Shown in pieces: positions 1 to 33,430 of a stretch of DNA of 33,430 nt. A program made the translations under genes and the position numbers. This DNA is from an uncultured Cytophagales bacterium (GTDB lineage: Bacteria > Bacteroidota > Bacteroidia > Cytophagales > UBA9547). Where the stretch lies: positions 1-33,430 of the forward strand of contig CAMFLX010000041.1 of assembly GCA_945957555.1 (NCBI GenBank), written 5' to 3'. Below the pieces are notes generated by a model that had not been told where the DNA came from, did not search any database, and saw nothing but the letters and a program-made list of their open reading frames with translations. Each line of letters begins with the position of its first letter. The first letter of the stretch is position 1.

Positions 1-734
1 GCTTTATATTGATCTAAATTCTCATTAGGGGTTAAAACTTCTTTAAGTGGCATTCCCATTTGGAATTTCAGTGCTAATAAACCAAAATCATAAAGATTAT
101 TCACTTTTTGCTTTTCTACTTTTAAGTTATTTAGTTGTACCTCTAATCGATCAACATCTAATTTTTCTGCGAAACCAGCATTGTTTGTCGATTTTAGCTG
201 TTGGAATGTAGAATCGAGCCTCGAAATGTTTACATCTAATAGTTTCATCCTTTCTTGTGCAACTAATATACCCAAATAAGCTTTTTTAACATTTTGTACG
301 ATAGTAGCTTTTGTCGCCTCTTTACTCTTTTGTGAAAGAGCTAAAAATGTTTTAGTAGACTGAAGACCAACCAAATATGATCCATCAAAAATAATTTGAG
401 TAAGAGCCAAAGAAGCCGAAGACGAATATTTGACACCGAATCCGAGTGGCGTTACCTTTTTAGGGTCACCGAAAGGATTAAAAGCATTTTCTGGAACAAA
501 TGCTTTTTGAACAACGACATTGTCAAGTAAGTTGGCACTTGCGGTGATTTGGGGTAATCCAATCCCTCTAATTTCACCCACCTTGGCTTTAGCTATTTCA
601 ACATCTAAAGATGAATTTTGATAACTTGCTTCATTCTGCAATGCATAATCTATGCACTGCTGTAGCGTGTAATTCTGTGCGTTCACAGAGAATGCCGTCA
701 GTAGCATTCCGAACAATTTGAGATATCTGTTCAT
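1..734 (-). CDS. TolC-family outer membrane efflux protein (3' end cut by window edge)
   Basis: This reading frame is open from an ATG at 734 to the left edge, so only the N-terminal 244 codons are visible. It begins with a short signal peptide (MNRYLKLFGMLLTAFSVNAQ) and continues NYTLQQCIDYALQNE, the opening typical of TolC/OEP proteins. Long heptad-like helical stretches follow, for example the segments around ERMKLLDVNISRLDSTFQQL and KLDVDRLEVQLNNLKVEKQK, as expected for the periplasmic alpha-barrel. In the family the protein forms the outer-membrane exit duct of a tripartite pump. It starts 10 bp after the stop of the TetR gene, so the two are probably co-transcribed. The inner-membrane pump and adaptor would lie to the left, outside the window. 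The substrate cannot be inferred. Confidence 0.88.
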   Translation of the reverse strand, partial: MNRYLKLFGMLLTAFSVNAQNYTLQQCIDYALQNEASYQNSSLDVEIAKAKVGEIRGIGLPQITASANLLDNVVVQKAFVPENAFNPFGDPKKVTPLGFGVKYSSSASLALTQIIFDGSYLVGLQSTKTFLALSQKSKEATKATIVQNVKKAYLGILVAQERMKLLDVNISRLDSTFQQLKSTNNAGFAEKLDVDRLEVQLNNLKVEKQKVNNLYDFGLLALKFQMGMPLKEVLTPNENLDQYK

Positions 735-744
735 AAAAAATTGA

Positions 745-1362
745 TTATTCTTCTTCTGTTATTTGTTTGTATTTATTGATTAATTTATGCCCTTTCAAAG
801 TAGCTATTCCGTACATAAAGTGCGTAAATAGTTCAGCTTGTACATCAGCCAAGGCAAATTCCGATTGCGGAAAAAAGTCTTGGTTAAAGCCCCACTCTAC
901 CTCCTCCACACGCATGCGTGCGAGAATCTTCGTCCCCAGATCTTTTCTGTAATAACCTTGCTCTATGCCTCTGTTGAAGCAATCCAAGATAAAGTTCTCT
1001 AAAAAGTTTTTCTTAAAGTCCAGATACACCGCCCAGCTCTTAGGATGATACTTCCTCAGGTCAAACACCAAAGAAGGATTCATGCTCGACATCATGGTTT
1101 TCATGTGTTCTGTACTCTTGATCATCTCGTCTATTACATTTTCGCTTTCTTTTTTAGTAGCTTCTATATGTGTTTTTTGTAAATCTATAAACTGGATCAT
1201 AAAGGCCATCACCACATCGTCCTTATCAGAGAAGTGCTGATAGATGGTTTTCTTAGACATGCCCAGTTCCCTCGCTATATCGTCCATGGTAATACTCTTG
1301 GTACCATACTTGGTAAATAGCATACAACACTTTTGCGTTATTTCTTCTTTGATGGGTTCCAT
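745..1362 (-). CDS. TetR/AcrR-family transcriptional repressor of the efflux operon
   Basis: A 205-residue protein with an N-terminal TetR helix-turn-helix at about residues 8-55: LFTKYGTKSITMDDIARELG followed by MSKKTIYQHFSDKDDVV, the classic recognition-helix region. The remainder is an alpha-helical ligand/dimerisation domain without a recognisable subfamily. The ATG at 1362 is the first codon of the HTH-bearing frame and fits the usual TetR length. The gene leads an operon with the tolC-like gene 10 bp downstream. Sequence just upstream holds a perfect 10-bp inverted repeat and a repeated GGAAACGTTTT, likely its own operator, so autoregulated efflux is expected. A di- or tri-gene TetR-TolC-pump arrangement is common in Bacteroidota. 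The ligand is unknown. Confidence 0.9.
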   Translation of the reverse strand: MEPIKEEITQKCCMLFTKYGTKSITMDDIARELGMSKKTIYQHFSDKDDVVMAFMIQFIDLQKTHIEATKKESENVIDEMIKSTEHMKTMMSSMNPSLVFDLRKYHPKSWAVYLDFKKNFLENFILDCFNRGIEQGYYRKDLGTKILARMRVEEVEWGFNQDFFPQSEFALADVQAELFTHFMYGIATLKGHKLINKYKQITEEE

Positions 1363-1375
1363 AATCTCAACGTGA

Positions 1376-1434
1376 CAAAGCTAAGGAAACGTTTTATACT
1401 TTGGAAACGTTTTTTAATATTTTTGTTTCCAAAG
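1376..1434. promoter_or_regulatory. Divergent promoter region with likely TetR operator
   Basis: The gap between the TetR gene and the amylase gene holds a perfect inverted repeat, CTTTGGAAAC (1399-1408) and GTTTCCAAAG (1425-1434), with centres 26 bp apart. It also holds a direct repeat GGAAACGTTTT at 1385-1395 and 1403-1413. A Bacteroidota -7 element TAGCTTTG lies on the minus strand (1383 to 1376) ahead of the TetR gene. TATTTTTG (1418-1425, plus strand) lies between the repeat arms and could serve the amylase gene. The arrangement suggests that TetR binding blocks its own promoter and possibly the divergent one. No good -33 element was found for either. Confidence 0.55.
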
Positions 1435-1462
1435 TTTTTAAGTGATAGAAATTCATTGATAA

Positions 1463-2866
1463 GTGATATTTCAAAACCCTTCCCGCGCTTTTAAAGTTAA
1501 AAATCAAATAGCTTCCATCTTTAATTCAAGAATTTTTGTTACCTTTTTTATCATTCTAATTGTTATGTCGGTGGTATATAATTCTCCAGTAGCGTTTTCA
1601 GAGGACAAAATCTACTTTATCCTGATCGATCGTTTTCATGACGGTTCCCCACGAAACTCAACCAAAACCTGCATCAGGAAAAAAGGTTATGGAAATGAAG
1701 ATGAATTGCAGCGTTTTTACGGAGGTACGCTTAAAGGTATTATAGATAAACTCGGGTACATTAAAAAGCTTGGTTTTACGGCAATTTGGATCAGTCCCTT
1801 TTTTCACAACACAGAAGGTGCGTATCATGGTTATGCCATTAAGGACTTCACCAACGTGGATCCTCATTTTGGGACCAAAGAAGATCTCAAAAAACTTGTG
1901 AATGGTGCACATGCCCTGGGTATGAAAGTATATATGGATGTAATCATTAACCACACCGGTGATGTGTGGCACTACCTTAATCGGCAGAACTATCAATATA
2001 ATCAAGGCCTTGTATATCCTTTTGGCTCTTGGAACGAAGAGGAATTCCCCCTGCCAACTAAACTCAGAGACATAGATTTTTTTGAACGAAAAGGACGAAT
2101 TACTGATTGGATGAAATACCCAGAACTGGCCGAAGGTGATTTTTTTGAGCTTAAAAAGTTTAAGCTTAACGAAACTGGGGACAGTTTAGAACTACAAAAT
2201 ATTCTTGTTGAGATCTATAGCTACTGGATTCAGCACTTTGACTTTGATGGATTCAGAATTGATACAGTTCGACACATGAGTCCTTTGGTTATCAATAGAT
2301 TTACGCATAGAATCAAGCAATTTGCAAATTCCTTGGGGAAAATGGAGTTTCCCGTATTTATTGAGGCCCCCTTTCTAAGTGATTCGGAAATCTTGGCATA
2401 TTTTAAAAATCAAACCGATCATCAAGGAAACAGCTATTCTCCTCCCGATGGCTTTCTGGATTTCTACTTACACTTTGATTTGCCAGACTATATGAACGGT
2501 CGTAAAAGTCTTGGGAAAATTAGAGAAAGGTTTAGGAGCTTGCAATCGCTCAGAGAACAGGCAGATAGTACTGTACATCAGGTAACTTTTTTGGATAATC
2601 ATGATCAAGTCGGCGATCCCTATAAACAAAGGATTGCTCAAAAATTAAACAATAAGAAAATTGCGGAGGCATGGCAATTGCTTCTTGATCTAAATACCAT
2701 ACCTTGCCTGTACTACGGCACAGAGCAGGGGCTGAGTGGAGCTGGTCCTCATGATAAGTTTGTACGAGAAGCGATGTTTCAGAAAGATGGCAATAATGAT
2801 TTGTTTGACGAAAACTATATATTGTATAAAAACATTCGACAAATCAATCGCATGACAAGGAAATAG
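1463..2866 (+). CDS. GH13 alpha-amylase-family glycosidase without C-terminal domain
   Basis: A 467-residue GH13 protein that hydrolyses or rearranges alpha-glucans. All catalytic motifs are present. Region I is DVIINH (159-164). Region II is GFRIDTVRH, with nucleophile D267. Region III has acid/base E301 in FIEAP. Region IV is LDNHD, with D381. YYGTEQG (418-424) marks the last strand of the (beta/alpha)8 barrel. A hydrophobic stretch at about residues 24-40 looks like a signal or anchor, which favours the GTG start at 1463; an ATG at 1565 would remove it. The protein stops right after the last barrel helix (YKNIRQINRMTRK), so the usual beta-sandwich domain C is missing. The next 65 bp are non-coding, so no frameshifted remnant is visible. 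It is divergent from the TetR gene. Confidence 0.88.
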   Translation: MIFQNPSRAFKVKNQIASIFNSRIFVTFFIILIVMSVVYNSPVAFSEDKIYFILIDRFHDGSPRNSTKTCIRKKGYGNEDELQRFYGGTLKGIIDKLGYIKKLGFTAIWISPFFHNTEGAYHGYAIKDFTNVDPHFGTKEDLKKLVNGAHALGMKVYMDVIINHTGDVWHYLNRQNYQYNQGLVYPFGSWNEEEFPLPTKLRDIDFFERKGRITDWMKYPELAEGDFFELKKFKLNETGDSLELQNILVEIYSYWIQHFDFDGFRIDTVRHMSPLVINRFTHRIKQFANSLGKMEFPVFIEAPFLSDSEILAYFKNQTDHQGNSYSPPDGFLDFYLHFDLPDYMNGRKSLGKIRERFRSLQSLREQADSTVHQVTFLDNHDQVGDPYKQRIAQKLNNKKIAEAWQLLLDLNTIPCLYYGTEQGLSGAGPHDKFVREAMFQKDGNNDLFDENYILYKNIRQINRMTRK

Positions 2867-2910
2867 CCTTCTACCCGTAAAAACACCTTAATTAAATTAG
2901 CCTTTTTGTG

Positions 2911-2918
2911 TATTTTTG
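2911..2918 (+). promoter_or_regulatory. Bacteroidota -7 element (TATTTTTG) before the FAD oxidoreductase
   Basis: TATTTTTG matches the TAnnTTTG -7 consensus of the phylum. It lies 14 bp upstream of the TTG at 2933. Transcription starting a few bases downstream would give a very short leader and would exclude the TTG at 2906 as start codon. I found no convincing -33 element. Confidence 0.45.
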
Positions 2919-2932
2919 GAAAAAATAAAATT

Positions 2933-4009
2933 TTGAAGTTTTTAATTATTGGCCAAGGCCTTGCAGGATCGGTATTGGGGCTCACACTCCTTCAGAGAGG
3001 TCACGAAATTTTGGTTGTAGACCAAGACGAAACCATAACCTCTTCAAAAGTTGCCGCGGGTTTGTTCAATCCTATTACAGGAATGAATAGGTCAAAAACA
3101 TGGAAAGCGGAAGAACTATTTCCTTTCTTAAAACGATTTTATACTGAGTCCCAAAAACTATTAGGGGGCACGTTCTACAAAGAGCTGCCCATCTATATGC
3201 CTTTTACAACCTTGGAAAGCCAAAACGAATGGGTGGCTAAATCTGTGGAACCTTATTGGGCACAATGGATGCGGATATGTGACAACAAAGCGGATGCAAA
3301 CTTCTCGAAATATGTAAAGAATCCTTACGGAGGCATGCAGACTTTGCAAAGTGGCTGGATAGACACACCAATACTACTAGAAAGAGTGGCAAAATACCTT
3401 GAAAGTATCAATGCCTTACGGATTGCGAAATTCGAAACAAAGGATATAGAATGGCAAGAAGAGATTGTTTTTCAGGGAGAGTCTTTTGATAAATTGATCT
3501 TTTGCAATGGCTTAATGGCTGCGAAGGATCCGCTTTTTTCTTGGCTCAACCATGCTCATGTAAAAGGGGATCTTTTTGAGTTGCAAATACTGGACATGCC
3601 ACAGACACATATTATTAACAAAAACGGGTTCATCCTTCCTCTGTCCAATGGGAACTTCAGGATGGGCTCCACATACAATAATTTCTTTGATGATCCCGTT
3701 TCTGTAACAAATGAGGGATTTAACGAGTTATATCAAAAACTAGAAGGCATATTGAATACAAACTATAACGTTGTAAGGCACTATGCTGCCACAAGGCCAG
3801 CTACCAAAGACAGAAGACCTCTGTTGGGGATACATCCTAAGTACAATAATATAAGTATCTTTAATGGCTTGGGAACAAAAGGGGTGTCTCTAGCTCCATA
3901 TTTGGCAGAACATTTGGCAATGTATCTAGAGGGCAAAATCCAGTTATTTGAAGAAGTAAACATTGAAAGATGTTTGAAATATTATAAAAGTGAACATCAA
4001 AATGTTTAA
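2933..4009 (+). CDS. FAD-dependent oxidoreductase of the DAO family
   Basis: About 358 residues from a TTG start. The dinucleotide-binding motif GQGLAGSVLG comes almost at once (from residue 6), followed by the acidic strand end VVDQD. AAGLFNPITG is a pattern typical of DAO-type flavoproteins such as glycine oxidases and the MnmC oxidase domain. TRPATKDRRPLLG and FNGLGTKGVSLAPYLAEHL near the C-terminus close the FAD site. The frame could start at TTG 2906, but TTG 2933 puts the Rossmann strand (KFLIIGQG) at the N-terminus and fits the promoter at 2911. There is no ATG before the FAD motif, so a non-ATG start is required. The substrate is unknown. The gene ends 11 bp before the barrel protein gene, which suggests co-transcription. 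Confidence 0.82.
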   Translation: MKFLIIGQGLAGSVLGLTLLQRGHEILVVDQDETITSSKVAAGLFNPITGMNRSKTWKAEELFPFLKRFYTESQKLLGGTFYKELPIYMPFTTLESQNEWVAKSVEPYWAQWMRICDNKADANFSKYVKNPYGGMQTLQSGWIDTPILLERVAKYLESINALRIAKFETKDIEWQEEIVFQGESFDKLIFCNGLMAAKDPLFSWLNHAHVKGDLFELQILDMPQTHIINKNGFILPLSNGNFRMGSTYNNFFDDPVSVTNEGFNELYQKLEGILNTNYNVVRHYAATRPATKDRRPLLGIHPKYNNISIFNGLGTKGVSLAPYLAEHLAMYLEGKIQLFEEVNIERCLKYYKSEHQNV

Positions 4010-4020
4010 TTTTGGTTTTA

Positions 4021-7000
4021 ATGATTTTGCCTAAACACATATCAGTTTATTTGATCTTGACTTTGACGTTAATGTTTTCTGCATCATCGCAGAATTCTCA
4101 GGTCATCTTTGGGAAAAATCGAATCCAAAACAAAAATTTCAAGTGGGAATACCTCAGTACCAATAGCTTCGACATCTACTTTTATTACGGAGGCAGGGAA
4201 AGTGCCATATATGCAGCCAAGTATGCCGAGACCGATTATAAAAAACTTTGTCGCTTTTTGGGACTCTCAACCTATAGAAATGTAAGATTACTGGTGTATA
4301 ACACCCCCAAAGACCTACTGATGAGCAATTTGGGCTTTGAAGAACCAGAGCCCGCATTGGGAGGTATCGCAAACTTTGTAAAGTCAAAAGCGGAAGTTTG
4401 TTTCCAAGGCGACCATAACAAATTCAGAAACGAAATCAAAAAGGAAGTCGCTCGATATCTTATCAATGAGTCTCTTTATGGTGGGAATATTAAAGACATC
4501 TTAAAAAATACCTATTTATTGAGTATTCCAGAATGGTACATCTCAGGATTGGCCTATTACTCAGGGTATGGTTATACGGAGGAAATGGATAACCACGTGA
4601 GGAGTCTTGCCAAAACCGGTAAACTAAAACATCCCAATGTACTCACTGGTAAAGATGCAGAAATGTATGGAGCCTCTATATGGAACTACATTGCACTGAA
4701 ATATGGCGAAAGTAATGTGGCTAATGTGCTCCAAATCACTCAAGATACTCGAAGCCCTAAAGATGCCATAGGTATGGTTTTGGGGATTTCGTATCGTGAT
4801 TTTATCAAAAATTGGAAGGAGTATTATTTGAATATGAGTTTTGAGTTGGAAGAGCATTATGATTCTCCGGATAAAAAACTTAGAATAAGTAAACGTCGCA
4901 AAAAAGCAGTGACTTACACGAACGTGAAAATAAGTACGACTGGAGAATACGTAACATTTACCTCTAACTATAGAGGCAAGTACAAAGTGTATGTCTGTGA
5001 CCTTAGAAGTAAAAAGAGAAAAGTCATCTACAAAGGAGGCCATAGAGTGTTTGATCAAACTCCTGACGAAACCATGCCCCTTGTAAGCTTGTTTGCAGAT
5101 AAGATTGCAATAGTAGATTTCATAAAAAATAAATTCTGGCTCAGTACCTTCGACAAAAGAGGACGAATCGACCAAAAAATAAACCTACCTGAGTTTGAAA
5201 ATATTCTAGGCTTTGATTTCTCTGATGACGGTAGTGCTGTTATCATCTCGGGGCAAATGAATGGTGAGAGCGACCTGTGGTACTATAATTTTAAAGAGAA
5301 TGCATATAGACAACTCAGTCTAGATTTTCAAGACGATTTAACCCCTAATTTCCTGAGCAATACAAATAAAGCGTTTGTGTTTTCATCCAATAGGAAAGTT
5401 GATACGCTCATCAATACTAGGGTGTATGCCGATAGAGTTAAGATAAAGGATTATTATGAAAACTTAGACTTATTTGTGTATGAAAACACCAAAGGGGTGT
5501 CTAAGCTCAAACGACTGACCAATACTATCGACAATGAATACCAGCCAGCGGCGTTTGATGACTCAACCATCACATATACAGCCGAGTATAATGGTATCAG
5601 ACAACTTTATACCCTTGATTTAAATACAGGAGTTTCAGAGCGTATCACAGCTTTTTTGAATAGTGTTAAATGTTACGATCTTTTGCCAAAAACTACCTAT
5701 GGTACATATGTGGTCATGAACAAAAATAAAGAAGAGGTTTATTTTGATCCAAACTTTACCCTTAAACCCAATCCAAACCCTATTATAAATTCCACAAGGA
5801 AAAACCTTATAGATGCTAAGTATCTCGAAATTAAAACAGATGAGGATTATCAAAAATACCTCAAAGATTCTTTAGCAAACTTGGTAGATATCGATGATCT
5901 GAGCTTTGGTGATCCTGAAGAGGTCATAGATACTGACAACTATACCTTTGATTCGGAAAAAGATTCAACAATTGTTTCTTCCTCCACTACAAAGAATAAG
6001 CTTCCAGAGGATCAGATTAAAATAGAAGAACCAAGGCCGTACAAACGGGAGCTAAGCATAATATCGATGTCCAATGCCCTCATTATGGATAATTTGCGGG
6101 GTTTTGGTACTACACAAGGAGCTACCTTGTTGGACATGCTGGGCAATCATAAGCTACAAGGGAATTTTACTTTTTTCTTGGATTTTAGATCTAGTGATAT
6201 GTCATTTGAATACCAATATCTGAAGCGTAGAATCGATATGTCACTTAAAGTGGTTAAGAATAGGTATTTCATCATGGATAATGACAAACAAATTTATCAC
6301 AAATATGGGATCAACTCTATTCAGACAAAGTTTTCTTATCCATTTACCCCTTCTTCGAGGATTAGTATAGCCCCCCACTTTACCAATCAATACTTTTATC
6401 AACTATCTCCTCCTCCAATCATAGGAAGTACAACCAGTACCGATGTTAAGAATTATTATGTAGGTGCAACTGCTGAGCTTAATATTGATAATACAGAAAT
6501 TGTAGGTGCCAATATGCGGAAAGGGCTGCGTATGCGGCTTTTGTATGAAGACTTTACAGGAATCAATAAAGGTGCGAAATCTTATTCAAGAATAGACCTT
6601 GATGTTCGGTCTTATATACCAATCGTAAATCATTTAACATTTGCTTTTAGAGGCTCAGGGGGCAAGTTTTTAGGCCGAGGTGTAAAATATTTCATGATGG
6701 GTGGCTCTGATGGGCTCGTCAATAGAGGCAATTCCAACTACAGCGGCGAGAATAATCCCTTTGGGCAAACGCTAGACCCTTATGCAGGAAATCCTGATAT
6801 TTTATTGAACAAGTTTGTAACTAACGTAAGAGGCTATGGATTCAACACAGTATATGGGCAGAACTACTTTTTGCTTAATGCGGAACTGCGTTTGCCAATA
6901 ACAAAGTTCTTCTTGGCAAGATCATCTGTAGGGAGTTCATTTGTAAGACACTTGCAAGTTTATGGTTTTGGCGACTTGGGAGCTGCTTGGACGGGAAGCG

Positions 7001-7221
7001 ATCCTTTTAGTAGAAACAACACCTTTAGTCAAACCAATTACTATTCTCCTCCGTTTTATGGGAAAGTCATTACGTATTCGACTCCCGTGCTTAGTTCTTA
7101 TGGCTTTGGATTTAGAAGTTTTTTGTTGGGATATTATCTCAAACTAGACATCGCTTATCCTGTGCGAGATTTCATACCGTTGCCACGTGCTTATGTGATA
7201 AGCATTGGTCATGATTTTTAA
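4021..7221 (+). CDS. Large outer-membrane protein: TolB-like propeller fused to Omp85/BamA-type barrel
   Basis: About 1066 residues from ATG 4021; the frame is open from TTG 4012, but the ATG starts a clean signal peptide (MILPKHISVYLILTLTLMF). Residues about 30-270 resemble a peptidase-MA-like domain with IPEWYISGLAYYSG, but the HExxH helix is degenerate (KKEVARYLINES). Next come PD40/TolB-type propeller blades, for example GEYVTFTSNYRGKYKVYVCD, NGESDLWYYNF and STITYTAEYNGIRQLYTLD. An acidic/serine linker follows near residues 610-670. The last ~390 residues are beta-barrel with Omp85-like signatures (GGSDGLVNRGN, FLLNAELRLPI, VYGFGDLGAAW) and a terminal GHDF aromatic. It should sit in the outer membrane with its N-terminal part in the periplasm. 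The exact function is unknown. Confidence 0.8.
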   Translation: MILPKHISVYLILTLTLMFSASSQNSQVIFGKNRIQNKNFKWEYLSTNSFDIYFYYGGRESAIYAAKYAETDYKKLCRFLGLSTYRNVRLLVYNTPKDLLMSNLGFEEPEPALGGIANFVKSKAEVCFQGDHNKFRNEIKKEVARYLINESLYGGNIKDILKNTYLLSIPEWYISGLAYYSGYGYTEEMDNHVRSLAKTGKLKHPNVLTGKDAEMYGASIWNYIALKYGESNVANVLQITQDTRSPKDAIGMVLGISYRDFIKNWKEYYLNMSFELEEHYDSPDKKLRISKRRKKAVTYTNVKISTTGEYVTFTSNYRGKYKVYVCDLRSKKRKVIYKGGHRVFDQTPDETMPLVSLFADKIAIVDFIKNKFWLSTFDKRGRIDQKINLPEFENILGFDFSDDGSAVIISGQMNGESDLWYYNFKENAYRQLSLDFQDDLTPNFLSNTNKAFVFSSNRKVDTLINTRVYADRVKIKDYYENLDLFVYENTKGVSKLKRLTNTIDNEYQPAAFDDSTITYTAEYNGIRQLYTLDLNTGVSERITAFLNSVKCYDLLPKTTYGTYVVMNKNKEEVYFDPNFTLKPNPNPIINSTRKNLIDAKYLEIKTDEDYQKYLKDSLANLVDIDDLSFGDPEEVIDTDNYTFDSEKDSTIVSSSTTKNKLPEDQIKIEEPRPYKRELSIISMSNALIMDNLRGFGTTQGATLLDMLGNHKLQGNFTFFLDFRSSDMSFEYQYLKRRIDMSLKVVKNRYFIMDNDKQIYHKYGINSIQTKFSYPFTPSSRISIAPHFTNQYFYQLSPPPIIGSTTSTDVKNYYVGATAELNIDNTEIVGANMRKGLRMRLLYEDFTGINKGAKSYSRIDLDVRSYIPIVNHLTFAFRGSGGKFLGRGVKYFMMGGSDGLVNRGNSNYSGENNPFGQTLDPYAGNPDILLNKFVTNVRGYGFNTVYGQNYFLLNAELRLPITKFFLARSSVGSSFVRHLQVYGFGDLGAAWTGSDPFSRNNTFSQTNYYSPPFYGKVITYSTPVLSSYGFGFRSFLLGYYLKLDIAYPVRDFIPLPRAYVISIGHDF

Positions 7222-7239
7222 CTATTACGCTACAATCTC

Positions 7240-8151
7240 ATGATAGAGACTAAAAAAGTAATCATTACTGGTGCCACAGGTCTTATTGGTAAAAAGCTAA
7301 TTCCGCTCATTGAGGCTGCAGGTTACGATGCTTTTGTTTTGTCTAGGAAACAAACTAACGATCCACGATATATACAATGGGATCATCATAAAGGATTTAT
7401 TGAAGAAGCCAAATTACTAAATACCTACGCAGTTTTGCATTTGGCGGGCTCAGGTATTGCAGATGGACGCTGGACCGTAGATCGTCAAAAAGAAATCATC
7501 TCAAGTCGTGTGGACACTGCTGATCTTTTATATAAAACATTTAATAAGCTTAATATTTATCCTAGGGTTTTCATTTCATCGTCAGGAACAGGCTACTATG
7601 GGGCAGATTCTGGATCGCAACTTATGAATGAAATGGATTCTGGTACTAGCGATTTTATTTCGGTCGTATGTCAGAAATGGGAACATGCGGCAAACGAATT
7701 TGTTAAACTGGGTTCGCGGGTCGTAGTGCTAAGAACGGGCGTTGTGTTGAGTTCAGAAGGCGGTGCTCTACCGAAGCTCTCTCAAACCATTCGCTATGGA
7801 GTAGGATCAGCAATAGCCTCTGGCACACAACATATGTCTTGGATCCATATAGATGATCTTTGTCGTTTGTATGTAGAGACCTTACGCCAGGATGCATTTA
7901 CAGGCACATACAATGCTGTTGCTGATGAAACGTTGACCAACTCGGATTTCACTAAAGAAGTCGCGAAAGCGTTGCAAAAACCTCTTTTTATGCCCAATGT
8001 GCCAGGATTTGTACTTAAGATGATTTTTGGCGAAATGGCCTCGCTATTAATAGGTGGCAATAATGTATCAAATGCAAAACTTAAGAAAGCAGGATTCCAG
8101 TGTAATTATCCTCTACTATCTCAAGCTCTCAATCAGTTATTTCATAAATAA
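7240..8151 (+). CDS. TIGR01777-family NAD(P)-binding epimerase-like protein (YfcH/SDR39U1 type)
   Basis: A 303-residue extended SDR. The N-terminus carries GATGLIGKKL (11-20), the NAD(P)-binding loop. VLHLAGSGIADGRWT and ISSSGTGYYG are hallmark motifs of the TIGR01777 group. The last ~50 residues (PNVPGFVLKMIFGEMASLLI, then SNAKLKKAGFQ) match the DUF1731 tail of that group. Length is normal. The physiological substrate of the family is not established; the fold indicates a cytosolic nucleotide-sugar-epimerase relative. It starts 18 bp after the barrel-protein stop on the same strand, so it is probably the last gene of the transcript beginning at the oxidoreductase. Confidence 0.9.
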   Translation: MIETKKVIITGATGLIGKKLIPLIEAAGYDAFVLSRKQTNDPRYIQWDHHKGFIEEAKLLNTYAVLHLAGSGIADGRWTVDRQKEIISSRVDTADLLYKTFNKLNIYPRVFISSSGTGYYGADSGSQLMNEMDSGTSDFISVVCQKWEHAANEFVKLGSRVVVLRTGVVLSSEGGALPKLSQTIRYGVGSAIASGTQHMSWIHIDDLCRLYVETLRQDAFTGTYNAVADETLTNSDFTKEVAKALQKPLFMPNVPGFVLKMIFGEMASLLIGGNNVSNAKLKKAGFQCNYPLLSQALNQLFHK

Positions 8152-8189
8152 TTTTGTTGAGATTGCTTTCAATTGGCAATCAATGAATA

Positions 8190-8223
8190 AGGCCCAACAA
8201 TGCCGAATCAGCTTGATGGGCCT
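8190..8223. terminator. Bidirectional hairpin terminator
   Basis: AGGCCCA (8190-8196) pairs with TGGGCCT (8217-8223). The stem continues inward, after one mismatch, with CAA/TTG around a 12-nt loop. It sits between the stops of two convergent genes. T-tracts are weak on both sides, so activity is inferred from stem and position. Confidence 0.55.
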
Positions 8224-8228
8224 GTACT

Positions 8229-8609
8229 TTATTTAAACAAAACCGAAATCTTAGACAACAACTCCTGTTCCGCTTTGTTTTTGGTACCATAAGAAGATGC
8301 GATTTTTTCACATGTGTTAAAAACCATTGATTTCACTTTGTCATTAAATATTTTTTTGTGTCCGTTAAAATATTCCTCAAACTCATGAAATGCAAAATCT
8401 GCCTTCTCATCACGATCTTCCAACCATTCAAAAACTGCTTCAATTTGAAATGCGGCATCCATTCCAAATTCATCGGTTGTATCTTCAAAATGTAGCCATT
8501 GTTCACTGATACATCTTTTCAATTCTGATATTTCCTCTTTAGCAATCTTTTTATCCACAGAGGCAACAGCGTAGAATAAATGCCCTAATTCCTGATAAAA
8601 TTTTTCCAT
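8229..8609 (-). CDS. TerB-like small cytosolic helical protein
   Basis: About 126 residues from the ATG at 8609 (MEKFYQELGHLFYAVASVDK). Alternative starts at 8618 and TTG 8627 would add only MVV or MTIMVV. KEEISELKRCISEQW is followed by DAAFQIEAVFEWLEDRDEKA, a pattern I associate with the TerB-like proteins of Bacteroidota: an all-helical fold with acidic residues that could bind metal. No signal peptide or membrane segment is seen. TerB proteins are linked to tellurite and stress responses, but no other ter gene is nearby, so the role is unknown. It is convergent with the TIGR01777 gene and divergent from the 77-residue gene at 8822. Confidence 0.72.
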   Translation of the reverse strand: MEKFYQELGHLFYAVASVDKKIAKEEISELKRCISEQWLHFEDTTDEFGMDAAFQIEAVFEWLEDRDEKADFAFHEFEEYFNGHKKIFNDKVKSMVFNTCEKIASSYGTKNKAEQELLSKISVLFK

Positions 8610-8809
8610 CACCACCATAATCGTCAAAGTTTAATATGCTATTCCTTCTAGGGAATTGAGCGCTTAAATGTACTTGTTTTGTACGTAATCCCAAATATTT
8701 TATAAATATTAATCGTAAAATACAATAATATTTTCGTTTTTAAACTCTACGAATTAGGCGAATCAAATGTTTAGACTAACTACTGTTTAGATACTAAGGT
8801 GTAAAATCA

Positions 8810-8817
8810 TATTTTTG
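8810..8817 (+). promoter_or_regulatory. -7 element TATTTTTG, 4 bp before the start codon
   Basis: TATTTTTG matches the Bacteroidota -7 consensus. The ATG of the 77-residue gene follows at 8822. The transcript would start at or within a few bases of the ATG, so a leaderless or near-leaderless mRNA is likely. Confidence 0.55.
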
Positions 8818-8821
8818 CAAT

Positions 8822-9055
8822 ATGAAGATTCTCCACCAAGACGTTGTTGGCCCAATGACCGTGTCATATTATCATTGGAATAATAAATATATTGTAAAAG
8901 TTGAACTTGACAATTATGAACAAACTTACAAAATCAGTGAAATGGATGTGAGTAGTTTGGAAGAGGTAAAAGCAATAGCTCAAACGGGTACTTTTTTGGA
9001 AAATGTATTCAAGCGCTTTCAAACCATGGACGAAGACTTGGCAAGTCTGCTATGA
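8822..9055 (+). CDS. Uncharacterised 77-residue protein
   Basis: I do not recognise a named family. The frame starts with ATG directly behind a good -7 element and ends 6 bp before the convergent DUF92 stop. The sequence opens with an alternating strand pattern (MTVSYYHWNNKYIVKVELDN) and closes with a helical acidic part (SSLEEVKAIAQTGTFLENVF, then MDEDLASLL). It has no signal peptide or membrane segment, so it is presumably cytosolic. The position of the promoter and the ordinary amino-acid composition support a real gene. The function is unknown. Confidence 0.65.
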   Translation: MKILHQDVVGPMTVSYYHWNNKYIVKVELDNYEQTYKISEMDVSSLEEVKAIAQTGTFLENVFKRFQTMDEDLASLL

Positions 9056-9061
9056 TTAAGA

Positions 9062-9853
9062 TTATTGAATAATTAAAAATAAGAATAAGGACGTACATCC
9101 GCTTATAAAGCTGCAAATAAGGTTGACCATATCATTGTCTATCCATGAAAAGCCTTTTACTAAAGTACCATTTTCGCTCCGTTCCGTGGCTCCATTATTA
9201 GCGTCAATGTACTGAGCCTGTATAAGTGCACCTAATAAAGAATCTAGCATAAAGCCTATTATGCCAGATATAAAAGCGATCCACAGAAGAGTTAGGGAAT
9301 TATTGATGGGCATTAGTAAGTATCCTAACGTACTGATAAAGAAAGAGCCAAGAACTCCTCCAGAAGTTCCTAAAAGTGTAACTCCACCAGAAATTCCTTT
9401 TGTAATTGGTTTAAGATTCGTAATCATGACAGGTGTTTTCGTGCTCAGTCCCCCGATTTCTGAAGCCCAAGAGTCTGCATTAGAAGCCGCGATACTACCC
9501 ACAAATGCGAATAACAAGCCTTCGTAACCCAGCCATAAGTAAGCACTATAGCAGAGTACAGCACTACCTAAATTGGCAAATGCCTGCATGGCGTCTCTTG
9601 GCCCTGTTTTGGCAACGACCTTGTCCATATCTATTTTTTGGGCATGTTTGTATTTGGAAAGCACCGAAGAGCTTGCAAACATAGCAAACAAAATTGCTAG
9701 AGCTTCATAGGATTGGTTGTATATAAAAAAGCCACAAATGAAAATCAGGGCAGCCAAGCCGCTTTTAGAAATCGATTTCTTGAAGTATGCATAAAGTCCA
9801 ATACACAAACTGAATAAAATGGACACAACAAATGTTAAGATTTGAATTTTCAT
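9062..9853 (-). CDS. DUF92-family integral membrane protein (TMEM19/VTE6 relatives)
   Basis: About 263 residues from ATG 9853. The frame extends to 9940, but the extra 29 residues are basic and Cys-rich, and a -7 element TATATTTG lies just ahead of 9853. The protein has about six hydrophobic segments. It carries the DUF92 core: SNADSWASEIGGLS, then KGISGGVTLLGTSGGVLGSF, then a further segment with LDSLLGALIQAQY and WIDNDMVNLICS. A plant member, VTE6, acts in phytyl-phosphate metabolism; bacterial members are uncharacterised, so the function here is open. It is convergent with the small gene at 8822, with 6 bp between stops. Confidence 0.85.
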   Translation of the reverse strand: MKIQILTFVVSILFSLCIGLYAYFKKSISKSGLAALIFICGFFIYNQSYEALAILFAMFASSSVLSKYKHAQKIDMDKVVAKTGPRDAMQAFANLGSAVLCYSAYLWLGYEGLLFAFVGSIAASNADSWASEIGGLSTKTPVMITNLKPITKGISGGVTLLGTSGGVLGSFFISTLGYLLMPINNSLTLLWIAFISGIIGFMLDSLLGALIQAQYIDANNGATERSENGTLVKGFSWIDNDMVNLICSFISGCTSLFLFLIIQ

Positions 9854-9856
9854 ATT

Positions 9857-9864
9857 CAAATATA
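9857..9864 (-). promoter_or_regulatory. -7 element TATATTTG for the DUF92 gene
   Basis: On the minus strand TATATTTG reads from 9864 to 9857, with the ATG at 9853, so only 3 bases separate the element from the start codon. This fits the TAnnTTTG consensus and fixes the start codon choice. The transcript would be nearly leaderless. Confidence 0.5.
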
Positions 9865-10022
9865 CAATGATTAATATTTTGGGTTTTGTATATTTTTGTT
9901 TTGATTTTCGACAAAAGTAAAGTCTATGGCAACATAACATGAGGCATCATATTTATATTTCTACATTTAAATACAACCAATCGAGCTCTAAACCGTATTT
10001 CTTGTAAGAATTTAAATATTAG

Positions 10023-10050
10023 ACTCTTATTTTATTAAAAATTTAAGAGT
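10023..10050. repeat. AT-rich hairpin upstream of the delta-60 gene
   Basis: ACTCTTA (10023-10029) and TAAGAGT (10044-10050) form a 7-bp stem with a 14-nt AT-rich loop. It lies 82 bp before the ATG at 10133, in a gap between divergent genes, so a regulatory site is more likely than a terminator. No TAnnTTTG element is visible next to it. Confidence 0.3.
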
Positions 10051-10132
10051 AAATTTACTTTAATATAGGGTGAATGAATTGAGTTACAAGGAGTGTTTTA
10101 CGTCCTTTAAAGTCCATAAACCATTAAGACTT

Positions 10133-12670
10133 ATGAAAAGAATTGTTTTCCAGATTATGCTATTAATCAGTGTTTTATTCTCAAAGCACCTACTGGCCCA
10201 GCCAGGGGAAAATGATAGTAGCTTCAATCCTGATGATATAGGTTTGGGTTATGGAAGTGGCGCCAGTGGTGCTGTCTATGTTTCACTGGTACAATCTGAT
10301 GGCAAAATTATTGTTGGCGGAATTCTGACAGAATATGACAATGTCTTAAGTTCGTGCATTGCTCGTCTCAATCCGGATGGGAGTCGCGATGCGGGTTTTT
10401 TAGTTGGGAGTGGGGCTAGTGGTAATAATTCAAATATTAAAGCCCTTGCCATTCAGAACGACGGGAGAATTCTCGTTGGCGGCGTATTCAATAAATTCAA
10501 TTCAGCAAGTAGGCAATCTTTGACCAGGCTTAATCCTGATGGGAGCCTTGATAATAGTTTTGCAACTAGTATAGAAGCGAATAGCGTTATCACAACAGTT
10601 GCTGTTCAGAGTGATGGTAAAATTATAATAGGTGGGGAGTTTTACGATCAGGATTTAAACATTTGGCATTTGGCTAGGTTAAATAGAAATGGAAGTTTTG
10701 ATACAACATTTGCTATTAAAAAAGGCCCAGACAAAATAGTACTCGCCTCTGCTATTCAAAACGATGGCAAGATTTTAATTGCAGGAGAATTTAACTTATT
10801 TGATGGGGTCGCCAAAAACTACATTGCAAGACTAAACAATGATGGTAGTATTGATACCTCCTTTAAGGCGATCGTCGGTTCTGATAAGAGAATACTATCA
10901 CTTAAAATCCAATCTGATAATAAAATATTGGCGGGGGGGGATTTTACCAAGTTTGAAGGTATGGATCGAGGTCATATTGCACGCTTGAATACCGACGGCA
11001 CCATTGATGCCACTTTTGGGCTGGGGCTGGGAGCAAATAATGCTGTTAATAGCATCACTGTACAACCTTCTGATGGAAAAATTGTAATTGGAGGAGTCTT
11101 TACTTCTGTAAACAGTAAGAATACGAATTATGTTACTAGGCTAAATGTTGATGGAAACCCTGATGCCTCTTTTAATGTCGGAGCAGGAGCGAACAATCCA
11201 ATATACTCAACTGCGATTCAGTCAGATGGTAGGATATTAATTGGTGGTACATTTACTACCTATAATAATATTGCAAGGAGTTATATCGCAAGACTAAATA
11301 CTAACGGAAGCATTAATTTACCTTTTAATTTAGGTTCAGGAGCAAGCCTAACGGTAAACACAACAACTTTACAACCAGATGGTAAAGTGATTATTGGTGG
11401 TCAGTTTACTATGTATAATGGTGCACTGAGAAATCGCCTTATTAGACTGCATACCGATGGACGTGTAGATCCGACATTTTATGTAGGCACAGGGGTAGAT
11501 GCGACAGTGTATTCAAGTGCGTTACAGGCCGATAATAAGGTTGTAGTAGCAGGTGATTTCTCAAAATACAATGAAACTAAGATCAATTCGATTGCAAGGC
11601 TTAATAATGATGGTACTCTAGATACGTCCTTTAACGTTGGCTTGGGGGCTAGAAAAAATATAAGTACCACTCAAGTTCGTGTGGTACTTACTACAGCGAT
11701 TCAAAATGATGGTAAAATCTTGCTGGGAGGTCAATTTATCTATTATAACGGTATTGATAGGAAGTATTTAGCGAGACTTAATAGTAATGGAAGCCTTGAT
11801 ACTACTTTCAAATTGGGTATTGGCCCAAATGATTATGTTACCGCTATTGCTCAACAAAGTGATGGTAAGGTTGTCATTGGAGGGAATTTTACGACAATAA
11901 ACTCCGTGAAGAGAAGTAAAATTGCACGACTTAATCAAGATGGAAGTTTGGATACAAATTTTGATCCAGGGGCAGGTGCCAATGCCACTGTATTGGCCAT
12001 TGCGATACAGAAAGACGGAAAGATCATCATAGGGGGTGATTTTACTACCTTTAACAATATTAGTAGCCCCAGTCTAGCCAGATTGAATATTGATGGAAGC
12101 TTTGATGCCCCTTTCACACAAGCAGCTGGACCAACTGGTTCTGTTCAGGTTATAAAAATTCAATCGGATGATAAAATTTTGATTGGTGGAAGTTTCTATT
12201 CTTACAATGGAAAGGACCGTAAGTCTATTGCGAGAATCAACCCAGATGGAAGTCTTGATGAGTCTTTCAACCCAGATGGTACTGGTGCTAATAATACCGT
12301 ATTTGCGATGGCAATACAACCTGACGATAAAGTTATTTTTGCAGGAAATTTTACAGCTTATAATGATGCGGGAAGAAATAGATTGGCTAGAGCCATACTT
12401 ACTGGTACAGATGTGGCAGTGCATGATTCCAAAATTACTTCGGAACTCAGTGCGTATCCTAACCCTACCAAAGGGGAATTTCGCCTGAATCTTAAAAATG
12501 GCAATTATCAAATTAGTATTACCAACTCTATGGGCAAAGTTTTGGAAACGGTGGATTTGGTGAATGCCAATTCTGCTGATTTTAACATCGATGCCCCGGA
12601 AGGACTTTATTTCATCTCTGTGAAAAATTCGCAGGGAGGGTCCAGAATCTTAAAAGTCGTTAAAGAATAA
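10133..12670 (+). CDS. Secreted delta-60 repeat protein with T9SS type A sorting domain
   Basis: About 845 residues from ATG 10133, which begins a signal peptide (MKRIVFQIMLLISVLFSKHL, cleavage after LLAQ). The frame is open from GTG 10070, but that would put 21 polar residues before the signal. I count 14 tandem delta-60 repeats of about 50-58 residues, each built on Q-SDGKI-IGG-FT-YN, IARLN-DGS and D-SF. They should form a beta-propeller or beta-solenoid-like surface. The last ~80 residues are a Por/T9SS type A sorting domain (AYPNPTKGEFRLNL, then EGLYFISVK and RILKVVKE). The protein is predicted to leave the cell through type IX secretion and be anchored or released. It stands alone with no operon partner. 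The ligand or role is unknown. Confidence 0.88.
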   Translation: MKRIVFQIMLLISVLFSKHLLAQPGENDSSFNPDDIGLGYGSGASGAVYVSLVQSDGKIIVGGILTEYDNVLSSCIARLNPDGSRDAGFLVGSGASGNNSNIKALAIQNDGRILVGGVFNKFNSASRQSLTRLNPDGSLDNSFATSIEANSVITTVAVQSDGKIIIGGEFYDQDLNIWHLARLNRNGSFDTTFAIKKGPDKIVLASAIQNDGKILIAGEFNLFDGVAKNYIARLNNDGSIDTSFKAIVGSDKRILSLKIQSDNKILAGGDFTKFEGMDRGHIARLNTDGTIDATFGLGLGANNAVNSITVQPSDGKIVIGGVFTSVNSKNTNYVTRLNVDGNPDASFNVGAGANNPIYSTAIQSDGRILIGGTFTTYNNIARSYIARLNTNGSINLPFNLGSGASLTVNTTTLQPDGKVIIGGQFTMYNGALRNRLIRLHTDGRVDPTFYVGTGVDATVYSSALQADNKVVVAGDFSKYNETKINSIARLNNDGTLDTSFNVGLGARKNISTTQVRVVLTTAIQNDGKILLGGQFIYYNGIDRKYLARLNSNGSLDTTFKLGIGPNDYVTAIAQQSDGKVVIGGNFTTINSVKRSKIARLNQDGSLDTNFDPGAGANATVLAIAIQKDGKIIIGGDFTTFNNISSPSLARLNIDGSFDAPFTQAAGPTGSVQVIKIQSDDKILIGGSFYSYNGKDRKSIARINPDGSLDESFNPDGTGANNTVFAMAIQPDDKVIFAGNFTAYNDAGRNRLARAILTGTDVAVHDSKITSELSAYPNPTKGEFRLNLKNGNYQISITNSMGKVLETVDLVNANSADFNIDAPEGLYFISVKNSQGGSRILKVVKE

Positions 12671-12798
12671 GAGTAACACAACAGCATACTATAGTATAAC
12701 ATCAAATTCATTATTCTTACAGGCCCTTTACAAGTAGGATAAAGACATTCTGAAAAACAATTTTCCTTTATTTCTCAAAATAGTAATCAATAATACCT

Positions 12799-12806
12799 TA
12801 TTTTTG
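12799..12806 (+). promoter_or_regulatory. -7 element TATTTTTG for lepA
   Basis: TATTTTTG lies 39 bp before the lepA ATG, a longer leader than at most other genes here. The spacing and perfect fit to TAnnTTTG support it; no clear -33 element was seen. Confidence 0.5.
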
Positions 12807-12845
12807 TAAATTATTTGCCTCAAAATTAAAGGCACATCGCAAACA

Positions 12846-14633
12846 ATGGAGCACATTCGTAATTTTTGCATTATTGCACACATTGACCACGGTAAGAGTA
12901 CCTTGGCTGATAGGTTGTTGGAAGTAACCCAGACTGTAACTAAAAGACAAATGCAAGCACAAGTGCTTGATGATATGGATTTGGAGAAGGAAAGAGGTAT
13001 TACCATCAAAAGCCACGCAATACAGATGGACTATATCCTCAACGGTCAAAAATACATATTCAATCTTATTGATACCCCAGGCCACGTGGATTTCTCCTAC
13101 GAAGTATCGAGGTCTATCGCTGCTTGCGAAGGCGCACTCCTCTTGGTGGATGCATCCCAAGGTATTCAAGCACAAACAATCTCCAACCTTTATTTGGCTC
13201 TAGAAAATAATCTGGAAATTATTCCCGTAATGAATAAAATAGATCTGCCTGGAGCCATGCCAGAAGAGATCAAAGACCAGATGGTCGATTTGTTGGGCTG
13301 TAAGAGGGAAGAAATCATGGCAGTTTCTGGAAAAGAAGGTACGGGTGTCCCAGAATTGCTTGAGGCTATAGCACACAGAATCCCTGCACCTAAAGGTGAC
13401 CCCAAAGCGCCTTTACAAGCTTTGATTTTTGATAGTGTATTCAACTCATTTAGGGGTATAGAAGTAATTTTCCGTTGTTACAACGGCGAGATCAGGAAAG
13501 GCGACAAGGTGAAGTTTGTAGCTACAGGAAAAGAATATTTTGCGGATGAAATAGGAACTCTTAAGTTGACTAAGGAGCCTAAAGATATGATTTCAGCAGG
13601 CGATGTGGGCTATTTGATTTCAGGTATTAAAACTGCTAAAGAAGTAAAGGTGGGTGATACCATTACACATTTTGACAGACCAACCACGGAAATGGTAAAG
13701 GGTTTTGAAGATGTGAAGCCAATGGTTTTTGCGGGTGTATACCCTGTAGATACCGTAGATTTTGAAGACCTACGCGAAGCAATGGAGAAATTGCAGCTCA
13801 ATGATGCCTCATTGGTATGGGAGCCAGAAACTTCTGCTGCGTTGGGTTTTGGTTTTAGATGTGGATTTCTTGGGATGCTACACATGGAGATTGTCCAAGA
13901 GCGTCTAGAAAGGGAATTTGACCAAACTGTCATTACCACGGTACCTTCAGTATCCTTTCATGCATTTGACACCAAAGGCGAGAAACATATCGTAAATGCG
14001 CCTGCAGAAATGCTTGACCCCTCAAAGGTTTCACATATTGAAGAGCCATTTATAAAGGCGCAGATCATTACTAAATCAGAGTACATAGGCGGTATTATGG
14101 GCTTGTGTATGGAAAAACGGGGTGTCTTAAAAAATCAGGTTTATTTGACTGCAGAGAGAGTTGAGATGAACTTTGAAATGCCGCTTGCGGAGATGGTATT
14201 CGACTTCTTTGATAAATTGAAATCCATATCAAGAGGTTATGCTTCATTGGATTATGAGCTCATCGGATACCGTGAAAGTAACATGGTGAAGCTTGACATA
14301 TTACTAAATGGTGACAAAGTAGATGCACTGTCTGCTATTGTACATCGTGACAAAGCTTACGATTGGGGTAAAAGACTTTGTGAAAAACTCAGAGAGCTTC
14401 TTCCGAGACAACAGTTCGAAATCGCAATTCAAGCAGCAATTGGGGCGAAAATCATTTCTCGTGAAACAGTAAAAGCAATGCGTAAAGACGTATTGGCAAA
14501 ATGTTACGGTGGTGATATTTCACGTAAACGTAAACTTCTTGAAAAGCAGAAAAAAGGTAAGAAACGTATGCGTCAAGTAGGTAACGTAGAGATACCTCAA
14601 GAAGCTTTCATGGCGGTATTGAAATTGGACTAA
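12846..14633 (+). CDS. lepA: Elongation factor 4 (LepA), ribosome-associated GTPase
   Basis: A 595-residue protein of full family length. The G1 motif AHIDHGKST (11-19), switch I RGITIK (50-55), G3 DTPGH (76-80) and G4 NKID are intact. Domains follow the EF-G-like order, and the LepA-specific C-terminal domain ends with [20 protein letters not shown] and [12 protein letters not shown]. LepA binds ribosomes and has been assigned roles in back-translocation and in 30S biogenesis under stress. It starts at the first ATG after a -7 element at 12799. ruvB follows on the same strand 133 bp later; read-through is possible but not shown. Confidence 0.98.
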
Positions 14634-14766
14634 ACTTAGATACAAGAGGCCAGAGTCCAGACATGAGATTAGCATATTTCTCACAATTAAAGAAAGTGCA
14701 TGGTACTGATACCTTGTACTTGGTATTGATAGACTCAGTACTGTAAACTGTCTACTGAAGACTTAT

Positions 14767-15801
14767 ATGAGAGAGGATTACTTAAAAGGCGATAAAGATT
14801 CAATGGAAGGACGGGACAAGGAGGTTGATAAAGCCTTAAGACCCATTTCTTTTGATGATTTTGCAGGGCAAGACAAAATCGTTGAGAACCTCAAGATTTT
14901 CGTATTTGCAGCCAAACAAAGAAAAGAAGCCCTTGATCACGTTTTATTGCATGGCCCTCCAGGCTTAGGAAAGACAACACTCTCCAATATTATAGCCAAC
15001 GAACTAGGCTCGAATCTTAAAATCACGTCGGGTCCAGTGCTTGACAAACCTAGCGATTTGGCGGGCTTATTGACCAATCTAGAGCCTTTTGATGTCTTAT
15101 TCATTGATGAGATCCATCGTTTGAACCCAGTGGTTGAAGAATATCTATATTCTGCCATGGAAGACTATCGTATCGACATAATGCTCGATAGCGGACCAAG
15201 TGCGAGAACAGTACAGATTGGCTTAAACCCTTTTACATTGATCGGAGCAACAACTCGCTCGGGGCTTTTAACATCTCCATTAAGAGCTAGGTTTGGTATC
15301 AATTCTCGCTTGGAATACTATGACAGCAAATTACTCACCTCAATAGTAATGCGTTCTTGCGAGATCCTAGGGACTCCCATAGATGAGCCAGCTGCCTACG
15401 AAATTGCGAGGAGAAGCAGAGGAACTCCTAGGATTTCCAACAATTTGCTCCGCAGGACACGCGATTTTGCCCAAATCAAGGGCAATGGGAGGATTACGGT
15501 AGAGATAGCACAAATGGCTTTAAAAGCTTTAGATGTCGACCTTAATGGGTTAGATGAAATGGACAATCGTATCCTTTTGACAATCATTGAGAAGTTTAAA
15601 GGTGGGCCTGTAGGGCTTAGCACTATAGCAACGGCATGTGGAGAGGAGGCTGAGACTATAGAGGAAGTTTACGAGCCCTTTTTAATCCAAGAAGGATACT
15701 TGAAAAGAACCTCTCGCGGCCGCGAAGCAACTGAATTAGCGTATAGGCACCTCAAACTCAACCCTCCAGGAATTATAGGCACCTTGTTTGAAAACATGTA
15801 G
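14767..15801 (+). CDS. ruvB: Holliday junction branch migration DNA helicase RuvB
   Basis: A 344-residue AAA+ ATPase of normal RuvB length. Walker A is GPPGLGKT (63-70), Walker B is LFIDEIHRL (111-119), sensor 1 lies in IGATTRSG, and the arginine finger is in PLRARFG (R175 region). The C-terminal winged helix contains [17 protein letters not shown]. RuvB hexamers drive branch migration of Holliday junctions together with RuvA. RuvA and RuvC are not in the window. The ATG at 14767 gives MREDYLKGD ahead of the conserved [12 protein letters not shown], a short N-terminal extension as is common. The 133 bp before it contain imperfect repeats of GGTACTGATA/GGTATTGATA but no clear promoter. Confidence 0.98.
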
Positions 15802-15816
15802 GCCTTTGATGTTCGA

Positions 15817-15833
15817 TTTTTATTTCGTAAAAA
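15817..15833. terminator. AT-rich hairpin between convergent ruvB and desaturase genes
   Basis: TTTTTA (15817-15822) pairs with TAAAAA (15828-15833) around a 5-nt loop, in the 44-bp gap between two convergent stops. The stem is all A/T and weak, so a shared terminator is only a suggestion from position. Confidence 0.3.
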
Positions 15834-15845
15834 ATAATATTTCCT

Positions 15846-16562
15846 TCAAATTTCTTTTTGTTGCCAAGTCCCGAATAGCCGATCCCAAATACTCGTGTAG
15901 AATCCATAATTACAACCCTCATCGGTATGATGATCTCTGTGAAATGAAGTAGTTGCAAACCATTTAAGATATTTATTGTGTTTGATTACATCAGGAATAA
16001 ATTCCTTTTCCAAGTGACCAATAAGGCCCATCACAACGTTGAAGATCAGATAGATAATAGTAGCAACAAAAGAGAAGCTAAGTGTGGAGATAAGAATGAG
16101 CCACAGAATCCCAAACCCTAAAACCTCTACAGGATGCAGTACAAATAATGATATGGGTGTTGGTTTGTCATAATGATGATGGAGATCATGGTATTTATAG
16201 ACAAAGCTGATTCTGTGGATGACCAAATGAAACAAATACATGAGCAGATCCATACTCGCTACCAGTAATATAAAATCTATAATTACATTTAAGGGCCTAA
16301 GCTCAAAATCAAAAATAACGACTTGATGTTTGAAAAGCTCATAGCCTGCTAGCGTAACTATAGAATTGAAAAATACCGTCGAAAGCGTCCAAAGAACTTC
16401 TGTTTTGGAGATTTTTCCAAGCATGGTTTTAAAGTTTCCATCTGCCCAAAAACCTATTGTGATCCCTACTATAGCGATTAAGCCATTCTCTACATAAAAG
16501 AGTAAAAAAAGTACCATTGGATTCAAGTGGTCAAGCAAAGAGAGGGTTTCTTGTATGGTCAT
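15846..16562 (-). CDS. Sterol desaturase / fatty acid hydroxylase family membrane di-iron protein
   Basis: About 238 residues from ATG 16562; a TTG at 16571 would add MKI only. The eight-histidine pattern of the family is present: HLVIH (112-116), HDLHHH (125-130) and HRDHH (208-212), with further His in LHPVE and GHLEKE. Four or so hydrophobic segments surround these clusters, placing the di-iron site at the cytoplasmic face of the inner membrane. The reaction should be an O2-dependent hydroxylation or desaturation of a lipid; bacterial members act on hopanoids, carotenoids or sphingoid and ornithine lipids, and the substrate here is not visible. It is convergent with ruvB and stands alone. 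Confidence 0.88.
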   Translation of the reverse strand: MTIQETLSLLDHLNPMVLFLLFYVENGLIAIVGITIGFWADGNFKTMLGKISKTEVLWTLSTVFFNSIVTLAGYELFKHQVVIFDFELRPLNVIIDFILLVASMDLLMYLFHLVIHRISFVYKYHDLHHHYDKPTPISLFVLHPVEVLGFGILWLILISTLSFSFVATIIYLIFNVVMGLIGHLEKEFIPDVIKHNKYLKWFATTSFHRDHHTDEGCNYGFYTSIWDRLFGTWQQKEI

Positions 16563-16716
16563 TATTTTCAAATAAGTTTTTATACGGAAAAAAGCAAAAT
16601 AGGCTTAAAACGTGAACAATGTTATTTCCTTGTCAAGGTATAAAATTGCGAAAATCGTAAATTACACCCTAGTGGATGATCATTATTTACCGATTCAGTA
16701 TTTTTAATAACATATT

Positions 16717-16749
16717 TTTGCATTAGTCTAAAAATATTATTTATATTTG
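16717..16749 (+). promoter_or_regulatory. Strong Bacteroidota promoter (TTTG, 21 bp, TATATTTG)
   Basis: TTTG at 16717-16720 and TATATTTG at 16742-16749 are separated by 21 bp, close to the -33/-7 architecture of the phylum. It is the best promoter I found in the window. It points toward the leader ORF at 16758 and, beyond it, the RtcB-PrfH operon. An overlapping TATTTTTG at 16713-16720 could be an alternative -7 element. Confidence 0.65.
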
Positions 16750-16757
16750 CGCAAATT

Positions 16758-16838
16758 ATGAGTCTCCTCATAGCAAGAAAGGAGGGCTTCATCATGCTAG
16801 AACGCATCCACATATCGCCCATGCAACTCTCTGCGTAA
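16758..16838 (+). CDS. Putative 26-residue leader peptide upstream of the RNA-repair operon
   Basis: An ATG 8 bp after a strong -7 element opens a 26-codon frame ending in TAA. The peptide begins MSLLIARKEGF, continues with IMLERIHISP and ends MQLSA. It contains a near-consensus internal AAGGAGGG, which could itself be a ribosome binding site for the ATG at 16794. It has no run of a single amino acid, so classical amino-acid attenuation is not indicated. It is followed by about 200 nt of potentially folded DNA and then the operon of a basic protein, RtcB and PrfH. Its position suggests a regulatory leader. It is too short to assign by homology, and chance ORFs of this size are common. Confidence 0.45.
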   Translation: MSLLIARKEGFIMLERIHISPMQLSA

Positions 16839-17055
16839 CACGCGGTGCTAGATATTTATATCCATCAAAATTCTTGGTTTATTTCTTCTGACATTGTCAG
16901 TATTTAGTCCGCGTTTCACATTCAACAATTCTGTCTGAGAGACCTTACAAGTTTCTATAGTATTCCAATTGTGCCCAGAGCACCTGCATGGTAATCCAGT
17001 AGCTGGATTTGACATTATTATTTCAAATCATTTCTAATGTTAATATGTGCATACA
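16839..17055 (+). promoter_or_regulatory. Long untranslated leader with hairpins ahead of the RtcB-PrfH operon
   Basis: Right after the leader ORF, ACGCGG (16840-16845) is complementary to CCGCGT (16909-16914). Between them CTGAC (16888-16892) and GTCAG (16896-16900) form a tight 3-nt-loop hairpin. Later, CCAGTAGCTGG (16996-17006) and GTGCCCAGAGCAC (16973-16985) can also fold locally. The region is less AT-rich than neighbouring gaps. There is no convincing second promoter close to the operon start, which supports a long leader. No riboswitch class that I know fits. Confidence 0.4.
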
Positions 17056-17793
17056 ATGGCAACAAGCGATTGGGAATATTTCACCCAATGCAGTCGTCTC
17101 AAATCGGAACGAACTAAAAGGCGACTGCAAAAAACGGAACACGACAAAAAGTTAATCCATTTACACAAAGAGCTCCAGAGGATTAATGAGGCTCAAAAAC
17201 ATCTCGGATTGGTAGCACTCAATCCTCCCATTCAAAAAGGATGGAAAAGGTATTTTGTGTTGAGACCAGACGTTGGAAGAAGCAAAGATGCTGTGTTTTT
17301 CCAAGAGCTTCTCAATAAGATCAATGCTATCGATTACAGCGACCGCAAAGACTTCAAGGTCAAACGAAGGAGATTCGGGAGGAAAACCTACGAGGTAAAG
17401 CCCAAAAGAGTCAGTGAATTTTGCGATTGGCAGTTCCATAAATTAAAATTAACAGAAAAGGAAAAGCTTTATTTCAAGAAAGAATGGAGGCTTTATCACA
17501 AAAGTACAGGTGTCTATAAGGTTTATGTATTTACAGAGCCTTGGCGATTTGTCCCAGTGGTAAAGCCTAATATTATCACTCACGCAAAAACGATAGATCC
17601 CTTGTTGGAACAGGAAGAAGATGAGATTGAAAACTATTTAGACCGCAACTTCTTGAGACCAAGACTAGGAAAAATAGTCTTTGGGGAATTCAAATATCGG
17701 GATCGTTGGAAGATTTGCGATAAAGCAAAGTACAATTACATTATTAAAGAAAACCTCCACATAAAACAGGCGAGGTTTGAATTAGAAGATTAA
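17056..17793 (+). CDS. Uncharacterised basic protein, first gene of the RtcB-PrfH operon
   Basis: About 245 residues from ATG 17056; a GTG at 17047 would add MHT. I recognise no named domain. The protein is rich in Lys and Arg, with basic clusters in the N-terminal helix (LKSERTKRRLQKTEHDKK) and mid-protein (KVKRRRFGRKTYEVKPKR), and many aromatic residues (WKRYFVLRPD, WRLYHKSTGVYKVYVFTEPW). An acidic helix near residue 190 (LLEQEEDEIENYLDRNF) breaks the pattern. There is no signal peptide or membrane segment. Three cysteines (in FTQCSR, EFCDWQ, KICDK) are too scattered for an obvious zinc site. It ends 5 bp before rtcB, so co-translation is likely. An RNA- or ribosome-binding accessory role is inferred from charge and context only. 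Confidence 0.85.
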   Translation: MATSDWEYFTQCSRLKSERTKRRLQKTEHDKKLIHLHKELQRINEAQKHLGLVALNPPIQKGWKRYFVLRPDVGRSKDAVFFQELLNKINAIDYSDRKDFKVKRRRFGRKTYEVKPKRVSEFCDWQFHKLKLTEKEKLYFKKEWRLYHKSTGVYKVYVFTEPWRFVPVVKPNIITHAKTIDPLLEQEEDEIENYLDRNFLRPRLGKIVFGEFKYRDRWKICDKAKYNYIIKENLHIKQARFELED

Positions 17794-17798
17794 AATAC

Positions 17799-19205
17799 AT
17801 GAGCAATCACAAGTTACGAGGTAAGGACCTCAATAATATAGGATATGACAATGATGCATCAAGAAGCATAGCTATGACGCTATCACTGAGGCATTTCAAG
17901 CATACTCCTAAAACAGAAATATTGGAAATATTTCAACAAGTAAAAGAAAATCCAGAGGCATATCTGGAGCATGAGCATTTGGCCCAGTTGGCTGGTACAT
18001 TCGTAACCAAAAGCAAACTCAAGGAGTTCGAAGAATACCACCTCTTGGAAAAAGGCGGATATCTCAAGACCTATGGTGCGAAACACATAGAGGCTTCTGC
18101 TAAACGACAAATGGAAATAGCCATGACCCTACCCGTGAGTTTAAACGGCGCTTTGATGCCCGACGCACACAGTGGTTATGGTTTGCCCATCGGCGGAGTG
18201 TTAGCAGTACAAAACGCAGTGATTCCCTTCGGAGTGGGAGTTGACATTGGTTGCCGGATGGCACTCAGTATTTATGATCTCTCTGAGAAATACATTCAAC
18301 ACCAAAGTTATCAGTTGAAAACGGCTCTTAAAGATTTTACCCATTTTGGTATGGATGGATCTTTGGAGTTTGCACAAGAGCACGAAGTATTGGATCGGGA
18401 AGAGTTTAGGCAAACAGAACTTTTGAGAAAATTGCATGGCAAAGCGGTAAAACAATTGGGCACTTCAGGAGGCGGGAATCATTTTGTGGAGTTTGGTGTG
18501 ATAGAACTAAATGAGCATAACACCTTGGGAATACCTACTGGCAAATATGCAGCCTTACTTTCGCACTCAGGATCAAGGGGGTTAGGGGCAAATGTCGCCC
18601 AGTACTACACGAAGATTGCGATGGAAGTTTGTAAGTTGCCAAAACATGCGCAGCACTTGGCATGGTTGGATCTCAATACTGCTGAAGGGCAAGAGTATTG
18701 GATGAGCATGAACCTTGCAGGCGATTATGCTAAGGCCTGTCATGACCAAATCCATACCAATTTAAGCAAAGCTCTCGGCATTAAACCCATTGCAAAAGTG
18801 GAAAATCACCACAATTTTGCTTGGAAGGAACTCGATCATGAGAGTAAGGAAGTGATTGTGCATCGCAAAGGCGCAACTCCTGCTCACAAAGGCGAATTGG
18901 GCATCATACCGGGTAGTATGACCCATGGTGGATATTTGGTTTCTGGCAAAGGTATACCAGAATCACTTAATTCTGCTTCTCACGGAGCCGGTAGGGCTAT
19001 GTCTCGTAGCAAAGCCAAAGAAACCTTTACGGTTTCTGCCTTTAAGAAAATGGTGACAACTGCTGGAGTAACCTTGATCGGTGGTAGCCCAGAAGAATGC
19101 CCAACAGCGTACAAAAACATAGACGAAGTGATGGCTGCCCAAGATACACTGGTAGACATTCACGGGAAATTTATTCCTAAAATAGTAAGAATGAATAAAG
19201 AGTAG
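17799..19205 (+). CDS. rtcB: RtcB-family 3'-phosphate RNA ligase (RtcB2 type by context)
   Basis: A 468-residue protein with the full RtcB active site. D149 and C152 lie in GVGVDIGCRM, H228 in GTSGGGNHF, H256 in LSHSGSRGLG, H355 in EVIVHRKGATPAHKG, and H395 in SASHGAGR, the histidine that takes GMP in the family. PDAHSGYGLPIGGV (121-134) is also diagnostic. RtcB joins RNA 2',3'-cyclic phosphate or 3'-phosphate ends to 5'-OH ends using GTP and Mn2+. The gene abuts prfH (TAG then ATG with no gap). In other bacteria RtcB2 paired with PrfH repairs 16S rRNA cut in the decoding centre. No archease or RtcR gene is nearby. The substrate is inferred from prfH. Confidence 0.95.
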   Translation: MSNHKLRGKDLNNIGYDNDASRSIAMTLSLRHFKHTPKTEILEIFQQVKENPEAYLEHEHLAQLAGTFVTKSKLKEFEEYHLLEKGGYLKTYGAKHIEASAKRQMEIAMTLPVSLNGALMPDAHSGYGLPIGGVLAVQNAVIPFGVGVDIGCRMALSIYDLSEKYIQHQSYQLKTALKDFTHFGMDGSLEFAQEHEVLDREEFRQTELLRKLHGKAVKQLGTSGGGNHFVEFGVIELNEHNTLGIPTGKYAALLSHSGSRGLGANVAQYYTKIAMEVCKLPKHAQHLAWLDLNTAEGQEYWMSMNLAGDYAKACHDQIHTNLSKALGIKPIAKVENHHNFAWKELDHESKEVIVHRKGATPAHKGELGIIPGSMTHGGYLVSGKGIPESLNSASHGAGRAMSRSKAKETFTVSAFKKMVTTAGVTLIGGSPEECPTAYKNIDEVMAAQDTLVDIHGKFIPKIVRMNKE

Positions 19206-19817
19206 ATGGAGAAGATCTTACAAATCACATCAGGGCAAGGCCCCGTAGAATGTGAACGAGTAGTAGCCTTGGTACTGTCAAAAATGATGTCCGAAGCCAA
19301 AAAACAAAACTTAGAATGTAAAGTAGTAGAGTCAGTGGCAGGAGTAGCTGCTGGTACTTTATTTTCTGCATTACTTCTGGTAAAAGGTAACAATATGGCC
19401 GAATTTTGTGATGCATGGACAGGAACGATCCAGTGGATTGCGCAAAGTCCTTATCGCAAATACCACAAGAGGAAAAATTGGTTTGTGGGCATTACAGCTC
19501 ATGATATTACAAAAATCGCCACTTGGAATGAAAAGGATGTGATCTACCAAACGATGCGTGCTTCTGGACCTGGCGGACAGAACGTGAACAAGGTAGAAAC
19601 GGCTGTAAGAGCTACGCACATCCCTTCAGGCACATCTGTTACTGCCTCATCTGAACGTTCACAACTTATGAATAAAAAGGAGGCGACAGAAAAGCTCAAA
19701 GCCAAACTGATGAGCTGGCATATAGAGGAAGCCAATAAACACATTAGGGAAAAATGGATGGAGCACAATACCCTTGAGAGGGGTAATGCCATCAGAGTGT
19801 TCGAAGAAAGGCTTTAA
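19206..19817 (+). CDS. prfH: Peptide chain release factor homologue PrfH
   Basis: A 203-residue release-factor-like protein with the catalytic GGQ loop in RASGPGGQNVNKVETAVRAT (GGQ 123-125). The codon-recognition domain of RF1/RF2 is absent; instead a short N-terminal domain (KILQITSGQGPVECERVV) and a mid-region YRKYHKRKNWFVGI, both typical of PrfH, are present. PrfH releases the nascent peptide from ribosomes whose 30S decoding centre has been cleaved, so that the partner RtcB2 can religate the rRNA. The ATG follows the rtcB stop immediately, so the two are translationally coupled. A strong terminator at 19859 closes the operon. Confidence 0.93.
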   Translation: MEKILQITSGQGPVECERVVALVLSKMMSEAKKQNLECKVVESVAGVAAGTLFSALLLVKGNNMAEFCDAWTGTIQWIAQSPYRKYHKRKNWFVGITAHDITKIATWNEKDVIYQTMRASGPGGQNVNKVETAVRATHIPSGTSVTASSERSQLMNKKEATEKLKAKLMSWHIEEANKHIREKWMEHNTLERGNAIRVFEERL

Positions 19818-19858
19818 TTTATGAATACACTTTTGCATTTGGATTATGGCACATGAAG

Positions 19859-19889
19859 AAGAGGCTGACCCTTTTGGACAGCCTCTTTT
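19859..19889. terminator. Rho-independent terminator after prfH
   Basis: AAGAGGCTG (19859-19867) pairs perfectly with CAGCCTCTT (19879-19887); CC/GG pairs extend the stem inward. A T-run follows on the plus strand and the mirror A-run serves the minus strand. It can end both prfH and the convergent giant gene that stops at 19964. Confidence 0.85.
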
Positions 19890-19963
19890 ATTTCGGTCTA
19901 TGACTCTCGGACCAAGGTGAATGCGTACACGTCGAGGTAATTTGTGTTTTTATGAATAGGGCA

Positions 19964-22900
19964 CTATCTTACCACTGTTACATCTCCCTTCAGTTTTCTA
20001 ACTTCTTTGTAATAAGGACAAACGGCGTCGTAAGTAATGATCCATGGGTACACACCAATAGGCATGCCCTCGCCGCGATAGCTTCCATCCCAAGCGGCTT
20101 CGGGATCTTTGGTATTGTATATAATCTCTCCCCATCTATTAAAGACAGTGAGCTCAAAATCCATAAAGTTAGCCCCATATATATTCAATGACGCATTCAC
20201 ATCCTTTGAATAGGGCGTGATCACATTAGGAACAAACAGTCTTGGAGCACAGCAGATATCTACAAAGACGGGTTTGGACGATTTACAACCAAACTTGCTT
20301 TCAACTTCTAGTCGATAAGAGCTGGGTACATCAGGATGGACTTCAAGATCTTTTGTGTTGCCTATAAAGTTGTTTTCGAAATACCAAGCATGTTTGAGTG
20401 TGTCATTGGTGGAGATACGAACAGGCTCTGGATCTTCATTGCAATACACATATTTATCCTTCATCTGAATCACAGGAAGCGGATATACAGCTGTTTGAAT
20501 TTGATGAGTTACTTTGCAGTTGCCTATGGATAATGACAGTGCATAAAGACCTGATTGCTCAAACTCTATGGTCTTCCAGGCAGGAAGATGAATACTCTTC
20601 TGGTCTAAGGTCCACTGATAGTTGATGGTTTGTGTATTTTCAAGAGTCGAATCTCTGAGCTGGCTCACTACTTTGCCAAAAGCTCCTACACAGACCCCTT
20701 TGCTGTTCATGTCAAATTCTGGGTAAGGCACACCCCTAACCACCGCTGAAGTTGTACTGGTACAACCTAGAGAGTCTTCTATTTGTAGAGTAACCGTTAC
20801 TGGCTGTGGCGTTGCTTGTACGACCAATGTGTCAGCAGTACTTATAGAGGTTCCATTCCAGAAATACTGGGTTTTAGGCATTTTTTGAGCACGCAAGGTC
20901 ACGGAAGCACTTATACAATCTGTTTGGTCTTTGATACTAATGTCTGGAGCTTTCGTAATAAGGGTACTTGCTTTTGATTTACAGTTTTGGTTTACATATT
21001 GGAAAGAATATATACCCACTGCTGAAATATTGATACTTGAAATGCTGTCTAGCGTACTTATTACTTGTTGATCCTTTGTCCATATATAGGAACTTGTGCC
21101 TGTGGTGGGACTAAGTACTGGCCTGATACTTAAATTATTGACTAGGCACAAATGTGTAGGCAAAGTGATGACGGGTGGCTGAATGACCTTGATTTGAAAA
21201 GAATCTTTGGCTAAGCAACCGATCGCATTTCGGACACTCAACAGAACTTTTGTATCTTCTGTAGGTGTCAGTGAAATCGCATTGCTGGTAGAAATGGGAT
21301 TAGGGACGCCATTAGAGCCTATTGTCGTCCATTGGTAGGTAAACTTAGTGTTGCCGATTATATTTCTAGAAAATGTAATCCCTGTGCAAAAGGTGGAATC
21401 GGGTCCTGCATCAGCTATAGGCAATGGATTGATGTTATACCTAAGCGTAGTGTCTTTATTTGGACAGATTCTTTGTCCAGTACTTTGTAAGGTAAGATTT
21501 ACAAATCCATTGGTGACATCTGCTGCTGATGGGATATAAGTATTGTCAATATTCATTGGATCAAGCCCAAAAGTACCTGTTCCTGAGCTGTTCCAAAGAC
21601 TTGATAAATTTTGTGTACCATCAGTGACCTGGCCCTTGAGCACAGTACTCAAATCGGCAATGCACGATACTATATTTGAGGCCGAAACATGTAAGGGTTT
21701 TTCATAAATATATACTACGGTATCGCTAAGGGAACCACAAGATGCACTACTAGCCGTTATAAAAAACGACAAAGTATCGCTATGGGTATTGGCATCATGC
21801 TGGAATGTAGTCACTAAGGCATTGGGGGAAGAAAAGGAACCCGCACCATTGGAGGTCCATATGTGTGAATTAGTATTCAATGAAGTAGCCTTGAGCCTTA
21901 CCTTATTATTTGCGATGCATGCTGTGGTATCGTTTTGTGCTTTTAAAGTTGGATTAGGAATATAGGTAATGATCCTGTAGTCTGAACTTGGAGGGCATGG
22001 GGCATTGGTTACCGTAATAGAAATGGAGTCTTTACTGGACACATTCGTACTGGGCTTAAAAGTGTACTGTAATGTATTAGCATCTACCTTGCTCAAAGTT
22101 CCCAATTTTACAGACCAAGTGGTATTCTGAGCATTTTGAAATGTAAACGGAATCTTGAATTGTTGTTGATTTGCACTATGGCAGATTTGTGTATCCGCAG
22201 GTAACGACACCAGGGGCAGTGACACCAAGATAACTTTTACGGAATCCTTTACATTGGGGCACACACTTGCATCGTCCGTTGAACTTACTTTAATCCAAAT
22301 AGAATCCTGCGTCAAATCAGTGGCAGTAGGGGTAATAGACACCGATGTACTGGAGCCTGTACTTAATACTTGGCTTGTTGTTCCTACGTATTCGGTCCAA
22401 GACAAATTAGTGATATTGGTCTTTGTGGCCGTTATTGTAAAGTTTGCATTGCTTTTGCATAAAGGACCTGACTTGCTCAGGCTAAGCTTCCTAGCAGGGA
22501 CAATCACCACGTTGACAGCTTTGATATCAGTACATGCAGGGTTGGTGTTGGTAGCTATCCTTATAAAATATTGACCTGAACTTGCAATGCTTTTGGCTTG
22601 ATTAGTGGTTAGTGCGTTGGTACCCACATTCGCATTAGCCAAGGTAGTATAATAAGAAAGGGTGCCAGAGCGTAGTGTGCTTCCCGCAATGACTGATGCC
22701 TGTGTGATGTCTACAGTAGCATTACATACTGGGGATGGATCTGTAATTGTCAAGAATGGGTATTGGTATACACGTAAGAGTGATGTTGGGGAGATCACAT
22801 TACATTTAGAATTTACGGTCGTCAAATTGGCCTCCGTGGTAGACAGTACCAGTCGGTATGTGGTACTATCGTCGGTAAATGGGATATTAGAAAGCGACAA

Positions 22901-23785
22901 ATCTACGGTATAGTTAAGGGCGTTGCTGGTTTGGGTAATTGTATTGCCCAGATAGTCCCAAGTAGTACCTCCGTCACGACTTATTTGCCATCTGGAATAT
23001 TTGTAATCAGCATTACCTTCTACACGTACAGTAAAGATCCCAGAACCTCCTTCACAAACGTTAACAGTAGGTGTGATAGAAATGGTAGCCGGTGTACAAG
23101 GTCTAAATGCAATATCATCAAGCACTATATCGTTACCAATGCCTCTAGCAGCAGTTGAAATCATTACTAAAATTACTGAAGTAGCTGGGGCCGTAAACGT
23201 GATCCCAAATTTCTGCCAGTTGAGCGTAGCCGTATTGGTTATGTTTCCTGTACTGATACTGTCTATAACCACTCCTGCAATATTACGGATTTCAAATCTT
23301 ACTTTAGGAGGGATAGAATTCACCGCGGTCGGAAAAGCATTAGCGGGTTTGAAGATATTTGCCAAGTAAGAGGAGAATTCGTAGGTTCCTCCTACACATA
23401 AATTAGTTACCGTATCTCTATAAAACTCTCCCAATTTCTCGTCAGCATTTACGAGCATCATATAGCCCCCTACATCGTTGGGTGTATGGTCTTCGCCGGC
23501 TAGCCAGACGTTAGTGTTTTGGAGTTGAAAATCGTTTGGGATTCTGTTGACAACACTATAGTAACCATCGTTTGTAGCGGCTTTGTTCCAAATGCTAAAG
23601 GTTGTACTAAAGCCGTAGGTGGTTTGAGCAGAGGTATTGTACAAACTAGTACCGGACCCGAAATCTTTTGAGATGATAGGCTCTCCCAAAACCCCAGTAC
23701 ATAATTTAGATTGTGCAAATATTATATTTGGTATAATACATGTAATCCACAAAACCAATGTTAACCTTTTTGTACAAAATCCCAT
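19964..23785 (-). CDS. Giant secreted protein with gliding-motility-type (CHU_C, T9SS type B) C-terminus
   Basis: A 1273-residue protein with a signal peptide (MGFCTKRLTLVLWITCIIPN, cut after IIFAQ). Residues about 30-235 form a jelly-roll-like N-terminal domain (VGGYMMLVNADEKLGEFYRD, then GGTYEFSSYLANI and GNDIVLDDIAFRPC), a pattern seen in carbohydrate-binding-like modules. The middle ~900 residues are serial Ig/PKD-like domains with many Ser/Thr (for example DAGPDSTFC, ITDPSPVCNAT). The last ~90 residues are the gliding motility-associated C-terminal domain: FVPNVITPYSKDVNASLNI, ELTVFNRWGEIIYNT, AWDGSYRGEGMPIGVYPWII. This domain directs T9SS secretion, usually to the cell surface. It is probably an adhesin; the gene is monocistronic. 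Confidence 0.9.
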   Translation of the reverse strand: MGFCTKRLTLVLWITCIIPNIIFAQSKLCTGVLGEPIISKDFGSGTSLYNTSAQTTYGFSTTFSIWNKAATNDGYYSVVNRIPNDFQLQNTNVWLAGEDHTPNDVGGYMMLVNADEKLGEFYRDTVTNLCVGGTYEFSSYLANIFKPANAFPTAVNSIPPKVRFEIRNIAGVVIDSISTGNITNTATLNWQKFGITFTAPATSVILVMISTAARGIGNDIVLDDIAFRPCTPATISITPTVNVCEGGSGIFTVRVEGNADYKYSRWQISRDGGTTWDYLGNTITQTSNALNYTVDLSLSNIPFTDDSTTYRLVLSTTEANLTTVNSKCNVISPTSLLRVYQYPFLTITDPSPVCNATVDITQASVIAGSTLRSGTLSYYTTLANANVGTNALTTNQAKSIASSGQYFIRIATNTNPACTDIKAVNVVIVPARKLSLSKSGPLCKSNANFTITATKTNITNLSWTEYVGTTSQVLSTGSSTSVSITPTATDLTQDSIWIKVSSTDDASVCPNVKDSVKVILVSLPLVSLPADTQICHSANQQQFKIPFTFQNAQNTTWSVKLGTLSKVDANTLQYTFKPSTNVSSKDSISITVTNAPCPPSSDYRIITYIPNPTLKAQNDTTACIANNKVRLKATSLNTNSHIWTSNGAGSFSSPNALVTTFQHDANTHSDTLSFFITASSASCGSLSDTVVYIYEKPLHVSASNIVSCIADLSTVLKGQVTDGTQNLSSLWNSSGTGTFGLDPMNIDNTYIPSAADVTNGFVNLTLQSTGQRICPNKDTTLRYNINPLPIADAGPDSTFCTGITFSRNIIGNTKFTYQWTTIGSNGVPNPISTSNAISLTPTEDTKVLLSVRNAIGCLAKDSFQIKVIQPPVITLPTHLCLVNNLSIRPVLSPTTGTSSYIWTKDQQVISTLDSISSINISAVGIYSFQYVNQNCKSKASTLITKAPDISIKDQTDCISASVTLRAQKMPKTQYFWNGTSISTADTLVVQATPQPVTVTLQIEDSLGCTSTTSAVVRGVPYPEFDMNSKGVCVGAFGKVVSQLRDSTLENTQTINYQWTLDQKSIHLPAWKTIEFEQSGLYALSLSIGNCKVTHQIQTAVYPLPVIQMKDKYVYCNEDPEPVRISTNDTLKHAWYFENNFIGNTKDLEVHPDVPSSYRLEVESKFGCKSSKPVFVDICCAPRLFVPNVITPYSKDVNASLNIYGANFMDFELTVFNRWGEIIYNTKDPEAAWDGSYRGEGMPIGVYPWIITYDAVCPYYKEVRKLKGDVTVVR

Positions 23786-24102
23786 ATAAGAAAATCAAAT
23801 AGTATCCTGAAATGCACTACAAAGCCAATGTTAATAAGTAAACATTTTGAATAGATATTTTACATATTTCCACTTATAAATCAGTTAATTATAAGGATGT
23901 ATACTTAAAGTTGATTTGAACCAAGATTATTTTTTTGAGATTGTATTGTCTGGACAACACTAACCAATAAGCTGTAGGTAAGTTTTTGGGTTGAGGTACT
24001 GAATTTTGAAAGGATTTAAACGTAGTAAAACTGATAGATTGAGTTCGATGTTTTTTTATTCTCGATTGGAGGTTGCGTAACAAGACTTGAAGTCATAAAA
24101 AA
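23786..24102. other. AT-rich intergenic region
   Basis: About 317 bp between two minus-strand genes. It should hold the promoter of the giant T9SS gene. Reading toward that gene, TACTATTTG about 20 bp ahead of the ATG is one base off the TAnnTTTG spacing. A 64-codon frame at 23889-24083 on the minus strand has no promoter or familiar sequence, and I do not consider it a gene. Confidence 0.4.
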
Positions 24103-24372
24103 CTAAAGATTAGGCTTCTTTAAAAATCTGTTTATAACTTTTACAACCATAAAAAACACAAGCAAGGCAATACCAATATCCAGAGCCCAATACCCACAGT
24201 TGAATCCCAAATCCAACAGACTATAATCACCCTTGCCGTTGAAGTCGCGATAAAATACAAAAGGATAGCCCACTTCGTTAAAACCATCATGAGCCGCTTC
24301 GCATTTACTGGTAAATAGTGTCATCAAAAGCCATAATGCTACTAATAAGGTATATCTTTTATATTTTTTCAT
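24103..24372 (-). CDS. Small uncharacterised membrane protein
   Basis: About 89 residues from ATG 24372; an earlier ATG at 24396 would add MFKASKLG. The N-terminus MKKYKRYTLLVALWLLMTLF is a signal peptide or first membrane helix, and residues after FTSKCEAA would be outside the cytoplasm. A second helix spans ALDIGIALLVFFMVVKVI and ends in the basic tail NRFLKKPNL. The loop between contains YPFVFYRDFNGKGDYSLLDL. I do not recognise a family. It lies downstream of the HD-Pnk operon but behind a strong terminator, so it is probably transcribed on its own. Confidence 0.6.
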   Translation of the reverse strand: MKKYKRYTLLVALWLLMTLFTSKCEAAHDGFNEVGYPFVFYRDFNGKGDYSLLDLGFNCGYWALDIGIALLVFFMVVKVINRFLKKPNL

Positions 24373-24402
24373 TCCTAATTTAGATGCTTTAAACATTTAT
24401 AC

Positions 24403-24438
24403 AAAGAAAAGCCGCGAGTTCTCTCACGGCTTTTCTTT
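24403..24438. terminator. Strong hairpin terminator after the HD-Pnk gene
   Basis: AAAGAAAAGCCG (24403-24414) pairs perfectly over 12 bp with CGGCTTTTCTTT (24427-24438); an inner GAG/CTC adds three pairs. Flanking A and T runs give a U-tract on the minus strand, right at the HD-Pnk stop codon. Confidence 0.88.
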
Positions 24439-25543
24439 ATGAAATACAAACCAATTCCAGTTCATGCACCTCCCAATCCTTGGGCACCTCCAGTTTTTGG
24501 ATCATGTATTCGATCGCATCGCTGGGGATTGCGTAGTCCCTATTGCGATTCTGCGACAACAATTGACTATAGGGTACTTCCAAATAAATGAGCTTGATCT
24601 TGGCATGATATGTTGTAAAGAGATCAACCAATTGCTCTCGCATCTGCAGGGTAATATTGGTGGCGTTCCATACAAAGGGCGTCCGACTACGCAAATATTC
24701 CTTAGCCAGCTCCTTCGCTTTTTGGATCACGCGCCCACTCCCTACCTTGTCACCATACACTACTCCCATCTCGCGACGTAGATCGTCCAAAGAAACCACT
24801 TTGTGGCTGGGGAAGTTTTTCTTAAGATAGTGATCTTTGCCACTTCCCGCAATACCTGCCAACATTACAACCTCTGTTTTGGTATCGTCAAAAGGTAAAT
24901 AGTCTGGACTCTGATCTTCCTTTCTAAAATATCCAAACTTACTGAGTGCAGAAGGAAAGGCCCTGGGCTTGCCCCAACAATCGTTTTCCAGACAAAGCTC
25001 CTTAAAGAGCGCTATCTTGTATAGCAAGTCAGCTTGATCTTGGCAAATCCTTCCTAAAACATCAGCCTTGGCTAATATAGCTACCCATTCCGTATTCACC
25101 TCAAAGCTGGCTTTTAGCAAAGTCTTTTGAGGATTTGGTTTCTCCAAAGCCCAAAGTGGAAGCCCATGATGACGTACTAAGCCTACTATACTTTCTCTGA
25201 TCGCAAATGGCGTAACAAAATCTCGGTACAAGAGCTGCCGAGCTGTCATCGCTCCCTTCTTTGCATGACCAGGAGACACAATACTGCCATCATCCAAAGT
25301 ACTAGTGGTAGAGCGTTTTTCCACATCGTGCAAGAGTGCCGCAGCCCAAAGGACCTCTTGAGCTTGCGACTCCAAAGCCTGAAACTCTTCCAAGTTCTCT
25401 AGGGCTTTCAGTACCATTTGTGTGTGGACAGCCACATCACCCTCTGCATGGTGTATGGGGCTTTGGGGTACGCCATGCATATCTTTCACCCAATCGTAGT
25501 GACTGAGCGACGCCCATGATTTATCCTTACTGATTGTCCACAT
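24437..25543 (-). CDS. HD-Pnk: bifunctional RNA/DNA end-healing enzyme (HD phosphoesterase + 5'-OH kinase)
   Basis: About 368 residues from ATG 25543; TTG 25552 would add MRK. The N-terminal HD domain has HHAEGDVAVH, the signature ALLHDVEKR (H72, D73, K76), GHAKKG (H93), VRHHG (H125-H126) and AKADVLGR (D161), a full set of metal ligands. The C-terminal half is a P-loop kinase with GIAGSGKD (K236), then VVSLDDLR and WNATNIT as in polynucleotide kinases. This order is that of the HD-Pnk enzyme characterised from Runella slithyformis, which removes 2',3'-cyclic or 3'-phosphates and phosphorylates 5'-OH ends. The start lies inside the last codons of the RNA ligase gene (17-bp overlap), so the two are translationally coupled: heal, then seal. 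Confidence 0.92.
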   Translation of the reverse strand: MWTISKDKSWASLSHYDWVKDMHGVPQSPIHHAEGDVAVHTQMVLKALENLEEFQALESQAQEVLWAAALLHDVEKRSTTSTLDDGSIVSPGHAKKGAMTARQLLYRDFVTPFAIRESIVGLVRHHGLPLWALEKPNPQKTLLKASFEVNTEWVAILAKADVLGRICQDQADLLYKIALFKELCLENDCWGKPRAFPSALSKFGYFRKEDQSPDYLPFDDTKTEVVMLAGIAGSGKDHYLKKNFPSHKVVSLDDLRREMGVVYGDKVGSGRVIQKAKELAKEYLRSRTPFVWNATNITLQMREQLVDLFTTYHAKIKLIYLEVPYSQLLSQNRNRDYAIPSDAIEYMIQKLEVPKDWEVHELELVCIS

Positions 25544-26231
25544 TTTTCTCAAAGTTTAAAGGGGCACGTTTCCAATTGCGTGTCCAGTGTTCATCCGTTT
25601 TCACATGACCTTTGCGCACGTATTTAAACACATGGTTTTGAAAGTCATCCACTGCATAACCCTCTATATTCCTGCTTACCACGCCTTCCATAGTGCAAGG
25701 TTTTTGTTGCAGGATGTCGCTAGAGCCAAACACACTTGCTTGTTTTACAAGTGCTAGCACACCTTGTTCGTAGGTTTGCTGATCATCACCAGGTTCTACC
25801 GTTTGCAAAACAGGTACCGTAGGAAAATCAAAACAAGCCGCATAGAACTTGGTTTCCTCCCAAGAAAGCCACTGTTCGTGTAGCCTTACGCCAAACACAT
25901 AATAGTGGCTGTCGAGATTTTCGTATTTGATGGAGTGAATGGCATACAAGTTCTCTCCAAAGAGTTCCAGATCGCCGAGATCGTTTTTGAGTAGCTCCCA
26001 CTTTTCGCGTAAGAAACGCGTCCAAGGCGTAGTAGAAGGTGCCGCATGTGAGCGAGCAAAGACCCCATAGCGACTCAGACAGTTGTTTTCCCCATCGAGT
26101 TTCTCTGTGTGAATCACCGTTTTGATCTTGCGAACCGCAGCCCAATAGTCATGGCTGATGCGGTCGTCGCTGGTAGTACCCGGCGAAAAGGGATAATGAT
26201 AAGTACGACCATATTTTCTAGAAATAGACAT
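25527..26231 (-). CDS. ATP-dependent RNA ligase partner of HD-Pnk
   Basis: About 234 residues from ATG 26231. The frame is open to 26291, but the added 20 residues precede the conserved MSISRKYGRTYHYPFSPGT. All nucleotidyltransferase motifs are visible: motif I TEKLDGEN with lysine K44, motif III ELFGEN (89-94), IIIa YVFGVR (111-116), IV MEGVVSR (181-187) and V FKYVRK (202-207). It should form an enzyme-AMP adduct and seal 3'-OH to 5'-phosphate RNA ends. It is short, with no extra C-terminal domain. The gene overlaps HD-Pnk by 17 bp and is the first gene of the pair. Promoter elements before it are unclear. Confidence 0.9.
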   Translation of the reverse strand: MSISRKYGRTYHYPFSPGTTSDDRISHDYWAAVRKIKTVIHTEKLDGENNCLSRYGVFARSHAAPSTTPWTRFLREKWELLKNDLGDLELFGENLYAIHSIKYENLDSHYYVFGVRLHEQWLSWEETKFYAACFDFPTVPVLQTVEPGDDQQTYEQGVLALVKQASVFGSSDILQQKPCTMEGVVSRNIEGYAVDDFQNHVFKYVRKGHVKTDEHWTRNWKRAPLNFEKNVDNQ

Positions 26232-26415
26232 AATCTTAAAGATTAAAATAAAACATAATACTATAGCAGGCACCTTAATGATAAGGTGCAAAGAGGCATT
26301 AAAAACCCTGCGAATGCATTACATGACTATGTCCTTTGAGCAAGTGAATATAAAATTGAGTATCAGAGATACTCTATAAGCTTCAAAATTACAAAATGTT
26401 TTTGTATTTATAGCA

Positions 26416-26444
26416 AAAGCCCCAACCTTACAGGCTGAGGCTTT
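26416..26444. terminator. Imperfect terminator-like hairpin
   Basis: AAAGCC (26416-26421) pairs with GGCTTT (26439-26444), and CA/TG plus CC/GG pairs inside, separated by single mismatches, close a 5-nt loop. It lies between the CotH gene and the RNA ligase gene. Its distance from the CotH stop (about 420 bp) is long, so its target is uncertain. Confidence 0.5.
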
Positions 26445-26597
26445 CTCATGAAACAATTATAGGTATAAGGAATGCTCTCATACATCAAGGCATTTTGGAG
26501 CAAACAAAAGATGTTTTCAATTTACCACTTAATCATGAGTTTGAGATTAACTAACCTTAACTCGGGATAAGAAATTTGTTATGAACCTTGGTTCTGC

Positions 26598-26738
26598 GGG
26601 TGGTAAACGCAGGAAAGGTGTGAAATCCAAACGCATGGACAGTGTGGGGTGGCTTTGTGTGCAAAATGCGTTTGGATTTGGTCTTTCCTGCCACCCTTTC
26701 TTTTGGTACTTTTTCTTTGTGTGAGCAAAGAAAAGTAC
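26598..26738. repeat. Large palindromic element plus adjacent hairpin (REP/MITE-like)
   Basis: Nested inverted repeats fill the gap downstream of the CotH gene. AAATCCAAACGCAT (26623-26636) is perfectly complementary to ATGCGTTTGGATTT (26666-26679). Outside these, GCAGGAAAG (26609-26617) pairs with CTTTCCTGC (26683-26691), and GGGTGG (26598-26603) with CCACCC (26691-26696). Directly next to it, GTACTTTTTCTTTG (26706-26719) pairs with CAAAGAAAAGTAC (26726-26738) with one bulged T. No transposase gene is present. The remaining parts of the gap, 26292-26597 and 26739-26862, hold only the hairpin at 26416 and otherwise nothing I can name. Confidence 0.65.
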
Positions 26739-26862
26739 AAGAATGATGCATACTGAAAATGTATTTGAACAGATATTGTTAAATTAAAATGCTCATAAAC
26801 AAAAAGATATAAGTAGTATACATTTTTGCTTACCACGAATTGAGCTTAACCAACTCAAACTA

Positions 26863-28497
26863 CTACCTTTTATACACCAATCTGGTCTGAATCCCCAAAT
26901 CAGTCTTACATTTCACAGCATATAAGCCCGCAGGAAGACCCACAATTTCAGCAGAAAGCGTAATCTCATTTTTGTCCATACCCTCTTTACGATACACTTG
27001 TTTGCCCTGTGCGTTATAAAGTTCCAACTCTAGAATCCTTGCCGGCGCTTGTATAGAAAGCACTTCGGTAAAAGGATTAGGATACAAATCTATCCCAGTT
27101 GCAGATTGCTGCTGCACAACATCAGTACCTGAAGAAACCACGCTACAGGTGCCTCCAAGGTTGTTATCCATCCAAGTAAGCCTATTGGCGATCCATGTTT
27201 TCAAAGTTTGCAACTCAGCGCTGTACGATGCCACTGTATAGGCGTTGAAATTACCAGGATTAGTACCCAAAATCTTCCATTTGGTAAAATGTCTTACCTG
27301 CGCTTGTGCCAGCGTGTCCAATGCATAACTATCCAAATAACTATTGATAGACGAAGTACTTAACAAGGAAGTCCTAAGCGACTGATAGCGACACTTCACT
27401 TGATTGGCAAAATTAGGATCTTGCAAAAGCCTAGACCAGAGTTTTGGCATAGGCAAGGTAGCAGGGTTGCAACCCACATACATCCAATCGGTATAGGTAC
27501 CACCTTGACAAAAGGAAGCATTGCCCAGTGCAAAATTATAATCCCACACAGGCCCAGCCTTAAATTTCCCTTTAGTGCCATCGAGCGCTCTTTTTTCTTT
27601 GTGGAAATAAGCACTAGCCTTATAACCATCCGTATTTTTCGTGAATTCAGTAATGATCAAGTAATCTATGAAAGACTGAGTACTGATATACTTAGCATAG
27701 CCCACAGAAGTATCTGCAAAATTGGCCGACTGGATAGCTGTCTCCATACTGTCTATAAAACTGTGAATATAAGCTTCCTGCTTTGGACGTATGTCCTCTG
27801 ATTTAGGGTAATGGTACAACCATACCACATCTTGATTGTTTGAAGACTTGTATTTCGATACAAAGCTCTTATCGGCAGTATTGTTTTTCTTGTCGATCTT
27901 CATGATGTAGCCACCCGTGAGGGGAGTGCCTACCGTGTCAGCAGAAGTCATCTTGGCTACATCCACCCTTTTGCCACCCCTTTTGATGGACTCTGTAAGA
28001 ATATAAATCCCCCGATATTCCCCATTCAGGATCACCTCACAGTACCTCGTGCGAGGGCCCCAATGGTCCATCTGGTTCCAGATTTTGTAAGTAAGCACGT
28101 TTCTGAGTAGAGATATATCGTTATAAGGCGCATAGAGGACCCAATCGTTATCCGCAGGCATACCTAGCAGTGGGTAGTCAAGATTTGCGTTCTTCACGCT
28201 GTCACGCGTTTCAAAGCCATACTGTTGCTGAGGGTAACTCTGTGAGCTGTTACCACGCACCTCGATACCAATGTTGTTGTTGTAATGGTAAGTCTTGTCC
28301 GATACATTGTTGATCTTACCCTTACCATTGTATATAACCTTGAGATTTACATTTACCTTGGGCTCATTAGCAATTGTTTGCCCTTTGGTGTTAATGATAA
28401 AAATCGGCAAATTGGACGACTGAAGCGTCACGTTTGTTTGTGAAACACATGCCAGCCATGTTGACAGCATCGTGCTTATTGTTAAAACTTTCTTCAT
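26863..28497 (-). CDS. CotH-family protein kinase, secreted, with T9SS type A sorting domain
   Basis: About 544 residues from ATG 28497; the frame extends to 28581, but ATG 28497 begins a signal peptide (MKKVLTISTMLSTWLACVSQ). The CotH core is present: GIEVRGNSSQSYPQQQYGFE, LLRNVLTYKIW, EVILNGEYRGIYILTESIK, and GPVWDYNFALGN (314-325), which holds the metal-binding Asp. CotH proteins are atypical kinases; the Bacillus member phosphorylates spore coat proteins. The last ~80 residues are a T9SS sorting domain (LYPNPFTEVLSIQAP, then LPAGLYAVKCK and TRLVYKR). It closes the envelope operon, 85 bp after the DUF2490 gene. An extracellular protein kinase or structural surface protein is expected. The substrate is unknown. 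Confidence 0.88.
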   Translation of the reverse strand: MKKVLTISTMLSTWLACVSQTNVTLQSSNLPIFIINTKGQTIANEPKVNVNLKVIYNGKGKINNVSDKTYHYNNNIGIEVRGNSSQSYPQQQYGFETRDSVKNANLDYPLLGMPADNDWVLYAPYNDISLLRNVLTYKIWNQMDHWGPRTRYCEVILNGEYRGIYILTESIKRGGKRVDVAKMTSADTVGTPLTGGYIMKIDKKNNTADKSFVSKYKSSNNQDVVWLYHYPKSEDIRPKQEAYIHSFIDSMETAIQSANFADTSVGYAKYISTQSFIDYLIITEFTKNTDGYKASAYFHKEKRALDGTKGKFKAGPVWDYNFALGNASFCQGGTYTDWMYVGCNPATLPMPKLWSRLLQDPNFANQVKCRYQSLRTSLLSTSSINSYLDSYALDTLAQAQVRHFTKWKILGTNPGNFNAYTVASYSAELQTLKTWIANRLTWMDNNLGGTCSVVSSGTDVVQQQSATGIDLYPNPFTEVLSIQAPARILELELYNAQGKQVYRKEGMDKNEITLSAEIVGLPAGLYAVKCKTDLGIQTRLVYKR

Positions 28498-28582
28498 AAA
28501 TATATGTAATTGTCTATTTTTTACTATTATTAAATACTGCGTTGGCTGTACTTGGCCAATCATTAACCAAGGCCAATCCATT

Positions 28583-29254
28583 TCAAAAGGTGAATTTGTA
28601 CGAGAAGCCCATAATGTACGACCGCACAGGGTCAGGCTCGTTAAATTCCCTCTGATGCATCAGATAGATGTAGACCTTGTGGTGTTTGTTCAAGCCATAA
28701 GCCACACCCGCCGTATAGCGCACCCTATTGGCTTCACTTTTATCGTACTTGACCTGATAGTACAGCTCAGAACTCACATACGGCGCGTACCGCTTGTCCA
28801 GATCCAAAGAAACTTCCGCTTTGCACCGAAAATAGTCACTTGGTATGTACCCTTTCTCTGAAGTTTGGAGCGCTGTATACTGCCGCTGGTACCTGAACCT
28901 AGGCTCGAATACGATTCTTTTTAGAAACTTTTTCCTAAAGCCCAGATCAAAGCTTACCCGATCTCTAGGGTTAAAGTAAGGGCTGATCTCCCGTTTTCCA
29001 GAATGTCGGTACTGCAACCCTAGGCTGATCCACTTTTTAGGTTTAAACTCCGCACCTACAGCCACATAATAAGTTTCCAAGCGACTCATGTTTTCGCCAA
29101 TCCTAGAACAGGCTTCTACATTTGCCGAAAACTTCCGATTGATCTTTTTCTCTACCGTAGCCTTGAGCCATAACCTTACATCGTTCATTTGAGTCCAACC
29201 CAACTGTACGACCAAGAGTAGGAGCAGTAGTGTTTTATTTCTTTTTCTCACCAC
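28583..29254 (-). CDS. DUF2490-family outer membrane beta-barrel protein
   Basis: A 223-residue protein with a signal peptide (MVRKRNKTLLLLLLVVQLGW, cut near TQ). DVRLWLKATVEKKINRKFS is the DUF2490 opening, followed by alternating strands with many Tyr/Arg (WISLGLQYRHSG, RIVFEPRFRYQRQYTAL, YAPYVSSELYYQVKYD) and a terminal aromatic (GFSYKFTF) typical of outer membrane barrels. The start is a GTG at 29254, within the end of the DUF4956 gene (20-bp overlap). The barrel may be a channel or anchor for the products of the operon. Function is not known for the family. Confidence 0.82.
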   Translation of the reverse strand: MVRKRNKTLLLLLLVVQLGWTQMNDVRLWLKATVEKKINRKFSANVEACSRIGENMSRLETYYVAVGAEFKPKKWISLGLQYRHSGKREISPYFNPRDRVSFDLGFRKKFLKRIVFEPRFRYQRQYTALQTSEKGYIPSDYFRCKAEVSLDLDKRYAPYVSSELYYQVKYDKSEANRVRYTAGVAYGLNKHHKVYIYLMHQREFNEPDPVRSYIMGFSYKFTF

Positions 29255-30002
29255 GATAAAATATTTCCAAGGCGGCGATGTCTCTTACGAAATCAATTTT
29301 TGTGACCGTCACTTTATAGATATCCAGTCCAGTTCGTGTTCTCAAATCCTCCAGCAAGTCATCGTTGTGCTCAGGTTTGATGAGCTGTATGTTTTCGTAC
29401 AATACCGCTTTAGAAAACTGCCTTTTGATCAAGATGTTGCCGTCGAGCAAGAATGTAGCCAAGATCAAAATCCCACAAATGACAGACATAGGCACGAGAC
29501 CGATCCTGATCGCACAAATCAAACCAATGGCGATCACGATGAAGAGATAGGTCATGTCTTTGGTAGAAATACCCTCCGTCCTGTACCTCAGCATGGAAAA
29601 CACTGCAAACAAACCGAAAGCAGCCCCAGTGGAAAACTTGATATTATTCATTACCAAGGTGAGCAAGAAAATCACCAAGTTAAAAGAGAAATAAGTAAAG
29701 ATGATCTCCGTTTTGTGGTAATTGTTGATATAGATCAGCCCAATGATGATCAATACCGATGCGATATTAATCCCTAGGCCTATGAAAAACTCTGCATCTA
29801 TGCGTACCTCATCCTCCTTTTTATCCTTGTCGTCGTCGTCTTTCTTTTTCTTCTTCTTTTTGTCTTTGCCATCCTCGGAAGACTCCACATCAATAGTGGC
29901 ACTATGTTTAGCTTCAACCACCACATCGTTTTGGGCCAGTGCTATTCCGCTGTCAAAAAGGCCTAAAACCACTACCAACATTAAAAAATACTTACGCAAC
30001 AT
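29235..30002 (-). CDS. DUF4956 membrane protein with Lys/Asp tract
   Basis: A 255-residue protein with an N-terminal signal or anchor (MLRKYFLMLVVVLGLFDSGI), then a charged tract at residues 40-65 with seven lysines in a row (48-54) and four aspartates (55-58). Three or four membrane helices follow (FFIGLGINIASVLIIIGLIY, FNLVIFLLTLVM). The DUF4956 signature AVFSMLRYRTEGISTKDMTY (residues about 133-152) and a cytosolic C-terminal domain (LIKPEHNDDLLEDLRTRTGL) complete it. In bacteria DUF4956 genes sit with VTC-domain and CotH genes, as here. It overlaps the VTC gene by 11 bp and is overlapped by the DUF2490 gene by 20 bp. It probably forms the membrane part of a polyphosphate-linked complex; this is inferred from the neighbours. 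Confidence 0.88.
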   Translation of the reverse strand: MLRKYFLMLVVVLGLFDSGIALAQNDVVVEAKHSATIDVESSEDGKDKKKKKKKDDDDKDKKEDEVRIDAEFFIGLGINIASVLIIIGLIYINNYHKTEIIFTYFSFNLVIFLLTLVMNNIKFSTGAAFGLFAVFSMLRYRTEGISTKDMTYLFIVIAIGLICAIRIGLVPMSVICGILILATFLLDGNILIKRQFSKAVLYENIQLIKPEHNDDLLEDLRTRTGLDIYKVTVTKIDFVRDIAALEIFYRGEKKK

Positions 30003-30753
30003 GTTTAATTTTATTTATGTACAATAATTGGGGTTTGAAATTGTTCTGTTTAATATCGGGGTTAAAGCTCACCACACCCAAGCAATACTTGCTCAAGCCA
30101 CCCTCTCTGATACCCAGTTGCCTCATGAGGGTACTCACTATAGAGCTAGTACTCTTTTCCTGTTTCAACTCTAATATGATCACGTGCGAATAATCTTTGA
30201 AGTCACCATTCCTTACAAATTGTAAGTTCAAGTCTATGGTACAACGAACCTTCGCTTCCAGGTTTACCAAAGTAGCGCGGTGATAGTTCACCCAAAACTG
30301 AGGCATGAAATATTCCGAACCATAACCCGTCTGAACCTGCAAAAACTCAGATTGCAGATCGCAGTCCTTAATATCGTCCACGATTTCCTCTATTTTGATC
30401 CGCGTCTTTACCGTGCGGCCTTTGTTGTTTTTAAGTTTCACCTCCAAGAAGTTGATCCCCGACTCTACATAGTTGCGCGACCTCACCTTATGCCTATTGC
30501 TTTTTCTAGCTTGGTGCTTGTGGTATAGATCAAACTTGGGCGTATCGTAGTACAAGGTCTCATACCTGCTCATTCGAGTACCTTCCACTTCCAATACCTT
30601 AAAATGCCCCTGCAAAAGCTCCAGTATCTCAGGCAAGCGTTCCGCACCAAACACATATTTAGTATCAGTACGGTCCATCAGCTTCACCGAATCCATCTCC
30701 TTGAGTGAGATCTTCGGATAGTTCACCAATATGTTATTTATGGATTCAGACAT
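29992..30753 (-). CDS. VTC-domain polyphosphate polymerase-like protein
   Basis: A 253-residue protein with a VTC domain of the triphosphate tunnel fold. Signatures in order are MDRTDTKYVFGAERL, YETLYYDTPKFDLYHKHQAR, the basic strand RHKVRSRNY, FLEVKLKNNKGRTVKTRI, FWVNYHRATLVN, VRCTIDLNLQF, VIILELKQ and GLSKYCLGVV. Conserved Lys/Arg pairs and Glu in EVKLK and ELK would bind phosphate and metal in the tunnel. In yeast Vtc4 this domain makes polyphosphate from ATP; bacterial relatives are not well studied. It has no signal peptide, so it acts in the cytoplasm. Its ATG overlaps the stop of the preceding gene (TAATG), and it overlaps DUF4956 by 11 bp. Confidence 0.9.
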   Translation of the reverse strand: MSESINNILVNYPKISLKEMDSVKLMDRTDTKYVFGAERLPEILELLQGHFKVLEVEGTRMSRYETLYYDTPKFDLYHKHQARKSNRHKVRSRNYVESGINFLEVKLKNNKGRTVKTRIKIEEIVDDIKDCDLQSEFLQVQTGYGSEYFMPQFWVNYHRATLVNLEAKVRCTIDLNLQFVRNGDFKDYSHVIILELKQEKSTSSIVSTLMRQLGIREGGLSKYCLGVVSFNPDIKQNNFKPQLLYINKIKHVA

Positions 30754-31322
30754 TATTTAAATGTATAGCTATAAACCTTTTTACCAATCAACCTATTCTC
30801 CGCATCGTAAGTAAGTCTCTCTTTTTTGAGACCTTTACTGTCGTAACTGTAGACAGACTTCTCCACCAAAGTGCCCTTGCCGTCATACACCGTTTCAGTA
30901 GTTTTTTCGCCGTAAGCGTTGTAGGCAGTCACTTCCTTTTTCAAGATCGAACCCTTCGCATCATAGGTCAATTCCTCTATCTTATCCCCGTTGCTATTAT
31001 ACTTGTACTCTTCCCTTTTCTTGATGGTACCATCCGCATTGTAAAACACATGCTCTACCCTGTCGCTGTTTTTATTGTACTTGTAAGTAGCCTTCTCCTC
31101 CAATTTATTGTTGACATAGACAGACTTTTCTATCACATTGCCGTTGTCGTCGTACACCTCCACCTCTTTTTTGACGATAGTTTTACCATCCTCCACCTTG
31201 GTAGCCTCCGTGCTCAGCGACTTGATCTTGTTCTTCTTGATATTCGCCTTGCTTTGGGCAGCTAGGCCCATACTTACGCCTATCATCAACCCTATTATAA
31301 TCCCTTTCAACCCTGCAGCCAT
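30753..31322 (-). CDS. Secreted YD/YwqK-like repeat protein
   Basis: A 189-residue protein with a signal peptide (MAAGLKGIIIGLMIGVSMGL, cut after AAQ). The rest is made of tandem units of about 20-23 residues with the pattern Y-D/N-xxG-xxxxKxVY, for example VYDDNGNVIEKSVYVNN, FYNADGTIKKREEYKYN, TYDAKGSILKKEVTAYN and YDGKGTLVEKSVYSYD. These resemble YD/RHS or YwqK-type antitoxin-like beta repeats. It is located in the periplasm or at the cell surface. The ATG follows the stop of the lipoprotein gene directly (TAAATG), and its own stop overlaps the VTC start, so it is part of the operon. The molecular role is unknown. Confidence 0.78.
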   Translation of the reverse strand: MAAGLKGIIIGLMIGVSMGLAAQSKANIKKNKIKSLSTEATKVEDGKTIVKKEVEVYDDNGNVIEKSVYVNNKLEEKATYKYNKNSDRVEHVFYNADGTIKKREEYKYNSNGDKIEELTYDAKGSILKKEVTAYNAYGEKTTETVYDGKGTLVEKSVYSYDSKGLKKERLTYDAENRLIGKKVYSYTFK

Positions 31323-32723
31323 TTAGTCAATCAATTCAAAATTAATGTCCGTCACATTCCCGTCATTCACCGTCACATTCTTTTTGATCGCAATCACCTT
31401 AGGTTGATCCGGATCGGTCAGTGAAAGCTCATTTTTGGAAATCACATACACGATATAGTTACCATTGGGCAATTCCCTAAACTCATAAGTGCCCCCATCT
31501 GAGCTTGAAGTTTTATCAAAATACCCTTTGCCGCCCTCTTTCATGATGAATACATCAAAACCAGCCGTAGGTCTAGAATTAGAGCAATTCGAAAACTCAG
31601 AATTACAGTCGATCACCCTTACCACACCCGATATTTTAAAAGGGCCCTCTACCAGTTCTCTCTTGTCTTCTTTTGCTAAGGTAATCACACCCATGTCAAT
31701 GCTTGCATTCGTTACCTCCAGCTCCTTCTTTACCACTATATGGTTAGCACCATTGGTCTGAGTGGTATCGCCTGAGTAGGCATACACTACATATTTGCCA
31801 GGCATGAGCTCTGGGAACATGAAGTCTCCCTTATAGTCGGTACTCACCTTGTCCAAGTACCCGCTCTCGCCCACACGTGCAATATACACATCCTCATCAG
31901 CCAATACCGATTTCACGGTTTTCACACTGAAGGTCTCATCATAGTACTGCGCCCATACTTGGCCCTTTATCGAATATTGACCCACCCTTTTGTCCTCCTT
32001 GGCAATGACCAGATTGCCGATATTTGCATCAGCACTGGTAAGCGTCACCTGTATTTGCGATACCGACTCTCCCGTGGCAGAAGTATGGTTGGTATCTTTA
32101 GAGATCGCGTAAATCGTGTAGTCGCCCGCAGGTAAACTCGTAAACACAAAGGAACCATTGAGCATGGTTGTTTCTTTTTTAAACATCAAAGGATCGCTAC
32201 CCTCCTTGATTAAGTATACATCTTGATCTACCAAGTAGCCAGAGCCCGTTTTTACCGTAAAGTTTTCGTTGTAAAAGTACCCGAATACCTTACCACTGAT
32301 ATTAAAGCCGCCCTCGTCCAGCTTCCGTTTGTCTTCAAGTGCTATGACAAACGGACTCAGCGTTACATCAGAAGTCAGGTCCACATTTTGCACTACAGTG
32401 ATGTCTTCAGAAGCAGAGCCACCTGTGGTGTCCTTGGAGTACACATATACCTTGTAGTTGCCAGACCTTAAGTATTTAAACTCAAACTCACCCTCGTAGT
32501 CCGTCTTGGTTTTATCACCGATGCCAACGTTGTCGCCATAGATCAGATACACATCCAAGTCTGCCCCAGGCCGCTGTTGTGTATACTTACTAAGATTGTT
32601 GCTGTAATATCTCGCCCTCACAGAGCCCTTAATGCCCAACTTGCCACCTTTCCCCTCTTCCTTTTTGCAAGAAAGTACCATGAACCAGATGCTACTGGCC
32701 AGTAGAATATGAATAATTTTCAA
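31323..32723 (-). CDS. Lipoprotein with four carboxypeptidase-regulatory/CNA-B-like repeats
   Basis: A 466-residue protein, first gene of the envelope operon. The N-terminus MKIIHILLASSIWFMVLSCK carries a lipobox (VLSC) followed by KKEEGKGG; charged residues right after the Cys are typical of lipoproteins exported to the surface in this phylum. The start is a TTG at 32723, since the first ATG lies inside the signal peptide. Four repeats of about 105-115 residues follow, each opening with a strand like ISGKVFGYFYNENF, then DVYLIKEG, a GSFVF-LPAGDY-IYAISKDT segment, and ending in VIAKEDKR (three of four). The repeats are likely beta-sandwich domains of the SdrD-B/carboxypeptidase-regulatory kind. 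A surface scaffold role is inferred. Confidence 0.82.
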   Translation of the reverse strand: MKIIHILLASSIWFMVLSCKKEEGKGGKLGIKGSVRARYYSNNLSKYTQQRPGADLDVYLIYGDNVGIGDKTKTDYEGEFEFKYLRSGNYKVYVYSKDTTGGSASEDITVVQNVDLTSDVTLSPFVIALEDKRKLDEGGFNISGKVFGYFYNENFTVKTGSGYLVDQDVYLIKEGSDPLMFKKETTMLNGSFVFTSLPAGDYTIYAISKDTNHTSATGESVSQIQVTLTSADANIGNLVIAKEDKRVGQYSIKGQVWAQYYDETFSVKTVKSVLADEDVYIARVGESGYLDKVSTDYKGDFMFPELMPGKYVVYAYSGDTTQTNGANHIVVKKELEVTNASIDMGVITLAKEDKRELVEGPFKISGVVRVIDCNSEFSNCSNSRPTAGFDVFIMKEGGKGYFDKTSSSDGGTYEFRELPNGNYIVYVISKNELSLTDPDQPKVIAIKKNVTVNDGNVTDINFELID

Positions 32724-33430
32724 ATGTCTATTTTGTTATTTACCTAATGAGTAATCCGCACAATATTCCTATCGACAAAAGTATTCATGTCCCGCATACT
32801 GACACCTCATACTTTCGGCAACGCTATAAATCACGAAGCAATCCAATAAAACTTCGTTACCTTAACCAATCTTAATTTTGTAAATTTTAGGAACTGCGCC
32901 TATGCACTTGCACACGTTCGAGCCGTCGAAACCTAAGGCTGGAGCACTCGACTCCTCTAGTATGCACAGTCCTGTGCACGCTAGTATTTAGTAATGTTAT
33001 CATAAATAATTATAAATTTTTAAAATATCAACTTGTCTATGCTACGAAAATATTAAAATTATTTAATATTAACTTAACATTGTACAAATATTATGATCTT
33101 GTTTTTCCTTGATTGTTTTGTATCGTATCTAAAATACCCCTCTTGTGGGTTGTACATACAGTTTAGCGGTGCATTAGTCCATATTCATATTTTTCCACGC
33201 TACTAGCCCTGAGTATTTTTCCATAATTAAGATTTCGAGGTAATAAATGGGGTGTTTTGTGGTACTATTTGTCAATTTGCCCAAAGCCTCTGTCCTGCTG
33301 TATTTAGTCTCAGCCTGAAATGGAACATTCTATGCCTCAAACATCCTTAAGCCCTAACATTCCCTTCACTTTTCCGTTCAAATCCTGAAACAAACACGAT
33401 ATGTTTAAAATTATTTTTGACCTCTTAGAC
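32724..33430. other. 707-bp region without a complete gene, with hairpins
   Basis: This is the upstream region of the envelope operon. A hairpin TTCGA/TCGAA (32917-32921, 32926-32930) and a 7-bp hairpin TGCACAG/CTGTGCA (32963-32969, 32972-32978) lie in a locally GC-richer patch flanked by very AT-rich DNA. TATGCAC occurs twice, at about 32901 and 32961. At the right edge an ATG at 33401 opens a frame (MFKIIFDLLD) that reaches the window end and may begin the next gene, but ten codons are too few to tell. No tRNA or promoter that I can defend is visible. Confidence 0.4.

Follow-up and report, generated by a model that had tools for sequence, protein, structure and literature searches.

Six consecutive ORFs were found on the minus strand at positions 26863-32723 of the window (the whole stretch of DNA analyzed, 33,430 nucleotides from an uncultured Cytophagales bacterium), as the preliminary description had placed them, and the VTC, DUF4956, DUF2490, and CotH identities and the T9SS tail named there were all matched by Pfam profiles (Table 1). 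All five junctions had been described as overlapping or abutting, which was borne out for four of them (0, -1, -11, and -20 nt); the fifth, between CotH and DUF2490, would be 1 nt solely with the first ATG of the CotH ORF (28581) as the start codon, and it is probably a gap of 85 nt, which results from a start at 28497 with the signal-peptide-like sequence MKKVLTISTML. The order lipoprotein-YD protein-VTC-DUF4956-DUF2490, with CotH, was seen again in many Bacteroidota, indicating that the arrangement is not due to chance, and the six-gene operon was thus confirmed to be real. A second operon of the same kind is present in the same genome. An Rfam search found no element, and promoter and terminator scans gave nothing above chance. 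A phage origin of the operon was rejected; the matches in PHROGs, for the CotH and lipoprotein chains, were all to families without a name.

Table 1. Genes and domains of the operon, with positions in the window.
Feature	Position	Strand	Remarks
CotH kinase-fold protein with N-terminal signal sequence and C-terminal T9SS tail	26863..28497 (ORF to 28581)	-	likely start 28497
T9SS type A sorting tail	26881..27087	-	TIGR04183 / PF18962
CotH kinase domain	27169..28266	-	PF08757, E=1e-61; D (TKNTDGY) and WD (GPVWDYN) motifs conserved
DUF2490 outer-membrane beta-barrel	28583..29254	-	Pfam DUF2490, 7e-24
DUF4956 inner-membrane protein	29235..30002	-	Pfam DUF4956, 2e-46; signal-peptide-like N-terminus
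VTC protein, Vtc4-type TTM polyphosphate polymerase-like, cytoplasmic, 253 aa	29992..30753	-	PF09359, E=1e-32
Secreted YD/MORN-like short-repeat protein, 189 aa	30753..31322	-	lineage-restricted operon member
Lipoprotein, 466 aa, lipobox-like LSC	31323..32723	-	about 4 carboxypeptidase-regulatory-like beta-sandwich repeats (Pfam)

A profile of the VTC protein matched Vtc4 in the PDB at E=7e-21, and its residues R91, R93, E195, S221, and K222, each at least 90% conserved, were aligned with R264, R266, E426, S457, and K458 of yeast Vtc4, which are exactly the columns that carry the substitutions of the inactive Vtc4 chain 7ytj_D. The absence of the tunnel residues had been named in advance as a result that would refute the preliminary interpretation; the alignment indicated that the Vtc4 catalytic set is kept, so that this objection does not apply. 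Polyphosphate synthesis by the VTC protein is well supported by homology. Pfam gave the VTC domain alone, with neither an SPX nor a TM domain in the chain, and thus the protein is not a Vtc4 of the eukaryotic type. The genome also encodes PPK1, so that VTC is not required for a general supply of polyphosphate.

The DUF4956 protein was modeled with five TM helices followed by a C-terminal cytoplasmic ACT-like domain, and its RYRT motif (R139 and R141) is near-invariant. In hhalign, DUF4956 reached 95.7% against a four-sequence MgtC profile, compared with 0.2% for an unrelated membrane family used as a control; the match was obtained with a broad DUF4956 profile alone and not with a narrower one (A3). 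Because MgtC/SapB (PF02308) was not matched, with Pfam giving DUF4956 alone at E<=0.01, the protein was classed as MgtC-like rather than as MgtC, and the relationship suggested by these profiles would be a distant one. Foldseek gave no convincing full-length match, and VIA-align gave short partial matches only. MgtC homologues are known as regulators and not as proven channels.

The DUF2490 protein was modeled as a 12-strand barrel, for which the nearest structures were the acidic-oligosaccharide porins KdgM/NanC (Z 16.0, rmsd 2.3 over 156 residues), tied within 1 in Z with 12-strand autotransporter barrels. In the model, the conserved arginines R51, R99, R119, R143, and R179 point into a monomeric barrel, as in KdgM/NanC, whereas Pfam did not assign the protein to that family, giving nothing beyond DUF2490 and, below threshold, OMP_b-brl. 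An exclusive tie of these arginines to the polyphosphate operon was rejected, as they are general to DUF2490 and are also present in copies unlinked to VTC. The net inward charge did not differ significantly between VTC-linked and unlinked copies (6.7 against 5.9, p=0.21), and the linked copies have gained R83 and K145 and carry Q in place of E123. No homologue of the phosphate-selective porin O/P was found in this genome.

For labeling CotH, a profile of the kinase domain only was used, the iterated full-length profile having been dropped after it picked up T9SS tails. The kinase-domain profile matched the Bacillus spore kinase CotH (5JD9) at E=7e-49, with D290 and W318-D319 near-invariant and aligned to the active-site aspartate motifs of 5JD9. 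Unlike the Bacillus protein, the CotH examined here would be extracytoplasmic: its tail scored 32.9 bits with TIGR04183 (cut-off 23) and 36 bits with Por_Secre_tail (cut-off 27), and a secretion or lipoprotein signal was detected by a crude test in 62 of the 64 linked CotHs. The lipoprotein, also anticipated in the preliminary description, has repeats of the carboxypeptidase-regulatory/SdrD_B-like type, and its relatives are mostly single-domain proteins of 131-162 aa. For the repeats of its neighbor, described in advance as a YD-like repeat protein, there were weak matches only (MORN_2 below the cut-off and YD_repeat_2x with no single stretch passing).

To learn which of the genes travel together, as had been proposed, we surveyed 395 genomes of the phylum (Bacteroidota). 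VTC was present in 57 of them, all of which also carried DUF4956 (p=1.6e-46), and CotH was present in 55/57 VTC genomes compared with 80/338 genomes without VTC (p=2.8e-27), both p values being uncorrected for phylogeny; DUF4956 occurred without detected VTC in 31/88 genomes. VTC lies directly upstream of DUF4956, usually overlapping it, in 54/61 and 70/75 loci, whereas a CotH gene lies no more than 8 kb away in just 26/61, and the lipoprotein, the YD protein, and DUF2490 are lineage-specific partners. DUF2490 or an HlyD-type adaptor was present in 51/61 loci and both together in none, with the adaptor replacing DUF2490 in other lineages, and there are operons of DUF4956, HlyD, and a TolC-like protein without VTC. 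This exchange and these operons support the trans-envelope arrangement of the preliminary interpretation, which as a whole was partly supported. A DUF4956-Porin_O_P-CotH arrangement was also seen, as was, in Nitratireductor, the order DUF4956-VTC-phosphate transporter-phytase-like.

The clustering of VTC, DUF4956, and CotH in bacteria, as stated in the preliminary description, is known from streptococci and clostridia, in which the trio adjoins pel (PMC7112168). In the Gram-positive trio, comprising SIR_1592 (DUF4956, described as MgtC TM plus ACT domain, as here), SIR_1593 (polyphosphate polymerase), and SIR_1594 (CotH), the same three families share one operon and CotH is secreted (PMC7112168, PMC12345266). 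The present operon differs in having no pel genes and in belonging to a Gram-negative envelope, with a DUF2490 barrel, a lipoprotein, a repeat protein, and a T9SS-secreted CotH. Deletion of the DUF4956 and CotH homologues of Streptococcus intermedius gave an aggregation phenotype, whereas that of the VTC homologue did not, and the DUF4956-homologue mutants were altered in the amount of Pel, which was not abolished (PMC12345266). The eukaryotic VTC complex, in which Vtc4 combines a TTM polymerase with a TM channel (PMC9911596), is alike in its catalytic residues and in cytoplasmic synthesis beside a membrane partner, although that partner here, DUF4956, is of a different family. Adjacent DUF4956 and DUF2490 genes are also found in a laboratory strain, Bacteroides thetaiotaomicron (BT3498-BT3499), for which they are merely listed among iron-responsive genes, as a pair whose change was not significant and to which no function was ascribed (PMC10434189).

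We tentatively favor, with a confidence somewhat short of even, the reading that the operon encodes a pathway for polyphosphate synthesis and export coupled to the extracytoplasmic CotH kinase. The cytoplasmic VTC protein, judging from homology, would use a Vtc4-type tunnel to build polyphosphate from the phosphate of ATP. The adjacent DUF4956 protein may take the chain and pass it across the inner membrane, standing in for the TM part that eukaryotic Vtc4 has within its own chain, and the DUF2490 barrel, arginine-lined in the manner of acidic-oligosaccharide porins, may serve as the outer-membrane exit, with the HlyD-type adaptor as the envelope conduit in other lineages. It could be speculated that the polyphosphate, once outside, or phosphate derived from it, is consumed at the cell surface; the lipoprotein, the repeat protein, and CotH exported by the T9SS would act there and might phosphorylate or assemble surface proteins or a matrix polymer. 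This reading is favored by the Vtc4 catalytic residues, the strict VTC-DUF4956 pairing, the presence of CotH in nearly all VTC genomes, the DUF2490/HlyD exchange, the DUF4956-HlyD-TolC-like operons, the DUF4956-Porin_O_P-CotH arrangement, the five-TM and ACT-like model, the KdgM/NanC-like barrel, the Nitratireductor locus, and the CotH secretion signals. Against it are the lack of an aggregation phenotype on deletion of the S. intermedius VTC homologue, PPK1, DUF4956 without VTC, the family-wide DUF2490 arginines, the autotransporter tie, the infrequent proximity of CotH, and the regulatory role of MgtC homologues.

That last point, together with the ACT-like domain, the altered Pel amount in S. 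intermedius, and the VTC-free occurrence of DUF4956, would agree with DUF4956 being an MgtC-like inner-membrane inhibitor or sensor that tunes the secretion or activity of its envelope partners without any export, with either a ligand or the polyphosphate made by VTC in the cytosol gating its ACT domain. We consider this unlikely, since DUF4956 repeatedly lies beside periplasmic adaptors and outer-membrane channels and not beside regulators, which a pure regulator does not predict. It is likewise improbable that what matters is a matrix polymer or T9SS cargo phosphorylated by CotH with another donor, with VTC acting only as a local phosphate or nucleotide buffer; the adjacency to pel in streptococci and clostridia and the T9SS cargo genes (an ASST-like propeller and a 330-aa protein) that adjoin CotH in several operons, the second one of this genome among them, fit such a modification, but VTC is tied far more strictly to DUF4956 than to CotH, and PelG was not above the cut-off in any of the 60 VTC genomes of the phylum, this genome included, for which reason a pel link of the operon in this phylum was rejected.

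It is very unlikely that the VTC-like protein acts as a triphosphate tunnel enzyme that yields a different product, such as a triphosphatase or cyclase of the kind seen in CYTH proteins, and that the exported species is not polyphosphate. The activities of TTM enzymes are diverse (PMC8233210), and no study of bacterial VTC biochemistry was found in the literature searched; however, the matches of the VTC profile in the PDB at E<=0.01 were Vtc2/3/4 chains only, with no CYTH hydrolases, and the Vtc4 catalytic set is conserved.

Bacterial polyphosphate is usually ascribed to PPK enzymes and considered cytoplasmic. If polyphosphate export holds, an operon as widespread as the VTC counts in this phylum suggest would represent a dedicated polyanion export route, DUF4956, an orphan family, would be assigned to transport, and there would be a possible answer to how secreted CotH kinases are fueled in the absence of ATP. 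We regard it as quite unlikely that CotH outside the cell is an ATP-free kinase that draws its phosphate from exported polyphosphate, made by VTC and delivered by way of DUF4956 and either the arginine-lined barrel or the adaptor; if it were so, surface proteins or matrix would be phosphorylated across the envelope by the power of polyphosphate. What we newly infer is export and its outer-membrane parts, the core trio being known already beside the Gram-positive biofilm cluster, and forms of the trio with outer-membrane components outside pel appear to be undescribed. The study of the Gram-positive pel accessory trio did not find it outside pel (PMC7112168, PMC12345266). Contrary to that earlier suggestion, the CotH-VTC-DUF4956 trio is not bound to Pel polysaccharide: in Bacteroidota it commonly occurs away from pel, and Deinococcus has it too.

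The preliminary description of an envelope operon was confirmed with small corrections. Six minus-strand open reading frames occupy 26863-32723 as claimed, and Pfam and NCBIfam bore out the identities of CotH with a T9SS tail (type A), DUF2490, DUF4956, and VTC; the lipoprotein was a string of carboxypeptidase-regulatory-like beta-sandwich repeats, and the YD/MORN repeat matches of the YD-like protein were present but weak. The junction spacings, counted from the lipoprotein, were 0, -1, -11, and -20 nt, and that between DUF2490 and CotH was 1 nt with the mechanical ORF and 85 nt with a CotH start at 28497 (MKKVLTISTML...). Because the latter start resembles a signal sequence, the overlapping or abutting junctions are probably four, not the five proposed.

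Which of the six genes always travel together was surveyed in 395 genomes of the phylum, as had been suggested, where VTC was found in 57, DUF4956 in 88, and CotH in 135. VTC was always accompanied by DUF4956 (57/57; p=1.6e-46), and CotH was present in 55 of the 57 VTC genomes compared with 80 of the 338 without VTC (p=2.8e-27), both p values being uncorrected for shared ancestry. The gene directly downstream of VTC was DUF4956 in 54 of the 61 loci from the sampled genomes and in 70 of 75 loci of a second, named set, and the two genes overlapped in 29 and 54 of these, respectively. A CotH domain on the same strand within 8 kb of the pair was found in 26/61 and 33/75 loci, where chance would give about 1 in 61, as estimated from about three CotH genes per 4-Mb genome. 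Beside the pair were also DUF2490 (18/61 and 59/75, the latter biased upward by collection with DUF4956 sequences near that of the window), the lipoprotein (7/61 and 32/75), and YD (3/61 and 31/75). Thus, these counts indicate that VTC-DUF4956 is the core, CotH a frequent partner, and DUF2490, lipoprotein, and YD a Bacteroidia-type extension. A Cthe_2159-type carbohydrate-binding beta-helix was observed near the pair in loci L068 (by Pfam), L059, L080, and L081 (by look), and SdiA-regulated/phytase-like propeller genes adjoin it in L069, L071, L086, and L087 of Bacteroidota and L242 and L243 of Alphaproteobacteria. Locus L112, titled as a Bifidobacterium breve MAG, has a Bacteroidota-type DUF4956-DUF2490-CotH operon and is probably a mis-binned contig.

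The nearest relative of the operon was locus L111 of a Cytophagaceae MAG. The window is a single contig from a Bacteroidota genome, which has exactly two genes above cut-off for each of VTC, DUF4956, and CotH, one in the window and the other on contig C108, together with a PPK1 homologue. The C108 locus (L043) is a second complete paralogous operon, in the order of an ASST-like propeller protein with a T9SS tail, a 328-aa T9SS protein, CotH, lipoprotein, YD, VTC, DUF4956, and DUF2490; genes like the first two precede or adjoin CotH in Bacteroidota loci L061, L153, L168, and L177.

Searched against the PDB, a VTC profile built from relatives matched yeast Vtc4 (E=7e-21), and CYTH hydrolases were missing from its hits at E<=0.01. 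The Vtc4 residues, whose absence had been named as fatal to the operon proposal, were present: R91, R93, and E195 are the counterparts of R264, R266, and E426, which were mutated to inactivate the VTC complex (PMC9911596), and S221-K222 aligned with S457-K458; in bacterial relatives, conservation of each of the five was 90% or more. The alignment of the catalytic columns is self-checking, since in the mutant chain 7ytj_D precisely the columns of R264, R266, and E426 read A, A, and N. The assignment as a polyphosphate polymerase is therefore sound at the level of homology. The window protein carries neither an SPX nor a TM domain, both of which eukaryotic Vtc4 has.

In the AlphaFold2 model of DUF4956 (mean pLDDT 81.5), five TM helices span 70-187, and an alpha-beta domain forms the C-terminal part. 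A broad family profile matched that of MgtC with 95.7% probability (0.2% for an unrelated membrane family as control), and a narrow profile gave no match; R139 and R141 were invariant in the broad alignment. The C-terminal part weakly resembled the RelA/SpoT ACT domain (E=0.08), and the streptococcal homologue is likewise described as MgtC TM plus ACT (PMC12345266). With its signal-peptide-like N-terminus and five helices, DUF4956 would have its ACT-like domain on the cytoplasmic side, next to VTC.

The DUF2490 model was a barrel (pLDDT 93.8), closest to KdgM and NanC (Z 16.0, rmsd 2.3 over 156 residues), porins for acidic oligosaccharides (PMC4849052). The fold alone is unspecific, because autotransporter barrels matched within one Z unit. 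In model and alignment, R51, R99, R119, R143, and R179 were near-invariant and inward-facing; as a mark of VTC linkage they were rejected, being family-wide and seen in 29 unlinked controls. VTC-linked copies added R83 and K145 and had Q for E123, and their net inward charge did not differ significantly from that of the 29. DUF2490 is compatible with a candidate polyanion conduit.

A 350-aa protein replaces DUF2490 beside VTC-DUF4956 in 33 of the 61 loci, none of which had both. It is a divergent HlyD-type adaptor (HlyD_3 in 16/30 members, best E=7e-12, some matches falling under the curated cut-off). In DUF4956 genomes without VTC, 12 of 20 loci read had DUF4956, a 325-343-aa gene, HlyD-like wherever tested, and then a 410-441-aa protein, with an outer membrane efflux protein (OEP) match in 2/11 (best E=5e-5). 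Such loci (L221-L223, L229-L235, L238, and L240), with divergent TolC/OEP-like genes, resemble tripartite exporters in which DUF4956 would be the inner-membrane part. Other orders were DUF4956, a Porin_O_P (phosphate-selective porin) homologue, and CotH consecutively (L236:7137-9298); DUF4956, VTC, an inorganic phosphate transporter, and a phytase-like protein in the Alphaproteobacterium Nitratireductor; and CotH, VTC, and DUF4956 in Deinococcus taeanensis. It is mainly because of these partners that DUF4956 is read as an inner-membrane element of an export route. The L236 genome also has a separate VTC-DUF4956 locus, and an inositol-phosphate-synthase-like gene lies upstream of its DUF4956-porin-CotH row; in L224 (6919-7941) and L225, a divergent CotH-like protein unrecognised by Pfam follows DUF4956.

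VTC-linked CotH kinase domains matched Bacillus CotH (E=7e-49) with the active-site motifs kept; a crude signal test classed 62 of 64 as secreted or lipoproteins, and 39 had a T9SS-like tail. An extracytoplasmic kinase needs a phosphate donor other than cytosolic ATP, for which polyphosphate made by this operon would be an appealing, if improbable, candidate.

The gene association itself is already known, the form here being a variant. CotH, polyphosphate polymerase, DUF4956, and DUF4832 genes adjoin pel in streptococci and clostridia (PMC7112168), a Clostridium perfringens locus also has VTC and CotH together (PMC2879425), and B. thetaiotaomicron has DUF4956 beside DUF2490 as BT3498-BT3499 (PMC10434189). 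S. intermedius mutants without the DUF4956 or CotH homologue were changed in Pel amount and aggregation, and the mutant without the VTC homologue showed no aggregation phenotype; no occurrence of the trio away from pel was found in that study (PMC12345266). In contrast, the trio lies outside pel here in many Bacteroidota and Deinococcus, and no PelG was above cut-off in 60 VTC genomes of the phylum. Taken together, gene replacement, fold, and residues tentatively suggest polyphosphate export as the best explanation of the operon, which is possible rather than probable.

Features of the window outside the operon
Feature	Position	Strand	Match
248-aa uncharacterised gene, upstream of RtcB-PrfH	17047-17793		
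RtcB RNA ligase, with peptide chain release factor H (PrfH) directly after it	17799-19817	+	PrfH: TIGR03072, 250 bits
RNA ligase and HD-domain/AAA_33 polynucleotide-kinase-like protein, 26-nt overlap	24437-26291	-	PF09414 (ligase)
Delta-60 repeat protein with T9SS tail	10070-12670	+	TIGR02608, 12 repeats

RtcB-PrfH is an RNA-repair/ribosome-rescue pair, and the ligase with the HD/AAA_33 protein is the second RNA-repair pair of the window.
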